From Gallionella sp. (GTDB lineage Bacteria; Pseudomonadota; Gammaproteobacteria; Burkholderiales; Gallionellaceae), in contig JAQTYN010000017.1 in assembly GCA_028688275.1 (NCBI GenBank), positions 1 to 59,081 on the forward strand: 59,081 nt of DNA, read 5' to 3'. Position numbers and translations under genes: made by a program. Every line of letters starts with the position of its first letter. Position 1 is the stretch's first letter. Of the stretch, positions 1 through 59,081 are shown one piece after another. The notes below the pieces were generated by a model that was not told where the DNA came from, did no database searches, and saw nothing but the letters and a program-made list of their open reading frames with translations.

Positions 1-113
1 CAAAACCGCCGGGCCGGGCCTTGACGTTTAGGCATCAAGGTCTCGGCACCGCAGATGCAGCACGTGACCCAGATCTTAGTGGCTGTTAGCCGCGAGGATG
101 GCTTGGTCGGCAT
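1..113 (-). CDS. Partial small zinc-ribbon-like protein, cut by the window edge
   Basis: An ATG at 113 opens a frame that runs off the left edge after 37 codons. It contains a Cys-Cys-x-x-Cys-Gly cluster followed by a basic GPARRF segment, a pattern common in short phage zinc-ribbon proteins in which a second CxxC lies further on, here outside the window. It overlaps the end of the gene at 76-336 by 38 bases, which is longer than the usual four-base overlap. Function is unknown. Confidence 0.5.
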   Translation of the reverse strand, partial: MPTKPSSRLTATKIWVTCCICGAETLMPKRQGPARRF

Positions 114-336
114 GCTTCGCTTCCTGCTTGGTCATGAGTCGCCAGAGAAGGGGTTCAGGCACCTTTAGATCTTGTGCTAAGATATGGAACTGAATCTCAC
201 CGCCTGGATTCATCCCCAACCGCCATGCTTTTTTGATGACCTCGGTCACGTCGTCGGCTTCGCCGATCAGCACCCCGAGAAACTGCCCGCCCTTAGGGCG
301 TGAAGCGTCGGCGAAGGACAGCCAGTAGAAGGTCAT
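76..336 (-). CDS. Small hypothetical phage protein (86 aa)
   Basis: The start is ATG 336, which overlaps the stop of the preceding gene as ATGA and has a GAGAGG site upstream; an in-frame extension further upstream would run deep into the previous gene. The protein begins MTFYWLSFAD and has a Gly-rich middle and an amphipathic helical end. It has no recognisable catalytic motif. I regard it as a real, translationally coupled accessory gene of unknown role, last complete member of the leftward operon that starts at 1366. Confidence 0.7.
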   Translation of the reverse strand: MTFYWLSFADASRPKGGQFLGVLIGEADDVTEVIKKAWRLGMNPGGEIQFHILAQDLKVPEPLLWRLMTKQEAKHADQAILAANSH

Positions 337-713
337 ACCCGGTGCCTCTCGCCGTCGATCGGCTTGTCGATCTCGACCAAACGGCATGGGACTGCTAGGC
401 GTTTTACTTGAGGGTCGGCCATACGTGAAGCGCTGGCTTCATCCAAATGTATTGCGTGGTTTATGATGTAAATGCTGTCGTACACATTCACCCACACGAC
501 CTGGTCAATTCGCTCGGGTTCGGGGGGCATGAGGTCGGCAGAACCGTTAGTGGAAAATGTCATACAATCTCCTTCCAGCGTCCACGATTTAACGTATCCG
601 TCGTCAGTTCGCCCATGCACCGGAAAATCCCCAGGCGCATCCACGCAATAAATCAGCGCATTCCGACCATCGCGCGTTTTGTAGGTTTTGCCGGGCTCGA
701 ATATTGTGGTCAT
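333..713 (-). CDS. Small hypothetical phage protein with YKTRDGR motif (126 aa)
   Basis: The start ATG 713 overlaps the stop of the 47-residue gene before it (ATGA). Near the N terminus is PGKTYKTRDGRNALIYC, a pattern I know from many small phage accessory proteins in which a short beta-rich fold repeats a 'TRDG-x-A' turn. The rest has no motif I recognise. It belongs to the four-gene coupled operon 1366 to 76 driven by the promoter at 1393-1421. Function unknown. Confidence 0.7.
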   Translation of the reverse strand: MTTIFEPGKTYKTRDGRNALIYCVDAPGDFPVHGRTDDGYVKSWTLEGDCMTFSTNGSADLMPPEPERIDQVVWVNVYDSIYIINHAIHLDEASASRMADPQVKRLAVPCRLVEIDKPIDGERHRV

Positions 714-853
714 AGGATTAAACTCCAGATAGGGTGCCAATACAGGTAGATCACAGCCGACGCCAAGGCCCCAGCAAGCGTTATCAAACAAGCCAGGATC
801 AGACCAGTCGCTGCGGCCAAGTCGTCGTCATCGTCGTCGACCGGATCCTCCAT
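710..853 (-). CDS. Membrane microprotein (47 aa)
   Basis: ATG 853 immediately follows the stop TAA of the gene at 854-1366, and its own stop overlaps the next start as ATGA. The protein has an acidic head with six aspartates in a row (residues 6-11), then one hydrophobic helix of about 22 residues and an aromatic tail (YLYWHPIW). A single-pass inner-membrane protein is the natural reading. The exact end-to-end fit between two neighbours is the main evidence that it is real. Role unknown. Confidence 0.7.
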   Translation of the reverse strand: MEDPVDDDDDDLAAATGLILACLITLAGALASAVIYLYWHPIWSLIL

Positions 854-1366
854 TTAACCGAGATCCTTGAGGCGGATAAACGCCTGCGCAAACCCGGGTG
901 TTTTGAGTCGAGGCCAGATCTCAAGGACCAGCTCAATATCCTCGGCCGTTGCGCCGCGGGCTTTCAGGGTTTGGATGATCTCCCCCTCGGGCCGGTCCAG
1001 TCGAAGGGCCAAGAACCCAGCCGGCACATCAACCCCGAGAGGGTGAACCTCAATCGCCATCGCGCCCGTCACCGGGCACAGATCGTACATCGACCGATGG
1101 TTCAACCGGACCTCCGCCGGCCCGTCGCTGAGCTGCGCGGCGATCACGTATCGGAAGACCCCGAAGGTGCGGGAGACATGCACGGTGGTCAAAACGCAAT
1201 GCTCAACCTTCAGCACCTCAAGCTCAGTCAGCCCTCGGGCCTTCAGGTGAGCTAAAAATGCTTCATAGGCTGGGATCATGGAAGATTGGTTGAAGTCCAG
1301 CTCCACGGTCACCGCACCCGTCGGCACCTCCGCCAGAGTCGGGTGGACGGTTAGGTCGATGTTCAT
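854..1366 (-). CDS. Hypothetical protein (170 aa), first gene of a leftward operon
   Basis: Starts at ATG 1366 with a strong AAGGAG site nine bases upstream and a complete promoter at 1393-1421. The protein is mixed alpha/beta with no cysteine cluster or nucleotide-binding motif that I recognise. It is followed with no gap by the membrane microprotein at 710-853. Only the operon position, directly downstream of a phage promoter and beside the primase-helicase, suggests early expression. Function unknown. Confidence 0.75.
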   Translation of the reverse strand: MNIDLTVHPTLAEVPTGAVTVELDFNQSSMIPAYEAFLAHLKARGLTELEVLKVEHCVLTTVHVSRTFGVFRYVIAAQLSDGPAEVRLNHRSMYDLCPVTGAMAIEVHPLGVDVPAGFLALRLDRPEGEIIQTLKARGATAEDIELVLEIWPRLKTPGFAQAFIRLKDLG

Positions 1367-1392
1367 CTTGAAGTCTCCTTGGTTACGTTAGC

Positions 1393-1421
1393 ATCCTAAC
1401 ATGGATCTAAGCATTTGTAAA
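1393..1421 (-). promoter_or_regulatory. Sigma70-like promoter, TTTACA-17-TAGGAT
   Basis: Read on the minus strand, TTTACA (1421-1416) and TAGGAT (1398-1393) are separated by exactly 17 bases, 26 bases before the ATG at 1366. The -35 box lies in the extended motif AACTGTTTACAAA, which recurs at nine other places in the window. Confidence 0.8.
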
Positions 1422-1429
1422 CAGTTAAT

Positions 1430-3490
1430 TTAATAGCGGGCCACGGTCCCGAACTTGGCCATGTAGGTCTTGGCCTCCTCCTTCGTCGCTGTCAACCACC
1501 GCGTCGGGTTTTGAATGATCGCGTACCGGCCAAAGCCGCCGGGCCCTCCGATCGGCTCCCCGTTCGCCACGCGCTGGATCCCGAGCTGCGTCAGATACAT
1601 CCCCACCGCCCGGACCGTGACGGGGCGAGCCAGCTGCCCGGCTTGAAGCTGATACATGGCAGCGAGCTCCCCGGCCGTGAACAGATCCCGCTTTACATCG
1701 GCTCCAACGCTGGCCAGCACCTCCTGCGGATACTGCACCAGATCCGTAAGCCACAACGCCGGGTCCGGCTTCGCGGACACCGCCATCGTCGTCTTGCCCT
1801 TCGTCTCCAGCGCCCGGCCGGTGGGGTTGAACTTGCTGACGTCATACTGCAGCAGATAGTCGAACAGGGCCGCAGGGCCAGGGCCGTTCAACCACGCGTC
1901 GTAGGCCTCATAAAACTCCTTACTCAGAGGTCCTACCGAGATCTCGTGGACAAAGAATCGTCGGTCGTTATCCTCCAGATAAAACGCATCGCCGTGGTTC
2001 GTCGTCCAAAGGTAGTTAATGCAATCCCGAAGCTCATACGGCTGCTGAAACTTTTTATTCACCGTCACTGTCCGCTGCGTGATCAGCTTCTTCAACATAT
2101 CCAAGTCCCGACGTTTATCCGTCCCGCTGACGTCATCACCCATCACGAACTGAGTGTTCGCCGCCCAGCTGTTGAACCCGGTCTCCAGATCCGTCTGCGC
2201 CAGCTCCTTGAAGTTGGCCCCGTAGATCCGGCCCAGGGTGTAACCAATTAGCGACTTGCCCACGCCCTGGTAGAGGCTATAAAGCACCGCGCTCGTGAAC
2301 AGCTTGGTGCCCGGGTACTGCAGCGGATAGGCACACCAGGAGATGAACCAATCCAGCTCGGCCTTGGGAGACCCGTGAAACAGGTGGTTCAGCAGATCCA
2401 AGAACGGTTGCACGTCGCCCTTGGCCGGCTCGACGCCCCAGCCCGGCCAGAGATTATAGAGCGGCGGCACGCCAGGCGCATCGTTGATCAGCTCAAACCG
2501 AGGCGCGGTCGGGTCATACGTGGGGCCGGCGATCACTGTATGCATCGGCCAGGAGGCCCAGAGCTTCCCAATGGGGGTGAGGATCCGCTTCAACGCCCCG
2601 TCCTTCTGGCGGGCCAGGATCGGCACCTGCTGGAGGCCGAGGGTGGTGTGGAAGGTAGGTTCCCGGACCAGCATCTGAGATCCTCGCACCCAGAACCCGC
2701 TTAAGGTGATGTCATGCAGGTACTTTTCATTGTACTCAAGCAACCGTTCGACCAGCCCGTACGGCAGACTCTGTTGAAGCAGATCTTGCAGAAACCCCGG
2801 GCCGTGGTCCACCAACACGTCATCAAGCCCCATTTTCTTGTCGTTCTCGCCGGTGGGGATCTCGACGATGTAGCAGATGGCCCCTCGGCTGGACAGAGCG
2901 TCGATCAGGCCGAACAGGGCGTGCTGCACGTTTGCGTTCGTGGCCAGGTCCGAATCGAAGGCTAGGTAGACATAACGACGGAGCCAATTTACCTCCTCCA
3001 GCTCGGGCAGCAACGTGGACCCGTTGAACGTGCTGCCAAAGCTCGACACACCGCCGAGGCCGATGGTCGGAAACCCCTCCTTGCTGGCCTTGGCCGCTTT
3101 GAGCTCCCCCTCGGTGATGATGATCGGTTGGCCTGAGTCGGCCATCAGATCAGGCCAGTTCACGTTGCCAGGAAAATAGGCACACGGGTGGGTGCGGGAC
3201 GGCTGCCAGTACTTAGGCAGCTTATCGGCTGCCGCGGGCTCGATCAACCGCCGAAGTCGAAAGAAGGGTGGGTGCCCTCGGTACCCGGTGAGGTAGCCGC
3301 CGGTGGGGCGGAGGTACGCGAAGCGGAGAGACGGGAGCGCTTGGCCGCCGGCCGCCTCGGCCTCTTGCGCCGTCAGGAAGGTGATCTCTAAGGTAGCTGC
3401 ATCCTCCAAGGTAAGACCAGACGTTTCGAGCTTAGCAGCCGCGAGCTCAATAAGAGGGGGCGGCGGGGGCGCGAAGGAGAGGATGCTCAT
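1430..3490 (-). CDS. Phage primase-helicase: TOPRIM-like domain plus DUF5906-type helicase
   Basis: A 686-residue fusion. Residues about 120-230 form a TOPRIM/DUF3854-like unit: IIITEGELKAAKA (Glu127, Glu129), then AFDSD (Asp179, Asp181) and KMGLDDVLVD. Residues about 400-560 form the superfamily 3-like helicase of the DUF5906 family: Walker A YQGVGKS (407-413), Walker B FVMGDD (448-453) and the downstream WTTNH and DRRFF motifs. Family knowledge gives priming and unwinding at the replication fork. Its start (ATG 3490) overlaps the stop of the gene at 3487-4005 (ATGA), so the two are coupled. It lies apart from the polymerase region but would be joined to it if the genome is circular or permuted. 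Confidence 0.88.
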   Translation of the reverse strand: MSILSFAPPPPPLIELAAAKLETSGLTLEDAATLEITFLTAQEAEAAGGQALPSLRFAYLRPTGGYLTGYRGHPPFFRLRRLIEPAAADKLPKYWQPSRTHPCAYFPGNVNWPDLMADSGQPIIITEGELKAAKASKEGFPTIGLGGVSSFGSTFNGSTLLPELEEVNWLRRYVYLAFDSDLATNANVQHALFGLIDALSSRGAICYIVEIPTGENDKKMGLDDVLVDHGPGFLQDLLQQSLPYGLVERLLEYNEKYLHDITLSGFWVRGSQMLVREPTFHTTLGLQQVPILARQKDGALKRILTPIGKLWASWPMHTVIAGPTYDPTAPRFELINDAPGVPPLYNLWPGWGVEPAKGDVQPFLDLLNHLFHGSPKAELDWFISWCAYPLQYPGTKLFTSAVLYSLYQGVGKSLIGYTLGRIYGANFKELAQTDLETGFNSWAANTQFVMGDDVSGTDKRRDLDMLKKLITQRTVTVNKKFQQPYELRDCINYLWTTNHGDAFYLEDNDRRFFVHEISVGPLSKEFYEAYDAWLNGPGPAALFDYLLQYDVSKFNPTGRALETKGKTTMAVSAKPDPALWLTDLVQYPQEVLASVGADVKRDLFTAGELAAMYQLQAGQLARPVTVRAVGMYLTQLGIQRVANGEPIGGPGGFGRYAIIQNPTRWLTATKEEAKTYMAKFGTVARY

Positions 3491-4005
3491 TTAAGCTTCC
3501 TGGCAGCGGCTCGACTAAGCCAACGGTTGGCATCACGCTCTTCACAACCCATAGCCGTCAAAATTACTTTAGCTTGGTCGATCCAGTTATGACCTTCAAG
3601 GACTGGCTCAGAGGTTTGCTCGAGGGCAAACCGAGGTTGGATCCCGACGCAGCTTTCAGGAAGTGGAATATCTGGCGGCCAAAACATCATCAAAGATCTA
3701 GGCGTCGTTTTATTCATGCTGATAGCCACTCGAATAGTAGAGGCTTTGGCTTTAGTTAACCGTTGGACAACTTCAAACCCGTAGAGAGGAAAGGCTAGAC
3801 GGTGGCTATCAAGCCGAAGTCGAATCACCGATTTTGTGACAATTAATCCCCGGCCTCGGCAAACCATGGGCTCAGGAAACATAGTTCGCCATAGTACTTG
3901 AAGGTCGCTGATCGTAATGTAGTCGCTTGGCGGCGAAAACAGCATCTCGTCAAAATGAGCAAGGCGCGCGCGGGCCTCGCGGGGAAGGTACGTTGACTCT
4001 AACAT
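3487..4005 (-). CDS. Hypothetical protein (172 aa) coupled to the primase-helicase
   Basis: ATG 4005 is preceded by GGGAG and by the promoter at 4041-4069. The stop overlaps the primase-helicase start as ATGA. The protein is basic at its C terminus (RAAARKLK) and shows no domain I can name. The operon position implies an early role in or near replication, but this is inference only. Confidence 0.75.
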   Translation of the reverse strand: MLESTYLPREARARLAHFDEMLFSPPSDYITISDLQVLWRTMFPEPMVCRGRGLIVTKSVIRLRLDSHRLAFPLYGFEVVQRLTKAKASTIRVAISMNKTTPRSLMMFWPPDIPLPESCVGIQPRFALEQTSEPVLEGHNWIDQAKVILTAMGCEERDANRWLSRAAARKLK

Positions 4006-4040
4006 AAACTGCTAACTCCCAGGTATCGTCGACGGATCGT

Positions 4041-4069
4041 AGAGTACCACGCCGTTAAAAATCTGTAAA
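4041..4069 (-). promoter_or_regulatory. Sigma70-like promoter, TTTACA-17-TACTCT
   Basis: Minus-strand TTTACA (4069-4064) and TACTCT (4046-4041) lie 17 bases apart, upstream of the gene starting at 4005. The -35 sits in CTGTTTACAG, a perfect short palindrome at this copy, so it could also be an operator. Confidence 0.75.
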
Positions 4070-4404
4070 CAGATTAAATCTAATTACTCCGTAGTTGGTC
4101 GGGGAAAAGATGGTCGACGAGCAGCCACGCGGAAAAACGCGGCATTCGCGCCAGGCCCCTCGCGATTCTTCGACTGATGATGACGGAACCGTATTCCCCT
4201 TTAAAAAATTATATATTCTTTTTCTTATCCAATTATTTTTCTTATATTCTAAGGGAAATACCCCGTGAGGATCAGCAGTCAGAAAATGACTTCTTAGAGC
4301 GGAAAAACGCTTCGCGTTTGTTCCCCCGCACTTGGGTCTGGGGCTCGGGATTCTAGCGACTCGCGGACCCAAGCCCCAAGCCCCATGCTCTAAGCTCTCC
4401 CAAC
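4070..4404. other. Gene-free interval of about 335 bases
   Basis: No convincing gene on either strand. The centre (4200-4255) is very AT-rich with runs of T. The 12-mer GCGGAAAAACGC occurs twice, near 4130 and 4300. Near 4325-4385 an imperfect inverted repeat pairs CTTGGGTC with GACCCAAG, which may end transcription of the DUF2786 gene, though there is no clear U-tract. Confidence 0.5.
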
Positions 4405-5091
4405 TCACTTTAACTTCAAAACTTCAGCTGCTCCCCCGCTCATCGGCTGAAACAAACGCACCGAGCTCCCCGCACTCTGCCCTCGCATCGCGTGAGTCGG
4501 GTCCACGTTGGTATTCAACTTCGGTGCATCTTTCGGCACAACTCCGTTCTTAGCGTAGTAGGCATCCACCGTGCTCTTGTCCAGAAACACGACGTAGCCT
4601 GACGCTAAGCTCACGATGGCTGGCTTCAGCCCGCGGACCCACCCGTAGCAAAAGTCATTGAGCCCCTTGGTGTCGACCCCGGCATGCTCCCGCTTATAGT
4701 CCCGCCGCGCTTTGATCGCCATCCGCGAGACGGTCGAAGCCAGCCACTCCACCACCGGCAGGATGCTTGAAGCACAGACGATGTTGTAGTGCATCCACCC
4801 GCCTGAGCCTTTAGGTGCTGGCTTTGCGAGGATGCTACAGCCGAAGGCTTCGCTCAATGCTAGGAACAGCGCGGCCTCCCACGAATGCTGCTTGGTGCTT
4901 GACACCTGACTCTTGATCCTCAACTCCTCCAACCGGATGAGCTTGAGGTCCGTCTCGGTGATCTGATACTTCGCCATGAGCCGCTTGGCGGCCTCCATGG
5001 CGGCAGCCTTCTCGCCCTCGGAGGCGGCTCCAGCCGCTAGGGCTAGGCACTTCTCCAGTTTCTCAACCAGCTTGGGGTCTAATTTGTCCAC
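4405..5091 (-). CDS. DUF2786 domain protein (228 aa)
   Basis: The first 55 residues (KLVEKLEKCLALA ... AAMEAAKRLMAKYQIT) are a good match to my memory of DUF2786, a helical domain found in many phage and bacterial proteins of unknown function. The following part, with SWEAALFLALSEAFGC, is the C-terminal region often paired with it. The start is GTG 5091, with AGGA eight bases upstream. There is no clear TTTACA promoter just ahead of it. The biochemical role of the family is not known to me. Confidence 0.8.
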   Translation of the reverse strand: MDKLDPKLVEKLEKCLALAAGAASEGEKAAAMEAAKRLMAKYQITETDLKLIRLEELRIKSQVSSTKQHSWEAALFLALSEAFGCSILAKPAPKGSGGWMHYNIVCASSILPVVEWLASTVSRMAIKARRDYKREHAGVDTKGLNDFCYGWVRGLKPAIVSLASGYVVFLDKSTVDAYYAKNGVVPKDAPKLNTNVDPTHAMRGQSAGSSVRLFQPMSGGAAEVLKLK

Positions 5092-5147
5092 GGTTCGATC
5101 CTGAGTTGGCCTGTGGCCACGTTTGGGTTAAGGGAGGTGTCTCCCTA

Positions 5148-5175
5148 GGCCCAGATCCACGGATGGACCTGGGCC
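5148..5175 (-). other. Strong RNA hairpin between two early genes
   Basis: GGCCCAGGTCCA and TGGATCTGGGCC pair over 12 positions (one G-U) around a four-base TCCG loop. It lies just after the stop of the gene at 5190-5393. There is no U-tract, so it is better read as a processing or stability hairpin than as an intrinsic terminator. Confidence 0.5.
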
Positions 5176-5189
5176 GCGTTGGGACGCGT

Positions 5190-5393
5190 CTACCGAGTGT
5201 GGTCCAGCGCGTAATCCTCCTCATGGGTCGTCAAAGCCCGCCAGAAGGGCTTCACTCGGCCACGCTTGTCCTGCACGTAGATTCCCACAATCTCGACTGC
5301 GCGGTAACCGTAGCTGCCATGCTCCTCGACTTCGATGAAGATCGGAAGCCCGTTGGGAAGCTCGGTCTTGGTGCAGGAAGCTGGGAGCTGCAT
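5190..5393 (-). CDS. Small hypothetical protein (67 aa)
   Basis: ATG 5393 is preceded by AAAGGAGG at ideal distance, and that site lies in the last codons of the gene at 5396-5551, so the two are coupled. The protein looks like a single small beta barrel (FIEVEEHGSYGYRAVEIVGIYV). A short stem CCTCC/GGAGG could mask the ribosome-binding site. Function unknown. Confidence 0.65.
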   Translation of the reverse strand: MQLPASCTKTELPNGLPIFIEVEEHGSYGYRAVEIVGIYVQDKRGRVKPFWRALTTHEEDYALDHTR

Positions 5394-5395
5394 GA

Positions 5396-5551
5396 TTAGC
5401 CTCCTTTGAGGGAGGTAATGAGGGCCAAGGCCCAGGCCCGGGCCTCACTGTACCGATGAAACACGCGGCTTCGGACCGGCTCAAGGCCGTGAAAGACGGT
5501 CGCTTGGTACCCGGAGCTGCGCGTCCGGATCTCATAGGGAATGTGAGTCAT
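5396..5551 (-). CDS. Microprotein (51 aa) behind a structured leader
   Basis: ATG 5551 opens a 51-residue frame beginning MTHIPYEIRTRSSGYQATVF and ending SLKGG. It is placed directly after the conserved leader element at 5552-5598, which supplies its GGAAGGA ribosome-binding site, and its last codons carry the site for the next gene. The sequence suggests a small beta-hairpin protein. The leader and coupling are the evidence that it is real; function unknown. Confidence 0.65.
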   Translation of the reverse strand: MTHIPYEIRTRSSGYQATVFHGLEPVRSRVFHRYSEARAWALALITSLKGG

Positions 5552-5598
5552 TGGGTCAGGTCCTTCCTGAGCCTCTAGGCGGAATTGCCTAGGGGTTT
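5552..5598 (-). ncRNA. Conserved structured mRNA leader, copy A
   Basis: On the minus strand a stem CTAGGC/GCCTAG closes an AATTCC loop, followed by GAGGCTCAGGAAGGACCTGA and then the start codon. Copy B at 6365-6410 keeps the loop and the downstream segment but has a different, still paired, stem (CACGC/GCGTG). The compensating changes argue for a selected RNA structure that controls access to the ribosome-binding site. Confidence 0.65.
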
Positions 5599-5599
5599 A

Positions 5600-5625
5600 G
5601 AAAAGACCCTTTGCGGGGTCTTGAG
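5600..5625 (-). terminator. Intrinsic terminator of the gene at 5629-5949
   Basis: Minus-strand AGACCC and GGGTCT pair (5621-5616 with 5609-5604) around CGCAAA, followed by TTTTC. It sits just after the stop at 5629 and directly before leader copy A. Confidence 0.7.
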
Positions 5626-5628
5626 GCT

Positions 5629-5949
5629 TTAGGCGGTCTTCGACTTCCGCGCCATGTCCGAGCGGTTCCATGCCGGGTAGTACTTCTTGGAGTCATCGAG
5701 GTTGAACTCGGTCTGGATCAAGGTCCAGATCTCCGCGTTCGGGAGACCTTGAAGGATCAGCTCCCGGCAGCGGCCTGAGACACCCCGACCCTTCCCGCTC
5801 GCCGGGACCTTGGGGGCAGCCGCCACATACCGCGCGATCCCCTTGAGCTTGGTCTCGAACTTCTTGATCGGCTTCACGCCAGGGAGCTCGTTGTAGGCTG
5901 CGGTGAGCTCAGCGATAGTCATCTTGGTGAGTTGGTCGGTGGTGAACAT
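5629..5949 (-). CDS. Hypothetical protein (106 aa) with a C-terminal domain shared by two others here
   Basis: ATG 5949 follows AAGGAA and the promoter at 5983-6011. Residues about 60-100 (GRCRELILQGLPNAEIW ... YYPAWNR) resemble the C-terminal parts of the proteins at 45318-45998 and 46273-46698: a helix, an 'LI-x-x-G' turn, a 'xxEI' helix, then 'Y/WxxxYR'. This looks like a small DNA- or protein-binding helical module used three times by this phage. The gene is a single-gene transcription unit with its own terminator. Function unknown. Confidence 0.75.
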   Translation of the reverse strand: MFTTDQLTKMTIAELTAAYNELPGVKPIKKFETKLKGIARYVAAAPKVPASGKGRGVSGRCRELILQGLPNAEIWTLIQTEFNLDDSKKYYPAWNRSDMARKSKTA

Positions 5950-5982
5950 TGGAAAGGTTCCTTATGGGTTGTTGATAAGAGT

Positions 5983-6011
5983 AGTATAGCATGGGTCAAG
6001 GTATTTGTAAA
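5983..6011 (-). promoter_or_regulatory. Sigma70-like promoter, TTTACA-17-TATACT
   Basis: Minus-strand TTTACA (6011-6006) and TATACT (5988-5983) are 17 bases apart, about 33 bases before the ATG at 5949. Together with the 6450-6478 copy it is the closest of the set to the sigma70 consensus. Confidence 0.85.
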
Positions 6012-6072
6012 CACTTATTTTCAGTTTCGTGGTCTTTTTTCAAGCTCTTGTGAGTAGTGACAAAGGCTTGAA

Positions 6073-6096
6073 AGAAGACCCCCGAGGGGGTCTTGA
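6073..6096 (-). terminator. Intrinsic terminator of the gene at 6101-6364
   Basis: Minus-strand AAGACCCC and GGGGTCTT pair around a CTCG loop, followed by CTTTC. It is immediately downstream of the stop at 6101. Confidence 0.65.
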
Positions 6097-6100
6097 AGCT

Positions 6101-6364
6101 TTATGAGACCCTCTGGATCTTCCAGACGGTATAGTCATCGGTATGCTCATCGTCGATCAAGGACCATACAAGGCCGCCCTCTTCCTCCTCAAACGGAAGC
6201 TTGGTGTAGTCTGGGAGTTCGTCGATAGCATCGAAGTCATCCCACCAACTCCAATCATTTGCGACGCAGCGTTTGGCTGCCTCGAGCGTGGGAAAGAGAA
6301 GCGGTGAAATGTTCAACGAGAAGATGTCGTGGTAATTTCGGCGCGTGGATGCTACTACGTACAT
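6101..6364 (-). CDS. Acidic hypothetical protein (87 aa)
   Basis: ATG 6364 follows GGAGGACC in the structured leader at 6365-6410 and the promoter at 6450-6478. The protein is strongly acidic in its second half (WWDDFDAIDELPDY, FEEEEGG), a charge pattern seen in small phage proteins that mimic DNA or bind host enzymes, though nothing here proves that. It forms a single-gene unit with promoter, leader and terminator, which suggests high early expression. Confidence 0.7.
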   Translation of the reverse strand: MYVVASTRRNYHDIFSLNISPLLFPTLEAAKRCVANDWSWWDDFDAIDELPDYTKLPFEEEEGGLVWSLIDDEHTDDYTVWKIQRVS

Positions 6365-6410
6365 AACTCAGGTCCTCCATGAGCCTCACGCGGAATTGCG
6401 TGGGGTTTTG
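6365..6410 (-). ncRNA. Conserved structured mRNA leader, copy B
   Basis: CACGC/GCGTG closes the same AATTCC loop as copy A, preceded by CCCC and followed by GAGGCTCATGGAGGACCTGA just before ATG 6364. The stem differs from copy A at several positions but stays paired. Confidence 0.65.
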
Positions 6411-6449
6411 TAGAAGACGGACAAAATCGTTCGTCGTTGTGATGATATT

Positions 6450-6478
6450 AGTATATCGCAAATCATCGATTTTGTAAA
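6450..6478 (-). promoter_or_regulatory. Sigma70-like promoter, TTTACA-17-TATACT
   Basis: Minus-strand TTTACA (6478-6473) and TATACT (6455-6450) lie 17 bases apart, upstream of leader copy B and the gene at 6101-6364. Confidence 0.85.
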
Positions 6479-6539
6479 TAATCATTTACGCATAGCAGGT
6501 GCTTATTTTGGGTATAGCTAATTGTTGGGAGATACGGTC

Positions 6540-7020
6540 GAAGATCTAATCGAATGTGTAGTGAATAAATAACTCGGAATTGTAGAAAGTGAATTATTAA
6601 ACGAATTGCGCGGTGAGTTGTTGGAAAATATGTCTGGATATATGTTGATGAATTGTTGGACGAATTGCGTAATGAATATGCGTCAACAATGTTTTCCGTA
6701 TATGTGTCAACAATGTTCGTCTATATGTTGATGATATGTTCGTCTATATGTTGATGATATGTTGATGAATATATGTATGATATGTTCGTATATATGTTGA
6801 TGAATATATGTATGATATGTTCGTATATATGTTGATGAATATATGTATGATATGTTCTCAACATTATGTTCAACATATTTTACAACAATGTTTGACGAAT
6901 TGTTCGATGAATTGTTGACAACAATGTTGAGAACATTGTTCCGAAATGTAGTCGATGAATTGTTCGGAGTACGGTTCGACGAATGTTTGTCGCTACATTT
7001 CGGAAATGTAGTGATACAAA
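6540..7020. repeat. AT-rich repeat region, candidate replication origin
   Basis: Gene-free sequence between the leftward and rightward operons. A 35-base unit is repeated exactly at 6779-6813 and 6814-6848, with degenerate partial copies before and after; shorter words such as GTTGATGAAT and ATATGTTCGT recur throughout. The base composition is far more AT-rich than its neighbours. Iteron-like repeats, easy melting and position at a transcription divergence fit a replication origin; a partition or regulatory site is the alternative. Confidence 0.65.
6920..7003. repeat. Two perfect inverted repeats at the edge of the repeat region
   Basis: AACAATGTT (6920-6928) and AACATTGTT (6932-6940) are exact inverted arms with a 3-base spacer. 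CCGAAATGTAG (6941-6951) and CTACATTTCGG (6993-7003) are exact 11-base arms with a 41-base spacer. They abut each other, so this end of the region could form two adjacent stems. Confidence 0.7.
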
Positions 7021-7155
7021 GCCGTGAATATTTGGAAACTATTCGTCCGATCGAAGCTCGCGGCCCCTCTCATGCCTCCCACACTAAATCTGCCGGTTTC
7101 CTTTGTGAGAGTTTCTTAATTTACCCGGGGCCAAAAATTCAACTTAAAATAACTG

Positions 7156-7184
7156 TTTACAAACTCCCTCATTCATGGTGCTTT
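7156..7184 (+). promoter_or_regulatory. Promoter-like element, TTTACA-17-TGCTTT
   Basis: AACTGTTTACAAA matches the shared -35 context; the -10 (TGCTTT) is weak. It lies 27 bases before the ATG at 7211 and would start the rightward operon. Confidence 0.55.
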
Positions 7185-7210
7185 GCTCTTATCGCAACCA
7201 AGGAGCCACC

Positions 7211-7429
7211 ATGAGTAAATCAAAAATCGCCAAAATCATCTCCACCCTCGGGGAGCTTACAGCTCAGATCCAGGAGCTTCGCGACGTGGAACAAGATAAA
7301 TTCGACGACAAATCTGAACGCTGGCAGGAAGGCGAAAAGGGCGAGGAGGCGCAGGCCAAGATCGACACGCTTAACGAAGCTGCCGACAGCCTAGAGACAA
7401 CCGCTAACGAACTTAACGACTTAGTGTAG
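7211..7429 (+). CDS. Small coiled-coil protein (72 aa)
   Basis: ATG 7211 follows AAGGAG at good distance. The protein is almost entirely charged helix (ISTLGELTAQIQELRD, then DTLNEAADSLETTANEL) with heptad spacing, so a coiled coil is likely. It is the first gene of the rightward transcription unit, with two further small genes right behind. Function unknown. Confidence 0.7.
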   Translation: MSKSKIAKIISTLGELTAQIQELRDVEQDKFDDKSERWQEGEKGEEAQAKIDTLNEAADSLETTANELNDLV

Positions 7430-7439
7430 GAGTAAGCTT

Positions 7440-7610
7440 ATGGAAGACCGCGTATTCCGCATTCGTGAAAACGGCGTCGAGGTCTGGAAGATCCGCGTCG
7501 ACGACCGCATCCTCGGCGATTGGTCGCAACGCGGCCCCGCGGAGGCCGGCCTCCAAGTTGAGCAGCGCCGAGCGGCAGCTCGCAAAGCCAAACAACTGGA
7601 GCAAAACTGA
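7440..7610 (+). CDS. Small hypothetical protein (56 aa)
   Basis: ATG 7440 is preceded by TAGGAG. The protein starts MEDRVFRIRENGVEVWKIRV, a beta-hairpin-like beginning, and ends in a basic helix (QRRAAARKAKQLEQ). The gene fits tightly between its neighbours (10 bases after the previous stop, 3 before the next start). Function unknown. Confidence 0.65.
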   Translation: MEDRVFRIRENGVEVWKIRVDDRILGDWSQRGPAEAGLQVEQRRAAARKAKQLEQN

Positions 7611-7613
7611 GCC

Positions 7614-7814
7614 ATGCCCAAACCCACGTACCAAGACCAGGTCGCCGAGTTCCTCGGCGCTTTTGGGTTCACACCGACCCTCGCGCCAGCGGAGCTTCTC
7701 ATTGTCGACGATGTGCTCCAGGACCGGCCGACGGCCCCTCCCAGGGACGCCGCGATCGCTGTGGCCCACACTCGGATCGATTACTTCAACTCGGTGCGCA
7801 GATCCCGCACCTAA
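7614..7814 (+). CDS. Small hypothetical protein (66 aa)
   Basis: ATG 7614 follows the previous stop by three bases. The protein has no recognisable motif; a helix-turn pattern (YQDQVAEFLGAFGF) opens it. It closes the short three-gene early unit before the promoter at 7834. Function unknown. Confidence 0.6.
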   Translation: MPKPTYQDQVAEFLGAFGFTPTLAPAELLIVDDVLQDRPTAPPRDAAIAVAHTRIDYFNSVRRSRT

Positions 7815-7833
7815 CCTTTTTCGCAATGAGTTG

Positions 7834-7862
7834 TTTACAGCCCATGATCACCTATGGTACAG
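7834..7862 (+). promoter_or_regulatory. Candidate late-operon promoter, TTTACA-17-GTACAG
   Basis: TTTACA (7834-7839) is followed after 17 bases by GTACAG (one shift gives TACAGT). It leads into an untranslated stretch of about 120 bases with GC-rich pairing near 7930-7960, ahead of the NusG-like gene. Confidence 0.5.
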
Positions 7863-7983
7863 TCCCGGCTATCATAGGCTTTGACGAGCAGGCTGGGACG
7901 ACCTCTGGGCATCTACTGTTGGTGTAAGCCCCGAGCACCCCATCACCGGGCGGTCGGGCCTACGCTGACAAGCTAGGAGCCAC

Positions 7984-8502
7984 ATGTCGGTAGCCATCCG
8001 CCCAGACCCACCCGCCGAGTCGCGGTTTCCTGACCGTCCTTGGTACGTGGTCGAGACCGCGCCCCAGATGCAAAGTCTCATGGTTCGGATGCTCCGAAAG
8101 CACGCCATCGAGTTTCATCAATTTTTGATGGCCGACAGCACCGAGATTTTTCCTCGGTATATCTTCGTCCAGCTAGCCCTGACTGCCGAGACCTACCACC
8201 ATGTCAGCGAGCTGCCCGGGTTCCTCCGGTTCCTTGGGCTGGATAATCATCACCCCTCTCCATTACGGCCTGGCGTTATGGCTCAGCTGAAGCTGGATAT
8301 CTGGGGAACCTTGAACCCCCGCCAAGCCAAGGTCCGATACACCCCCGGCGAGTGGCTTCGAATCAAGGCCGGCTCCTTCAAAGGCCACAAAGGCCAGTGC
8401 GTTCGATATGACCTTCGCCGGAACCGAGTTGAGCTTCTCATGTCGCTCCTCGGCCGCCCCACTCAAATTAAGCTGGCAGGCACTGATGTCGAAGCAGCTT
8501 AA
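7984..8502 (+). CDS. NusG/RfaH-like transcription elongation factor
   Basis: 172 residues. The N-terminal half reads as an NGN domain (PWYVVETAPQMQSLMVRML ... FPRYIFVQLAL ... PGFLRFLG) and the C-terminal part as a KOW domain (PGEWLRIKAGSFKGHKGQCV). NusG-family proteins bind RNA polymerase and raise processivity; specialised paralogues such as RfaH act on single operons. Start ATG 7984 has TAGGAG upstream. As first gene of an operon of about 30 kb, beginning with terminase, it is a good candidate for a late-operon antiterminator. That job is inferred. Confidence 0.8.
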   Translation: MSVAIRPDPPAESRFPDRPWYVVETAPQMQSLMVRMLRKHAIEFHQFLMADSTEIFPRYIFVQLALTAETYHHVSELPGFLRFLGLDNHHPSPLRPGVMAQLKLDIWGTLNPRQAKVRYTPGEWLRIKAGSFKGHKGQCVRYDLRRNRVELLMSLLGRPTQIKLAGTDVEAA

Positions 8503-8884
8503 AACCAAGCCTGATGACCTTGTCACCTCGCCCCTGGGTGATCAAGCCAGCCCGGCGACCCTCGGCCGTCCTAAGCCGATGTCGCTGGGCGAGGCTCGAC
8601 GAAACTTCGCCATTCCGCGCTACCTCTTGTCCGACGGCAAGATCACCCCGCTTGAGGTGATGGTTGAGGTCATGCGTCTGCACTACGCCGCTCAGGATTT
8701 TGAGAAGGCGGTCGCGGTGGCCGAGAAGGCCGCGCCTTATATGCATCCCAAGCTGGCGGCGATCCAGACCAGCGTCGCGTTCAATGCGGATGAAGCTGAC
8801 ATTCACGCGCCCTCGCTCGTGATCAAGTTTACCAACGGCGTGCAACCTCCTCCCGTGATTGATCAGGCCGATGGCGAGAACTAA
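8486..8884 (+). CDS. Terminase small subunit (putative)
   Basis: ATG 8486 lies within the end of the NusG-like gene with GGCAGG upstream. The middle (ITPLEVMVEVMRLHYAAQDFEKAVAVAEKAAPYMHPKL) matches the conserved part of small-terminase-like proteins that precede PBSX-type large terminases in proteobacterial phages. It would recognise the packaging site and recruit the large subunit. Position directly before the large subunit, overlapping it, supports the call. Confidence 0.75.
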   Translation: MSKQLKTKPDDLVTSPLGDQASPATLGRPKPMSLGEARRNFAIPRYLLSDGKITPLEVMVEVMRLHYAAQDFEKAVAVAEKAAPYMHPKLAAIQTSVAFNADEADIHAPSLVIKFTNGVQPPPVIDQADGEN

Positions 8885-10106
8885 TGTCGTCGACCTTCCG
8901 GCGGCGTATCAATTTCTCTTTGAGGACGCCCGCTACAAGGTCGGTCACTCCGGCCGCGGGGCCGCGAAGTCTTGGAGCTACGCCTTCGCCCTGATCGCGA
9001 TGGCCCACGTCAAGCCGCTTAAGATCCTGTGCACCCGCCAGTACCAGACGAGCATCCAGGACTCGGTTCACGCCATCTTGAAGAACCGCATCTCGGACCT
9101 TAAGCTGGACAAGTGGTTCACGATCCAGGAACGGACGATCTACGGTCACAACGGCAGCCAGTTCATCTTCAAGGGGCTGAGCCACAACGTCCAAGAGATC
9201 AAGTCCTTGGAAGGGGTGGATATCTGCTGGGTGGAGGAGGCTCAGCTGGTCTCCGAGCAGAGCTGGCGGATTCTGATGCCAACCATTCGCAAGAAGGGGT
9301 CTCAGGTCTGGATCTCGCTCAACCCAGAGAAGATCGACGACCCGACATGTCAGCTGTTCATTGAGCATCCGCCGACGCGATGCATCACAAAGAAGCTTAG
9401 CTGGCGAGATAATCCGTGGTTCAACGAGGAGTTGGACTATGAGCGTCAGACCATGCAGGAGCGAGACTACGATGCGTACCTTCATGTATGGGAAGGCGAG
9501 TATATCAAAAACACCAAGGCTGCCATCTTTGATGGCAAGGTCGAGGTCAGCAACTTTGAAGCCAAGTACGGCACCCAATTCTACTACGGGGTCGATTGGG
9601 GCTTCTCGCGAGATCCGACGGTCATGCTTCGGTGCTACGTCGAAGATGAGACACTGTTTGTGGACTACGAGGCGGTGGGTCGACAGACGGACAACGATGA
9701 GTTGCCTCAGCTCTTCGACAACGTCCCCGGCTCTCGGTTCGGGCAGATCCGAGCGGATAGCGCCCGGCCCGAGACGATCAGCCACCTTGTAAGGCGCGGC
9801 TACAATATCAAAGGAGCCAAGAAGTGGCAGGGCTCCGTCGAGGACGGGATCGCCCACCTCCGCGGGTATCGAAAGATCGTGGTCCATGAGCGGTGCCATA
9901 ACCTCCGGCAGGAGGCGAGGCTCTACAGCTACAAGGTCGATGAGAAGACCGGCGACATTTTAACGACCATCAAGGATGCTCACAACCATAGCTGGGACGC
10001 CTTGCGCTACGCGCTGGACGACCGGATCAAGGGGAAGAGCGACCTTGGGCTTTGGAAGCGACTAGGGTCCCCCTCGATGATGGCGGCTCGGGGCAAGCGA
10101 GTTTGA
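8871..10106 (+). CDS. terL: Terminase large subunit, PBSX-like
   Basis: ATP-driven DNA packaging motor with nuclease. Walker A SGRGAAKS (27-34), Walker B VDICWVEEA (116-124), then the RNase H-like nuclease with acidic residues in YYGVDWGFSRDP (Asp242), IRADSARPE (Asp296) and HNHSWDALRY (Asp376). The length, 411 residues, is normal. A TTG at 8859 is an alternative start four codons earlier; ATG 8871 is preferred. It overlaps the small subunit by 14 bases. Confidence 0.93.
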   Translation: MARTNVVDLPAAYQFLFEDARYKVGHSGRGAAKSWSYAFALIAMAHVKPLKILCTRQYQTSIQDSVHAILKNRISDLKLDKWFTIQERTIYGHNGSQFIFKGLSHNVQEIKSLEGVDICWVEEAQLVSEQSWRILMPTIRKKGSQVWISLNPEKIDDPTCQLFIEHPPTRCITKKLSWRDNPWFNEELDYERQTMQERDYDAYLHVWEGEYIKNTKAAIFDGKVEVSNFEAKYGTQFYYGVDWGFSRDPTVMLRCYVEDETLFVDYEAVGRQTDNDELPQLFDNVPGSRFGQIRADSARPETISHLVRRGYNIKGAKKWQGSVEDGIAHLRGYRKIVVHERCHNLRQEARLYSYKVDEKTGDILTTIKDAHNHSWDALRYALDDRIKGKSDLGLWKRLGSPSMMAARGKRV

Positions 10107-10116
10107 AGGTAGGGTG

Positions 10117-11886
10117 ATGAAGACTAACGACTCGTTCATAAACTTTCTCTCGCGCCTGGGTTACGGCGCTGACAACCAGTTCTCCCAGGGCGGGTACTCG
10201 TTCACCCCGATCAGTCGCCTGCGGACGCAGATGGACTTCGCGTACCGGTCCTCGTGGCTGGTGCGACGGGCAGTGGACACTGTGGCCAACGATATGACCC
10301 GAGAGGGCATCGAGTTTAAGGCCACGATCCCGCCCGAGAAGATCGACAAGTTGATGCGTCGGATCACGTATCTCGGCCTCATGCAGAGCCTCGGGTCCGT
10401 GATTAAGTGGGCGAGACTCTACGGCGGCGCGATCGGCGTCATCATGATCAAAGACCAGGATCCCAGCACGCCCCTTCGGCTGGAGACCATCAAGAAAGGT
10501 CAGTTCCTCGGGGTGGCGCCGATCGATCGCTGGATGGTGACGCCGTCGCTTCAAGACCTGGTGGATGAGCCCGGCCCCGAGATCGGGGTGCCGAAGTTTA
10601 ACACCATCATCGGCTCCTCACCGGTCATGCCCACCCAGCGGGTGCATCACTCGCGGTGCATTCGTGTGTTGGGGGACTCCCTGCCGTACTGGCAAGCGCA
10701 GGCCGAGAACTACTGGGGCTTGTCGGTCCTGGAGCCCATGTGGGATCGGTTGCTGGCGTATGACTCCACCACCCTCGGGGCTGCGCAGCTGGTCTTCAAG
10801 GCGCATCTTCGGACGATGAAAATCGAAGGCTTTCGTAATATCTTAGCCGAGGGCGGCGAGATCTTGGAAGCTGTGCTTCAGAACATCCAGATGATCCGGC
10901 TCAATCAGTCCAATGAGGGCATGAGCGTCATCGACACGGCGGACTCGCTGGACGCCACGGCCTATGCCTTTGGCGGCTTGGCGGATGTGATGCATCAGAT
11001 GTCGGAGCAGATCTCCGGCGCGTTGGCGATCCCGTTGGTGAAGCTATTTGGTCAGTCGCCATCGGGGTTGAACTCCAACGGTGATAACGACATTCGAAAC
11101 TACTACGACCATGTTCGCGGCGAGCAGGAAGCTAAGCTTCGGTTCGGCATGATGAAGCTGGTCTCGGTGCTTTATATCTCTGAGTTCGGTGAGATGCCGA
11201 ACGATGATTTTGACTATGATTTTGTCCCGCTCTGGCAGCTGCAACCAGCCGAGAAGGCGACGGTGGCCTCGACCCGGACCACCACGGTCATCGCAGCTTA
11301 TGACGCTGGGTTGGTGACGAAGGCTACGGCGCTGCGTGAGCTGCATCAGATGAGTGAAGAGACCGCGGTCTGGTCGAACATCTCGGTGGACGAGGTAAAG
11401 GCAGCTGAGGATGAAGCGCCGGATGGCCGTGAGGCCCTCGAGGATCCAGCCTTGGAGCTGCCGGCTCGAAAGGCCGGGCAGCCGGTCAAGGACCAGCGGT
11501 TAATGCCGATGCTGGAGTTTCAAGGGCTGCCGATCGTGATCGAGACTTTTAAGGGCCACGCTCGAAGCGGCGGTTTCTTAGGGGCTGACTACGGCTACTT
11601 CCAGCGGACCGTCGGCGAGGACGGGGATCAGGTCGATGTGTTTGTAGGGCCTGACCTTGAGTCCCCCAAGGTCTTCAAGCTGGATCAGGTCCATTTGGAC
11701 GGGAGCTTGGATGAGCATAAGATCCTGGTGGGCTTTCAAACTTTGGGTGAGGCCCTGGCAGCTTACGAAGCGTCGTATGGGCCGGACGCGACGGTAATGG
11801 CCGGAGCTGTCGCGCTGATGACGGTGCCGGGCCTTAAGGCCTGGTTGAAGGAACGGACGCTCCCGACGTTGCGCGCTGTAAAATGA
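10117..11886 (+). CDS. Portal protein (DUF1073-like) with a C-terminal pyrophosphatase-like domain
   Basis: Residues up to about 430 look like the DUF1073 portal family (AYRSSWLVRRAVDTVANDM, LYGGAIGVIMI, PLVKLFGQSPSGLNS), forming the ring through which DNA enters the capsid. The last 120 residues are an added domain: GLPIVIETFKGHARSGG, then GEDGDQVDVFVGPD and LDEHKILVGFQT. This pattern is known in phage polyproteins as an inorganic-pyrophosphatase-like domain. ATG 10117 with AAGG upstream is chosen over GTG 10114. Its stop overlaps the next start. Confidence 0.88.
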   Translation: MKTNDSFINFLSRLGYGADNQFSQGGYSFTPISRLRTQMDFAYRSSWLVRRAVDTVANDMTREGIEFKATIPPEKIDKLMRRITYLGLMQSLGSVIKWARLYGGAIGVIMIKDQDPSTPLRLETIKKGQFLGVAPIDRWMVTPSLQDLVDEPGPEIGVPKFNTIIGSSPVMPTQRVHHSRCIRVLGDSLPYWQAQAENYWGLSVLEPMWDRLLAYDSTTLGAAQLVFKAHLRTMKIEGFRNILAEGGEILEAVLQNIQMIRLNQSNEGMSVIDTADSLDATAYAFGGLADVMHQMSEQISGALAIPLVKLFGQSPSGLNSNGDNDIRNYYDHVRGEQEAKLRFGMMKLVSVLYISEFGEMPNDDFDYDFVPLWQLQPAEKATVASTRTTTVIAAYDAGLVTKATALRELHQMSEETAVWSNISVDEVKAAEDEAPDGREALEDPALELPARKAGQPVKDQRLMPMLEFQGLPIVIETFKGHARSGGFLGADYGYFQRTVGEDGDQVDVFVGPDLESPKVFKLDQVHLDGSLDEHKILVGFQTLGEALAAYEASYGPDATVMAGAVALMTVPGLKAWLKERTLPTLRAVK

Positions 11887-13442
11887 ATAGGTCGGAGCTT
11901 CGCGCTAGCAAGGAGCAGGCCTTTCGCCGGGCTCGGCGGGCGGAGTCGACGTTTACGGCTCAGATGAGAGGGATTGGTCGCCAGATCGGCGTGATCATCC
12001 AATCCTTCGGGGCCCCGTCGATGGAGACGGAGCATCAGGTCCGAGGGGCGCTGAGTCGATATCAGCGGATGCTGGAGCCCTACGCTCACGCGATTGCGGG
12101 GCGGTTGGTGACGGAGCTGGACCGCCGAGACCGAGCAGCGTGGCGGATCTACGGGCAGCAGCTAAGCGCTGGGTTGAAGCGAGAGATTCAGACAGCGCCG
12201 CTTAAGGAGACGCTGCGGAAGCTGCAGGCTGAACGGGTCGCTGTGATTTTGAGCCTGCCGGAGACCGAAGCGGCCCGGGTGCAGCGGGAAGCGATGGCCA
12301 ACTTCACTGAGAGTAAGCGGGCCGGCTCGCTGAAGCGCGAGATCATGGGACAGACCGGCCTTAGTGAGCGGCACGCGATGCTGATTGCTCGGACGGAGAC
12401 AAGTGCGGCCTCGAGTATGTTGACGCAGGCTCGGTCGCAGTTGATTGGCAGCGAGGGCTATATCTGGCGGACGGCCGAAGACGAGGGGGTTCGGTTGACG
12501 CACTCCTTGATGGAAGGCCGGTTTGTCCGATGGGATCAACCGCCAAAGCTTCAAGGGATGGTCGGCCACGCCGGGTGCTTTCCGAATTGTTTTTTAGGTT
12601 CTACACCAGTAGATTTAAGTTACGGCTTAAAACATTTGCTTCGAGTACCGTATCAGGGTCGTGGTATAGTTTTGAAGGTTGGTGGCGCGACCATTTCGCT
12701 TACACCGAATCACCCCATGTGGACAACTCATGGCTGGATAGCCGCTCAGGATCTTAAGGTAGGCGACTATATCGTCCAGACAGTGCGGAAGAACATCTCG
12801 GCTATACAATTGGATAAACCAAAGCGTCTCCCCACGTTCGATGAGCTTTTTGCTTCTAAGTGTTTTGAAAAACGAGTCGGGAGCTCCAGCCTTGAGTTTA
12901 ACTTCTACGGCGATGTGCCCAACGGTCAAGTCGATCAAATATTCCCCACTCATGCGTTGTTGGATTGGCTGAAGGCCGGCCAATTTAAGGTTGCTGACGA
13001 TCTCTCGTTCGCCAAAACCAACGGCGGGATTTTGACTATCGCAGCTTTTGGACGACAGCATCAAGTTAGCGTTTCGAACATCTCTAGCAGCGCGCAAGAT
13101 TTTTTGCCGACCGCTAAGCCCGATATTGGCCATTCGCTGACGGGTAGCTTCGCCGCGGTCGCGGGGCTGGATTCCGCTGTCAAGCAAGATTTGACGTACT
13201 ACAACTCGGCCAAGGCCATGCTTAATGGCCAAAGCTTGCTCGCTGGTGCCGGCGATATAATCGGAGATGAGTTGTGTACGCTTCTTCCCGTCGAAGGCGT
13301 TAGCCATCGTTATTTTGCTCAAACCCACGTCTACACCCTCGAAACAATGACAGGGTATTATACAGTGGCAGAAAACGGTTGTACAACTAAAAATTGCCGA
13401 TGCTATCCGGAGCCGGTGATTCCGACCAAGTTTTTGAGGTGA
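11883..13442 (+). CDS. Head morphogenesis protein (SPP1 gp7/Mu F-like) interrupted by an intein
   Basis: The N-terminal extein (1-235) contains the family's RHAMLIARTETSAASS and YIWRTAEDEGVRLTHSLMEG motifs. The family ends with a Cys-rich signature close to P-N-C-R-C-Y-P/A-E-P; here an intein splits it between FPN (235) and CRCYPEPV (505-512). Spliced, the protein would be about 250 residues, usual for the family, which assists early head assembly and may travel in the capsid. The start overlaps the portal stop (ATGA). Residues 236-504 are described separately. Confidence 0.9.
   Translation: MNRSELRASKEQAFRRARRAESTFTAQMRGIGRQIGVIIQSFGAPSMETEHQVRGALSRYQRMLEPYAHAIAGRLVTELDRRDRAAWRIYGQQLSAGLKREIQTAPLKETLRKLQAERVAVILSLPETEAARVQREAMANFTESKRAGSLKREIMGQTGLSERHAMLIARTETSAASSMLTQARSQLIGSEGYIWRTAEDEGVRLTHSLMEGRFVRWDQPPKLQGMVGHAGCFPNCFLGSTPVDLSYGLKHLLRVPYQGRGIVLKVGGATISLTPNHPMWTTHGWIAAQDLKVGDYIVQTVRKNISAIQLDKPKRLPTFDELFASKCFEKRVGSSSLEFNFYGDVPNGQVDQIFPTHALLDWLKAGQFKVADDLSFAKTNGGILTIAAFGRQHQVSVSNISSSAQDFLPTAKPDIGHSLTGSFAAVAGLDSAVKQDLTYYNSAKAMLNGQSLLAGAGDIIGDELCTLLPVEGVSHRYFAQTHVYTLETMTGYYTVAENGCTTKNCRCYPEPVIPTKFLR
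12588..13394 (+). mobile_element. Intein (269 aa) in the head morphogenesis gene
   Basis: Residue 236 is Cys1 in CFLGSTPVDL (block A). Block B is ATISLTPNHPMWTTHG with Thr-x-x-His. Block F/G is THVYTLETMTGYYTVAENG ending TTKN before the +1 Cys. Protein splicing would rejoin PN and CRC. The penultimate residue is Lys, not the usual His, a change that functional inteins can carry. The frame is open throughout with no sense-strand LAGLIDADG or HNH motif in the 180 residues between blocks B and F. The opposite strand carries an endonuclease-like gene instead. Confidence 0.9.
12627..13328 (-). CDS. Antisense HTH-Vsr-like homing endonuclease nested in the intein
   Basis: 233 residues lying entirely inside the intein on the other strand, codon on codon. 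Residues 18-50 form a helix-turn-helix (LISDYIAGTSEQALAIKHG, then RVVVRQILLDSG) followed by a basic linker (GEATRQRMA). Residues 105-145 have a PD-(D/E)XK layout: FGEREIVSNL (Glu107/Glu109), YLIDLTVG (Asp133), AVEVK (Glu142, Lys144), then helix and LWFIQLYSRD. HTH plus Vsr-like proteins of this layout are known to me as phage and intein-associated homing endonucleases. GTG 13328 has GAGGG seven bases upstream; ATG 13307 is an alternative. An accidental open frame is possible in this register, but the domain match makes a real gene more likely. Confidence 0.7.
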   Translation of the reverse strand: MGLSKITMANAFDGKKRTQLISDYIAGTSEQALAIKHGLGRVVVRQILLDSGIQPRDRGEATRQRMANIGLSGRQKILRAARDVRNANLMLSSKSCDSQNPAVGFGEREIVSNLKLAGLQPIQQRMSGEYLIDLTVGHIAVEVKLKAGAPDSFFKTLRSKKLIERGETLWFIQLYSRDVLPHCLDDIVAYLKILSGYPAMSCPHGVIRCKRNGRATNLQNYTTTLIRYSKQMF

Positions 13443-14794
13443 TGAAGGTGCTGACGCAGGATAAGAACGTCTTTCACACGGTGGAGCAGCTCGGGTTGAA
13501 GCAGTCGCTTACCCCAGAAGGCTATTTGCTGTGCCAGGACGTGCCCATCAGCCGGATAGGCACCATGATCTATGGTACCTTTGAGTTGCCAGGGATCGAG
13601 GGCAACCTGGATGGGACGATCCAAGTGCTTCGGGATGAGGAGACCGTCTTCGACCCCGTGTCGATTGCCTCGTTTGAAGGCAAGTCGGTGTCGATTGATC
13701 ATCCACCGGAGGCGATCTCGCCAGCGACGTGGAAGGACCTAACGGTCGGCACCTCGATGAACTATCGTCGGGGTACCGGTGAGCATAAGGACCATCTGGT
13801 TGCTGACCTACTGATCACGGACCAGGCTGCCATCGACCTGGTGCGGACGAAGAAGATGGAGGTTTCGGCTGGGTACGACGCTGATTATGAGCAGATCCGA
13901 CCCGGTGTTGCGCGCCAGACTAACATACGGGGAAACCACGTGGCGCTTGTGCCTAAAGGCCGTTGTGGCCCCACCTGTTCAATTGGAGACAAAATCATGA
14001 CGAAACTTGCCGATCGGATCTGGAACGCTTTTCGGACGCGCGATGCAGCGGAGCTCGAGAGCGCGTTGAAGGACGCGGAACCGGGCCCTGGTGTGGATCC
14101 GGGTAAGAACGACGTCCACATCCACCTGTCGGATCCGAAGTTGACCGGGGTCAACCCGACCGACGATGCCAAGAAGTGGGAAGATGTCAAAAATTGGCGC
14201 GACTCCCACGACGCTCGGATGGGCAAGATCGAGGACGCGGTCAAGACGATGGCCGAGTCCACCGATAAGCTGAAGTCCACGTTCGACGCCGTCATGGAGA
14301 AGATAAAGGGCAAGGACGAAGCGTCGGTCGAGGGGATTGAGGAGCGGCGCCGGGAAGAGGAAGCCGAGACCAAGGACAAGACGAAGGACGCGACCAAAAC
14401 TGGCGACTCGCGCTTCATGTTCGATGAGGTCCGCGAGACCGTGTCGAATGCCGAGATCATTGCGCCCGGAATCAAGCTTCCCACCTTCGACGCTGCCATG
14501 TCGGCCGTGCAGACCAGCGACGCGCTGTGCAAGTTCCGCCGGGCGGCGCTGACCCAGGCGTATACCGGGGATGAGGCCAAACCGGTGATCGAGAAGTTGC
14601 TTCGCGGAAAGCAGCCGACCTTCGACAAGATGACCTGCGATGCTGTCACCCTGATGTTTCACTCAACGGTGGACGGCGTGATCGATCTTCGCAAAGCCGC
14701 CGGCGCTCGCCGGACCGTCGCGCCGACGACCGTCGGCATTCCCACCAACTCTCAGATGAACAAGCGCATGCGCGAGTTCTGGGCTGGCAAGTAA
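13442..14794 (+). CDS. DUF2213-like head protein (prohead protease/scaffold region)
   Basis: ATG 13442 overlaps the stop of the head morphogenesis gene (TGATG). Residues 1-190 (VFDPVSIASFEGKSVSIDHPP, VSAGYDADYEQIRPGVARQTNIRGNHVALVPKGRCG) match DUF2213, which is found between portal and capsid genes and resembles prohead proteases. The remaining 260 residues are charged and helical, as expected for a fused scaffold (residues about 240-330 are likely coiled coil). Inferred role: capsid assembly and maturation. Confidence 0.82.
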   Translation: MKVLTQDKNVFHTVEQLGLKQSLTPEGYLLCQDVPISRIGTMIYGTFELPGIEGNLDGTIQVLRDEETVFDPVSIASFEGKSVSIDHPPEAISPATWKDLTVGTSMNYRRGTGEHKDHLVADLLITDQAAIDLVRTKKMEVSAGYDADYEQIRPGVARQTNIRGNHVALVPKGRCGPTCSIGDKIMTKLADRIWNAFRTRDAAELESALKDAEPGPGVDPGKNDVHIHLSDPKLTGVNPTDDAKKWEDVKNWRDSHDARMGKIEDAVKTMAESTDKLKSTFDAVMEKIKGKDEASVEGIEERRREEEAETKDKTKDATKTGDSRFMFDEVRETVSNAEIIAPGIKLPTFDAAMSAVQTSDALCKFRRAALTQAYTGDEAKPVIEKLLRGKQPTFDKMTCDAVTLMFHSTVDGVIDLRKAAGARRTVAPTTVGIPTNSQMNKRMREFWAGK

Positions 14795-14828
14795 CGCTGC
14801 CTTATCTTCTTAGAAAGGAAGACACACG

Positions 14829-15341
14829 ATGACCGCTTTTCAATACCGCTTGCCGGCTGGGATCCCTGGCACCATTTCGCGCGCGTGGCCGACGACCGTC
14901 GAAGGTCAGCAGGTGGATGCGTCCAACCCGCCGACCGTTTACGGCGCACCAGTTGTGATCGACGCCACCACCGAGGGGGTGCGACCGGTCGCCGCTGCTG
15001 ACACAGCCATCTATGGCTTCCTGGTTCGGTCGTATCCGACCCAGGGACCTGGCACCGGGGGTCCGCTCAATCTGGACTCGCCGTACGGGCCCGGCATCCC
15101 GCCGAACTACGGAATGGTCAGCGTGCTGCGTCAGGGCTACATGTCCACCGCCCTTTCGGGCTCCGCCTCGGCCGTCAAGGGTGGCCAGGTGTACGTCTGG
15201 ACGGCAGCGAGCGCGGCGCCCCATGTGCAGGGGGGTCTTGAGGCTGCTGCGACAACGGGCAGCACGATCTTGGTGCCGGGCGCGACGTTCATGTCGGCTG
15301 CGGATTCGTCGGGTAACGTTGAGATCTCGTTCAACGTTTAA
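14829..15341 (+). CDS. Head decoration/structural protein (putative)
   Basis: 170 residues, AAAGGAAG before ATG 14829. The protein is Gly/Ala/Ser rich and beta-rich, starting with FQYRLPAGIPGTISR, and resembles the small structural proteins encoded between the DUF2213 and DUF2184 genes that decorate or cement the capsid. Position is the strongest argument. Confidence 0.65.
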   Translation: MTAFQYRLPAGIPGTISRAWPTTVEGQQVDASNPPTVYGAPVVIDATTEGVRPVAAADTAIYGFLVRSYPTQGPGTGGPLNLDSPYGPGIPPNYGMVSVLRQGYMSTALSGSASAVKGGQVYVWTAASAAPHVQGGLEAAATTGSTILVPGATFMSAADSSGNVEISFNV

Positions 15342-15366
15342 TTCTTTTTACGCGGAGGTTTCAACG

Positions 15367-16353
15367 ATGGCTAAACGTATCTACACCCGAGACGCGCTGA
15401 CATTCGATCGCTATACGATCGACAGCACCGGCGCGTTCTTGGTGGGTGAGCTCGAGCGGCTCGACCCCACCATGCATGAGCCCTTGGTCGCCGTGACCTG
15501 GGGCCGCGATATCGATCTGCGTGAAGACGTCACGATCGCGGACGAAGTCTCGTCCTTCACCAACTCCAGCTTTGCGGCGCCTGGTGCGCTGTCGGCCGCC
15601 GGCAAGTCGTGGATCGGCAAGAACTCCAACGCTATCGTCGGCGTGCAGCTCGACCTGAGCAAGACCGCCTACCCCTTGACCCTTTGGGGCAAGGAGTTGG
15701 AGTTCACGATTCCTGAGCTCGAGTCGGCCATGCGTCTCGGTCGCCCCATCGATGCCCAGAAGCTGGATGCGCTGCGTCTGAGCCATCAGATGGACATTGA
15801 CGAGATGGTCTACACCGGGGATACGGACCTCGGGTACTTCGGTCTTGCCAATTCCCCGCTGGTCACCACGACCAACGCGGCAGCCGTCGGGACCGGAAGC
15901 GGGACCCAATGGACCACCAAGACCCCGCAGCAGATCCTCAACGACGTCAATACCCTGCTGACCGATGTCTGGACCTCGTCCGGCTGGGCGCTGATGCCGT
16001 CGAAGCTGCTGCTTCCGCCGGTGAACTACAGCTACCTGGTTTCGACAATCGTATCGACCGCGGGCAACATGTCGATCCTGCGCTTCCTGCGCGAGAATAA
16101 CCTGCTGACCACCTCGACCGGCCGTCAGCTGGACATTCAACCGGTCAAATGGCTGACCGGCGCTGGTGTGGGTGGGACCAACCGCATGGTGGCTTACACC
16201 CAGGACAAGGACCGGGTGCGGTATCCGATGACCCCGCTGCAGCGCACCCCGATCGAGTTCAAGTCGATCTACCAGATCACCACCTACTTCTGCCGCCTCG
16301 GCGTGGTCGAGTGGGTCTACCCGGAAACGGGCGGCTATATGGATGGAATATAA
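15367..16353 (+). CDS. Major capsid protein (DUF2184-like)
   Basis: ATG 15367 with CGGAGG upstream gives 328 residues. Segments such as LGKELEFTIPELESAMRLGRP, ALMPSKLLLPPVNYSYL and KDRVRYPMTPLQRTPIEFKSIYQ fit my memory of the DUF2184 capsid family, HK97 fold. It would form the icosahedral shell. A longer frame continues upstream of 15367 but overlaps the previous gene and lacks a good site. A homing-type HNH gene lies directly downstream. Confidence 0.88.
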   Translation: MAKRIYTRDALTFDRYTIDSTGAFLVGELERLDPTMHEPLVAVTWGRDIDLREDVTIADEVSSFTNSSFAAPGALSAAGKSWIGKNSNAIVGVQLDLSKTAYPLTLWGKELEFTIPELESAMRLGRPIDAQKLDALRLSHQMDIDEMVYTGDTDLGYFGLANSPLVTTTNAAAVGTGSGTQWTTKTPQQILNDVNTLLTDVWTSSGWALMPSKLLLPPVNYSYLVSTIVSTAGNMSILRFLRENNLLTTSTGRQLDIQPVKWLTGAGVGGTNRMVAYTQDKDRVRYPMTPLQRTPIEFKSIYQITTYFCRLGVVEWVYPETGGYMDGI

Positions 16354-16402
16354 ATTTAACTTACGGGCTAATGTATACAAAGATTTCTAAATAGTCTACA
16401 GT

Positions 16403-16429
16403 CGGTCTATTCTTCAGGAGAGTAGACCG
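16403..16429 (+). promoter_or_regulatory. Hairpin presenting the ribosome-binding site of the HNH gene
   Basis: CGGTCTA (16403-16409) and TAGACCG (16423-16429) are perfect arms. The 13-base loop holds AGGAG and the start codon follows at once. The stem borders both the ribosome-binding site and the ATG, so folding could tune translation of the endonuclease. Confidence 0.65.
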
Positions 16430-17260
16430 ATGCATAGCCTTCAAGCTAGTTCAGAAAAAATAGCTTACCTAAAGACGCTTCTTGAATACGAGCCGGAAAC
16501 TGGCATCTTTCGGTGGAAGGTCGAAACTAATTGCCACGGTGGAAAGATTCGCGTCGGTGATGTGGCGGGAACAAAGGGTGATGATCAAGGGAGATACGCC
16601 AAGATCGGCATCGATGGCCGGCCATACCGAGCCCATATCATAGCCTATTGGTTTATGACGGGGGAGTCAGTACCTGAGAATATGGACATAGACCATACAG
16701 ACCGAGACAAGCGGAATAATCGGTGGCACAATCTTCGGCTCGTGGACAGGAGCATAAACAACCACAACTCTGGACTTCACCAGAATAACAGGAGCGGCGT
16801 CAAAGGTGTCTCATGGAATTCGTCGCGTGGTGTTTGGTTTGCGGTGATGTCAGTTGGTGGCAAGCGAGTTCTTGGGAAAAATTTTCCGACGTTTGAAGAA
16901 GCCACGAAAGCCAGGTTGGATGCTGAGGAAAAATATCTAGGCGTTAGATCTTTCGCGCCGGCGGCCCCGAACGAATATGACAGGCCGGTAGCTGTGAAAA
17001 CTACTAGACCGTGGTCCGATCCAGACCTTCGATCTGAACAGTCGGCCAGACTAAAAGCATTTTTAGCAACGCCAGAGGGTAAAGTTGCTAGACAGAGACA
17101 AGCTAAAGAGGTTAACAATAGGCCGGGTGCCCGCGAAAAGATGTCGGCCATTTTAAGCAACACGATTTGGATTACGAACGGTAGCTCGAATACCCGAGTT
17201 CCAAAAACTAAAGTCTTGCCAGACGGTTGGCGTCTTGGGCGGACAAAGAAAGGGGACTAA
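16430..17260 (+). CDS. Free-standing HNH homing endonuclease with AP2 domain
   Basis: 276 residues. The HNH_3 core is at about 85-120 (DIDHTDRDKRNNRWHNLR), with intact His and Asn. An AP2-like DNA-binding domain follows at 123-172 (GVKGVSWNSSRGVWFAV). The C terminus has WITNG and PDGW, a motif I know from phage HNH proteins, next to charged helices. Such enzymes cut intron- or intein-less relatives and spread by repair. The gene is inserted between the capsid gene and the next head gene, looks more AT-rich than its neighbours, and is behind its own hairpin. Confidence 0.88.
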   Translation: MHSLQASSEKIAYLKTLLEYEPETGIFRWKVETNCHGGKIRVGDVAGTKGDDQGRYAKIGIDGRPYRAHIIAYWFMTGESVPENMDIDHTDRDKRNNRWHNLRLVDRSINNHNSGLHQNNRSGVKGVSWNSSRGVWFAVMSVGGKRVLGKNFPTFEEATKARLDAEEKYLGVRSFAPAAPNEYDRPVAVKTTRPWSDPDLRSEQSARLKAFLATPEGKVARQRQAKEVNNRPGAREKMSAILSNTIWITNGSSNTRVPKTKVLPDGWRLGRTKKGD

Positions 17261-17262
17261 CT

Positions 17263-17634
17263 ATGTCGCTTAAAGTAGCGAAGCCGTTTCGGTTTCGTCA
17301 CGCTGACAACAGCGTCCAGATGTTCAAGGTCGGCGACGAGGTGCCGGTTGAGCTCGAAGATCACTTCTTCGTAGTTCATCACTGCGAAAATCCCCCGTCT
17401 GTAAAGCATCCCAAGGGAAGTGCTGCCTACATCCGTGAGGTGCGCCAGCGTGTGGTGCAGGAAATGGCGGATGAAGCTGCGCCGGATGCCGAGGACACAA
17501 CCGAGAAAACTGGCGAAGCCGACGAAACGACCGAGGACACGGCCGAGGAAACCGGCGAAGCCGACGAAACGACCGAGGACGAGTCGACTGCCCAGACGAC
17601 GGGTCGCCGCGGTAAGAAGCGGGGTCGCTACTGA
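17263..17634 (+). CDS. Small head-region protein with acidic Thr/Glu repeats (STY1053-like, tentative)
   Basis: Residues 1-60 (FRFRHADNSVQMFKVGDEVPVELEDHFF) resemble the STY1053 family of small proteins found after capsid genes. Residues 80-115 are acidic repeats of TGEADETTED type, produced by a 30-base sequence at 17509-17538 repeated with one change at 17551-17580. The end is basic (GRRGKKRGRY). ATG 17263 is 2 bases after the HNH stop. Exact role unknown. Confidence 0.65.
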   Translation: MSLKVAKPFRFRHADNSVQMFKVGDEVPVELEDHFFVVHHCENPPSVKHPKGSAAYIREVRQRVVQEMADEAAPDAEDTTEKTGEADETTEDTAEETGEADETTEDESTAQTTGRRGKKRGRY

Positions 17635-17918
17635 TGGATCGCAAGGAAGCTGCCCAAAACTTCGCCAGCACGATCGCTGACGCCATCGAGGCATCTGGCA
17701 ACACCAAGCGTGAAGGCAAGCTGTATGATCAGGTAGCGTCGCTGGACGCCCTTCGTCGGGGCGCGACTGGCGATGAGCATGTCGGGTTTGCCAAGTTGGT
17801 CGGTGAGCTTGAGGCCAAGGGCGCATCGTCTGAAGCTGCACACAAGGAGGCAGCCTCGATTGGGTTTGCCAAATACGGCGTGCATGGCATGGAAGCTAAA
17901 GCGCATGGTGGTAAGTGA
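17634..17918 (+). CDS. Small hypothetical head-region protein (94 aa)
   Basis: ATG 17634 overlaps the previous stop by one base (TGATGG). The protein is helical with many Ala, Lys and Glu residues and a His/Gly-rich tail. No family recognised. Its place between capsid and head-completion genes suggests a minor structural or assembly protein. Confidence 0.65.
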   Translation: MDRKEAAQNFASTIADAIEASGNTKREGKLYDQVASLDALRRGATGDEHVGFAKLVGELEAKGASSEAAHKEAASIGFAKYGVHGMEAKAHGGK

Positions 17919-18285
17919 CTTCAGATCGACGCTAAAAGAGTTTAGCAACCCAGCCCAATACTCAGATGATGATATCAATCTGTGGATCGGGCTGGCGTCT
18001 GAAGCCATCAATGCGGCCTTGGTGGGAAACCGCCGCACGATTATGATGTGCTTCTATATCGCGCATCATCTAACGCTAGCGCGTCGGGATCAAGCAGCTG
18101 CAAATGCTGCCACGCCTGGCCAAGCGACTGGATTGATCAGCGGCAAGAGCGCGGGTGGCATCATGATCTCGTACAATAACTCGGCCACGACCAATGAGAA
18201 TGCTGGGCACTGGAACCTAACGACGTACGGCACGAGGTTCTACTCGCTGGCCCGAATGGCCGGTGCTGGTGGTGTTCAGCTGTAA
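17905..18285 (+). CDS. DUF4054-like head-completion protein
   Basis: ATG 17905 lies within the last codons of the previous gene. The 126 residues include FRSTLKEFSNPAQYSDDDINLWIGLASEAIN, MMCFYIAHHLTLARRD, GLISGKSAGGIMISYN and YGTRFYSLARMAGAGGVQL, all typical of DUF4054, a head-tail adaptor family that docks under the portal. Confidence 0.85.
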   Translation: MVVSDFRSTLKEFSNPAQYSDDDINLWIGLASEAINAALVGNRRTIMMCFYIAHHLTLARRDQAAANAATPGQATGLISGKSAGGIMISYNNSATTNENAGHWNLTTYGTRFYSLARMAGAGGVQL

Positions 18286-18797
18286 TGGCTAAAAGCATCA
18301 GCACGAAAGGCCGCCTTAAAGTTGTGACCCATAACGGTGGCGTGGACGGCCTGGGTAAGCGACTACGCCAAGCCGGTCGAAACCAACTGATGGTCGGCAT
18401 CCCTCAGAGCGAGGATCCAGCTCGGGATGACAGCGACGTTACGAATGCTGAGATTGGGTTGATCGAGGAATTTGGTGAGCCAAGCCTTAACATCCCAGCG
18501 CGACCCTCTTTGGTGCCTGGGGTTCAGAATGCCATGCCTCAAGTCCGAACGGTTTTAGGAGCATCGCTGAAGCGGTATGTTGAAGGGGATCCGACGGCTA
18601 TCCAAGATGGCTTGACCACTTCAGGCGTTCTCGCTGTAAGTAGCGTCAAGCGGAAGATCACTCAAGGCCCGTTCGTTCCGCTTGCACCTCGCACGTTAGC
18701 TGACCGTAAAGCTCGCGGAATCAAGGGGACTAAACCTCTGATCGCGACGGGTCAGTTTCGAAACGCTATTACGTTTATCTTAAGGAAGCTTCGCTGA
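18285..18797 (+). CDS. Neck/head-tail joining protein, HK97 gp10-like (putative)
   Basis: 170 residues, start overlapping the previous stop by one base (TAATGG). The pattern GIPQSEDPARDDSDVTNAEIG ... FGEPSLNIPARPSLVPG ... PLAPRTLADRKARG ... PLIATGQFRNAI is that of virion-morphogenesis and gp10-like neck proteins: 'EFG - IPARPF - PL - L-x-TG'. It would act between connector and tail terminator. Confidence 0.78.
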   Translation: MAKSISTKGRLKVVTHNGGVDGLGKRLRQAGRNQLMVGIPQSEDPARDDSDVTNAEIGLIEEFGEPSLNIPARPSLVPGVQNAMPQVRTVLGASLKRYVEGDPTAIQDGLTTSGVLAVSSVKRKITQGPFVPLAPRTLADRKARGIKGTKPLIATGQFRNAITFILRKLR

Positions 18798-19180
18798 TGC
18801 CGTTCTTTGACGTCTCAGATGTGCTTCTGGATCCGGACTTTGCGCAGCAGTTTACCGTTGAGCGGTTTCAACAAACTGTCGATGAAAACGGCCGCGCTGT
18901 TAATACGCCTGTCAAACTCACGCTGGTCGGTGTGATCGTCCCGCGGCCGGCGATCCTGGTTCAGGTGGAAGAGGGTCAGCGAGTCATCGCTAAGATCGAG
19001 GTCTACGTAGCATTCAGGTTAACGCCTGGGGTTGGAACTGTCCCCGCCGATGTGGTGGTCTACAATCAACGCTACTATCGAGTGGAGAGCGTGGACGATT
19101 TTACAGATTTTGGAAACGGCTTTAACCGCGTTACCTGCCTCGAGATCTCCAGATCCAACCAGCCTGGGATCTTAACATGA
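18797..19180 (+). CDS. Head-tail connector protein (putative, 127 aa)
   Basis: Starts at ATG 18797, overlapping the previous stop. The protein is a beta-rich fold (FTVERFQQTVDENGRAV, VVYNQRYYRVESVDDFTDFGNGFNRVTCLE) as in small head-tail joining proteins of the same gene order. No catalytic residues are expected. Called mainly from position. Confidence 0.65.
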   Translation: MPFFDVSDVLLDPDFAQQFTVERFQQTVDENGRAVNTPVKLTLVGVIVPRPAILVQVEEGQRVIAKIEVYVAFRLTPGVGTVPADVVVYNQRYYRVESVDDFTDFGNGFNRVTCLEISRSNQPGILT

Positions 19181-19761
19181 GCAACACCTCCACCCAGGCC
19201 GGGTATCTGACGCCTGTTGGCGCTCTCCCACTAGCCGACGACGCCCTTACCAACGCGGTCCAGGCCTTCGTCGCCAACGTGGCTGGTCTTCCACCCACCC
19301 TGGTTTTTCCGCGGTGGCAGGCGACCCTCCCGGTCATGCCGGAGGCGACTATAAATTGGTGCGCGGTTGGGCTGCTGGATTACCAGAACGATGGGCCACC
19401 GATTCAGCTCTTTGGACCGTCGGGCATGCAGGTGCAGCGTCAGGGTTCTAGCAACTGTCTCTGCTCCTTCTACGGCCCCAATGCGCAAGGGTTCGCTGAG
19501 ACCCTCTTCGATGGAGCTTCCCTTGGCCAAAACCGAGCGGTTCTTCAAGCCGCTGGCCTTGATATTCGGCGCGTCAGCGGTGTCGCTGCGCTGCCCCAGT
19601 TGCTCAATAGCAGCTGGCAAAAACGATATGACATCTCGTTGATCTTAGGTGTCTCGACCATTCGAGTCTACCAAATCGAAAGCCTCCTGCGGTCGCAAGG
19701 AACTATATCGACTTCCGCGGATCCATCTGTAGCTTCCTTTGACACGGAGAACTCACAATGA
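19177..19761 (+). CDS. Tail terminator/neck protein (putative, 194 aa)
   Basis: ATGA overlap with the previous gene. GPSGMQVQRQGSSNCLCSFYGPNAQGFAETL and QNRAVLQAAGLDIRRVSG fit the phage neck terminator (gp12-like) family that caps the tail next to the sheath gene in DUF3383 phages. The next gene is the sheath. Confidence 0.72.
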   Translation: MSNTSTQAGYLTPVGALPLADDALTNAVQAFVANVAGLPPTLVFPRWQATLPVMPEATINWCAVGLLDYQNDGPPIQLFGPSGMQVQRQGSSNCLCSFYGPNAQGFAETLFDGASLGQNRAVLQAAGLDIRRVSGVAALPQLLNSSWQKRYDISLILGVSTIRVYQIESLLRSQGTISTSADPSVASFDTENSQ

Positions 19762-20906
19762 GTGGCGGTATCACTCCCAACAACGGCCTTCCTCTTTCGC
19801 TTGTCGTCAACGCCACCACCAGCTTGACGCCGATCGGGGCGTCCACGCGAAACTTCGGAGCCGTGATGCTGGTTGGCACCACGGGCACGCCGCTCACCAC
19901 GAGCAGTCGGATTCGGATGTATTCCAACATCACCGAGGTGTTGGTTGACTTTCCGGCCGGCACGCCGGAGGCCGCGCGAGCCACGATCTTCTTCGACCAG
20001 GTCCCGCAGCCGAACCTTCTTTACATTGGGTATTGGGACAACGCCACCGAGACCTTGACGGTCGCGCTGGAGGCGTTGATGTTAGCTTCGACCAACTGGT
20101 ACATCGCCGAGGTGCTGGACGCCAACCTCACCACACCGTTGGTTGTAGCCGACGCTACGAGCGCGGCGCAGGCCATTTCGGCCGCCAACCCGAGCCGACT
20201 GCTGGTCTTTACATCCAACGACGCGTCGATCCTGACCTCGACCCAGACTGACATCGCGTATGCCATGTCGCAGGGTAAGTACTCCCGGGTGCTGACCAAC
20301 TACAATAGCACCGGAGTGGATACCGGCATTGCCATGATGGGCATCGCCGCGACCACCAACTTCAACGGCAGTAACACCACCCAGACGCTGATGTTCAAAT
20401 CGCCGGTGGGCGTGCCGGCGGAGGATCTGACCACACCTCAGAACGCCGCGCTTGCTGGCAAGAATGCCAATGCTGTGGTAACGTATAACAACGGGTCGAC
20501 GTTCTATCAGACCGGCGTCATGGCGGACGGGAACTTCTTCGATACCGTCCAAGGGGCGGATTGGTTGGCGAATGCCATCCAGATAGGCCAGCTGAATGCG
20601 TTGATCCAGAACCCCAAACTGCCTCAGACGGACAGCGGCGTTAACGCTCTAATCAGTGCTGTCACAGCGGTGCTGCATCAGGCCGTGACCAATGGGTATG
20701 TAGCACCTGGGATCTGGAACGGCCCTGCCTTTGGATCGATCGTGACCGGCCAGCAGCTTACCACCGGTTACTACATCTATGTGCAGCCGATCAACACGCA
20801 GACGGAAACAACTCGTCAGGAGCGCATTGCACCTCCGATGCAGATCGCTGTGAAGCTGGCGGGCGCAATTCAGAGCGTCAGCGTCCTCATCAATATCAAT
20901 CAGTAA
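19758..20906 (+). CDS. Tail sheath protein (DUF3383)
   Basis: 382 residues. The stretches ATIFFDQVPQPNLLYIGYW, NPSRLLVFTSNDASIL, TDIAYAMSQGKYSRVLTNYN and AALAGKNANAVVTYNNGSTFYQTGVMADG are typical of DUF3383, the sheath of this myovirus group. It would form the contractile outer tube. The C-terminal part (TTRQERIAPPMQIAVKLAGAIQSV) is the usual sheath closing segment. The start overlaps the terminator gene (ATGA). Confidence 0.9.
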   Translation: MSGGITPNNGLPLSLVVNATTSLTPIGASTRNFGAVMLVGTTGTPLTTSSRIRMYSNITEVLVDFPAGTPEAARATIFFDQVPQPNLLYIGYWDNATETLTVALEALMLASTNWYIAEVLDANLTTPLVVADATSAAQAISAANPSRLLVFTSNDASILTSTQTDIAYAMSQGKYSRVLTNYNSTGVDTGIAMMGIAATTNFNGSNTTQTLMFKSPVGVPAEDLTTPQNAALAGKNANAVVTYNNGSTFYQTGVMADGNFFDTVQGADWLANAIQIGQLNALIQNPKLPQTDSGVNALISAVTAVLHQAVTNGYVAPGIWNGPAFGSIVTGQQLTTGYYIYVQPINTQTETTRQERIAPPMQIAVKLAGAIQSVSVLININQ

Positions 20907-20918
20907 GGAGCTGACTCT

Positions 20919-21359
20919 ATGTCCACCTACTCATTTATGGACGTGCATGCCTCGATTACGGGGCCCGGTGGGACGTTTTCGTTGGGCTATGGTTCAGGTG
21001 TGGCGGAAGAAGGTATCACCGTTACGCGCGCTGAGAAGGACACGATGACCATCGGGGCCGACGGTACGCCGATGCACTCGTTGTCGGCCAACCAATCTGG
21101 CGAGTTGACAATTCGGTTCCTGAAAACGGCGCCGACCAATCAGCTGCTGATGGCGCTGTACGATCTTCAATCTGCCTCCTCGGCGCTTTGGGGGAGCAAC
21201 GTCGTCGTAATCACCAACACCGCCTCCGGTGACATCATTACCTGCACTAACGTTGCCTTTCGAAAGGCAGCCAACACGCCGTATGCTATCGAGGGCGGCA
21301 TGTACGAATGGGAGTTTAACGCCGGCAGGATTGCTAGCGTGCTCGGGAAGTACTCGTAA
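20919..21359 (+). CDS. Tail tube protein (DUF3277)
   Basis: 146 residues with AAGGAG upstream of ATG 20919. The opening STYSFMDVHASITGPGG and GYGSGVAEEGITVTRAEKDTMTIGADG are characteristic of DUF3277, the inner tail tube that always follows the DUF3383 sheath. It should be among the most abundant virion proteins. Confidence 0.9.
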   Translation: MSTYSFMDVHASITGPGGTFSLGYGSGVAEEGITVTRAEKDTMTIGADGTPMHSLSANQSGELTIRFLKTAPTNQLLMALYDLQSASSALWGSNVVVITNTASGDIITCTNVAFRKAANTPYAIEGGMYEWEFNAGRIASVLGKYS

Positions 21360-21844
21360 TGGCTGAGTTTGAGATCAACGGTCGGACCTTCAGGTCCACC
21401 AAGATGAATGTGTTTGAGCAGCTGCATGTGGCACGCAAGCTTCTGCCGCTGCTCGGGACCTTGATGGATCAATTCAACGAAGCCGACTTTAAGTCGGCTG
21501 AGTTGGACGCGCCTGAGCCGGTTGATGAGGTTGATGTGGCTGCGCCGTCGCCCGCCTCTCGCAAGACCATGGCCAAGGTGATTACGGCCATCGGGACCGC
21601 GCTCTCCAATCTGAGCCAGGAAGATACGGAGTCGGTGCTAGGTAGCTGCCTTTCGGTCGTGACGATCAGGCAGGCCAAGGACTCATGGGTCAAGATCTGG
21701 AACAAAGAGGCCAAGCGGCTTCAGTTTGAAGACCTGACGCTGATCGACCTGCTGTTGATCTCGCAAAAGGTCATCGAGGAGAACGTCGGTAATTTTTTTC
21801 CCGGCGCCGCCCCCAGTACCGCAAAACTCCGAGCCCGGTCTTAA
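21359..21844 (+). CDS. Tail assembly chaperone, short form
   Basis: 161 residues, ATG overlapping the tube stop by one base. N-terminal FEINGRTFRSTKMNVFEQLHVARKLLPLL is typical of tail chaperones found between tube and tape measure. Near the 3' end, AAT-TTT-TTT offers a T7 slippery run (21793-21799); the zero frame ends 14 codons later at 21842-21844. The short form would bind the tape measure in tail assembly. Confidence 0.82.
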   Translation: MAEFEINGRTFRSTKMNVFEQLHVARKLLPLLGTLMDQFNEADFKSAELDAPEPVDEVDVAAPSPASRKTMAKVITAIGTALSNLSQEDTESVLGSCLSVVTIRQAKDSWVKIWNKEAKRLQFEDLTLIDLLLISQKVIEENVGNFFPGAAPSTAKLRARS

Positions 21845-22044
21845 TCGACACGGTTTCCCTGGGTGACGGCTTAGACTACCTTTTGATCCCGGTTTCACAA
21901 GGCTATTGCAGGTATGAGTCTTTGCTAGACGGTACCTTGTCGCTGTATGATATTGCCCTGATGAATGACTTCATCGAGTTAACATCTGAAAATGAGGCTC
22001 GAGTTAACGAGTCGATGAAGTCAAAGCATAAGTCTCAAGGATAA
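21793..22044 (+). CDS. -1 frameshift extension of the tail assembly chaperone
   Basis: In the -1 frame a stop (21790-21792) lies just before the T7 run, and from there the frame is open to TAA 22042-22044, three bases before the tape measure start. The 80 or so residues include IDTVSLGDGLDYLLIPVSQ, CRYESLLDGTLSLYDIALM and NDFIELTSENEARVNES, protein-like sequence with no own start signal. The shift can only occur within the short overlap holding the T7 run, as in the lambda G-GT system. The long form would add a C-terminal arm to a small share of chaperone molecules. Confidence 0.85.
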   Translation, partial: FFSRRRPQYRKTPSPVLIDTVSLGDGLDYLLIPVSQGYCRYESLLDGTLSLYDIALMNDFIELTSENEARVNESMKSKHKSQG

Positions 22045-22047
22045 ACG

Positions 22048-24162
22048 ATGGCCGGCGATCCGATCAAAGAATTCCTTGTAGCTATTGGGTATGATTACCA
22101 GGTCCATGAGGAGCGCAAGGTCCTTCGCGGGATCTCGCATATTCATCACGGCTTGTTAAAGCTAGCTGAGATCGCTGAGCTGGCGTCTGCCACCTTTGTT
22201 TACGGTATGGCCAAGATGGCCGCGTCCATGGAGCAGCTTGCGCTGGTCTCGGCTCGGACCAACTCGCTGGTTACCAACATCCAGGCGACAGCCTTCGCAA
22301 CTGCGCAGCTGGGCGGTAACGCGGATCAGGCCCGGGCTTCGCTGGACAACTTGGCTAAGTTCATGCGGTCCTCGCCGGGCGCGCCAGGGTTGATCCAAAG
22401 CATCACTGGGATGCCGACGACCCAGGCGGATGGAAAGCCTGTTGCTGCCACGACGATCATGTCTGAGCTCATGACGTCGTTTAAGAAGATGCCGTTTTAT
22501 CGCGCTCAGGCGTATGCCAGTATGATCACTGGTATGGACCAAAATACGCTGATCGCCATGATGAACAACGGCGGAGCGTTCTCAAAGGAGTATAAGCAGA
22601 CCGCGTCGTCTATCGGGGTTACGCAGCAAGACTTTGAAAATGCGCGTAACTATATGATCCAATTTCGCAATTTGGAGATGACGATTGAGCTGCTAACTCA
22701 AAAAATCATCTCGGTGTTGGCCGGCCCTATGGCCGTCGCAGTCAACCAGTTCAGACTTATGCTGATCGGCAACTCGAAGTCGATCGTAAGCGGCCTCAAG
22801 CTTTTTGCTGAGTTGCTAGGGACCGTCGCGCTAACCTCAGTTGTGATGTTTACGCAGCTCATCAAGTTAGTGGCCGACCTTAGTCAGTGGTTTGAGGGAC
22901 TTAATAGTGGGACCAGGTCCTTCCTGGAAACTCTCGCATTGATTGGAGCAGCAATCTGGGCTTTTCAAGCTAAGCTTCTTATGTCGCCCTTTGGGTTGTT
23001 CATTGCTGGGCTGACTGCGATCCTGCTTTTAATGCAGGATTATGAGGTCTACACCGAGGGCGGTAAGAGCCTCATCGACTGGTCAAAATGGGAGCCGGAC
23101 CTCCGAAAGGTTTCCGCTTGGTTCAAGGATATTTTACAGGCGGTAGCTGAGTTTTCAAACCGCATTGGCGGTATCTCAGCGGTGATCCAAGGGGTAGCTG
23201 ATACGTTTACAGGCCTTGTAATCTATAAGGTCCTGATTAAACTTATCGGCACTACCAAAGCCGTCGTCAAATCTGTTGGTGTAATGCGAGGAGCATTTGC
23301 GGCGTTTGGCGATTTTTTAGGCGCCGACTGGCTCACGGCAATTCTGGTTCCGTTGACCATCATCTCCGCCCGATTGCTAGGGATTGTCGGCCTGATTGCC
23401 GTGGTAGCTGCTACAGCCGGCCCGATGGCGTTAAAAGATCTACCGGCAAAGTCCCCTCTTTGGAAGGGCGTTCCGGTCGACGAGCAGAAGAAGTATCCGA
23501 ACTCGCCGTATAACCAGGCCAGGGTTGCCCATACTGGTAATGGCTCATTGTGGAACCCAGCGAACTGGGCTCCCCGGTTTGACACCGTCTGGCGCCGCAC
23601 GAAGGCGGTCCAGGAGATGAAGCGCTTAGGTTACACAAAGGCTCAGCGAGCTGCGTTGATGTCTCAGATCGACACGGAGGATCCTGCGTACGATCCGAGT
23701 CAACGCGAGATTGGTGGAGGCCCTGGCCGCGGTCTATTTCAGTGGGGCACGGCACGTCAAGCTCAGTTCAAAAAGCTGTACGGTCACTCGGTAGCCCAGG
23801 GGACCGTGAAGGAACAGATCGACTTTATGAATTGGGAGCTTCACCACACGTACGCTAGTGTCGGGCGCGCGTTTGCCGCGGCTAAGAACAGGCCTGGAAA
23901 GGGTTCTGAGATCCTTACACGGGGGTACGAACTACCGGCCCACCCCAACCTGCAATCGTTGGTGAGGAAGATTGACGCTCAGCACATTTATGCTGGGATG
24001 ATGGGAATGGCGTCCGGTGGCCATAAGCAGATCACGGTAAAGACGGACGTCAATCTTCACGGCGTCCATAACCCTGAAGCTGCGAGTAAGGCAGTGACTA
24101 AAGCCCAAAAGTACGCAGCCCAGTTGGTGTCGCGTGATCTTTTGGGGTCTGGCAGCATGTAA
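22048..24162 (+). CDS. Tape measure protein with tail lysozyme domain
   Basis: 704 residues. Residues 30-220 are helical (tape measure), 240-470 contain several hydrophobic segments (TVALTSVVMFTQLIKLV, GLFIAGLTAILLLM, LVPLTIISARLLGIVGLI). Residues about 515-640 are a tail lysozyme-like domain: GYTKAQRAALMSQIDTE, then GRGLFQWGTARQAQF and LHHTYASVGRAF. It sets tail length and probably digests peptidoglycan locally at infection. The length predicts a short tail. Confidence 0.88.
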   Translation: MAGDPIKEFLVAIGYDYQVHEERKVLRGISHIHHGLLKLAEIAELASATFVYGMAKMAASMEQLALVSARTNSLVTNIQATAFATAQLGGNADQARASLDNLAKFMRSSPGAPGLIQSITGMPTTQADGKPVAATTIMSELMTSFKKMPFYRAQAYASMITGMDQNTLIAMMNNGGAFSKEYKQTASSIGVTQQDFENARNYMIQFRNLEMTIELLTQKIISVLAGPMAVAVNQFRLMLIGNSKSIVSGLKLFAELLGTVALTSVVMFTQLIKLVADLSQWFEGLNSGTRSFLETLALIGAAIWAFQAKLLMSPFGLFIAGLTAILLLMQDYEVYTEGGKSLIDWSKWEPDLRKVSAWFKDILQAVAEFSNRIGGISAVIQGVADTFTGLVIYKVLIKLIGTTKAVVKSVGVMRGAFAAFGDFLGADWLTAILVPLTIISARLLGIVGLIAVVAATAGPMALKDLPAKSPLWKGVPVDEQKKYPNSPYNQARVAHTGNGSLWNPANWAPRFDTVWRRTKAVQEMKRLGYTKAQRAALMSQIDTEDPAYDPSQREIGGGPGRGLFQWGTARQAQFKKLYGHSVAQGTVKEQIDFMNWELHHTYASVGRAFAAAKNRPGKGSEILTRGYELPAHPNLQSLVRKIDAQHIYAGMMGMASGGHKQITVKTDVNLHGVHNPEAASKAVTKAQKYAAQLVSRDLLGSGSM

Positions 24163-24791
24163 TGAGCGGCATCATCAATCTGATCGGTGGCCTCGGCGCC
24201 GCAGCCCAATTTTTCTCTAGCAATCAGCGTCAGATTGGGCCGTACTTTCCAACCGTCACGATCCAGGAAAGTGCGGTGGATGAGATGGAGATCACGCGCC
24301 ATCCTGTTCAATACGGAGCGGTGATCAGCGATTTTGCCTACAAGAACCCTGCCGAGCTCTCGATGCGAGTGGCGTGGTCGAACAGTGGGCTCGCCAACAT
24401 CCAGTCCGCTTTCAGCGGCGGCGGTAACTTCTCAACCAACGTGTTGTCGGCGCTTCAAGGTACTGTCAATCAGCAGTACAGTGAGCTGCTTCAGCTTCAA
24501 GTCTCAGCTACGCTATCCACGATCGTCACCGGTAAGCGGATCTACCAGAACTGTCTGATCAAACGGATCTCGCAGGTCACGGAAGCCGAGACTGAGAATG
24601 CGTTGTTTGTGGACCTCGACATCGAGCAGATCATCGTGGCCACCATTCAGACCACGACGATTGCGCCTCAAGCGAGTCAAGCTTCGCCGCAGTCAACGGC
24701 TCCGGTGATCCCGGTAGGTCAACAGACGTTGCAACCGCCGGCCACGAACCAATCGATCCTCTATAGCGCGACCAAAGGCTTCGCGCCATGA
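24162..24791 (+). CDS. Dit-like baseplate protein
   Basis: 209 residues, start overlapping the tape measure stop by one base. IGPYFPTVTIQESAVDEMEITRHPVQYGAVISDFAYKNP matches the N-terminal part of Dit-like phage tail proteins ('ES-x-x-D-x-x-EITxHPVE-x-G-x-x-I-x-DHxxxxP'). A Gln/Thr/Pro-rich tail follows. It would sit in the baseplate hub, linking tube and hub. Confidence 0.8.
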   Translation: MSGIINLIGGLGAAAQFFSSNQRQIGPYFPTVTIQESAVDEMEITRHPVQYGAVISDFAYKNPAELSMRVAWSNSGLANIQSAFSGGGNFSTNVLSALQGTVNQQYSELLQLQVSATLSTIVTGKRIYQNCLIKRISQVTEAETENALFVDLDIEQIIVATIQTTTIAPQASQASPQSTAPVIPVGQQTLQPPATNQSILYSATKGFAP

Positions 24792-25114
24792 GTCAGTCTT
24801 CAAACACCGTCTACTTGATCCCGACGATTCCGAGCCCGCAGACTCTCTCGATCGCGTTGAGTAACGTGACCTACAATCTGCGGTTTACCTACCAGAACGC
24901 TGGCGGCTCGGGTTGGATGCTTGATATCAGCGACGCTACCAACAATCTAATCGTCGGTGGGATTCCGCTGGTGACCGGTGCGGATCTATTGGCGCAGTAT
25001 CGCTACCTGGGCTTCGTCGGAGGGTTATACGTGACCACAGCCGGGGACCCACTAGCGGTGCCCACCTTCACGAACCTAGGGTCAGACGCCAACATTTACT
25101 ATATCCCGGATTAA
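24788..25114 (+). CDS. Baseplate plug-like protein (Pam3 gp18-like)
   Basis: 108 residues, ATGA overlap. NVTYNLRFTYQNAGGSGWMLDISDATNNLIVGGIPLVTGADLL is the pattern of the small baseplate plug domain seen in simple contractile baseplates such as cyanophage Pam3. It would close the hub channel. Family assigned from memory of the motif and gene order. Confidence 0.75.
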   Translation: MSQSSNTVYLIPTIPSPQTLSIALSNVTYNLRFTYQNAGGSGWMLDISDATNNLIVGGIPLVTGADLLAQYRYLGFVGGLYVTTAGDPLAVPTFTNLGSDANIYYIPD

Positions 25115-25117
25115 GCT

Positions 25118-26056
25118 ATGTCGGGTAATCTTTTATTTGGCCGCGCTGCCTCACTGGTGTTGGCAGACTCAAGCGGCAACGGGATCGAACTTAATGAGTT
25201 GGCCTTCGAGTTTGAGGTCAGCCATCCCTCTAAGCAGACACCGCAGCTTCTGCGAGTTAAGATCTACAACCTGGCCGATGCGACGATTCAGCAAATCCAG
25301 GCCGAGTTCAGCCAGGTGCAACTTAAAGCTGGGTATGCAAGTTCATTCGGCACCATCTTCAACGGAACCATCGCCCAGAAGAAGGTGGGTCGTGAAAGCT
25401 CCACGGATTCATTTGTGGAGATTTACGGCACCAACAACGATCTAGGATACAACTTTAGCTCGGTCAATACGACGCTTCAAGCTGGATACACGCACGCTAA
25501 CGTGTATGATGTGCTAGGCTCTAGCTTCGGTCAGTTTGGGATCAACAAACAGAAGGCTCCGGCTTTTCCGCCGCAGATTTTTCCTAGGGGAAAGGTCATG
25601 TACGGGGACGCTAAACATCATGCTCGCCAGCTGGCAGCGACCACCGGGATGAATTGGAACATCACCACCGACGGTCAGTTCCGTATGCTGCCGTCGCACG
25701 GGTCCACCCCGGACCAGGCTATCGTGATCACGCCAGCGAGTGGCCTTCTTGGGACGCCAGAGCAGACCATCAACGGAATCACGGTTAGGTGTCTGCTCAA
25801 CCCGGCGTTGCATATAGATGGGATGATCGACCTTAAAGCGGCTCAGATCACGCCGGCCACCTTGAATTTTGACTACAGCGTGGTTAACTTCTTTCCAGGT
25901 ATCTCGAAGACCGGGCTTTACCGGATCCTCTGGGTGGAGCATGTGGGCCAGAGCCGAGGTGAGCAATGGGAGAGTAACATCGTCTGCTATGATCCCACCC
26001 AACCAGTGGCAATCACACCGGCTGTGCTAGGAGTAGGCTTTTATGGACCCGCGTGA
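25118..26056 (+). CDS. Baseplate hub protein
   Basis: 312 residues. The beginning (FGRAASLVLADSSGNGIELNELAFEFEVSHPSKQTPQLLRVKIYNLADATIQQI) and end (LYRILWVEHVGQSRGEQWESNIVCYDP) match hub proteins of this baseplate type. It would form the hub ring that carries the spike. It overlaps the spike gene by 14 bases. Confidence 0.78.
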   Translation: MSGNLLFGRAASLVLADSSGNGIELNELAFEFEVSHPSKQTPQLLRVKIYNLADATIQQIQAEFSQVQLKAGYASSFGTIFNGTIAQKKVGRESSTDSFVEIYGTNNDLGYNFSSVNTTLQAGYTHANVYDVLGSSFGQFGINKQKAPAFPPQIFPRGKVMYGDAKHHARQLAATTGMNWNITTDGQFRMLPSHGSTPDQAIVITPASGLLGTPEQTINGITVRCLLNPALHIDGMIDLKAAQITPATLNFDYSVVNFFPGISKTGLYRILWVEHVGQSRGEQWESNIVCYDPTQPVAITPAVLGVGFYGPA

Positions 26057-26690
26057 ACGGTACTATGACCAGGCCGAGATGGTTCGCCTCGGTCAGGCCG
26101 CGCACCAGGCTCGGATCTGGACCAGCTTCCCTGGGATTGTCAAGTCGTTTAATCCTTCAGCTTTGACGTGCGTGGTGCAGCCAGCCATCCAGGGGATCAA
26201 CCGAAACTCCAAGGGCAACACGGTGTTTGTGGATCTGCCAACCCTGGTCGACTGCCCGATTCTTCTTCCAGGCGGCGGCGGGATGGTTATGACGGTTCCG
26301 ATCGCTGCAGGCGACGAGGTGCTTGTGTTTATTGCGTCAAGATGCATCGACGCCTGGTGGCAAAACGGCGGGGTGCAACCCCCGATGGACATTCGGATGC
26401 ATGACCTTTCGGATGGGTTTGTGTTTCCTGAGGTGTTTTCTCAGCCGCGCGTTTTTAGCGGCTATAACCTAAGCGCGGTGGAGATCAGGTCCTTAAGCGG
26501 CGCTACCAAGATCTCGGTGGACGGGGTTGCGGAGACCGTCTCAATCCTGGCCGCCAACGGGGTGAGTATCACCGGAACGGTCACAGTCGTCGGAGATGTG
26601 GTTGCCAACGGCGTTAGCCTTACGCACCATCTTCATAGTGGAGTTCAAGCTGGCTCCAGCAATTCTGGGCCTCCGGTGGCGGGGACATAG
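26043..26690 (+). CDS. Baseplate spike, gp138-like
   Basis: 215 residues. The N-terminal OB-like part (WTSFPGIVKSFNPSALTCVVQPAI ... PILLPGGGGMVMTVPIAAGDEVLVFI ... CIDAWWQNG) is typical of gp138-type central spikes, and the C-terminal repeats (VSILAANGVSITGTVTVVGDVVANGVSLTHHLH) build the beta-helical tip; the final HHLH may bind metal. It pierces the outer membrane when the sheath contracts. Confidence 0.85.
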   Translation: MDPRERYYDQAEMVRLGQAAHQARIWTSFPGIVKSFNPSALTCVVQPAIQGINRNSKGNTVFVDLPTLVDCPILLPGGGGMVMTVPIAAGDEVLVFIASRCIDAWWQNGGVQPPMDIRMHDLSDGFVFPEVFSQPRVFSGYNLSAVEIRSLSGATKISVDGVAETVSILAANGVSITGTVTVVGDVVANGVSLTHHLHSGVQAGSSNSGPPVAGT

Positions 26691-26691
26691 G

Positions 26692-27051
26692 ATGCGGTAT
26701 CGTCAACTTAGCTCCACCGGTGACTATACCTTTGGGTTTAGCGCCTCGAACTTTTACATTAATACGCCTGAAGCTGTGGGCCAAGCAGTTGAGACTCGTC
26801 TTAACCTGTTTACCGGCACGTGGTTCTTAGATATTCTGGACGGAACACCCTGGCTTCAGGATGTGTTGGGAAAGTACACCCAACAGACCTACGAGTTTGT
26901 GCTACGGTCTCGCATTCTTGGAACCCCTGGGGTAACGTCGATCGAAAGCCTTTACGCGACGTATGACCCCACCACCAGGGCTTTGACCATTACTGGCGCT
27001 GTGTATACGGCCTACAGCACACAGCCAGTTCTTTTTGGAGTTGCAAACTAA
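26692..27051 (+). CDS. Baseplate wedge protein, gp25/W-like (putative)
   Basis: 119 residues from ATG 26692, one base after the spike stop. FYINTPEAVGQAVETRLNLFTGTWFLDILDGTPWLQDVLGK ... EFVLRSRILGTPGVTSIESL fits small baseplate wedge proteins encoded directly before baseplate J. It would link wedge and tube. Confidence 0.72.
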   Translation: MRYRQLSSTGDYTFGFSASNFYINTPEAVGQAVETRLNLFTGTWFLDILDGTPWLQDVLGKYTQQTYEFVLRSRILGTPGVTSIESLYATYDPTTRALTITGAVYTAYSTQPVLFGVAN

Positions 27052-27052
27052 A

Positions 27053-28243
27053 ATGTCTGGCTTTACCGCAGCTCCGACCGGATTGATCGCGACGATTGGT
27101 GTCTCGGGCCCGGTCGTGCCGGCCTTTCAAGATGTGTTAACCGGCCTTCAGACGTTTTTTCAAACGATCTACGGCCAAGACATCTATCTTGGTAACGACA
27201 GTCAGGACGGTCAGCTGGTCGGTCTGCTAGCGAACGCTTACAACGATTTGAACGCTACCATCGTCAGCACCTACCAGAGCTTCTCGCCGGCCACGGCGCA
27301 AGGGGTCGGGCTGTCATCGGTAGTGAAGATCAACAATCTAACCCGAGAGGCAGCTTCTAACAGCTCGTGCCCAGTGGTCATTACTGGCACGGCTGGCACG
27401 ACGATCACCAACGGGTCGGTCCTGGACACCTCCAACAATACCTGGTTGTTGCCGTCGGTGGTCAACCTAGGGTCTAACACCACCGTGACGGTCACCGCGA
27501 CCTCGGTTACGCCCGGCCCAATTGCCGCCCCGATTGGAAGCCTGAACCGGATTGGAACCCCGACCCAAGGTTGGCTGTCGGTTACCAATGTCGTCGCTGG
27601 GGCTGCTGGAGTTGCCGCTGAGCAGGATGGAGCCTTGCGGAATAGGCAAGCCTCGTCCACAGCCTTGACCGCCCAGACGATCGCCCAGGCCATCTCAGGT
27701 GCGGTCGCCAATCTGCCTGGCGTTCAGTCGGTCGCGTTCTACGAAAACGATACAAACGTGACCAACTCCATAGGTATCCCAGCCAACAATATCGCGTTGG
27801 TGGTCGTAGGTGGCACGGCGTCCCAAATCTGTCAAGCAATTCTAGACTACAAAGCGCCTGGTATTCCCACCTACGGCAATACATCTGCCGTTGTTCCAGA
27901 TGGCCAAGGAGTTTTGCACTCCGTTTCCTACTCAGTACCAACTCAAGAGCAGGTTGATGTAGTCGTTACATTGGTGCCGGCCTCGAATTATACAAGCGCC
28001 GATACGGCGAATATCCAAGCTGCTGTATCAGCTTACATCCAAGGCCTCGGAACGGGATCGGTGGTGGACTGGTCCCGTACTCTCGCTATAGCTACCCAGT
28101 TGGGGACTGCGAGCGGCGCGAATTACAGCATCACAGCCTTGACCCTGGCTCTCAATGGGGGCGCGGCGGGGACGGCAGATTTAACGTTAGCCTTTAACCA
28201 ACAGCCGATTTGTCCGACGACCAACGTGACTGTAAACACGTAA
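27053..28243 (+). CDS. Baseplate J-like protein
   Basis: 396 residues from ATG 27053. N-terminal FQDVLTGLQTFFQTIYGQDIYLGNDSQDGQLVGLLANAYND and the central EQDGALRNRQASSTAL ... TIAQAISGAVANLPGVQSV are typical of J/gp47 wedge proteins. It is an essential part of the wedge ring. The small frame in the other strand is a shadow. Confidence 0.88.
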   Translation: MSGFTAAPTGLIATIGVSGPVVPAFQDVLTGLQTFFQTIYGQDIYLGNDSQDGQLVGLLANAYNDLNATIVSTYQSFSPATAQGVGLSSVVKINNLTREAASNSSCPVVITGTAGTTITNGSVLDTSNNTWLLPSVVNLGSNTTVTVTATSVTPGPIAAPIGSLNRIGTPTQGWLSVTNVVAGAAGVAAEQDGALRNRQASSTALTAQTIAQAISGAVANLPGVQSVAFYENDTNVTNSIGIPANNIALVVVGGTASQICQAILDYKAPGIPTYGNTSAVVPDGQGVLHSVSYSVPTQEQVDVVVTLVPASNYTSADTANIQAAVSAYIQGLGTGSVVDWSRTLAIATQLGTASGANYSITALTLALNGGAAGTADLTLAFNQQPICPTTNVTVNT

Positions 28244-29412
28244 TGAGTCAGAGTTTCACCCCTACGTTGGCTGGCTACCAGGCTCTGGTGCCGAGTCCAA
28301 ACCAATCAAAGCCCGACTTTATGTCGATGGTGTCTGGCTTGATGGCTGTGGCTTTGCAGGGTCAGGCGACCTTGCTGAGTATGCAGAATGAGGCTTTTGA
28401 CGTTGATCAGGCTATTGGCAGTCAGTTAGATGCTGTAGGTTTGTGGGTAGGAATCACCCGAAATCTAAACGCGCCGATCACCAACGTTTACTTCTCGTTT
28501 GATGTTGCCGGTTTAGGGTTCGACCAAGGCGTCTGGTATAGCCCACTTGACCCAACCTCTGGAACTGTTACGCTTCCAGATAATGTCTACCGAGTGCTGA
28601 TCGAAGCAAAAATTGAGTTTAATACCTGGAGCGGCCAAAACCAGGACGTTAGCGCGATTTTGACGGTACTAACTTCGACATTTCCATCCACCGCTATCTG
28701 GCAAGTAGACAACCAAAACCTATCTGTTACCACCAACTTCGCCGTTTTTTCGGCAGTTGGAGCCCCGCCGATCTTAGTCGGCCTGATCGACAGTGGAAAG
28801 TTTTCGGTCAAGCCGGCTGGCGTGGCGCAAATAGTTCATTTTTGGCAGTACGCGTTATTGGGCTATACTGAAACTGCGCCTACCCCAATTTTGTCCACCG
28901 GGCTTGGAGCGTTTACCTTTACTAGTGACACACCGGGTGGCGACTGCTACGATGGCGTTGATGATGGCCTCTACCTATGGACCGAGGTAGTCGGCAACTT
29001 TGAAGTCTCCGCTAAACTTTCGTTTCAAAGCTCATCTACAGCTAGTAAGATTGGTCTCGCAGTTCGGGATACGATGTTGGCAAACGGGTGTGTAGATATT
29101 ATCGCTGCAATTGGGCTTACGAATAGCGGATCATCGTTCTACACAGTTTGGTCGGACTTTAGCGCCACCTACCCCCATACACCGGATAATACCCTGACGG
29201 CGACCACCGGGTCTGCCGGAGAGTACTGGGTCAAGATCACTCGAGTCGGGGGAACAGTTGCGTTTTTCTACTCAATCGACGGCGTAAACTTTGCTCAGCT
29301 AAACTCGCTGACGCCGCCAACACTACCATCGAACCTGTATGTGTCAGCCTGCTTGATGGCGGCTAGCGAAGTCTGCGCAGGAACCGTGTCTGCTTTGAGG
29401 ATCAATCCGTAA
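28243..29412 (+). CDS. DUF2612-like tail protein with a C-terminal beta-sandwich domain
   Basis: 389 residues, TAATG overlap. Residues 1-200 (FDVDQAIGSQLDAVGLWVGITRN ... IKAxIEFNTWSGQ-like segment EAKIEFNTWSGQNQDV) match DUF2612, which plays the role of gpI and connects fibres to the wedge. Residues about 215-389 (GAFTFTSDTPGGDCYDGVDDGLYLW ... SAKLSFQSSSTASKIGLAVRDTM ... SAGEYWVKITRVGGTVAFFYSIDG) look like a concanavalin/DUF1349-type carbohydrate-binding sandwich. The fusion may help in host recognition. Confidence 0.8.
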   Translation: MSQSFTPTLAGYQALVPSPNQSKPDFMSMVSGLMAVALQGQATLLSMQNEAFDVDQAIGSQLDAVGLWVGITRNLNAPITNVYFSFDVAGLGFDQGVWYSPLDPTSGTVTLPDNVYRVLIEAKIEFNTWSGQNQDVSAILTVLTSTFPSTAIWQVDNQNLSVTTNFAVFSAVGAPPILVGLIDSGKFSVKPAGVAQIVHFWQYALLGYTETAPTPILSTGLGAFTFTSDTPGGDCYDGVDDGLYLWTEVVGNFEVSAKLSFQSSSTASKIGLAVRDTMLANGCVDIIAAIGLTNSGSSFYTVWSDFSATYPHTPDNTLTATTGSAGEYWVKITRVGGTVAFFYSIDGVNFAQLNSLTPPTLPSNLYVSACLMAASEVCAGTVSALRINP

Positions 29413-30398
29413 TGGCCAACGAAAATGACTTTATTGTTTTCTCCGCGGCGTCAGGAGCAAACGCTCTAACTCCTGCGCAGCTAGCAGCGTTGGCTCAAGT
29501 ACCTCAAGGCTTTCAGTCGGGGATCGCGCCGTCAAATGCCATCAACGCGCTGCTTCGACAAACGACCTCGATCGCAGCCATGATAGCCGCCTTTGCCGCT
29601 GACAACGGTGGCCCCATGGTGGACGACGGTGATACAGCCACCCAACTTCAAAGTTTTCTTACGGCACTTCAAACGCTGCTCGCCGCCATCAACGGTTCGG
29701 CGTCGAAGGCGTTTAATGTCGCAGATGCGGCAACAGCGACTGAGGCACTCCCCCTCGGCCAAGCCCAAGCCAACTTCGCCGCCATCAACGGCTCGGCCTC
29801 GGAGGCGTTTACTGCCAACGGCTTCACAACGACGGATTTTTTCACGTCAACGGGCGCGGCGGCATTTCTCCAAAACGCCAACTATTCCGCCTCTGTTAAT
29901 GCAAGAAATTCAGGATACATTGAGCACTATGTGGCATCAGCTACTACTGGACAAGCCGCCGTCAATGCCACACAGCTCCAAAACGGCACATTCACGCCCT
30001 CTTTTGCTTCCGCGACAGTCGCCAATGTCGCTACGAGCGGCGGCACGCGCGTCCCTAATGCCGCTTCTTTTTCGGCAGGGGGGAGCAATAACTCAAGCGG
30101 TAGCAGCCAAAATATTGAGACGTATATTTCATTCACCGCTCCATGTAATTGCACCATTTTAGTAAATGCCAATGGGGGAACCGGAAGCGGAAGCGTAAAC
30201 GGGGCTGGTTTTAATGTATCTGGCGCGAGAGTTGCTTATTCAGAAGCTAATTGGGCATCCGGCTCGCAGTTATCAGCAGGCACCTTAGTCGCTACCGCCA
30301 CTGCCGGAAGTGCCGTAGCAATTGGGTGGTACACCACTTGCGTTAGCGTATCTCAAATTACAATAGGCCAGACTTTTCTCCTTGTGCCAACTCCTTAA
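29412..30398 (+). CDS. Tail fibre protein
   Basis: 328 residues, TAATG overlap. The first 70 residues (FIVFSAASGANALTPAQLAALAQVPQGFQSGIAPS) are a common phage fibre N-terminal unit. Then come Ala/Thr/Asn-rich repeats with two near-copies of AAINGSASxAF, and a Ser/Gly-rich C-terminal beta domain ending TIGQTFLLVPTP. Host-binding fibre. Confidence 0.8.
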   Translation: MANENDFIVFSAASGANALTPAQLAALAQVPQGFQSGIAPSNAINALLRQTTSIAAMIAAFAADNGGPMVDDGDTATQLQSFLTALQTLLAAINGSASKAFNVADAATATEALPLGQAQANFAAINGSASEAFTANGFTTTDFFTSTGAAAFLQNANYSASVNARNSGYIEHYVASATTGQAAVNATQLQNGTFTPSFASATVANVATSGGTRVPNAASFSAGGSNNSSGSSQNIETYISFTAPCNCTILVNANGGTGSGSVNGAGFNVSGARVAYSEANWASGSQLSAGTLVATATAGSAVAIGWYTTCVSVSQITIGQTFLLVPTP

Positions 30399-30407
30399 GG
30401 ATTGATC

Positions 30408-30890
30408 ATGTCCTCTCCTATCTATTTTCTTACCGCTAATGGTAACGGCTACAGCTCGGATGGCACTTTGCCCGCCGGCGCGATTATTTGCACCGAGGCG
30501 CAGTACAATGGAGGCTATGTCAATGTCGGGGGCGTCCCGACGATTCCTGCACCCCCCGCACCCACGCTCGCGCAGCAAGCCGCCGCAGCCTTATCCGCTG
30601 GCCTCGCGATTACCAGCACGGGCACCCCGGCGCTTGATGCGACGTACCTTTACGACCATTCCATAGCCACGCAGCAGTTAGCCGAAACCACGTCGATCAT
30701 TCTCAACGGCACTTTCGCTGATGGCACGACGACGATTGAATGGCCGTACACGACCGGCGCTGCGGTGACGATGACGATTGCCGAATTTAAGGTGATTATC
30801 ACAACGGTTGCCGCGTGGGTCTCGGCTTTGACCAAGTGCATCAACGGCCAATCCACCACGCTCCCATCCGCGTCCGTGACAATCGCATGA
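30408..30890 (+). CDS. Tail fibre-associated protein with DUF4376-like end
   Basis: 160 residues. The end (YPTTGAAVTMTI-like segment, then AEFKVIITTVAAWVSALTKCING) recalls the helical DUF4376 part of fibre assembly proteins. The N-terminal third (YFLTANGNGYSSDGTLPAGAIICTEAQYNGG) is typical of fibre chaperones. Likely folding or attachment of the fibre. Confidence 0.65.
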   Translation: MSSPIYFLTANGNGYSSDGTLPAGAIICTEAQYNGGYVNVGGVPTIPAPPAPTLAQQAAAALSAGLAITSTGTPALDATYLYDHSIATQQLAETTSIILNGTFADGTTTIEWPYTTGAAVTMTIAEFKVIITTVAAWVSALTKCINGQSTTLPSASVTIA

Positions 30891-31846
30891 GTATCACTCT
30901 TACGCCAGGCCAAAGTTTATTTCCGTCGTTAGCTGGCTATGCGCAGCCGTCAACTGAAGACTTTGGCAGCCTAAATGCCGGCGATACCGGCCTCTACGCG
31001 GTGGATTTTACCGGGCTGCTGAAACCTGGTGAGCAAATCATTGGGGCGTTGGTAGTTTCTGCCACCAGCGGCTCAGACCTTCAGCTCGTGGTTTCTAATG
31101 ACCAACTGGCTGGCAATGTGGCCTCGTTTGGCCTTAGCGGCGGGGTGGCCGGCGCCGCCTACTTGGTTTCAGTCACCGTTCGGACGACCTTGCGGCTTGC
31201 CCTCACGGTCTCGGCTGAGCTCCGGATCTCAGATGCCCCGTATATCCCAGCTCCGCCTGTCCCGATGACCGTTACCGTGCCAGTAACTGATGAAAATGGC
31301 AACATTATTACGGATGACGTCGGGGTAAGTCTCGGTGCATTATCAAATACCTACGACCAGGAGTTTACAATGAACCCATCTCCGTTCGCCTCTGCAGGAG
31401 GCGGATACGGCTTTGGTGGTGGATACGGCTTTGGTGGTGGAGGTTCCGTCATCATGGGACCGCCTGGGCCGACTGGTCCGGCGGGACCGTCTGGCCCCGC
31501 TGGCCAAACTATTACTGGTACGGCTGCTGTGGCAATCAACAGCTTCGCAGCAGTCAGCGCCTCAGCGGGTGGATTGATCCCTGCCGACAGCGCCAATGCC
31601 GCTTTAGCGGGATCCGTGGTCGGTGTTTCTCTTAGCGCTGCCGCCACAGGAGCTTCGCTGACCGTTCAGGCTGTGGGGTCCGTGACCAATAGCGCGTGGA
31701 CCTGGACGCCCGGGGCCACGATCTTTGTGGGAGCTGGCGGGGTTCTGACGACCATCCCGCCCGAAGTGGGGTTTCTTCAGGTGGTTGGCGTGGCCGAGAC
31801 AGCGACCACCATTATTGTCGGTCTTTTTGCGCCGATCTTGCTGTAA
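30887..31846 (+). CDS. Tail fibre with short collagen-like segment
   Basis: 319 residues from ATG 30887, overlapping the previous stop (ATGA). Centre: two copies of GGGYGFGGGYGFGGGG-type glycine loops, then collagen-like GPPGPTGPAGPSGPAG (residues about 193-208), then a beta-rich tip (GTAAVAINSFAAVSASAGGLIPAD). The Gly-X-Y run probably trimerises. Confidence 0.75.
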   Translation: MSITLTPGQSLFPSLAGYAQPSTEDFGSLNAGDTGLYAVDFTGLLKPGEQIIGALVVSATSGSDLQLVVSNDQLAGNVASFGLSGGVAGAAYLVSVTVRTTLRLALTVSAELRISDAPYIPAPPVPMTVTVPVTDENGNIITDDVGVSLGALSNTYDQEFTMNPSPFASAGGGYGFGGGYGFGGGGSVIMGPPGPTGPAGPSGPAGQTITGTAAVAINSFAAVSASAGGLIPADSANAALAGSVVGVSLSAAATGASLTVQAVGSVTNSAWTWTPGATIFVGAGGVLTTIPPEVGFLQVVGVAETATTIIVGLFAPILL

Positions 31847-31855
31847 AGGTTTGCC

Positions 31856-32236
31856 ATGACAAGCTACCTCGCTTTAGTCAACGGTCGGATGGCAAACCAG
31901 ACCTTTCCGTACGATCTGGTGTTGTTTTTTCCTGGCAACCCCGGCCCTTCTGCGTTGCTGCTATCGAACCCTATGGTTCGAGCGATCTCGTTTGCGGTCA
32001 ACTTTGCAGGAAGCCAAGCGACCTGTGGAACCTCCCCTACTAATGCCACGGCTATCGAGATCCTTAAAAACGGGGTGTCGGTAGGCCTTCTTAGCTTCGC
32101 AGCTGGGGCTACGGTAGGCGTCTTTACCGGCGCCGCTGTCACCTTCGTGATTGGCGACATTTTAAGCTTTCGAGCTTCGGCCACCTACGATCCGACCTTT
32201 GCTGATATCGGTCCGACCATGACCGGAACCCGCTAA
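31856..32236 (+). CDS. Small tail-region protein (126 aa)
   Basis: AAGG near ATG 31856. The sequence FFPGNPGPSALLLSNPMVRAISFAVNFAGSQATCG ... NATAIEILKNGVSVGLLSFAAG is that of small beta-sandwich proteins encoded with fibres, perhaps a fibre tip or adhesin. Last gene before composition shifts to higher GC. Confidence 0.65.
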   Translation: MTSYLALVNGRMANQTFPYDLVLFFPGNPGPSALLLSNPMVRAISFAVNFAGSQATCGTSPTNATAIEILKNGVSVGLLSFAAGATVGVFTGAAVTFVIGDILSFRASATYDPTFADIGPTMTGTR

Positions 32237-32261
32237 TCCCACCTCCACTGAAAGCAACCCC

Positions 32262-32570
32262 ATGAATCAGACCAACCTCGCGCCGGTCGCCGGCGAAGCC
32301 GCTGTTACCGCAATCGTCGCGCTGCTCAACGGCGGCACGGCCATCGCGTATTCCGGCACGCAACCCGCATCCACGCAGGCCGCGCTATCGGGCAACGGCT
32401 GGACCGATCGCGTCAGCATGGCAGATCACGCAAGCAAACATCGTTTCAATGGCGATCAGTGCCACGCTTGGCCCGGTATCGGCATCGCTGGTCGCCACGC
32501 AGTCGCAGATTGCTTCCGTGCAGGCGGCGATCGGGCCGGTGTCCACCTCGCTGTTTTTGACCGGCCTTAA
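32262..32570 (+). pseudogene. Chimeric or frameshifted small tail-region gene
   Basis: The first 45 residues (AGEAAVTAIVALLNGGTAIAYSGTQPASTQAALSGN) match the beginning of a small phage tail protein that I recognise by pattern. From about 32400 this frame becomes His/Arg-rich and implausible, while the +1 frame becomes protein-like (QITQANIVSMAISATLGPV). A single frameshift or a recombination join near 32395-32425 is likely. This coincides with the start of the GC-rich block. Confidence 0.5.
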
Positions 32571-32607
32571 GATGGCCGCACGAACGGTCTTGTTTATCGG
32601 GATGTAG
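32449..32607 (+). CDS. Small hydrophobic frame, 3' part of a broken gene or separate gene (52 aa)
   Basis: ATG 32449 opens a frame ending KMAARTVLFIGM at TAG 32605-32607. The residues (ISATLGPVSASLVATQSQIA) are protein-like and continue upstream to about 32420 without a start. It may be the displaced C-terminal end of the gene at 32262 or the remnant of a longer tail gene. Low certainty. Confidence 0.35.
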   Translation: MAISATLGPVSASLVATQSQIASVQAAIGPVSTSLFLTGLKMAARTVLFIGM

Positions 32608-32653
32608 CTAACCCTAACTCGACACCTTTGCCCTTGAAGACGTGAGGATCCCC

Positions 32654-34450
32654 ATGTCAACCACAATCTTTTCGCCGTCCTCGCAACCTCGCGCGTCAGC
32701 CGGATACTCAACCGACATTATCTTGGCCGATCAGTTGGGCTCAAACGGTCTTTACACGACCAAGGGTGTGCCGTTTTCCCTCTACGCGCCTATGATCGCT
32801 GCACTCATCACCCCAATTCCGGGTCCGCAGGGGCCGGCGGGGTCACAGGGAGGAGTTGGGCCGCAAGGGCCGGCGGGGTCACAGGGAGGAGTTGGGCCGC
32901 AAGGGCCAACAGGCGCTACGGGCGCGACCGGTGCAACGGGACCGGCCGGCAGCAATGCCTCGATCACCGGAATGGCCACGGCGAGCAGTTTCACGCTCAG
33001 CGATTACATTGGCATCAGCAACGGCACGACTGACGCCAAGGTGAGTTTTCCGAATTTCCTGGCCGGTGCCAGCACATCCGTGTTGACGCTGCCGGCCGGG
33101 GCCGCGCCAGCCGCGACCGATACGCTGCTGAGCATCAAGGGCACCGCGCTCGTGCTGCAATCGTTCTCGGCATTGGTGACTTATGTTCAATCGCAGCAGA
33201 TCAATTACGAAGCGCCGGTGCTCGAAATCACCGCGAATATCGTGCTCGATGCATCCAGCCATAACGGGCGCATTCTGGCGGCGACGCAGCCGCTCCAGGT
33301 GCAGCCGGCGGCTTCGTTTTCGTCAATCGGGTCGGGGTTCGCCTGCACGCTGATCAATTTGTCCAGTAGCGCGATTTCCTTTGCGTCCGGCATCACGGTG
33401 CTGGGTGGCACCGCGCTCGCTGCGGGCGCGAGCTGCAAGATTTACGGGCTGACGACATCGCTGGGCTCGATCATTTACGCCGTGCTGGGCGGCGCATCGG
33501 TCGCGGCACCGTTGACCGTCGCGGCCGCGAGCACGGCGATCGAGGGCAGCGCGATCGCGGTTTCGGGTTCGGTCTCGCCATCCGGCACGGCTGTTTCAGT
33601 AGCACTCGGCACTTCGGCGACGACGGCGCCGACATCCGGGTTCGTTGCGGCCACCGTTTCGGGCGGCGGGTTTACCGCTTCGCTCACAGCACCATCGAGC
33701 GCGGGCACGGTGTATGTGTGGGCCGAATTCACCGGCACGCCGGCGACACAGGCGGTTTCCGGGCCAATCGCGGTCTCGGCAGCACCCAGCGAGACGCTCA
33801 CCGTCAATACCATTACCGCGCCGGCGGCGAGCACCGTGTTCACGGTTTCGGGCACCTATGCGAACGGCACGCCCACCGCGCTCGATTATTCGACGAATGG
33901 CGGATCGACCTGGACGGCCGCGACATCGCCCACGATCGGCAGCGGGACTTATTCGTTCAGCATCGCATCCGGCCTGGCGGCGGGGACGTACACGATCGAG
34001 GTGCGCGATCACAACAGCACCAGCGTTACCGCGACATCGAACAGCTTTACCATCGCGGCGGCAACGAGTTATCCCACGCTCTCGCTGGTTAGCGGGTCCG
34101 GGAACGGCTCGCTGGTGGGTCAAACCTTTAGTTTCCCGACCGGTGGAGCTGCACCCACGAACGTCTCGACATCGATTGTGCGTGGCAGCAGCGTCGCGCC
34201 GAATTTGATGATCAGCGGAACCGCGCCCGGTCCAGCGGTGGCGTATTTCGACACGAACAACACCGCGACCCTTCCCTCGTCCGGAGGCAATACGGATGCT
34301 GGCACGCCGGGCGGCATGATTTGGGCGTTCAATGCGGCGCCAGCCCCTTCAACGCCGGGTACCTATTATCTGAAATACGCGATTTATCAGACATCAACAT
34401 CGGGCACGCTGCTTGGTGTCGTGGTGTCGTCCGCGATCACGGTGACCTGA
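32654..34450 (+). CDS. Tail fibre with collagen-like and Ig-like repeats (598 aa)
   Basis: ATG 32654 with GAGGA upstream. Residues about 56-105 are collagen-like ([12 protein letters not shown] repeated, [13 protein letters not shown]). Residues 290-500 hold two or three Ig-like domains ([60 protein letters not shown]). Such modules are common in phage fibres and adhesins. Base use is richer in GC than in the fibres before 32.2 kb. Confidence 0.8.
32831..32902 (+). repeat. Two exact 36-base direct repeats in the collagen-like segment
   Basis: The unit at 32831-32866 repeats exactly at 32867-32902 and encodes [12 protein letters not shown] twice. A site where the number of Gly-X-Y turns can change by slippage or recombination. 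Confidence 0.85.
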
Positions 34451-34451
34451 T

Positions 34452-35816
34452 ATGTCGGGATCGATTCTCAGCAACGGCACGCTCGGGCTTTCGTTCGGGG
34501 GGTTGTTTCTGGCAGCGCCGCCATCCGGGTTGCCGGCGGGCGGCAGTTCGGGTCTGGTCAGCGCCTCGATCATCGCGGGCGGTCAGAGCAACATGGGTTT
34601 CGCCTCGACCGATGGCGCACAGAACACGATCGCGGCCGGGTTGAAGTTCTACCTGGGTGCGGCGGCCGCGACGGGTCATGCCGCGTGGGGTAACAGCGGC
34701 ACGGCATGCACGGCGGTTTCGGGGATCGGGATTTACGAGATCGTCACGCCGACCAATTACGGGCTGGCGTTTCTCGACAATACCAGCGGCGGTGGGTCGC
34801 CGACTGTTGCGGATGCGCAGGCCGCGCCGCTGGGGATTTGTGGCACCGGCTATGCGGCGTTCGTGACCAATCTGGGCAGTGCGACATCGTCGATCATGGC
34901 GGCGATCAGCTATTGGGGCGAGACGGACGCGCTCGAATACAGTGCGAACAACAAGGCGGTTTATATCGCCGCGTGCGTCAACTGGATGGCGAAGGTGCGC
35001 GGGATGCTGGGCAAGACGGCTGCTGAACTGCCGTTCTGGTGGTTCGGTCCGCCTTACGCGACCAATGATTATGTGATGTGGGAAAGCTGGGCGCAGCTCG
35101 CCGCCGATCCGGCGCAGAACGCGGTGTTTTTGGTCCCGCAGACGTCCGATTCCAATACGCGCGGGGCGACCTGGGACCCGACGACGGGCTATGCGACAGT
35201 CGGCACGGTCCCGGGACATCGCGACGCGCCGGATAATATCGCGATTTTCAACCGGGGATGCCTGGCGGGCGCGCGCTCGATCCTGGCGTCGAACGGGTTG
35301 GCGGCGGATTTGATTCCGGCATCGCTCGGTTCCGGGTTGGGGCCTTCGGTGGTTGGTGCGGCGCTCAATGGCGACGTGATCGATATAACGATCCAGCACG
35401 ACGCCGGCACCGATCTGATCGTGCCGCTGCTGGCATCGCAAGGCGTTGGCTGGGCGGTGATGGATGGCGGCAGCAATGCATCGCCAGGGAATATCATCCA
35501 GGCGGTGAGCTGTGTGCGCACGAGCACCACGACGCTCGCTGTCACACTGGCCAAGGCGCCCACCAATGCGGCGACGGCTTGCCGGTTGTTTTATCCCTGG
35601 TTCAACGAAAACAATCCGGCGCAACCGTATGCGTATATCGGCCGGGGCGATGCGGTGACCGATAACTGGTCGAGCGTGAGTGCTGCGAGCGGCACGTTCA
35701 ATATCGCCGGCGCGCTGGGATCGACCTACGGCAACAACATGCCGGTGCAACCGCCGATGACGCTGAGCGGCACCGGTGCGGCAACGGTGGCTGAGTACGG
35801 GATTGCACTGACATGA
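34452..35816 (+). CDS. Virion-associated SGNH esterase (sialate O-acetylesterase-like)
   Basis: 454 residues, two bases after the fibre stop. IIAGGQSNMGF (Ser46) is the block I of sialate-esterase-type SGNH hydrolases; ISYWGETDALEYS (about 150-160) matches the block with 'QGExD', and PGHRDAPDNIAIFNRG supplies Asp/His near 255. The tail (PPMTLSGTGAATVAEYGIALT) is that of fibre-tip proteins. It would deacetylate surface polysaccharide during adsorption. Confidence 0.78.
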   Translation: MSGSILSNGTLGLSFGGLFLAAPPSGLPAGGSSGLVSASIIAGGQSNMGFASTDGAQNTIAAGLKFYLGAAAATGHAAWGNSGTACTAVSGIGIYEIVTPTNYGLAFLDNTSGGGSPTVADAQAAPLGICGTGYAAFVTNLGSATSSIMAAISYWGETDALEYSANNKAVYIAACVNWMAKVRGMLGKTAAELPFWWFGPPYATNDYVMWESWAQLAADPAQNAVFLVPQTSDSNTRGATWDPTTGYATVGTVPGHRDAPDNIAIFNRGCLAGARSILASNGLAADLIPASLGSGLGPSVVGAALNGDVIDITIQHDAGTDLIVPLLASQGVGWAVMDGGSNASPGNIIQAVSCVRTSTTTLAVTLAKAPTNAATACRLFYPWFNENNPAQPYAYIGRGDAVTDNWSSVSAASGTFNIAGALGSTYGNNMPVQPPMTLSGTGAATVAEYGIALT

Positions 35817-35991
35817 GGGGGCGTTTAGGCGGTTCAAACGGCGTCTTAGAGCGCCGCTAAACCGACCGATGAGCCGTTCATGTTAGGTGTTTCGCGATGG
35901 CGCTGTTATTGAAAAATCGAAAAACCCGAATTTCCGGATTTAAATGGCAAATTTTCCGAATTACAGTGGCGAGCTACACTGACGGACTGAC

Positions 35992-36066
35992 ATGACCTAC
36001 TTCACCGACCTCTACCGCGTCCTACGCGGCGACGGCATCGCGCTCGACGTGAGCGAGGACCCATGA
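35992..36066 (+). CDS. Microprotein/leader peptide (24 aa)
   Basis: ATG 35992 opens a 24-residue frame beginning MTYFTDLYRVLRGDGIALDV whose stop overlaps the next start (ATGA). The region ahead (35817-35991) is otherwise gene-free and AT-rich around 35910-35975, so this may begin a lysis transcript and couple translation of the next gene. Confidence 0.4.
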   Translation: MTYFTDLYRVLRGDGIALDVSEDP

Positions 36067-36425
36067 CCCCTTTAACCATCTCCGACCTGGACAATCTAAA
36101 AAAGGGAGTGCCCATGGGCGACCTGGATAATACTGTTGCCCGCCACGGCGTGCTCATCGAAACAATCGTCGCCCGCGCGGTCGAGGATCGCGCCCTCAAT
36201 GAAAGCAAGTTCCGGGTGATCGATGACAAGTTGAACACCGCAGATGCGAAGTTGGATCGGTTGCTGGAATCGCAACAAGTCGCGGCGGGGATCAGAGCAG
36301 ATATAGAGAAACGGGCTGATGCGCGCGCTAAACGGCTTGTGGTATGGGCGTCCATCGGTAGCGGCGGGGTTATCGCCGTGCTGACAGAACTGGTCCGCTG
36401 GTGGCTCCGAAAGCACGGCGTGTAA
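36063..36425 (+). CDS. Membrane-anchored coiled-coil protein (lysis region, 120 aa)
   Basis: Residues 20-85 are helical (HGVLIETIVARAVEDRALNESKFRVIDDKLNTADAKLDRLL pattern); a single membrane helix follows near the C terminus (VVWASIGSGGVIAVLTELVRWWL). Similar hemolysin XhlA-like proteins sit in lysis cassettes. ATGA overlap with the microprotein, TAATG overlap with the next gene. Confidence 0.65.
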   Translation: MTPLTISDLDNLKKGVPMGDLDNTVARHGVLIETIVARAVEDRALNESKFRVIDDKLNTADAKLDRLLESQQVAAGIRADIEKRADARAKRLVVWASIGSGGVIAVLTELVRWWLRKHGV

Positions 36426-36745
36426 TGCGCCGGTTCAACGAATGGCTCGCGATCCATCTGTCCGAAATGTTCGCGACGATGCTTGCGTTTTACCTGTTCA
36501 CGGTGCTGGCATTGCTCCCGCTCGCGTGGCCTGTGGCGATGCCATACGTCCAGTTCATCAGTTCCGGGGTGCTTCAATTGATCGCCCTGCCACTGCTCGC
36601 GGTGTCCGGCGTCATCATCGGGCGCAAAGCCGAAGCGCGGGCGGAAGCGGATCATCAGGCGATTATGGAACTGGTTGCCGATCTGCACGCCAAGCACGAC
36701 GCGCTGCACGCGAAAATTGCCGAACAGTACAACGACGGGCGCTGA
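36425..36745 (+). CDS. Two-helix membrane protein, holin-like (106 aa)
   Basis: Start ATG 36425 (TAATG overlap). Two hydrophobic segments (MLAFYLFTVLALLPLAWPVA and LQLIALPLLAVSGVII) followed by a charged helix (EARAEADHQAIMELVADLHAKHDALHAKI). The layout is compatible with a holin or its regulator; the low-affinity phage DUF1003/1515-type proteins look similar. Confidence 0.6.
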   Translation: MRRFNEWLAIHLSEMFATMLAFYLFTVLALLPLAWPVAMPYVQFISSGVLQLIALPLLAVSGVIIGRKAEARAEADHQAIMELVADLHAKHDALHAKIAEQYNDGR

Positions 36746-36806
36746 TCAGACCTAAGCCAATCTGACAGCATCGCGTACTTTCAAGAATATTGATGGGGGC
36801 CAAATC

Positions 36807-37226
36807 GTGTCCAATCCAGCTACCTCCGGGTATCGCGCATTGATCAAGCGCATCGCCGCGAAAGCGGAACGCTATGCGTTTCAAGTTGGGCTGGCCGAAG
36901 ATCAGCAGCTTAACGCTCTGACAGGCGGTAGCGCTGATCAGACATTTAGCTTGCGGAATGCACAAGAAGCCAAGGCAGGCGACCGCGAGGCGTGCTGGGT
37001 GTGCTGGAATCTGGGCTGGATGATCCAGCGACATCATTGCCCCCTGACGCTGGCCGGGCAGGATATTCCGCCACTCGCCGGGTTGCGCGCGGTGTTCTGG
37101 ATCACCCTCGTTTTGTCGCTTCCCTTGCTGATCTGGTGGCATCCGTTGTGGATCGGCTTGGCGGTGGCGATTGTATTGGCGGTCGATATCGCCGTGTTTC
37201 ATTTCGCCCCCCATGAAAAAATCTGA
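36807..37226 (+). CDS. Membrane protein of the lysis region (139 aa)
   Basis: GTG 36807 with TGGGGG upstream. N-terminal soluble part with REACWVCWNLGWMIQRHHC, C-terminal two hydrophobic helices (VFWITLVLSLPLLIWWHPL, GLAVAIVLAVDIAVFHF). No family recognised. Possibly a host-envelope or lysis-control protein. Confidence 0.6.
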   Translation: MSNPATSGYRALIKRIAAKAERYAFQVGLAEDQQLNALTGGSADQTFSLRNAQEAKAGDREACWVCWNLGWMIQRHHCPLTLAGQDIPPLAGLRAVFWITLVLSLPLLIWWHPLWIGLAVAIVLAVDIAVFHFAPHEKI

Positions 37227-37374
37227 GGCCGCGCAAATGGACGAACCGTACATCACCCGATCCGAAGAAATCGCCGCCCATGAAGCGATGCTTCGCAGTA
37301 CCCCATGGCCTGCTGGAAGCCAGAAACGCCGGAACGCGGGCCGGATGGGATTGAGACTGTATTCGCGTGCCTGA
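37213..37374 (+). CDS. Small basic hypothetical protein (53 aa)
   Basis: ATG 37213 lies within the end of the previous gene; an in-frame ATG 37237 is an alternative. It starts MKKSEAAQMDEPYITRSEEI and ends in a basic segment. It overlaps the membrane microprotein at 37305 in another frame. Low certainty. Confidence 0.45.
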   Translation: MKKSEAAQMDEPYITRSEEIAAHEAMLRSTPWPAGSQKRRNAGRMGLRLYSRA

Positions 37375-37430
37375 TCGGGCTGGCGGCAATCGCGCTGCTC
37401 GCCCTTTTCGCTGTTGGAGTTATTTCATGA
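37305..37430 (+). CDS. Membrane microprotein (41 aa)
   Basis: ATG 37305 opens MACWKPETPERGPDGIETVF followed by one hydrophobic helix (ACLIGLAAIALLALFAVGVIS) and a stop overlapping the next start (ATGA 37427). Being coupled to the holin candidate at 37427 it may be a small lysis regulator. Overlaps the gene at 37213 in another frame. Confidence 0.55.
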   Translation: MACWKPETPERGPDGIETVFACLIGLAAIALLALFAVGVIS

Positions 37431-37684
37431 ACCCGAACACCACCACCGTTGCGGCGGCAACCGCCAGCGGCACCGTTTCGCTTGCCCTCATCGTGGTCCT
37501 GCAATGGGCGCTGTCCCTCGCAAAGATCAGTCTGCCCGCCGATGTCGCGACCGCCTTGGCGACCGTGCTGGCTGCCGGCGTGCATTGGTTCGTCGCGCGG
37601 CAGACGCCGCCGAAGCCGGGCGATACCGCGCCGGCACAACCGCCCATCCCCGTCACCCTCACAACTGAAAGCAAAATCCCATGA
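37427..37684 (+). CDS. Holin-like protein (85 aa)
   Basis: Two hydrophobic stretches (AATASGTVSLALIVVLQWALSL and ADVATALATVLAAGVHWFV) and a Pro/Thr-rich soluble tail (PPKPGDTAPAQPPIPV), close to short phage holins. Directly upstream of the lipoprotein, peptidase and endolysin genes. Would make the inner-membrane lesion that lets the lysin out. Confidence 0.65.
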   Translation: MNPNTTTVAAATASGTVSLALIVVLQWALSLAKISLPADVATALATVLAAGVHWFVARQTPPKPGDTAPAQPPIPVTLTTESKIP

Positions 37685-38232
37685 ACCGTCGCCATCTGCT
37701 CACCGCCGCATCCGCCATCGTTCCCGCCGCGCTGCTGGCTGGGTGCGGCATCGTATCCACCACCTCGACCGGCGGTGTTACCACCGTCACGATCGACGTT
37801 GCCAAGCTGGATCAACTCACCGTCGCCCTGACCAGCGGCGCGAAAACGTTGCTGGATAACCCCCTGATCGCAGCCGCGATTGGCCTGCCCGCCGATGCTG
37901 CCGCGCAGGTAGTCCTGACCTCGGTTGCCGCCGCCGTGGCGCAGATCGACGCGCAGGCCGGTGGCAAGCAGGTGCTGACTTTTAATGCAACATCGACACC
38001 CGCCGCCGTGGCCTCACTGAGCGCGGATGTGGCGGCGCTGTTCAAAGATGCGCAGGCGGGCGTGACCGGCGCGGGCAAGTCCATCGGCGCGAACGTTATG
38101 CAGGTCTACGACGCCTTCCAGACCGTCGTGGCGCTGATCCAAGTGATGATCCCATCGCCGCTGGTAGGTGCGGCCAAGGTCGGCGCGAAGATCGTCATGC
38201 CGGAAGCGCAAGCGCTGGCGATCCTCGGCTGA
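37681..38232 (+). CDS. Secreted lipoprotein (183 aa)
   Basis: N terminus MNRRHLLTAASAIVPAALLA followed by a lipobox (LLAGC, Cys22): a lipoprotein signal with twin-Arg start. The mature part is Ala/Thr/Val-rich helix (AAIGLPADAAAQVVLTSVAAAVAQID). Acting in the periplasm, perhaps in outer-membrane disruption, but it is longer than usual o-spanins. ATGA overlaps on both sides. Confidence 0.7.
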   Translation: MNRRHLLTAASAIVPAALLAGCGIVSTTSTGGVTTVTIDVAKLDQLTVALTSGAKTLLDNPLIAAAIGLPADAAAQVVLTSVAAAVAQIDAQAGGKQVLTFNATSTPAAVASLSADVAALFKDAQAGVTGAGKSIGANVMQVYDAFQTVVALIQVMIPSPLVGAAKVGAKIVMPEAQALAILG

Positions 38233-38894
38233 TGCTCCTACCCTCAACCCTCGCCACCATGCGGCTCGGCTCCCGATGGGACCGGGCCGCTGCATCGCCC
38301 ATCGTTGCCGGCGCGGCGCAACCGAAACTACCCGGCGCGTATGGCCGGGTCTCGGCATGCCCGCGCGTGAGCGGCAATAACCAAACCCTCGGGGACTGCG
38401 TCGAAACCGCCGCCGCCAATGCCGCGCAGACCGCGATGGCGCGCAAGTCGGTCTATGGCGCGATCAGCAACGCCTATGTGGTGGGGCTGTATTCCGCCAT
38501 CGCCGGGTATCGACCGGGTGATCCTGCCAGCGATCAGGGCACCGATCCGAACGCCTTGCTGGCTTACTGGCAGACCATGCCGATCGCGGGCTATCGGCTG
38601 GCCGGCGCGGCACGTCTCGACCCGCAGGCCGAACCGGAATTGCGCACGGCCATCATCCGAAGCGGCGGTGTAATGTTGATCGTCGCGCTGTCGGTTGAGC
38701 AGCAAAATCAACGGGTTTGGATGCCGGTAGGGACGCCTGGATCATGGGGTGAGCACGCCGTCTGGTGCGACAGCTTCGACGGCGGTTTATCCTTCGCAAC
38801 GTCGTGGGGCGAGGATATGCCGATTGATCGATCGTATTTCGAGGCGCCTGGGTTTGTGCTTGGTGCGTACTCGTTTGACTTGGTGGCGGCATGA
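38232..38894 (+). CDS. Papain-like cysteine peptidase/amidase (putative)
   Basis: 220 residues. QTLGDCVETAAANAAQ (Cys56) matches the catalytic Cys of papain-like peptidases, SWGEHAVWCDSFDGG (His175) the His motif, and FATSWGEDMPID the closing Trp-Gly segment. No signal peptide is seen. It sits between a lipoprotein and the endolysin, so it may cleave a cell-envelope or host protein at lysis. Function inferred from motifs. Confidence 0.68.
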   Translation: MLLPSTLATMRLGSRWDRAAASPIVAGAAQPKLPGAYGRVSACPRVSGNNQTLGDCVETAAANAAQTAMARKSVYGAISNAYVVGLYSAIAGYRPGDPASDQGTDPNALLAYWQTMPIAGYRLAGAARLDPQAEPELRTAIIRSGGVMLIVALSVEQQNQRVWMPVGTPGSWGEHAVWCDSFDGGLSFATSWGEDMPIDRSYFEAPGFVLGAYSFDLVAA

Positions 38895-39334
38895 GCATCT
38901 GGACCGGCATGACGCCGCAAGAGATTGTCGCACGCACGATCTGGGGTGAATGCCGGAGCGGGGGCGAGGCTGGCATGTCTGCCGTCGCCAACGTCATCAT
39001 GAACCGCGCGAACAACCCCCGGTGGTGGGGTGCCGATCCGGCGATGGTCTGCACCAAGCCCTATCAGTTTTCGGTTTGGAATTATGACCCGAATCCAGGA
39101 TCAGATCACGAGGCTACCCTGACTGTCACGATGGCCGATCCGATCTTTGCCGAGGCTATACAGATCGCCATGCGGGCGCTGGCCGGCCTGCTGCCAGACG
39201 CCACCGAGAACGCGGATTCCTATTACGCGGTCGGCACGCCGACGCCGCACTGGGCGCGGGTCGGGACGTACACAGTCACGATCGGCGGCCAAGCTTTTTA
39301 TCGCACTGAGCTTCCGCCGCCAACCAAATCTTAG
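38891..39334 (+). CDS. Endolysin, SleB-type cell wall hydrolase
   Basis: 147 residues. IVARTIWGECRSGGEAGMSAVANVIMNRANNP (Glu20) is the signature of the SleB/Hydrolase_2 family, with PYQFSVWNY, DSYYAVGTPTPHWAR and GGQAFYRTE further on. It cleaves peptidoglycan. Last gene of the rightward operon; the terminator at 39352-39378 follows. No signal sequence, so export depends on the holin. Confidence 0.9.
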   Translation: MSIWTGMTPQEIVARTIWGECRSGGEAGMSAVANVIMNRANNPRWWGADPAMVCTKPYQFSVWNYDPNPGSDHEATLTVTMADPIFAEAIQIAMRALAGLLPDATENADSYYAVGTPTPHWARVGTYTVTIGGQAFYRTELPPPTKS

Positions 39335-39351
39335 AGCTTGTTGCGCTAGAG

Positions 39352-39378
39352 AAAAGCCCCCGTTAAGGGGGCTTTTTT
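39352..39378. terminator. Bidirectional intrinsic terminator between convergent operons
   Basis: AAAAGCCCCC (39352-39361), loop GTTAA, GGGGGCTTTTTT. Both strands read a stem of at least six G-C pairs followed by T residues, so it serves the late operon (plus) and the nucleotide-metabolism operon (minus). The stop codon of the minus-strand HNH gene lies in the loop. Confidence 0.9.
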
Positions 39379-39668
39379 AATTTTGAGAACAGGATGGCTC
39401 GACCACGCTTAGTGTTTTCGCTATGGGTAACTGGCTCTAAATGCAAAGGGTTGACACAGTTACGCACTCGACAGAGGCGGTCCAGTAGAAGGCCGGTCGG
39501 AATCTGCCCCGCCACAGCTTCGTAGATCACTCGATGTGCTACTCGCTCAATTCCTCCCACTCGGATTCGACCGTAGCCATTTCGACTGGATCTGCCAAGC
39601 CAACACCAACAGGCTGTCCAACCTGGGACGCGTTGAATCAGTAGGATCCTACCCGATCTTTTGGACAT
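39363..39668 (-). CDS. HNH endonuclease, possibly impaired
   Basis: 101 residues from ATG 39668. CWCWLGRSSRNGYGRIRVGG, AHRVIYEAVAGQIPTGLLLDR and NCVNPLHLEPVTHSENTKRG are an HNH_3 endonuclease; the usual 'L-D-H-L-C' has Arg in place of His here, which may impair activity. It overlaps the end of the dCMP deaminase gene and ends inside the terminator, as expected for a homing gene dropped at an operon end. Confidence 0.75.
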   Translation of the reverse strand: MSKRSGRILLIQRVPGWTACWCWLGRSSRNGYGRIRVGGIERVAHRVIYEAVAGQIPTGLLLDRLCRVRNCVNPLHLEPVTHSENTKRGRAILFSKLKKPP

Positions 39669-40086
39669 GCCGCCCAGCTCGTCGCCACAAATCACCTGAA
39701 GCGTGCGGATAGTCGTCCTTAAAGACGATGGTACGGCACGGCGTGTTCAGAAGCAGCTTGATGCAGGTCAGGCATGGAAAGGTCGTCACGCAGCACATGT
39801 CGATCTCGTCCACGTTTTTGCACTGAAGCAAGGCATTCTGCTCGGCGTGAATCGCCTGGCACCCATCCAGGTTCGTCCCAGACGCGGCGTGGGCACCGGG
39901 GCATCCAACCTGGTCGTCTGTGCAGTGGGTAAACCTGCGCGGTACCCCGTTGTATCCAGTGGCCAGCACGCGGCCCTGGCGATCCAGCAGGACGCAGCCG
40001 ACCTGGCGGCGAAAGCAGGTAGCTCTCGTGGCCGTTAGCTTGGCCAACTCGAGCCCCCATTCAGCGAGCGACGGTCTGGGTGCCAT
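39649..40086 (-). CDS. Deoxycytidylate (dCMP) deaminase
   Basis: 145 residues. The zinc and catalytic motifs are IHAEQNALL (His-Ala-Glu) and TTFPCLTCIKLL (Pro-Cys-x-x-Cys); an extra Cys/His cluster (CTDDQVGCPGAH) is typical of phage dCMP deaminases. It converts dCMP to dUMP, the substrate for thymidylate synthesis. TAATG overlap with the thymidylate-synthase-like gene. ATG 40086 preferred over a longer frame. Confidence 0.9.
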   Translation of the reverse strand: MAPRPSLAEWGLELAKLTATRATCFRRQVGCVLLDRQGRVLATGYNGVPRRFTHCTDDQVGCPGAHAASGTNLDGCQAIHAEQNALLQCKNVDEIDMCCVTTFPCLTCIKLLLNTPCRTIVFKDDYPHASGDLWRRAGRHVQKIG

Positions 40087-40892
40087 TACAATACCCACCA
40101 CCGCGAGGTTCGATATTTTAAGGCCTGCTTAAGCCGCTCGGTCATGGGGGTGCCAAGCTCCCAAAACTCAGCCGGTGCCGGCTTAACCAACGGTAGCTCA
40201 ACAGTTGGATCGAGCGCAGCGTCCATCTTGATCCCGCAGTCCCGAAGGTAGATATGGCTACTGCCAGCTGTGATCGCCACCATACCCGGCTCCACCGGCA
40301 GTCGATTTAAGTTCATCTCCCAAGCCATGACGTTAATCCGCCGGATAATCTCGAGTCCGATCATGCTGAACGAAAAGAGGTCATAAGGAATCCCGAGCCA
40401 GATATCGGATGACCGCATAGTCACCAACAGATGAAGCTGATTATCCCTGATCAGTGCCTGCATGCTGACTGTGCACGGAATGTCCTTGCTTGGCTCCGGC
40501 GTTCGGTTCCAGGTGGTCAACACCGCCTGCCGACTGGCGGGGTCATGGACCAGGGTTCGGATCACATATGGCAGCTGGCTAACTACCCTGGGTCCGTACG
40601 CACCGGCCAGCGTAAGCCCATCGTCGCTATAGTCAGCCATCCGGCTGTTATACTCAGCGATATCAGCCAAGGCGTCACTGCCGCTGAGGATCCACAGCGC
40701 CTCGGCCAGCATGAACTTGTAGTTCAGCTTACGCGCCGGCACATGCACGACCGCGCTAGCCATCGGGCATGTAAGGGTCTGGAGAAGGTGCTCCTTAGTC
40801 GGTTGATCGCGAGGGGTCTGAAGGCTGCCTGAGGCGAGGGTTTGGCGCAGCAAGTTTTGCCAGGCCACGGAAGCATGGTTGTTAGCGGTCAT
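40086..40892 (-). CDS. Thymidylate synthase family enzyme with Asp at the base-selecting site (dCMP hydroxymethylase or methylase candidate)
   Basis: 268 residues from ATG 40892 (AGAGGGA upstream). Catalytic Cys140 in DIPCTVSMQ, phosphate-binding Arg160 in VTMRSSD, His213 and Tyr215 in SSHIYLRD, and AEALWILSG are conserved. Where thymidylate synthase has Asn contacting uracil (E. coli Asn177, in GLPFN), this protein has GIPYD with Asp171. The same change is known in T4 dCMP hydroxymethylase and favours dCMP. So dCMP hydroxymethylation or methylation is a serious option besides dTMP synthesis. It lies in a cluster of other pyrimidine enzymes. Confidence 0.8.
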   Translation of the reverse strand: MTANNHASVAWQNLLRQTLASGSLQTPRDQPTKEHLLQTLTCPMASAVVHVPARKLNYKFMLAEALWILSGSDALADIAEYNSRMADYSDDGLTLAGAYGPRVVSQLPYVIRTLVHDPASRQAVLTTWNRTPEPSKDIPCTVSMQALIRDNQLHLLVTMRSSDIWLGIPYDLFSFSMIGLEIIRRINVMAWEMNLNRLPVEPGMVAITAGSSHIYLRDCGIKMDAALDPTVELPLVKPAPAEFWELGTPMTERLKQALKYRTSRWWVL

Positions 40893-40905
40893 AGAAAGTC
40901 CCTCT

Positions 40906-41859
40906 CTAAAATCTAAACACTGGAAGTTGAACGAGCGGATACGGCTCAAACGGATGGAAGCGTTTCCAAGCCTGCGGGTGGTGGACCTGATCGTAGCTGC
41001 CAGGTGGCAAATGCTGAGCGTCGTAGGACTCGGCTACCCGAAGAGCGGCCTCAGCCCCTAACGCCACGATCTTGGGGTAGAACCATCGGATCAAGTCGTT
41101 AAACCCGGTGCCTTCATGAGGGTCATTTGCGTTGGTCCACACTAGATTGTGCTCGTAGATGCCGGCCTCTTCCAGCTGCGCTGCCAACCATCGACTGCAC
41201 CCGGCCTGGCTAAAGGAGCCAAACGGCCACTGCACAGATTTAGCATCCTCGGTCTTGGGGGCCGAGGACCGATCACCAACCAGAAGCACGTTACCCGATT
41301 CGTAGAACCCAAAGGCGTTAAGGCCGCGCGGGACCCTTGGGACGTTGTGGGCTGTAATCAGCTCTTGGACCCTCTTCGCCATCTCGACTGGCGTCCCCTC
41401 GCGGTTGATGGCCAGACTTCGCAGCAGCGTCAGCCCCGGCTTCTGGTACTCCGCCATGATCCGCTGTAGCTGCGCGGTGCTGGTGGCCAGCTCAGGCTTA
41501 GAGCCAAACGTCCGCACCAGCTCCAAGCCGTCCAGCTGCGGCCAGACCACGACCGCCCCGACGGTGGCGGCTAGCCGATCGAGCTGGCGGCTGCGCAGGA
41601 CGCCGATGCGGTCATCCCCGTCTCTGAGCGCGTTGGCGTAAGGCCGCTCGCTGATCCAGGACCTGTCCATCACCACTGAATGGGTCTCGTGGATAACCGG
41701 GGCTATGGCTTCAGCGTAATAGTGCGCGATGGCCCGTTCACCCTTAAACGGGCCGAAGTGCACGTAGTGCGCTTTGGTCAGTTCCGCGTAGGCTTTAGCA
41801 AGGGTAGTCTTGCCGACCCCGTCCGGCCCTTCGAAGATCGTTAGTTGAGGCCGGGTCAT
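40906..41859 (-). CDS. Thymidylate-kinase-like P-loop protein fused to a uracil-glycosylase-like domain
   Basis: 317 residues. Residues 1-165 are a dTMP-kinase-like P-loop domain: IFEGPDGVGKTTLAKAY (Walker A 11-19), VVMDRSWISERPYA, RSLAINREGTP. Residues about 185-317 resemble the UDG superfamily: VLLVGDRSSAPKTED, WPFGSFSQAGCSRWLAAQLEEAG, LVWTNAND, and HHPQAWKRFHP. The usual Gly-Glu-Ala-Pro-Gly is altered, so the second domain may bind rather than excise a modified base. It may phosphorylate modified dNMP or a base in DNA. Stop and start overlaps place it in the base cluster. Confidence 0.7.
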   Translation of the reverse strand: MTRPQLTIFEGPDGVGKTTLAKAYAELTKAHYVHFGPFKGERAIAHYYAEAIAPVIHETHSVVMDRSWISERPYANALRDGDDRIGVLRSRQLDRLAATVGAVVVWPQLDGLELVRTFGSKPELATSTAQLQRIMAEYQKPGLTLLRSLAINREGTPVEMAKRVQELITAHNVPRVPRGLNAFGFYESGNVLLVGDRSSAPKTEDAKSVQWPFGSFSQAGCSRWLAAQLEEAGIYEHNLVWTNANDPHEGTGFNDLIRWFYPKIVALGAEAALRVAESYDAQHLPPGSYDQVHHPQAWKRFHPFEPYPLVQLPVFRF

Positions 41860-42275
41860 AGCTTAAAGTCCCCTTGCGTCGGGGCCGGCTTGACCCAACC
41901 GGCGTTGAGGAGGATCTTCTCGAGCTGCGGCGGCACCCATCCCTCGGGTTTGGTGACGTCAATGGCGATCCCGCGATGGGTCGTGCCGATTACTTTGACC
42001 ATATTGGCGCGATGAACCTCAGTAAAGCCGTCGAAGAAGATGCCGCCGAGACCCATCTCGATCGCCGTGCCGAGCAGCACGTACTCAAGATCGATCAGAG
42101 CATCGAATGCAAGCTCCATATCTTTGAGCTCGCAGGCTTCGCCGAACTCGGTAAGCTCCTCCTGCATGAAGTTGATCCGTTCCTGCAACCGCGAAGCCTC
42201 CGGCCAGCCCGGGGTCTGCTTGACCGGCTGCTGAAACTTGACGTAGAACGATTTAACCATTTGAAGTACAGACAT
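41856..42275 (-). CDS. All-alpha NTP pyrophosphatase (MazG/PRA-PH-like)
   Basis: 139 residues, AAGGAG before ATG 42275. RLQERINFMQEELTEFGEACE (E-x-x-E helix), DALIDLEYVLLGTAIEMGL (D-x-x-D type helix) and GFTEVHRANMVKV are the motifs of phage HisE/MazG-like NTP pyrophosphatases. They hydrolyse (d)NTPs to NMP and PPi; the T4 dCTPase that clears unmodified dCTP is of this general class. Next to a dCMP-type synthase this is a tempting role. Confidence 0.8.
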   Translation of the reverse strand: MSVLQMVKSFYVKFQQPVKQTPGWPEASRLQERINFMQEELTEFGEACELKDMELAFDALIDLEYVLLGTAIEMGLGGIFFDGFTEVHRANMVKVIGTTHRGIAIDVTKPEGWVPPQLEKILLNAGWVKPAPTQGDFKL

Positions 42276-42279
42276 AAAC

Positions 42280-43191
42280 TTATGCTCCTTGAAGATCTGT
42301 GAAGTCGCCCCATTCCCGGGCCAGGTCGATCGTGGCCGAGCCGACAGATGGCAGCGGGGGGTTGCCCGCTACATTCCAGACGACCGCGTTGTTGAGGGCG
42401 TGACGCTTAACAAAAGCCCACGCCTTAGCGTCGTAGGTCGAAGCCGATGGATACGGCGGTAATTCCGCATCCGACACCGGTTTGAGAAACGGCAGCGGAT
42501 GGGAGTAAACTGTGGCCTTTCCCTTCTCACCGTCGTGTAGGTTCCGAGCCACCGCCACCACATTATGCGGAAGTAGAGGCCACGCGATCTGAAGACCCCG
42601 GGTCAGCACGCCGGTGGAGGCCACGCACCAGATTTCACTAGGCTTTCGAGGAAACTTGATGCTTCGAGCCACCTTCCCGATCCCAGCAACGGCTTCCGGC
42701 ACGTTAAGGCCCAGCGGGATGAAAGTGAAACCACGCTCATCGGCAAACTTTTTAGCATAGCCGTTGAGCACAGGCATCGCTGCCACCCGCACGGCCCTGA
42801 GCTCAGCTCCTCGGTCAGCGCAGAGCCGCTGGTAGCCGGACGGGACCGCGGCAGCGGGGCAGAACAGGATCAGCCGTTGGCCTCGGACCTTGGCCAAGGC
42901 AGCCAGGCTCAGGCCAGCCCATCCAGCCCTAGGCTGGACGTACACGAGGGTATGGGCCTGACTGAACCTAGGGCTGGCCAGAACCGCGTCTCCAGCGCGA
43001 ACCTTGGTGCCCTGGACGAAGTCGTCCCGAACCACCTGGATGGTCCGGCCATCTTCGAGCTTGTGCATCGTCACCTGCGGCGGCGGGAACGGATCCTGCC
43101 AGTGGTGGACCAGCTCCAGGACCTTGGCTGGGGTGCCGAACTGCTCAAGCTCCAAGTGGGCGTTGGAGGTGGTGTGGGTGTCATGGGCCAT
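42280..43191 (-). CDS. PLP-dependent fold-type-II-like enzyme in the base cluster
   Basis: 303 residues. TIQVVRDDFVQGTKVRAG has the spacing of the PLP-lysine segment of ACC-deaminase or cysteine-desulfhydrase-like enzymes ('K/R-D-D-x(n)-G-N-K-x-R'; Lys63). VYVQPRAGWAGLSLAALAKVRGQRLILF corresponds to the next helix, and CVASTGVLTRGLQIAW to the phosphate-binding GSGGT loop (STG 192-194). PLP enzymes act on amino acids attached to hydroxymethyl-pyrimidines in known hypermodification pathways. The reaction here is unknown. Confidence 0.65.
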   Translation of the reverse strand: MAHDTHTTSNAHLELEQFGTPAKVLELVHHWQDPFPPPQVTMHKLEDGRTIQVVRDDFVQGTKVRAGDAVLASPRFSQAHTLVYVQPRAGWAGLSLAALAKVRGQRLILFCPAAAVPSGYQRLCADRGAELRAVRVAAMPVLNGYAKKFADERGFTFIPLGLNVPEAVAGIGKVARSIKFPRKPSEIWCVASTGVLTRGLQIAWPLLPHNVVAVARNLHDGEKGKATVYSHPLPFLKPVSDAELPPYPSASTYDAKAWAFVKRHALNNAVVWNVAGNPPLPSVGSATIDLAREWGDFTDLQGA

Positions 43192-44275
43192 TGGTAAACC
43201 TCAAGGATGCGCTGTTGTAAAGCTTGTGCTTATGAATATGGTCAAACCCCTTCTTGGGCACGTAGTTGGTAAGCCACCTGACACTATCGCACTCGACATC
43301 TTCGACGTCCATGGGCCACGTTTCAGTGGCATCGGCAAAAAGCCGGGTTGCGGCATCAAACCCGGTTTGGCCTTTGACCCCCTCAAACAACACTCGAATG
43401 CAGCGCTGAGCGTTGGACCCGTGAAACACATCACTATTGGGGTCTACCCAGTGAGGGCAATACTCAGCGATGTCCATGACCCAGGCCGTCAGCACGAAGA
43501 CGAACCGACGTTGACCAAGCTCAGTGTGGATCTTAAGCACCTCATGGACGACCTGCTGGATTGGCAGCGGCTTCCCAGCTTTTTTCAAGAACGATACCGT
43601 CTGCTTGACCAGCTTGGGAGCCACCGTAGCTAGATACTCACACCCAGAATTTTTGAAGCGTGGATCCGTCTGCTTTTGAAACGGCGGGATCTGGTTTCCG
43701 ATGCTGGTAAAGCACGGCGTCTTAGGCGACACCATCCGCCAAAACTCAGCCATTTTGGGGACAGTTTTAAGGAGTGACATATCGGTGATCAAGCTATTAC
43801 GCCACCCGTGGTCGGCCTCAAAGCTAGCGCCGGATCCGGTGATGCGGTGGCAGAGGCAGACATATAACCACTCCTCCTTCGTACCGGTCCACGGCATCGC
43901 AGTTGACACCAACCCGCGATCAAGGTTGCGCTGATACTTCGGGGCATCATTACCATAGAACAGTTGCTCAAGCACGTTGCTGAACCCAGCATACCGACGG
44001 CGGACCGTATCATAGATCGGAATGTTGTCCTGAAGCTGATCGCCGCACGGGCCTTCGTAGCCGGGCGTGCCAATGTTTCGGTAGTTAAGGTGGTGGGCCC
44101 GCTTGAAGTAGCCCCATGCCTCGGGCAGCCAGACGGTTGGCTTGAGCCCACGAGCATCGGCCTCGTTGACCAGATCGGCGGCAGCCTCGAGCTTGGCATG
44201 CCAGGTCACCAACTCAGCACGGGATTTGGCCAACGGTTTGGCGTCCACAGCCAGCCGCGCCATGATCGGGGTCAT
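43181..44275 (-). CDS. Unknown protein of the base cluster, candidate DNA-base transferase or glycosylase-like enzyme (364 aa)
   Basis: ATG 44275 overlaps the preceding stop (ATGA). Recognisable elements are RRRYAGFSNVLEQLFYGNDA, WLYVCLCHRITGSGASFEADHGWRNSLITD, KTPCFTSIGNQIPPF, NSGCEYLATVAPKLVKQTV and LTAWVMDIAEYCPHWVDPNSD. The helical content and the Gly-rich turn before a Lys-containing helix recall the glycosylase-like and amino-acid:DNA transferase proteins of thymidine hypermodification clusters, but I cannot assign a family with confidence. The neighbours support a role in base modification. Confidence 0.5.
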   Translation of the reverse strand: MTPIMARLAVDAKPLAKSRAELVTWHAKLEAAADLVNEADARGLKPTVWLPEAWGYFKRAHHLNYRNIGTPGYEGPCGDQLQDNIPIYDTVRRRYAGFSNVLEQLFYGNDAPKYQRNLDRGLVSTAMPWTGTKEEWLYVCLCHRITGSGASFEADHGWRNSLITDMSLLKTVPKMAEFWRMVSPKTPCFTSIGNQIPPFQKQTDPRFKNSGCEYLATVAPKLVKQTVSFLKKAGKPLPIQQVVHEVLKIHTELGQRRFVFVLTAWVMDIAEYCPHWVDPNSDVFHGSNAQRCIRVLFEGVKGQTGFDAATRLFADATETWPMDVEDVECDSVRWLTNYVPKKGFDHIHKHKLYNSASLRFTNGP

Positions 44276-45255
44276 AGCCGACCCCACTCACTCCGATAAT
44301 ACGACGGTCGAATATGCACGGACTGCGGCTTCTCCATAACCTCAAACCGCAGCTCGCCCCGGTCGTTGATGAACTGGTCAGGATGGGCCACGAACGACCA
44401 GCCGTTCTTCTCGCACACGGCCAGCAGATGCCCAGCTAGTATCTGCTTGACCGCCTGGCGGTCACACCACGTCCCGTAGAACGGGGTGCCTTGGTAGTAA
44501 CCGGTCTTGGGAAGCTTGCGTGACTCGTGTTCGATCGGCAGCGGGGACACCACCTCGAGAAACTTAGGCTTCCAGAGGGCCGCGAGATCCTTAAGCTGGT
44601 TTTCGTACTCAGCAACCAGCTCATAGTTTTGCTCACCGGAGTATCGGCACAGGTGATGGCGGACGTCGATGTTGCCGAAGTAGACCGTCAACGTCCGGAT
44701 CTTGGTCTTCGGCTTCAAGCGCTCGAGCATCAGGTTTTTGAGACCTCGCTTTAGCGCGCCGTGGAGGGTCAGCTTGTCATGGCGGAGGATGGCCGTCTCC
44801 GGCCGATTCATCGCCAAGGCGTGGCTATCCCCGATCACGATGTCTTTGAAGTCCGGCGGACGGATCCAGACCGGAGCGCCGAGCAGGCTTCGCAAGCCAG
44901 CTAAATGCTTGGTCTGCAGCCCACCTCCATCCGCGCGATCGGTCAGCAGCGCGGCGTAATCTGGCATGCGAATGTCTAAGCTAATCACGATTGGGTTGCT
45001 GACCATAAAGGTGGACAGCGCATGCAGTCGAGTGAGCAAGGCAGGGCTGATGCCGGACTGAAGATTGAGGCTTCCGTTGAACTCCATGCCGTGGTAGATG
45101 TAAAGCTCATCTTTCCCGGTTACGCTGGGCGCGTCGTGCCCGGTCAAGATCTGACAGTCCCCGAGCTGCAAAGCCCAGTATTGAACCCATCCCGACCGAT
45201 GGCTGACGTCCAACTTGGTCGAGATGGGATAGATTGGCGAGTAGATATATCGCAT
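44272..45255 (-). CDS. SGNH-hydrolase-like protein in the base cluster (327 aa)
   Basis: DIVIGDSHALAMNRPE holds a GDSH block I (about 137-145), LTVYFGNIDVRHHLC corresponds to the G-N-x-D block, and SVHIRPSYYRSEW near the end offers the catalytic His region. The first 120 residues (HRSGWVQYWALQLGD, IYHGMEFNGSLNLQSG) form a separate domain. It could act as an esterase or transferase on a modified base or sugar. AAGGAAG precedes ATG 45255; it is the first gene of the seven-gene cluster. Confidence 0.6.
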   Translation of the reverse strand: MRYIYSPIYPISTKLDVSHRSGWVQYWALQLGDCQILTGHDAPSVTGKDELYIYHGMEFNGSLNLQSGISPALLTRLHALSTFMVSNPIVISLDIRMPDYAALLTDRADGGGLQTKHLAGLRSLLGAPVWIRPPDFKDIVIGDSHALAMNRPETAILRHDKLTLHGALKRGLKNLMLERLKPKTKIRTLTVYFGNIDVRHHLCRYSGEQNYELVAEYENQLKDLAALWKPKFLEVVSPLPIEHESRKLPKTGYYQGTPFYGTWCDRQAVKQILAGHLLAVCEKNGWSFVAHPDQFINDRGELRFEVMEKPQSVHIRPSYYRSEWGRL

Positions 45256-45317
45256 AGGCTGCTTCCTTAAAGGTCACCACCAGCATTAGACTGATGGTGA
45301 GTGCCTGAACCGACGAG

Positions 45318-45998
45318 TTACTTCTTCGCTTTGGCGGCTGACGCCTTCGGCGCAGCTGCTTCGGCCTTGGCCGCGGCGGGTACAGCCTTCTCCGGAACTG
45401 GCGGCGGCACGGTCGCGCCGGCGTTGGTCAGCTGGCGCCGATAGAACGCAACGTAGGTCTTCTTCGTGGCGGGGTCGAAATTGAACTCCTTGGCCGTGAT
45501 CGCCAGGATCTCCGAATCCGGCATCTTGCCGTCCATGATCAGCTGCTTCATGCGGCCGGCGACAGTGGAGGTGAACTTGGTCCCCGGCGCTGCCGGGGTC
45601 CGCGGTTCCTTCGGGGCCGGGGCCGGGGCCGGGGCGGGCTTCGGCGCAGCGGCGGGTTTGGCAGTCGCTTTCGGCGCAGCGGCAGTCGTGGTCTTCTCGG
45701 CTTCTTCGGCTTTCGCCATGGCTAGTTGCTCCTGTGAAAGTGGAATGAACTGTTGGAAGGCTGCTAACGTTCGGTCTGAAGCACCATACTCCAAGGCCCA
45801 CGACAGCAGAAGTTTAGCGTTAGGCACCACAAGTTCCTTCGGTGCCCACTTATACGCCCGCGCAAAAGCTTCATGCGACGCGCGTTCAAGCTCGGTGGTC
45901 AGAAAGGCCACGTCATCTTCGACGGGCCCGAGGTAGATCGCTGGGAGCTCACCGACTTGACTGAGCCACACGCTGCCGATCTGCCACTTGACACTCAT
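45318..45998 (-). CDS. Hypothetical protein (226 aa) with Ala/Pro/Lys linkers and a shared C-terminal domain
   Basis: Residues 1-95 are a folded N-terminal part, 100-135 an Ala/Pro/Lys linker, 138-185 the module GRMKQLIMDGKMPDSEIL ... TYVAFYRRQL also present at 5629-5949 and 46273-46698, and the end is Ala/Lys-rich. Such linkers are typical of DNA-bound multidomain proteins. ATGA overlap with the gene before. Function unknown. Confidence 0.7.
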   Translation of the reverse strand: MSVKWQIGSVWLSQVGELPAIYLGPVEDDVAFLTTELERASHEAFARAYKWAPKELVVPNAKLLLSWALEYGASDRTLAAFQQFIPLSQEQLAMAKAEEAEKTTTAAAPKATAKPAAAPKPAPAPAPAPKEPRTPAAPGTKFTSTVAGRMKQLIMDGKMPDSEILAITAKEFNFDPATKKTYVAFYRRQLTNAGATVPPPVPEKAVPAAAKAEAAAPKASAAKAKK

Positions 45999-46276
45999 AT
46001 CATCGCCTCCAAGGCTGGCTTAAGATCTGGGTTGATCCCATACTTTTCACCGTACACCAACAATCGCTTGACTGCCAGGTCCAGCTCCGTGTCGCAGGCC
46101 TCATACCACCGCTGAAAGCTGGTGATGGAGCTTTCAACCACAGCAACCGGCCCGTGCCTAGCCGGCTCTGCCCGATACCCGACCACGTAGGTCACGGTTA
46201 GCTCCCGGGTTCGGATGACGATTGGGCCAGGTTGAAGCCGAAGGCGGCCGGCTCGGCCCTTATAGCAGGAGGTCAT
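45995..46276 (-). CDS. Small hypothetical protein (93 aa)
   Basis: Four-base overlaps on both sides. RELTVTYVVGYRAEPA, then TSFQRWYEACDTELDLAVKRLLVYGEKYG: a beta hairpin followed by helices. No family recognised. It is part of the three-gene unit starting at 46698. Confidence 0.65.
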   Translation of the reverse strand: MTSCYKGRAGRLRLQPGPIVIRTRELTVTYVVGYRAEPARHGPVAVVESSITSFQRWYEACDTELDLAVKRLLVYGEKYGINPDLKPALEAMI

Positions 46277-46698
46277 GCTTCAGCCTTTCGACGGTACCAA
46301 GCCACAATGGATCGACGACCTTCCTCCAACCCCTTCTCAGCGTGAGCCCGGATGAAGATCTCGTCGTCCGTAAACCCTTCGCTGAGTAACCGCCGAATAA
46401 AAGCCGCCATGGACTCCTTAGCCCCAGCCGGAGCTGAGGTCTGCGGGGCAGCCTTCTTAACAGCTGCCACCTTTCGCTGCTTACCCGCCAGAAGTTCCGC
46501 CATCCCTTCAGCTTCAACTTTAGACTTAAACCACTTCATCTCGCCGTTCTTTTCACGGACGAAGTCTTCGATCGGTTGGACGTTGTGGTCGACCAGCAGG
46601 TAAGATCCTCGGATGGCGGCCGACTCGACCACTTGAAACCGATTATGGAGCATCTTGCTCATATACTGGCCGAACGAAGGTTTTTGGAGCGTGGGCAT
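46273..46698 (-). CDS. Hypothetical protein (141 aa) with the shared C-terminal module
   Basis: FIRRLLSEGFTDDEIF ... SIVAWYRRKAEA at the C terminus matches the module in the proteins at 45318 and 5629. The N-terminal part (GSYLLVDHNVQPIEDFVRE, KWFKSKVEAEGMAELLAGK) may be a separate fold. The promoter at 46705-46733 ends only six bases before ATG 46698, so this mRNA may lack a leader. Confidence 0.72.
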   Translation of the reverse strand: MPTLQKPSFGQYMSKMLHNRFQVVESAAIRGSYLLVDHNVQPIEDFVREKNGEMKWFKSKVEAEGMAELLAGKQRKVAAVKKAAPQTSAPAGAKESMAAFIRRLLSEGFTDDEIFIRAHAEKGLEEGRRSIVAWYRRKAEA

Positions 46699-46704
46699 AA
46701 AGAA

Positions 46705-46733
46705 ACTCTACAGCGAAGCTTAGCGTTTGTAAA
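46705..46733 (-). promoter_or_regulatory. Sigma70-like promoter, TTTACA-17-TAGAGT, possibly leaderless
   Basis: Minus-strand TTTACA (46733-46728) and TAGAGT (46710-46705) are 17 bases apart; ATG 46698 begins seven bases after the -10. A start of transcription at or next to the ATG is expected. It overlaps the last codons of the helicase gene. Confidence 0.78.
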
Positions 46734-48276
46734 CAGCAGATTTACGAGACCCGCGCATTTTTTTCAATGCGTCGAAAAGCTTAGTCTGACCGGTCCGCTT
46801 ATTTTGAAGGGTGGTCCAGATCAGCTCGTCCACCGTGTCTCGAGCCGCCAGATGGTGGATGAAGACCTTGCCGTTCTTGTTGCCCTGCCGGTAGACCCGG
46901 CGGTTGAACTGATCGTAAAGCTCATAGTCCCAAGGCAGCGTGAACCAGCAGACATGGCATCCCGAGCCTTGGAGGTTTAGTCCGTGCCCGACGCTCTGCG
47001 GATTCCCGAGGAGCACCGGGATCAAGCCTTTGTTCCAATCGCGCTCAATGGCTTTAGCCTGCTTCTCGTTGACGCCGGACCCGATGTAGGGAATTTCCTT
47101 GCCTAAAGCGGCCTGAATCCGGGCCAGATCATGGCGGAACTCGTACCCAACAAGTAGCGGTTTCCCTTGCAGCTCCTCAATCAGCTCCTTAAGAAGCTCG
47201 ACCTTAAGGTCATGAAGCTCAATGACGTCTCGTTGAGGTTTGACCTTGGTCAAGATCCTAAGCTGCTCGTCAGCATAGACCGCGCCGCCGGCCACTTGTC
47301 GACATTTCATCATAGCCACGGCTGCATTGGAGGCCGAGACCACCTTGGCATCATGTTCAAAGATGCACTCATCCTCAAGTTGGTCGTAGATCTTTCGGAC
47401 CAATTTAGGTAGCTCAAAGAACCTGGGCGGTTGAAGCATCAAGTCCGGCATGTCCACAAAATCGTTAGCATCCTGGCGGAGGACGATCGGTTGCAGGCGC
47501 TCATAGATCCGGGCCTCGGCTCCCTTTTTGAGATCAAAACCAAACCCATCATAGGACGGGATAAAGTACTCCTGCCGAAAGTGGGTAATATACGGCCCGA
47601 ACGTCCTCCCCTGGTCCAGCATGTAGATCTGACCAAACAAACCTTCCAGGCCGTTGGCCGCCGGGGAGCCGGTTAACCCCCACCGCCGCTGGAATTGGCT
47701 GAGAATCGGCTTGATCATCTTGAAGCGTGATGTGTTGGAGTACTTAAACTTACTAAGCTCGTCCACCACCAGCGTATCCGCTCCGATCGCTGCTAGACGA
47801 CGCCCGCCGGCCTTGTAGCGCTTGCCGGTCTTCTCAGCCTCCAGCAGCCACTGGAGCCCCTCCGGATTGATCACGAAGATATCTGCGTCCTCATAGATCA
47901 GATCTTCCTTCTTGGGCCCGTGAAGCACCACCATCTTTAGCTCATTAAAATCGGCCCACTTCTGGACCTCCGCTGGCCAGACAAGGTAGCAGGGTCGTAG
48001 CGGGGCAATGATCAGCATCCGATGGGCGACACCGCGCTTTTTGAGAAACTTAAATGCCCCGAGCGTGATCGAGGTCTTGCCGACGCCAGGGTCCGCGAAC
48101 AGGCCGGCCGCCGCGTGCTCGATCAGAAACTTAACACCGGCCTTTTGACCTTTGTGCGGATGCCAGGGCTGCGGCACGACGTCCCAGCTCAGCTCGGAAG
48201 TCAGCGACGGTGTCGATGACGGAGACGTCGTAGCCGAGAGTTTGGAGGTCTTGATGTCTTTTGATCTGGAGGGCAC
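46720..48276 (-). CDS. SNF2-type DNA helicase/translocase
   Basis: 518 residues. Walker A ADPGVGKTS (61-69), motif II VVDELSKFK (171-179; DELS in place of DEAH), motif III LTGSPAANG (201-209), and C-terminal NPQSVGHGLNLQGSGC and QFNRRVYRQGNKNG (motifs V, VI). Such proteins often help phage recombination and replication. The frame opens with GTG 48276 and overlaps the VRR-NUC gene by 146 bases; a GTG near residue 34 is another possible start. The C terminus is basic. Confidence 0.85.
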   Translation of the reverse strand: MPSRSKDIKTSKLSATTSPSSTPSLTSELSWDVVPQPWHPHKGQKAGVKFLIEHAAAGLFADPGVGKTSITLGAFKFLKKRGVAHRMLIIAPLRPCYLVWPAEVQKWADFNELKMVVLHGPKKEDLIYEDADIFVINPEGLQWLLEAEKTGKRYKAGGRRLAAIGADTLVVDELSKFKYSNTSRFKMIKPILSQFQRRWGLTGSPAANGLEGLFGQIYMLDQGRTFGPYITHFRQEYFIPSYDGFGFDLKKGAEARIYERLQPIVLRQDANDFVDMPDLMLQPPRFFELPKLVRKIYDQLEDECIFEHDAKVVSASNAAVAMMKCRQVAGGAVYADEQLRILTKVKPQRDVIELHDLKVELLKELIEELQGKPLLVGYEFRHDLARIQAALGKEIPYIGSGVNEKQAKAIERDWNKGLIPVLLGNPQSVGHGLNLQGSGCHVCWFTLPWDYELYDQFNRRVYRQGNKNGKVFIHHLAARDTVDELIWTTLQNKRTGQTKLFDALKKMRGSRKSAVYKR

Positions 48277-48454
48277 GGGGATCTTCTCCTAAACGCTTAA
48301 ACTCAACGACCCACGGCTTCCCGCCGGGCAGCCAAAACAACACGTCCGGCCACCCGGCATCATACCTAAGCTGCAGCTTGCACGAGAGAACGCCGAGCTG
48401 GGCTTTTGCCCAGGCCCGGCACGCCTTCTCAATGGAAGCTTCCAGTCTGGGCAC
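48131..48454 (-). CDS. VRR-NUC nuclease
   Basis: About 107 residues from GTG 48454, which lies one base after the stop of the RecB-like gene. LRYDAGWPDVLFWLPGGK (Pro-Asp) and PWVVEFKRLGEDP (Glu-x-Lys) with ALQIKRHQDLQTLGYDV are the VRR-NUC fold, a PD-(D/E)XK nuclease for branched or single-stranded DNA often paired with SNF2 helicases in phages. A longer frame to 48529 would overlap the preceding gene heavily. Confidence 0.82.
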   Translation of the reverse strand: MPRLEASIEKACRAWAKAQLGVLSCKLQLRYDAGWPDVLFWLPGGKPWVVEFKRLGEDPRALQIKRHQDLQTLGYDVSVIDTVADFRAELGRRAAALASAQRSKGRC

Positions 48455-48455
48455 G

Positions 48456-49193
48456 TTAGTACTGGCATGGGCCGCCGTTGTCTTTGCGGAAGTGGCACCA
48501 TCCGCACCACTGGTTCGGCTTCGGTGCAAAGACGCGGTCGTTGAACAGCGGCTTGACCTCCTTCTCCCAGAGCTTCTTCAGCTTAGCCACATCCTTGGGG
48601 ACAAAGGTCAGCGGCTCTTCACTGCCGCCCTGGTAGATGGTTGGGTTGTCCAGATACACGAGACGCGGCTGGACCTTCAAGGTAGGGCCAAGATGCTCGT
48701 ATTTAAGCAACGCCGCTAGGCCATAAAGGCCAAGCTGCTTGACGTAGTCCTGCAGGTTGTCCGGTCGAAACTTACCGGTCTTCCAGTCCGTGATAACCAC
48801 GGTGTTGGTCGGCTCGTCCACGTGGGCCACGTCGAGCTTGACGCGGAGCCAGCAGCCCGTCCAGTTGTCCCACCGGGTAAGCTGCCAATCGGAGGTAAAC
48901 CCCCACATCTGCTCGACCTCAACAAGGTGCGGCGCTTTCTTGATCCGGGCGCGGAGGTCCTTGAAGACTCCCTCCTGCAATTTCAACTCCTTGGGGAGCG
49001 TCTTCTTTTCGCCTTTGAGGTACGCCTCCGCCAGACCGTGGATGACGTTTCCACGCTCCATGGCCGGCCCTTTAGGTTCCTCCATCTTGTCGATGGCGGT
49101 GAGCTTAAACTTGAGAGGGCACGATTGGTAGGTCCCAAGCCGGGAGTAGCTCCAAGCTTTCACGAGGGGACATTGAGGGAACCCGATGGCCAT
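48456..49193 (-). CDS. RecB/Cas4-like PD-(D/E)XK exonuclease with Fe-S cysteines
   Basis: 245 residues. WSYSRLGTYQSCPLKFKL (first Cys), ERGNVIHGLAEAY (Gly-x-x-x-His), VVITDWKTGKF (Asp-x-Lys) and the C-terminal WCGWCHFRKDNGGPC cysteines form the Cas4/RecB-type nuclease with a likely [4Fe-4S] cluster. No cas genes are near, so it belongs to phage DNA metabolism. Followed directly by VRR-NUC and the helicase. Confidence 0.88.
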   Translation of the reverse strand: MAIGFPQCPLVKAWSYSRLGTYQSCPLKFKLTAIDKMEEPKGPAMERGNVIHGLAEAYLKGEKKTLPKELKLQEGVFKDLRARIKKAPHLVEVEQMWGFTSDWQLTRWDNWTGCWLRVKLDVAHVDEPTNTVVITDWKTGKFRPDNLQDYVKQLGLYGLAALLKYEHLGPTLKVQPRLVYLDNPTIYQGGSEEPLTFVPKDVAKLKKLWEKEVKPLFNDRVFAPKPNQWCGWCHFRKDNGGPCQY

Positions 49194-49197
49194 ATGT

Positions 49198-52053
49198 TTA
49201 TGCTCCTACTAAATTGCCGGCTTTGTCGTAGTTGATCATGGACCCCCAGTTAGCTTCAGACCATGAGCCCTCTGAGAGCATCGGAAGGTCGAGTTGGGGG
49301 GTCTCCATGGCTAGACGGAGGCAGTCCATGGCCTCCTTGTATTCCTTACGGGGGCACGAAACTACAAGCTCGTCGTGGACCTGAAGGATTAGTTTCCAGT
49401 GCGGTTTTTTGGTCCGGTAAAATCGCGTTAGGGCGTATTTAGTAATTTCAGCTGAGCTTGACTGGATAGCGTAATTCACCATTTTATAGTCATAATTCAT
49501 CACTTTTTGATTAACAATTTTAGGCGGTTCACAAAAAACTTCTCGTTGATACCATGTTCTAAAGGGTTGTTTCAGCCGCGCGCGACGACGCATATCATCA
49601 TACATATCCTTAAGACCCGGAAAGACTTTAAGGTAGGCGTTCAGCAGAGCCTTGGCCTGGTCAACCGTTGAGTTAAGTTGCATAGCAATCTTACCCAAGC
49701 CCGCGCCGTAAAGCACGGAAAATCCTAGATTTTTAATAGGTTTTCGGGTGTAGTTAGTGCCCATCATCTGGTTAACCATTTGACGAGCCCACTCATGCAC
49801 ATCCAACCAATTATCCTTTAGATAAGCTTCAAGTAAAGGACCTTCAATAAAATGGGCTAAAACTCGTAATTCTTGACTATGAAAGTCTCGGCCGATCAGC
49901 ACCTCGTCCGAAGTGAAGGGTGTTACGTAGCTTCGAACCAAAGGCAGCGGCAACAGCGGGAACGGTGGCTTTGGCAACTTCTTGCCATTACCAAATAGAT
50001 CCACAAATTCCTTCGGGATATTTTGACAATTTCCAGTCACTAAAATTCGACCATTTCGCCTTACCATAAAGTATGAGGACGGAACTCGCAAGCACCAGAC
50101 GGTTCCATCATACTGGACATATTTTGGTGGCCGCGTATTGTCGTAGGTGATATATCCACGCGGTTTACATGTAGCTGCGCACAAAGTAGCATCTAAATTG
50201 TGGGCATTATACCCTTTAGCGTTGCTAATTTCCTCATAGTTAAGGGAAAACCCACCGGTAAGGTGAACTAAAGTCTGAAACCACTCGGTCTCCACCTGGT
50301 CTGCCGAGGACCACTTATAGCTTCGCTTTGACTCGCAACCATCCCAGTAGCGCTCTTCTTCCACCATAACCTGACGCTCTGTTAGGCTTAAATCTAACAC
50401 CCAATCCCGGTATTTTTTTGTTTGGTACTTTTTAAGAAGTCTAAACGTTTTAGGCAATTTTTTTAGGCCACTTATGTTGTAGCGAATGCGGCCGGCTGTA
50501 GAGTCTACAATTTTGAACGAAAGGCCTAACAGATTAAGTAGATTTTCAAGACGCTTACGTTTACGCATTTTCTTTAGGTGGAAGCTAAACGAGGCGTGTT
50601 CATTATGCATCATATAGGAACCATCGGCTCGTAAAGCGACAAAAAATTTCGCTTCATCTACAGAATCAAAGACGCCAGGACCATCCCACCGACCACTAAC
50701 TGGGATCTGAAATCCAACATTACCCTTTACTAATTCACTAGCAAGATAATCTCTCCACCCGCTATGACCCGGCCGAATCCCTGGAATACGGTGGTCCGGA
50801 GTATACTGGAGCCTATGGTGGGTGCTAGCGAATTTAACCATAGGTCCATTGTAAGGTCTGGAAATTATAGTCGGCGTAACAAACTCGATCTCACCGGTTT
50901 TACTCCATTGTGCAACTTTAATGTCAGTTGGTAGCTTACTAATTTGGATCCAGCCAGATTTCGTCAAGACTTCAGTGTCTGGAGTTAAGCAGTTAGGAGT
51001 ACTAGACAGACGCCCAGTAATAGTTCCGCCCCCACGCTCACGCTTGGTCTGATTCCAGGTTGTAAAAATCTTGCCGTCATTACGTTCGGCTGTGCGGAGC
51101 CAAGGCTCCATAAAGGTCCCGACGCAGGTCGTGAGCTGACCCCGATACTTCAGTACCGCCGCCAGCTGGCTATCCGTACAGCCGGCCTCGATCGCCGCGT
51201 AGCTGGTCTTGACCCGACCTTCCTTCGGCGTCGTCCCCATTTTGGAGATGTCTACAAGCTTGGCTTGGATCAACGCTTCGACCAGCTCTGGCCCTGAATC
51301 CAAGTTCAAGGTCGGGGCCTTTAAGCGCTTCCGGACCCACCCGTTTAGCTTGTCAATTAGCTCATTGTAAGCTTGAACATCTCGGCGAAGCCGAGTCAGA
51401 TCTACTTTAACGCCCTCGCGTTCCATGTCCAACAGGCAAACCAATACCTCCCGCTCAAGGTCATAGGCTGGCCCCATCCCGCGGTCAACGATACTTTTGT
51501 GGTAAAGCTCAAAAAGCATCAGCGTGCGATCGACGTCACCGTTCGCATAGGGGCCCACGACCTCTGGGGGCGCATACGCGATAAAGGCACCGGGTGGGTT
51601 CTTGCCCTTTTCGGAGGTGCTGATCTTGACCCCTGACACGGGCTGGTGCCGAAGCAGCCACTCCGACACCGCATCCCGCTCAATCGGGGCTAGCCCATGC
51701 TTAGCCGCATTAGGCTTTAGACCTAACGAGTCTCGGTGAGGGTTATCCAAAAAGAGAAGCAGAAGGGTGTCATGAATCTTCTGCCACGGCAGCATGGGCA
51801 TGTCCATGTGGGCAACGGCCACATCCACGTCGAACTTAGCGTTATGAAAAACGACCCCGTCTTTGCAGGCCCAGGCCTTCTTCAGGACAGCGTGTGCTTC
51901 GCCCCATGAGGAGTTGTTTCCAGTTCGGTGCCCCCAGGCATAAAACTTAGTTTCCTCACCTGGCAGCTTGATCGACACGCTGACCGGAATGGGCGGGTAG
52001 AACGGCTTCGGTTGGATCCGATGCGTTTCAAAGTCAACGACGGCTGGAGTCAT
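49198..52053 (-). CDS. DNA polymerase I (family A) interrupted by an intein
   Basis: 951 residues including an intein at 355-675. N-terminal 3'-5' exonuclease-like domain: VVDFETHRI, FHNAKFDVDVA, YANGDVDRTLMLFELY. Polymerase: TGRLSSTPN | CQNIP (split motif), LIGRDFHSQELRVLAHF (motif A, with Asp), RKPIKNLGFSVLYGAG (motif B, LYGAG), ILQVHDELVVSCP (motif C, HDE). Spliced length about 630, usual for phage pol A. ATGA coupling to the small gene upstream. Confidence 0.93.
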   Translation of the reverse strand: MTPAVVDFETHRIQPKPFYPPIPVSVSIKLPGEETKFYAWGHRTGNNSSWGEAHAVLKKAWACKDGVVFHNAKFDVDVAVAHMDMPMLPWQKIHDTLLLLFLDNPHRDSLGLKPNAAKHGLAPIERDAVSEWLLRHQPVSGVKISTSEKGKNPPGAFIAYAPPEVVGPYANGDVDRTLMLFELYHKSIVDRGMGPAYDLEREVLVCLLDMEREGVKVDLTRLRRDVQAYNELIDKLNGWVRKRLKAPTLNLDSGPELVEALIQAKLVDISKMGTTPKEGRVKTSYAAIEAGCTDSQLAAVLKYRGQLTTCVGTFMEPWLRTAERNDGKIFTTWNQTKRERGGGTITGRLSSTPNCLTPDTEVLTKSGWIQISKLPTDIKVAQWSKTGEIEFVTPTIISRPYNGPMVKFASTHHRLQYTPDHRIPGIRPGHSGWRDYLASELVKGNVGFQIPVSGRWDGPGVFDSVDEAKFFVALRADGSYMMHNEHASFSFHLKKMRKRKRLENLLNLLGLSFKIVDSTAGRIRYNISGLKKLPKTFRLLKKYQTKKYRDWVLDLSLTERQVMVEEERYWDGCESKRSYKWSSADQVETEWFQTLVHLTGGFSLNYEEISNAKGYNAHNLDATLCAATCKPRGYITYDNTRPPKYVQYDGTVWCLRVPSSYFMVRRNGRILVTGNCQNIPKEFVDLFGNGKKLPKPPFPLLPLPLVRSYVTPFTSDEVLIGRDFHSQELRVLAHFIEGPLLEAYLKDNWLDVHEWARQMVNQMMGTNYTRKPIKNLGFSVLYGAGLGKIAMQLNSTVDQAKALLNAYLKVFPGLKDMYDDMRRRARLKQPFRTWYQREVFCEPPKIVNQKVMNYDYKMVNYAIQSSSAEITKYALTRFYRTKKPHWKLILQVHDELVVSCPRKEYKEAMDCLRLAMETPQLDLPMLSEGSWSEANWGSMINYDKAGNLVGA
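50029..50991 (-). mobile_element. Intein (321 aa) with LAGLIDADG-like motif in DNA polymerase
   Basis: Cys1 starts CLTPDTEVLTKSGW (block A); LQYTPDHRIPG is block B (TPDH); VWCLRVPSSYFMVRRNG and ILVTGN before +1 Cys are blocks F and G. The middle has DEAKFFVALRADGSY, a LAGLIDADG-type motif, followed by basic helices (LKKMRKRKRLENLLNLLG). A second LAGLIDADG copy is not obvious, so activity is uncertain. Insertion lies in the conserved polymerase motif 'SSTPN-x-QNIP'. The penultimate residue is Gly instead of His. Confidence 0.92.
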
Positions 52054-52253
52054 GAGGCCAACTTGATAATCAGTGAATCACGCTCCCGATCAGCGCGAAG
52101 GCGGTTGAGGCGAGAGTGGATCCGAAGCACAAACATCTTGCGTTTCTTGCCAGCCATTTCCGCCTCCATCAGCGTCGTGAGCTCATCTTCGGTAAGCTTG
52201 AAGATATGGGTATTCAAGTTGTCCCACGTCGACAGAAGGAGGCGGATATCCAT
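52050..52253 (-). CDS. Small hypothetical protein (67 aa) coupled to DNA polymerase
   Basis: Stop overlaps the polymerase start (ATGA). Charged helix (FKLTEDELTTLMEAEMAGKKRKMFVLRIHSRLNRLRADRER). A polymerase-associated or DNA-binding helper is possible but unproven. Confidence 0.7.
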   Translation of the reverse strand: MDIRLLLSTWDNLNTHIFKLTEDELTTLMEAEMAGKKRKMFVLRIHSRLNRLRADRERDSLIIKLAS

Positions 52254-52256
52254 GGC

Positions 52257-53096
52257 TTAGTACTTTCCTTTCTTCACCGGCGGCCGGTTGGACGCCGGTG
52301 GCTTTCCGCGGCCGGCTTTGGCCGGGGGCGGCGCTGCTTCACGGGACTCGAGCGAGTACGGCGCCTCGATCAACTTCGAGGCTTCGGCCCGCCGCTGCAT
52401 GATAACCGGCATCAGCTCATCGCTGGCCGGCTGCAGCGGCGAGAAGACCACCCGGAACTGCGTCTTGGCGTCCGGAATCACCGAGATCTTGGTGAGGATC
52501 CCGAACGGCGGGCGGCGAAGAGCCCCGGCGACCGACTTGACGAAGGTCGCATAACCCTTGACGCTGGTCACCGGCAGCTTGAGGAACCCCATGGCCGCCG
52601 TGGCCAGATCGTCCGAGGTGGCCAACTGGTCCAGATGGCCGGTGGCCGAGAGGGTCCCAGCGGGCACCAGGGCAAGACGGCGGGTATTCCGGCACGCCTT
52701 CCCCTTGCCGGTCTCGGCGCTGGCCCACTCGTTCATCGGGCAGCCCTGACAGGTCTCGTGCTGGGCCGTTTCGTTGGCCACGACGAGCTCGTGCGGTTTG
52801 AGGTCCTTCTCGTCCCGGCCGAAGGCGAAGCAGATCGGTGCCTGCGGAACATCCGGATCATAGCGACCGTCGTACATCACGTTCTCGAGCACCGAGTCGA
52901 CGATGATCACGGCCATATGGTTGCCCGGGATCGGCATATCGTTGAACGACAGCTGACCCCCTTTCGTGGAGAAGAACTGACCGCCGCCGGCGGACGCCTC
53001 CATCCCAGCTGCGACTTCAGCTTGCTTGGCAAGCTCCTCATCCCAATTGACCAACGCGGTCCCTGGCGTGTCGGTTGATGTTGCTTTACGAGCCAT
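52257..53096 (-). CDS. Possible ssDNA-binding protein with zinc-type cysteines (279 aa)
   Basis: ATG 53096 with GGAG six bases upstream. The core (MAVIIVDSVLENVMYDGRYDPDVPQAPICFAFG) is beta-rich; a CQGCPMNEWASAETGKGKAC cluster probably binds zinc; the tail (PAKAGRGKPPASNRPPVKKGKY) is flexible and basic. Proteins of this pattern lie next to polymerase genes in several phages and are sometimes called ssDNA-binding proteins. Its own promoter suggests high expression. The role is inferred. Confidence 0.62.
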   Translation of the reverse strand: MARKATSTDTPGTALVNWDEELAKQAEVAAGMEASAGGGQFFSTKGGQLSFNDMPIPGNHMAVIIVDSVLENVMYDGRYDPDVPQAPICFAFGRDEKDLKPHELVVANETAQHETCQGCPMNEWASAETGKGKACRNTRRLALVPAGTLSATGHLDQLATSDDLATAAMGFLKLPVTSVKGYATFVKSVAGALRRPPFGILTKISVIPDAKTQFRVVFSPLQPASDELMPVIMQRRAEASKLIEAPYSLESREAAPPPAKAGRGKPPASNRPPVKKGKY

Positions 53097-53118
53097 TTGG
53101 TACTCCATACATGTTAAC

Positions 53119-53147
53119 AGGATATCACGAAGATCCGGGTCCGTAAA
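53119..53147 (-). promoter_or_regulatory. Sigma70-like promoter, TTTACG-17-TATCCT
   Basis: Minus-strand TTTACG (53147-53142) and TATCCT (53124-53119), 17 bases apart, about 20 bases before ATG 53096. Short leader carrying GGAG. Confidence 0.75.
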
Positions 53148-53149
53148 CC

Positions 53150-53554
53150 CTAGATTTTATTCATCGACAGCTTAACGACGTTAAACTGCTCAACGCCGGG
53201 GACGGTTTTGCCATTGTCCCACCGCTCGGCCACAGCCTTGTCGCTGACGCGACGCTGCAGCAGATCGAACGATTTGGTCTTGCGCACGTACTCAAAGAAC
53301 GCATCCCAGTCTTTGACGCTGGGCACGATCTTCTTGACCACCGTGCAGCGGGCTAGCTTGCCCGCCACCCCGGTCGCATCCGATTTGGGAATGGTCAGAA
53401 TCAGATGCTCAGTCAACGCCGCTTCCTCCGCCTTCATGGCCTCGGACTGCTTGTCCACAAGCCGACGCTCGGCCTGCAGCTTATAGAGCCGGTCCACACA
53501 TGCCCCGGTGGTCTTGGGGAACTTGTAGACCGGCGGGTTGGGGGAGACAGCCAT
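53150..53554 (-). CDS. Hypothetical protein (134 aa)
   Basis: ATG 53554 begins MAVSPNPPVYKFPKTTGACV. A helical N-terminal half (LYKLQAERRLVDKQSEAMKAEEAALTEHLI) with heptads, then DWDAFFEYVRKTKSFDLLQRRVSDKAVAERW. Small helical replication-region proteins of this type are common in phages; function not known. The longer frame upstream lacks a start site. Confidence 0.72.
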   Translation of the reverse strand: MAVSPNPPVYKFPKTTGACVDRLYKLQAERRLVDKQSEAMKAEEAALTEHLILTIPKSDATGVAGKLARCTVVKKIVPSVKDWDAFFEYVRKTKSFDLLQRRVSDKAVAERWDNGKTVPGVEQFNVVKLSMNKI

Positions 53555-53565
53555 GAGATGCTCCG

Positions 53566-53757
53566 TTAGGTGTTGGCGTTTAGCCAGGCGAGAAGGCCGG
53601 CCTTGTCCGTGGGGATCTCGGCGTCCTCGACCAGAATGTCGGCGTTCTTGATACCGGCTTCCTTGAGCGCTGCCTTGGCTTTGGAGACCTCGGTCATCGA
53701 GCCGCAGTAGGTGTACTTGCCGGGCGAGCTGGGATTGCTGACGCGGTACGCTCTCAT
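53566..53757 (-). CDS. Small hypothetical protein (63 aa)
   Basis: Start overlaps the stop of the gene before (ATGA). KYTYCGSMTEVSKAKAALKEAGIKNADILVEDAEIPTDKAGLLAWLN: an alpha/beta mini-domain. Function unknown. Confidence 0.7.
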   Translation of the reverse strand: MRAYRVSNPSSPGKYTYCGSMTEVSKAKAALKEAGIKNADILVEDAEIPTDKAGLLAWLNANT

Positions 53758-53990
53758 GTGTGCTCCTTGACGGCTGCCAGGACCTGGTCACGTATCTCCT
53801 TGACCAGCTTTACGACTGCCTTCTCGGCGCCGTTGTCCTTGAGGGAGGCAAGGACCCCATTAAGGTCCTCAGTCAGCCGAGCCTTGAGGCTGCGATGTTT
53901 GTCCTTGGCCGCCTGCTCGGCGGTTTTGGTGGCGGTCGCTGCGCTTTTATCCACGAGCGCTTGAACCTTGGGGTCATCAATCAATGCCAC
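53754..53990 (-). CDS. Small charged helical protein (78 aa)
   Basis: Nearly all-helical, Lys/Ala/Asp rich (SAATATKTAEQAAKDKHRSL, EKAVVKLVKEIRDQVLAAVKEHT). Start ATG 53990 downstream of the promoter at 54026-54054, with GAAAGG upstream. Function unknown. Confidence 0.7.
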   Translation of the reverse strand: MALIDDPKVQALVDKSAATATKTAEQAAKDKHRSLKARLTEDLNGVLASLKDNGAEKAVVKLVKEIRDQVLAAVKEHT

Positions 53991-54025
53991 GATCTGGGCC
54001 TTTCAGTTAGAGGGGTTAAAAGAAG

Positions 54026-54054
54026 ACGTTACAGCAAGATAAACGGATTGTAAA
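54026..54054 (-). promoter_or_regulatory. Sigma70-like promoter, TTTACA-17-TAACGT
   Basis: Minus-strand TTTACA (54054-54049) and TAACGT (54031-54026), 17 bases apart, ahead of the two-gene unit 53990-53566. Confidence 0.75.
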
Positions 54055-54057
54055 CAA

Positions 54058-54390
54058 CTATTTTAGTAAGGATGGGTGAATATAGTACTCCTCAGGCGGG
54101 GGTGAAGGCGGAATCCGACCGGACCTTGGCGTTGAAGCCTTCGGTGAGGCCGGGATGGGGGTTGGCCGGCGGAGGACAGTTTTACCGTCGCAATGGCAGC
54201 ATCGCCAGGCCGACCGCTTGGTAGGTCCTGAGAAAATCATCGCCAGCAGCACGATGATCAGACCCAGACCTAAGGTCAAGACAATGAAGATAAGGCTGAT
54301 CCCGACTGGACGCTGGACCGTAGCGTAAGAGCTGACGGTCTGATCGCAGTGCGGGCAGAACCGGTCGTGACATTGGAGGATGGTGGTCAT
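54058..54390 (-). CDS. Zinc-ribbon membrane protein (110 aa)
   Basis: ATG 54390. CHDRFCPHCDQ and WRCCHCDGK flank one strongly hydrophobic segment (GISLIFIVLTLGLGLIIVLLAMIF). A LITAF-like arrangement of two half zinc sites with a membrane helix between them. The C-terminal tail is Pro/Ser rich. Possible role at the host membrane. Overlaps the preceding gene's stop. Confidence 0.7.
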   Translation of the reverse strand: MTTILQCHDRFCPHCDQTVSSYATVQRPVGISLIFIVLTLGLGLIIVLLAMIFSGPTKRSAWRCCHCDGKTVLRRPTPIPASPKASTPRSGRIPPSPPPEEYYIHPSLLK

Positions 54391-54803
54391 GATGCTTTCC
54401 TCCAGCACTCAGGCCCAATCCCCCGGGCCACGGATTCAGGGGTTGTTAGCTTCCGGTTGCACCGGCCACACCGACCTTCGTGGTAGACCTCGAGATCGGG
54501 TGGTTGACACTGGCGCTCCACGACGCGGTCCCAGAAGTAGGCAAAGGCCCTAAAGCTAGGCGCTGAGGTCGAGGCACAGGATTTAGTGGTTGCCTTTAAG
54601 TGACTACCAGCCCAGATCACGCCTAGAAAGCTAAAGGACGTCTCGTTGTCAGGGCCCGTCAGCAGACTGACAAAGAACCCCGGTTTATCCGGGACCTTCC
54701 GGACCTTGTAGGTAAAGTGGGTTCCGGTTCGGCGGGACTTTAGGGTCACCGTTGCCTTTCCGGCCTTAACGTAGGTAGCTGCATCAGCTGCGGTTTGAAA
54801 CAT
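54387..54803 (-). CDS. DUF6011-type zinc-ribbon protein (138 aa)
   Basis: ATG 54803 has GGAG at good distance and lies just after the promoter; ATG 54824 is an in-frame alternative seven bases after the -10. The C terminus GRCGRCNRKLTTPESVARGIGPECW is the DUF6011 zinc-binding signature. The N-terminal part FTYKVRKVPDKPGFFVSLLTGPDNETSFSFLGVI is a common companion domain. Function unknown. Confidence 0.78.
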   Translation of the reverse strand: MFQTAADAATYVKAGKATVTLKSRRTGTHFTYKVRKVPDKPGFFVSLLTGPDNETSFSFLGVIWAGSHLKATTKSCASTSAPSFRAFAYFWDRVVERQCQPPDLEVYHEGRCGRCNRKLTTPESVARGIGPECWRKAS

Positions 54804-54830
54804 GGCTTGATCTCCATTGGGCATGGGCTA

Positions 54831-54859
54831 ATTCTACAGCAGCTGAAGTTAATTGTAAA
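54831..54859 (-). promoter_or_regulatory. Sigma70-like promoter, TTTACA-17-TAGAAT
   Basis: Minus-strand TTTACA (54859-54854) and TAGAAT (54836-54831), 17 bases apart. It fills the gap between the stop at 54863 and the DUF6011 gene. Confidence 0.8.
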
Positions 54860-54862
54860 CAG

Positions 54863-55174
54863 TTATTTACTAGGCCGAGTAGCCGATGATCCACCGATGG
54901 GCGGATCTAAAGGTTGGCTGCCGGTAGATCGCGGTTGATAGCCTTGAGTTAGTCTTGGGTAGTCAGTCGCCATCGATGGAGAGGGAATCGCGCCGATCGC
55001 GCGGAGGTGGTCGATTTGACGGGTGGCCGACGCAATTAGGTTGCGAGCCTCGTTTTGGTATTTACTGCACGCACGCCTGCACTCGCTGAGCAAAGCGGGA
55101 TCATTTGCAGCATAAGCGATGCGAGCGGCTGACTCCAAAATCGGGTCTTCCAGCGGCTTCGTGTAATCAACCAT
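54863..55174 (-). CDS. Hypothetical protein (103 aa)
   Basis: ATG 55174 begins MVDYTKPLEDPILESAARIA. Helical, with ECRRACSKYQNEARNLIASATRQIDHLRA; the C terminus is Pro/Ser/Thr rich. Overlaps the preceding gene by eight bases. It is the last gene of the rightmost accessory operon. Function unknown. Confidence 0.65.
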   Translation of the reverse strand: MVDYTKPLEDPILESAARIAYAANDPALLSECRRACSKYQNEARNLIASATRQIDHLRAIGAIPSPSMATDYPRLTQGYQPRSTGSQPLDPPIGGSSATRPSK

Positions 55175-55559
55175 CCCCCACCTCCACCGTGCCGGCGACT
55201 TCGGCGGGTTGCGGGATGGGGATGTCGGCGGTGACAATGGCGTGGGGCTTGTAATCTGACCCAACGTTTTCGAGAATACAAACCTCGTCCAAAACGCCCT
55301 GGCAAAGCCACACAGCAATCCGCACCCGAACCGTCTCCCCGGTCGGCGCGGCGGGTTTCGCATAAGCGCCCACCGCCTGGTTCTGGTCGATGAGTGCGTC
55401 GGTTGCCATGGAGCGAACCTGCTTTAGAGCCGCATCGCGTTCGGCGGCGATGGTGCGAAGCATGTCAGCAGCGCCGCTTCCGAGGCCGCATCTAGAGCAC
55501 CCACATCCCGGCGTAAATGTCAGTTCCAGATGCTCAATCAACTCGCTCGGGTCGGTCAT
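55167..55559 (-). CDS. Hypothetical accessory protein with Cys cluster (130 aa)
   Basis: ELIEHLELTFTPGCGCSRCGLGSGAADMLRTIAAERDAALKQ: a Cys-Gly-Cys-x-x-Cys cluster and a helix with the 'IAAERDAAL' motif seen in Ead/Ea22-like phage accessory proteins, then a beta-rich second half (VRVRIAVWLCQGVLDEVCILENVG). ATGA overlap. Function unknown. Confidence 0.7.
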   Translation of the reverse strand: MTDPSELIEHLELTFTPGCGCSRCGLGSGAADMLRTIAAERDAALKQVRSMATDALIDQNQAVGAYAKPAAPTGETVRVRIAVWLCQGVLDEVCILENVGSDYKPHAIVTADIPIPQPAEVAGTVEVGDG

Positions 55560-55729
55560 GACACTTGTTCCTTCGGTTTTTCAAACCATTCGCCCCCGCA
55601 AATTGTACAATCACAACTAAGTAGTTTAATTTCGGGAATATACCGTTTTTCGATGCTGAGCATACCTTTGTCTCCGCAAAATGGGCAGTCGCGACTCTCG
55701 CGAAAAGGGAAATTTGGGCGGACGGTCAT
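55556..55729 (-). CDS. Zinc-ribbon microprotein (57 aa)
   Basis: ATG 55729. DCPFCGDKGMLSIEKRY and CDCTICGGEWFEKPKE give four cysteines of a typical zinc ribbon, as in Lar-like phage proteins. Coupled on both sides by ATGA overlaps. Role unknown. Confidence 0.72.
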   Translation of the reverse strand: MTVRPNFPFRESRDCPFCGDKGMLSIEKRYIPEIKLLSCDCTICGGEWFEKPKEQVS

Positions 55730-56304
55730 GGCTGTTCTCCTAGGGCTTGAAGTGCGTCCATTAACTCCGCTGCTTTCCCGCAACGCCACTCTTCCGACAT
55801 TTCCGCTGCTACCTGCGCGGCTCGCGTTGCGACTTCGCGCATCACCGCATTCTCCGCCGCCAGCCGGGCCAGGGCGGGCTTGATCGCGGTGAAGGCTGCG
55901 CGGGCGTTCTCTCCATGCACCCTAATTGCGTCAGAACACCTGCCTTGTCGGTTGTCGGATGCAAAGCGCGTCAAACATATTGCAGCGCATTGAGAAGTTC
56001 CATTCCGAAAGCACATAGCCCGCGCCATCGCCTCCACCATCTCATCCTCGCTGATCCGCGCGGAGGCGAGGATTTCGGCGGTTACGACGGTGCGAGCGGT
56101 GTCCATAAGGGACGCAAGATGTTTTATGCCTTGTTCGGCAACCCCATCTGCAAACCCTTGGCTGAAAGCGCTCCAAAGTGAGACGTCTACATGCTCACTA
56201 TGCTTGGCCCATCTTTTTGTGTAGGCGTAGTCGTCGGTGGTTTTGTAAGCGGTCCATGCAACCATACCCGGCTCTTCGGGGTGGTACGCTTGTTGATCAC
56301 TCAT
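55726..56304 (-). CDS. Hypothetical accessory protein (192 aa)
   Basis: ATG 56304 with AGGAAG upstream. Segments SEDEMVEAMARAMCFRNGTSQCA, ENARAAFTAIKPALARLAAENAVMREVATRAAQVAAEM are typical of modular phage accessory proteins in which 'EAMARAI-C' and 'AARAALAAI' units are shuffled. A central Cys-rich part (CAAICLTRFASDNRQGRC). Function unknown. Confidence 0.72.
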   Translation of the reverse strand: MSDQQAYHPEEPGMVAWTAYKTTDDYAYTKRWAKHSEHVDVSLWSAFSQGFADGVAEQGIKHLASLMDTARTVVTAEILASARISEDEMVEAMARAMCFRNGTSQCAAICLTRFASDNRQGRCSDAIRVHGENARAAFTAIKPALARLAAENAVMREVATRAAQVAAEMSEEWRCGKAAELMDALQALGEQP

Positions 56305-56381
56305 TTTCACTTCCTGTCTGTGACCTACGAGCGATAAGAGATATTATTACTCGTAGTGTAATTGTTTGGGGTCGTGTCGGG

Positions 56382-56564
56382 TCACTCTTCCCGCTGGGGC
56401 TTATTCCGCCCGGCTGCGGCTTGCCGAAGTTGCGTCTCACTGCCCTTTTCGACGTCGCCTAACCCGTCGCAATCCGGGCATTCCAGCGTATCGTCGAGCG
56501 GATGGCGGCCAAGCAAATATCCCGTTCCACGGCACAGACGGCAGGTGAGCATTTTGCGGGGCAT
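56382..56564 (-). CDS. DnaJ-type zinc-finger microprotein (60 aa)
   Basis: CRLCRGTGYLLGRH and CPDCDGLGDVEKG are two CxxCxGxG units, as in the DnaJ central domain. TAATG overlap with the previous gene. The protein probably binds zinc and a partner protein; phage relatives have no known function. Confidence 0.72.
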   Translation of the reverse strand: MPRKMLTCRLCRGTGYLLGRHPLDDTLECPDCDGLGDVEKGSETQLRQAAAGRNKPQREE

Positions 56565-56857
56565 TATTCGACTCCCATATCAATGTCAGGCTGGGGCGGC
56601 GGCTCGCAATAAAGTGCCACCGGCACCTGCCAGCCAACCACACGAAGCACGACTTGGCCGCCCGCATTCAGCCATTCCAACTCTTGCGGCGTCGGCTCCC
56701 AAGCGCTCTCGCAAAACTGAAGGCGCACGCTGCCGTTAAGGGCTTTGGGCGGAAAGACCCGAATGGGAAGCGCGCCGCAATCGCCATCTCGCTCAGGATT
56801 CCAATTCTTTGGCGCTCCCGGTGCGGCATTCCAGCCTCTGATTACTTTTTTCAGCAT
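56564..56857 (-). CDS. Hypothetical protein (97 aa)
   Basis: ATG 56857 with GGAGGGGAG upstream. FPPKALNGSVRLQFCESAWEPTPQELEWLNAGGQVVLRVVGWQVPVALYC: a small alpha/beta protein with the 'TPEELxxLxAGGxVxLxVxG' pattern known from phage accessory proteins. Function unknown. Confidence 0.68.
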   Translation of the reverse strand: MLKKVIRGWNAAPGAPKNWNPERDGDCGALPIRVFPPKALNGSVRLQFCESAWEPTPQELEWLNAGGQVVLRVVGWQVPVALYCEPPPQPDIDMGVE

Positions 56858-57039
56858 CTTACTCCCCTCCCAACCCGGTCTGAGGCGCGGGCAGCGTCAG
56901 CAGGCACGCGCTCGGGCGCAGGTCGTGCAGCGCGGCGACCCTCACGCATTGGCTGCGATGGAGGAAGCGCCAGGGCTGATGCTGGACGTGGCCGTGATAC
57001 AGCACCGGCACCAGGAGGAGCCAAAAGGGGGACGGTCAT
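56851..57039 (-). CDS. Ambiguous small gene between two accessory genes
   Basis: Two frames compete. The ATG 57039 frame is coupled (ATGA) but encodes a low-complexity Pro/Arg/Ala sequence. Another frame, from a possible GTG near 57014, ends LTLPAPQTGLGGE at 56860-56862 and looks more protein-like (YHGHVQHQPWRFLHRSQCVRV). One of them is probably translated; I cannot decide which. Confidence 0.35.
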   Translation of the reverse strand: MTVPLLAPPGAGAVSRPRPASALALPPSQPMREGRRAARPAPERVPADAARASDRVGRGVRC

Positions 57040-57212
57040 CGCTCAACCTCCCGATGCTCGCCGCACCATCTACGATTGGTGGTGTAACTAGCTATTGGGA
57101 ACCGCCTGCAATTGCCCGCAAGGGCATGCGGCGCAATGCCCATCTCTATTGCTGCGTCCGATTCCGTGCATTTGAAAAACCGGCACGTCGCGCATGTGGG
57201 TTGGTCGGTCAT
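57036..57212 (-). CDS. Zinc-ribbon microprotein (58 aa)
   Basis: ATG 57212 overlaps the previous stop (ATGA). PTCATCRFFKCTESD and GNCRRFPIASYTTNRRWCGEH give four or more cysteines in the pattern of small phage zinc proteins ('C-x-x-C-x-F-F ... G-x-C-R-R-x-P ... W-C-G'). Role unknown. Confidence 0.75.
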   Translation of the reverse strand: MTDQPTCATCRFFKCTESDAAIEMGIAPHALAGNCRRFPIASYTTNRRWCGEHREVER

Positions 57213-57652
57213 GGCTTCGCCTCCGGGTTGAGGGCGGCATGGGCTGCTCCGCACGAACATTCCCCGGTCGGGATTCTCTGTTGATGAAAATGATTTGCTG
57301 GACACATAGGCGCGTGGTGAAAGTTATCGAAAACAAACAAACCGCGCTCGATAGCTACTTTTTTCAATTCTTCTGGCTTGAAATCTTTGTCAAACACTGT
57401 CTGACCGCACAGTTTGTTAAGCGCCAGCGCGCTTACTAACTTTAGCGCATCCCGCTCCGCAATCGCCGCATCCCGCTCGGCCGTGATTTTGGACAAATCC
57501 TCGGCATGGAGCGCGGCTCGTTTCTCATCTACCTCGCTGCGATCAGACGCGGCAGCAGCAAGGCGTTCGCAAGCGGCGTAAGATTGCCAATAGTCATGCT
57601 CCCAGCGATCCCGCTCCGCCACGACTGCGGCTAGGCGCTCGTCGTCGGTCAT
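57209..57652 (-). CDS. Coiled-coil accessory protein (147 aa)
   Basis: N-terminal coiled coil (RLAAVVAERDRWEHDYWQSY, DLSKITAERDAAIAERDALK) of the Ead/Ea22 kind, C-terminal part with Cys/His (CPANHFHQQRIPTGECSCG) that may bind metal. ATGA overlaps on both sides. Function unknown. Confidence 0.7.
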   Translation of the reverse strand: MTDDERLAAVVAERDRWEHDYWQSYAACERLAAAASDRSEVDEKRAALHAEDLSKITAERDAAIAERDALKLVSALALNKLCGQTVFDKDFKPEELKKVAIERGLFVFDNFHHAPMCPANHFHQQRIPTGECSCGAAHAALNPEAKP

Positions 57653-58380
57653 GCTGCCATCTCCTCACAAATAATCGCCGCGATTTTTTCGTATGCGGCG
57701 GCATCGGCGGCGGCATTGGCGGCACGGGCGGCATCGGCGGCGGCATAGGCGGCGGCATTGGCGGCATCGGCGGCGGCATAGGCGGCATCGGCGGCATAGG
57801 CGGCATTGGCGGCGGCATCGGCGGCATCGGCGGCGGCATCGGCGGCGGCATCGGCGGCGGCATTGGCAGCACGGGCGGCATCGGCGGCGGCATAGGCGGC
57901 GGCGGCGTAAGCGGCGCCAAGTCCTTTTCCCGTTTCCAACGCAACACATACGTTTTCTACGGCATCCCGCACCCCCCACGCATCGACCGTGACTGCCGGC
58001 AACGCGACTTCTCGCAAAATACGGATTAAAGTGCGATTTACCGCTGGCCTGAGATCGACGTTTTTTGGAACCGCCGCATAAAACCGACGCGGCCAATCTT
58101 TTGCCAATGTACCATCCAACCCCTCGAAAACGCGGTCTTGAAGCCCGATAAGAGGAGCAGGGATGCCGGTAACATCGGCCAAAGCGGCGTGATCACCGTA
58201 CTGGATTTTACTGCCAGTCACGCGGTTGATCGTGTGGATCGAACAACCGACTGCGCAGCCTCGAAAGTTTGGGGTATATTCTCCATAAGCGCCCCGCACT
58301 AGCTCATCGGCTTGTGCGTGCGCGATCATGTCAGCGACCAGGAGTTCCTTGGTTACGCGGGGGTCTGGGAATGTTAGCAT
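57649..58380 (-). CDS. Protein with long Ala-rich repeat domain (243 aa)
   Basis: ATG 58380 with AAGGAA upstream. Residues 1-150 form a globular part (HAQADELVRGAYGEYTPNFRGCAVGCSIHTINR, IPAPLIGLQDRVFEGL). Residues 155-230 are repeats of the AAYAAADAA/ARAANAAADAA kind, period about 11 or shorter, a long regular helix. The DNA there is a simple GC-rich repeat. This kind of protein occurs in many phages; role unknown. Confidence 0.72.
   Translation of the reverse strand: MLTFPDPRVTKELLVADMIAHAQADELVRGAYGEYTPNFRGCAVGCSIHTINRVTGSKIQYGDHAALADVTGIPAPLIGLQDRVFEGLDGTLAKDWPRRFYAAVPKNVDLRPAVNRTLIRILREVALPAVTVDAWGVRDAVENVCVALETGKGLGAAYAAAAYAAADAARAANAAADAAADAAADAADAAANAAYAADAAYAAADAANAAAYAAADAARAANAAADAAAYEKIAAIICEEMAA
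57692..57915. repeat. GCGGCATC-type simple repeat in the Ala-rich gene
   Basis: Strings of GGCGGCATCGGC and close variants (CATAGG, CATTGG, CACGGG) repeat over about 220 bases, all multiples of three. Length changes would alter the number of Ala repeats without shifting the frame. Confidence 0.85.
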
Positions 58381-58457
58381 TTTAGTTTCCTTATGATAAT
58401 GAGGGAAGTAATGGCGTTGCAAAAGTTACATCGCAGGGCTTTCGGGGGTGAGATTGG

Positions 58458-58754
58458 TCATGGTGCGGCCCTCGCGGCTTCGGCTGCGCGGGCCCAAGAT
58501 TCTTTGGTTTCGCAATCAACTTTATCGAAATCAACGTGGCGAAGGCGAAGACCCGAAAAAAACGCGCCATACGCCACCCCTCCCCGCTCCATCCGCAGAT
58601 CGGGTAGTTTCGCGCCGAGGCGGAGGGCTTCGGTGGCGGCATCATGGCACACTTTGCACAACGTCAGATTAGGATATTGGTGGCACGCCCCGCTGCGAAG
58701 TTTGCAAAAATGAAGCGTCATCCGCCGCACATCGTCGTCGCTCGGGGCGCTCAC
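58458..58754 (-). CDS. Small Cys-rich hypothetical protein (98 aa)
   Basis: GTG 58754 overlaps the stop of the preceding gene (GTGA). FCKLRSGACHQYPNLTLCKVCHDAATEA contains four cysteines and a histidine, possibly a zinc site. An ATG at 58721 is an alternative start. Function unknown. Confidence 0.65.
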   Translation of the reverse strand: MSAPSDDDVRRMTLHFCKLRSGACHQYPNLTLCKVCHDAATEALRLGAKLPDLRMERGGVAYGAFFSGLRLRHVDFDKVDCETKESWARAAEAARAAP

Positions 58755-59081
58755 GCCGCCACCTGCATTGCGGCAATGCACGCCTCAGCCAGTGCGCGGC
58801 ACTCGCTACCTTCCTTCCAATGGGCGCGGGCTTCGGCAGGGCTGAAATTGCGGCAATCGGCAATCACGCGCGGGCCGCTGACAAGACGGACTGCAAAAAA
58901 CTCGTAACCTCGCTTGTCTTGCCCGACCGGCGTAATGCCGGTGCCGCGCAGGTCGAGGCTGCCGCCGACGTGGAGGCCATCGGGGAGCGCGGTGATGCCG
59001 GTGCCGCGCAGGTCGAGCGAGCCGTTGACGTGGAGGCCATCGGGGAGCGCGGTGATGCCGGTCTCGCTTAGGTCAAGCGAA
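58751..59081 (-). CDS. Partial leucine-rich-repeat-like protein, cut by the right edge
   Basis: 110 codons of the C-terminal part. Two full 20-residue repeats and parts of others, of the form GSLDLRGTGITALPDGLHV, then a closing domain with RGYEFFAVRLVSGPRVIADC and SPAEARAHWKEGSECRALAEAC. This is the LRR-like '-LPxGLxVxGSLDLxGTxI' pattern known from phage proteins with unknown targets. The start lies beyond the window. Confidence 0.72.
   Translation of the reverse strand, partial: SLDLSETGITALPDGLHVNGSLDLRGTGITALPDGLHVGGSLDLRGTGITPVGQDKRGYEFFAVRLVSGPRVIADCRNFSPAEARAHWKEGSECRALAEACIAAMQVAA
58932..59070. repeat. 60-base tandem repeat in the LRR-like gene
   Basis: The units near 58932-58991 and 58992-59051 differ at only a few positions and a third begins at 59052. 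Each encodes one 20-residue repeat. Confidence 0.85.

Follow-up and report, generated by a model that had tools for sequence, protein, structure and literature searches.

Inteins normally carry endonucleases in their own reading frame; can one of them carry its endonuclease on the complementary strand instead, codon for codon opposite the splicing protein? The question is raised by a phage structural module (terminase, portal, MuF-type head gene, DUF2213, cement, major capsid) in the stretch of DNA analysed here, hereafter the window, which spans positions 1-59081 of contig C8 in a 3.16 Mb assembly. In the original prediction, the head gene held an intein with all its splicing blocks in one open frame, and the opposite strand of the same bases, sharing its codon boundaries, read as a nuclease. 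Our answer, drawn from sequence comparisons and structural models, is that the opposite strand of the predicted intein very probably encodes, codon-on-codon, a conserved helix-turn-helix (HTH) plus PD-(D/E)XK/Vsr-like protein, most likely the intein's homing endonuclease. Coordinates are collected in Table 1.

The Predicted Intein and Its Host Gene

The head gene (11883-13442) lies between the portal gene and the DUF2213 and capsid genes. Its ORF matches Pfam Intein_splicing below the cut-off (E 1.3e-3), and the insert corresponds to its residues 236-504. The bounds of the intein are exact, as given by the codons of Cys1 (12588-12590) and Asn269 (13392-13394, followed by CRC); between them come TPNHP and block F, THVYTLE, with His247 at 13326-13328, so that the window copy has Cys1, TPNHP, HVYTLE, and Asn269-Cys in one open frame, just as predicted. 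Residues C1, G24, T39, N41, H42, and N269 are invariant among 21 aligned inteins. In the structural model, residues 1-60 and 231-269 are confident and adopt a HINT fold, the splicing fold resembling solved mini-inteins; Foldseek ranks inteins first (best E 2.1e-3, with no match reaching 0.001). In Pfam and PHROG searches, the sense protein matched head proteins and intein parts, and no nuclease family. The insert in the head gene is thus a predicted self-splicing intein. A blastn search with the head gene found no match in phages; the relatives studied below therefore include no close relative of the window's own intein.

Two neighbours are worth a mention. The C-terminal domain of the portal protein (10114-11886, + strand) is inorganic-pyrophosphatase-like, and an HNH_3 + AP2 protein (16430-17260, + strand), directly after the major capsid gene, is perhaps a second, free-standing homing endonuclease of the same phage.

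Table 1. Features of the locus and of its controls; positions are those of the window unless a locus is named.
Feature	Position	Strand	Basis
MuF-type head morphogenesis gene, intein host (extein)	11883..13442	+	Pfam Phage_Mu_F E 8.6e-7; PHROG head morphogenesis 6.8e-48
Predicted intein, 269 residues, Cys1 to Asn269, then Cys	12588..13394	+	Intein_splicing E 3.8e-4 (intein alone), below Pfam cut-off
Block B TPNHP; reverse complement GVIRC, last predicted strand of the antisense nuclease	12702..12716	+	Sequence; model strand 205-209
Dual-coded spot: sense F-Y-G-D (family FHGD), antisense active-site strand V/I-A-V-E	12903..12914	both	Codons fixed beyond antisense need
Sense linker, intein residues 129-228, predicted disordered	12972..13271	+	pLDDT <50 over 129-228
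Block F core H-V-Y-T-L-E; His codon mirrors antisense start, Leu codon CTC mirrors Shine-Dalgarno GAG	13326..13343	+	Sequence
Antisense gene, predicted HTH + PD-(D/E)XK/Vsr-like homing endonuclease, 233 aa, GTG 13328 to TAA	12627..13328	−	Sequence, family matches, model, conservation
Predicted helix-turn-helix, antisense residues 14-50	13179..13289	−	Model helices 14-25, 30-37, 41-50; HTH_58 E 9.5e-4, below cut-off
Predicted nuclease domain, antisense residues 101-209	12702..13028	−	E107 13010-13008, Q124 12959-12957, D133 12932-12930, E142 12905-12903
Shine-Dalgarno-like GAGGG, 7 nt before GTG	13336..13340	−	Sequence
Sigma-70-like promoter TGTACA-17-TATAAT, 28 nt before GTG	13357..13385	−	Sequence; chance gives 0.9 such sites in region
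Antisense ORF opposite terminase gene, 356 aa (control)	8829-9899	−	tblastn matches 697 records
Antisense ORF opposite capsid gene, 339 aa (control)	15361-16380	−	tblastn matches 38 records
Free-standing homologue beside intein-less head gene	L098 455-1348; L099 2501-3394		Convergent with head gene

Chance and Mirror Images

The antisense ORF (13328-12627) is in register 0, codon-on-codon with the sense frame, and the shared boundaries of the original prediction are there to be seen. In the flanking genes, 2036 codons hold 17 register-0 antisense stops, a rate at which a run of 233 open codons has a P of about 0.14. The length of the open frame, which the original prediction had itself set aside as evidence, was thus dropped for the window.

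Searched by tblastn, the antisense protein matched 41 records out of 50,697 from phages, and the 40 listed have 23.6-30.7% identity; in the 11 regions fetched from phage records, both frames are open in register 0. One has to keep in mind that a register-0 antisense frame mirrors its sense gene; for this reason, the antisense ORFs opposite the terminase and capsid genes, taken as two negative controls, also give tblastn matches, the best at about 110 bits. Such matches on their own were therefore dropped as evidence, and they call for caution whenever antisense genes are claimed. Since tblastn matches can be mirrors, we sought evidence that breaks the mirror. From the window alone, the antisense frame is hardly beyond chance; comparison with relatives confirmed that it is more than chance.

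Which Strand Is Conserved

We compiled 91 related loci, 11 from phage records and 80 from IMG/VR (L012-L091, the best 80 of 147), the latter fetched with a pattern containing Q124, Y130, N131, and D133; k-mer clustering of these 91 (L001-L091) and the window, 92 places in all, gave 69 representatives (68 loci and the window). The register-0 sense frame is open through the match in 91/91 loci and the antisense frame in 90/91. The exception is L057, with an antisense nonsense codon just after locus base 3534 and an open sense frame; L053, near-identical to it in the stretch compared, is open in both. An antisense stop facing an intact sense intein in close homologues was what the original prediction had named as its refutation; it was seen this once, and we read L057 as a probable decayed endonuclease copy. 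At the extein rate, the 13,337 linker codons of the representatives should hold 277 antisense stops; they have none, a zero that fetching by antisense match favours.

When the same bases were translated on both strands and compared all-against-all by BLASTP, the 69 representatives scored 85.8 bits in antisense versus 46.6 in sense; the antisense proteins were the better match in 2274 of 2308 pairs and the sense proteins in 32. The N-extein of 64 representatives gave sense the advantage in 130/130 pairs. Because the first loci had been found through the antisense frame, we repeated the comparison on a second set, fetched by means of the sense intein: the best 80 of at least 465 loci, six of them contigs already in the first set by name. 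Pairs were drawn from 72 of these 80, eight look-alikes being left out, and 70 were compared after filters: antisense was better in 2299 of 2306 pairs and sense in 7. All 80 lack an antisense stop from block B to block F (a fixed stretch being used where block F escaped recognition), and 75/80 have the antisense active-site pattern. Homologous inteins, proposed at the outset as a check, thus keep the antisense frame while the sense linker changes.

A sense-guided codon alignment places this preference along the intein. The extein and splicing blocks favour sense (3.14 versus 1.38 for antisense in the TPNHP bin, 2.49 versus 0.53 in the HVYNLQ bin); most linker bins favour antisense (for example, 0.24 sense versus 1.67 antisense, or 0.22 versus 1.53), the FHGD bin being the exception (1.62 sense versus 1.26 antisense). 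The more variable codon position moves from sense position 3 outside the linker to sense position 1 within it. Among three Gordonia phages, changes at sense positions 3:1 number 35:3, 55:2, and 47:3 in the upstream extein; in the antisense ORF, changes at sense positions 1:3 are 51:37, 58:47, and 48:36, and residue changes (sense/antisense) are 53/40, 67/48, and 52/36. A Klebsiella pair agrees on few changes (position 3:1 of 52:5 upstream, position 1:3 of 10:6 in the ORF). For 10 intein-plus Guernseyvirinae phages out of 58 or more (45 pairs), the ratio of position 1 to position 3 changes is 0.33 in the N-extein, 0.72 in blocks A-B, 2.15 in the linker, 0.36 in blocks F-G, and 0.19 in the C-extein, and the ratio of antisense to sense residue changes is 2.93, 1.35, 0.48, 2.55, and 4.93, respectively.

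Comparison of these sequences, with both frames open in register 0, demonstrates purifying selection on the antisense frame in the linker and on the sense frame in the blocks and exteins. The claim that both strands would be under selection was right, with a division by region: the data support sense selection at the splicing blocks and exteins, antisense selection over the greater part of the linker, and joint selection at a single spot, where FHGD meets the active-site strand.

At that spot, 64/69 representatives have the active-site pattern, and its V/I-A-V-E codons are nearly fixed: GCC for 63/64 Ala, GTG for 56/59 Val, and GAA for 58/64 Glu, choices far from the codon use in the rest of the same frames (P 3e-33 for GTG) that preserve sense F-H-G-D. 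Val and Ile alternate in antisense, but the sense Asp stays in 60/64, so the sense constraint acts on the protein. FHGD is a strongly conserved sense motif, at a spot held by both strands.

The Antisense Protein

Searches of Pfam, NCBIfam, PHROG, and PDB with the window's antisense protein (P0001) alone gave no named nuclease. Its relatives match MTES_1575 and DUF559, which we take to be PD-(D/E)XK/Vsr-like families, and its model is a confident nuclease fold that matches Vsr and the homing endonuclease I-Bth0305I, so the profile and structure check put forward with the original prediction came out in favour of a nuclease. The model has the alpha-beta-beta-beta-alpha-beta core of the PD-(D/E)XK superfamily, together with its E...D...E acidic residues (E107, D133, E142).

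We aligned 60 relatives (alignment A3: 47 of 58 listed loci, 2 genome-scan loci, 10 database proteins, and P0001, without L001-L011). E107 and E142 are invariant in all 60, as are Q124, Y130, and D133, most rows having been fetched by a pattern containing these last three; in the 10 rows of alignment A1, which were not pattern-fetched, E107, Y130, and D133 are invariant, and Q124 and E142 nearly so. The window copy keeps E107, Q124, Y130, D133, and E142 intact. Glu107/109, Asp133, Glu142, and Lys144 had been named in the original prediction; all are present in the window, E109 is Glu in 31/60 relatives, and Lys144 proved not to be a family feature, position 144 (the Lys of ExK) being K in 3/60, T in 16, H in 15, and F in 9. 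Many members of the superfamily deviate at this Lys. The invariant columns of the family contain no His.

HTH families are the commonest Pfam matches among the relatives (HTH_7 in 41/60 at E up to 0.1), and NCBIfam gives a Cbp1-type HTH in 41/60, DUF559 in 8/60, and Vsr in 1/60, as well as transposases and an anti-phage protein. The sole PADLOC match, that of relative P0009, is to a "homing endonuclease" and is weak (E 0.0041). The window protein is shorter than many relatives and is without their first HTH; L007 is similarly short.

Likely Control Signals within Codons of the Splicing Blocks

Reading the block F His codon on the opposite strand gives the start codon of the antisense gene, and the N-L-Q/E codons after this His likewise give its Shine-Dalgarno sequence (often GGAGGT). 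The block F pattern is present in 73/92 places, and its Leu form in 46/69 representatives. A His codon always mirrors ATG or GTG; the evidence therefore lies in codon choice. The block F Leu is CTC in 40/46 representatives versus 325/1358 extein Leu codons (Fisher P 1.4e-18), and the His is CAT, giving ATG, in 38/46 versus 82/262 in exteins (P 7e-11). For the Aggregatibacter copy (P0002), another gene caller chose the same Met start as the block F rule predicts.

Promoters were sought in 69 representatives and 45 of the 80 sense-found loci (90 after filters). At least 10 of the 12 sigma-70 consensus bases are found in 17/90 loci, where synonymous recoding would leave 4.8 (binomial P 5e-6). The perfect TTGACA-N17/18-TATAAT occurs in 8/90 versus 0.09 expected; these perfect promoters, in the antisense direction near the intein end, are those of L015, L020, L036, L041, L067, L071, L166, and L181. 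The P values for codon choice and promoters are optimistic, as the loci are related. We also considered the penultimate Ser (TCA) as the source of the −35 box and rejected it, TCA being used for 3/18 penultimate Ser versus 240/1714 extein Ser. The control signals of the antisense gene thus likely sit within the codons of splicing blocks F-G.

Mobility and a Free-Standing Homologue

Relatives include precise intein-less alleles, as the comparison also demonstrates: the empty site is exactly at HPN|CR (phage E15; Jerseyvirus allele L113). The head gene of Jerseyvirus sam matched 349 records, 58 of which cover at least 80% of it; of the 60 rows listed by spread, two-piece matches with a span short by about 0.8 kb account for 40. 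Between sam and dunkel, there are no differences at linker codon positions 1 and 3, and 51% of N-extein third positions differ. Over the single-coded end of the intein (20 codons), third-position change is lower than in the C-extein in 45/45 Guernseyvirinae pairs; in one pair, that of the N-extein is lower than that of the intein end (0.16 versus 0.20). Horizontal spread with a conserved insertion site, the mark of a homing element, is thus found in relatives, and intein-less alleles, together with inteins that stay nearly the same in head genes that have diverged, point to recent spread.

The Acinetobacter Obolenskvirus phages IME285 and BUCT629 carry an annotated free-standing homologue of 297 codons (AYP68850.1, QZI85355.1). 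It is convergent with the head gene, with a 7 bp overlap, and this head gene is intein-less, its CKCR uninterrupted. The homologue belongs to the same protein family, and lies on the same strand relative to the MuF head gene, as the window's antisense gene; unlike the latter, it is outside any intein. Across 264 codons, its mirror frame is broken by 11 stops, and the gene uses TTA or CTA for 9/19 Leu and TCA for 3/20 Ser. The embedded antisense frames have none of these codons (TTA/CTA 0/1015 Leu, TCA 0/843 Ser), because the sense frame must stay open. P1068 is, by listing, an identical protein, and a fourth free-standing relative, L106, is 97% alike; scans with P0027 and P0031, from the candidate free-standing homologues P0026-P0032, found no DNA, and the free-standing case is therefore taken from IME285 and BUCT629. 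As a guess, a free-standing endonuclease opposite the head gene it may target could later have become nested in an intein in the same orientation.

Interpretation and Alternatives

We propose that the antisense gene would be transcribed from a promoter lying within the final codons of the intein and translated from the Shine-Dalgarno sequence and start codon mirroring block F. The intein would splice out of the head protein, and the antisense enzyme would cut the intein-less head gene, repair then copying the intein in. The sense linker might be a loop carried along and removed with the intein, stop-free and keeping the short FHGD motif. Having signals of its own, the antisense gene could be expressed on a schedule separate from that of the head gene.

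Could the sense intein be the sole real gene, with the antisense frame a codon-for-codon reflection of a conserved sense protein? The matches of the terminase and capsid antisense ORFs and the modest odds against an open frame in the window speak for it; with antisense the better conserved in the linker and the reverse in the extein, a free-standing homologue that has no open mirror frame, and a confident nuclease model, we regard it as very improbable. Even less credible is an endonuclease in the sense frame, as in ordinary inteins, with the antisense similarity incidental: the sense FHGD is indeed strongly conserved, but the sense protein matches no nuclease family, its residues 129-228 are predicted to be disordered, and its linker residues change twice as often as the antisense ones.

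Other readings accept the antisense gene as real. It might have another role, for example, as a DNA-binding regulator or as a nuclease that the intein carries for repair or against phages, a view to which the prevalence of HTH matches over DUF559 and Vsr in the family lends something; we hold it to be unlikely, given the conserved nuclease core, the fold shared with Vsr and I-Bth0305I, the presence or absence of the intein among near relatives with recent transfer, and the weak PADLOC match. Moreover, each copy examined either faces a larger gene whose frame is open in register 0 or neighbours a head gene that has no intein. Somewhat less unlikely, though still doubtful, is that the window copy itself is a decayed homing endonuclease, open by chance, which overlaps with our explanation of the family as a whole: it is short, without the first HTH, starts with GTG, and has a promoter no better than chance, and a decayed copy does exist (L057); against this, its 233 codons are free of stops, its five key residues are intact, its model is confident, and L007 is just as short. 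We thus retain an antisense homing endonuclease as the most likely reading. We further consider it probable that the locus represents a large, ancient class of mobile inteins whose homing endonuclease gene lies complete on the complementary strand, in codon-on-codon register: the codons of blocks F-G hold its promoter, Shine-Dalgarno sequence, and start, block B (TPNHP) doubles as its last beta strand, and the conserved sense motif FHGD overlaps the bases of its active-site strand.

If true, this would be one of nature's most extensive examples of unrelated folded proteins kept on the two strands of the same DNA, and the timing of endonuclease expression would be uncoupled from that of the structural gene. 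Opposite-strand genes of one selfish element would change how such elements are found, and may reveal the true nature of some inteins with no evident endonuclease; the family would also offer a densely sampled natural system for measuring how two proteins evolve while sharing every base pair, and would supply a new set of candidates for site-specific nucleases.

Comparison with Known Systems

I-Bth0305I has a fold similar to that of the antisense model, but the antisense family keeps no K or H at the last catalytic position; I-Bth0305I and other "fractured gene" homing endonucleases, the subject of Dassa et al. in 2009, are reportedly free-standing or placed between split-intein halves. E. coli Vsr (1cw0) shares 13% identity with the antisense protein over the aligned part; it is a mismatch-repair enzyme not known to have an HTH like the one modelled here. 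VMA-type inteins likewise are splicing elements with an endonuclease between the splicing parts, and with intein-less alleles (PMC8966425, PMC6801210); their endonuclease is part of the sense polypeptide, whereas here it is a separate complementary-strand gene with a likely promoter, Shine-Dalgarno sequence, and start.

A further parallel is the Didymium L2066 nuclear group I intron, in which an antisense homing endonuclease gene is expressed and its product cuts the insertion site (PMC9548176). The gene there is likewise opposite a splicing element; this element is, however, a self-splicing RNA in rDNA, the gene lies in the peripheral segment P9.2 with no overlapping protein frame, and the enzyme is of the His-Cys box type. 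The window's element falls outside the group I intron class, its host being a protein-level intein in an ORF. No intein with an antisense endonuclease was found in the titles, abstracts, and passages searched (including PMC9548176, PMC10448857, PMC1508164, PMC1635734, PMC8966425, PMC6801210, and PMC3229294), a literature whose subscription papers were mostly outside reach. Antisense endonuclease genes being already known in nuclear group I introns, what is new here, as far as these partial sources allow, is probably a mobile intein with a reversed and probably separately expressed endonuclease gene.

Annotation and Unusual Hosts

An antisense CDS is listed in 3 of the 23 annotated intein-bearing regions fetched: in the records of sam, PK2, and PK1, the antisense ORF is given, whole or in part, as a hypothetical protein. 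In the Snoke record, the intein is annotated and the antisense ORF is absent from the annotation. A genome scan gave 3 loci, and among 398 genomes of the phylum, a match was found in 2, the window's own and G219. In seven unusual hosts that were scanned, the intein sits in a gene with a dCMP deaminase match (L011), one with a head maturation protease match (L087), one with NUDIX and portal matches (L078), and four portal-head fusions. In L034, sense residues about 167-525, in the portal part, match an anaerobic ribonucleotide reductase PHROG, which may point to another intein within that gene.
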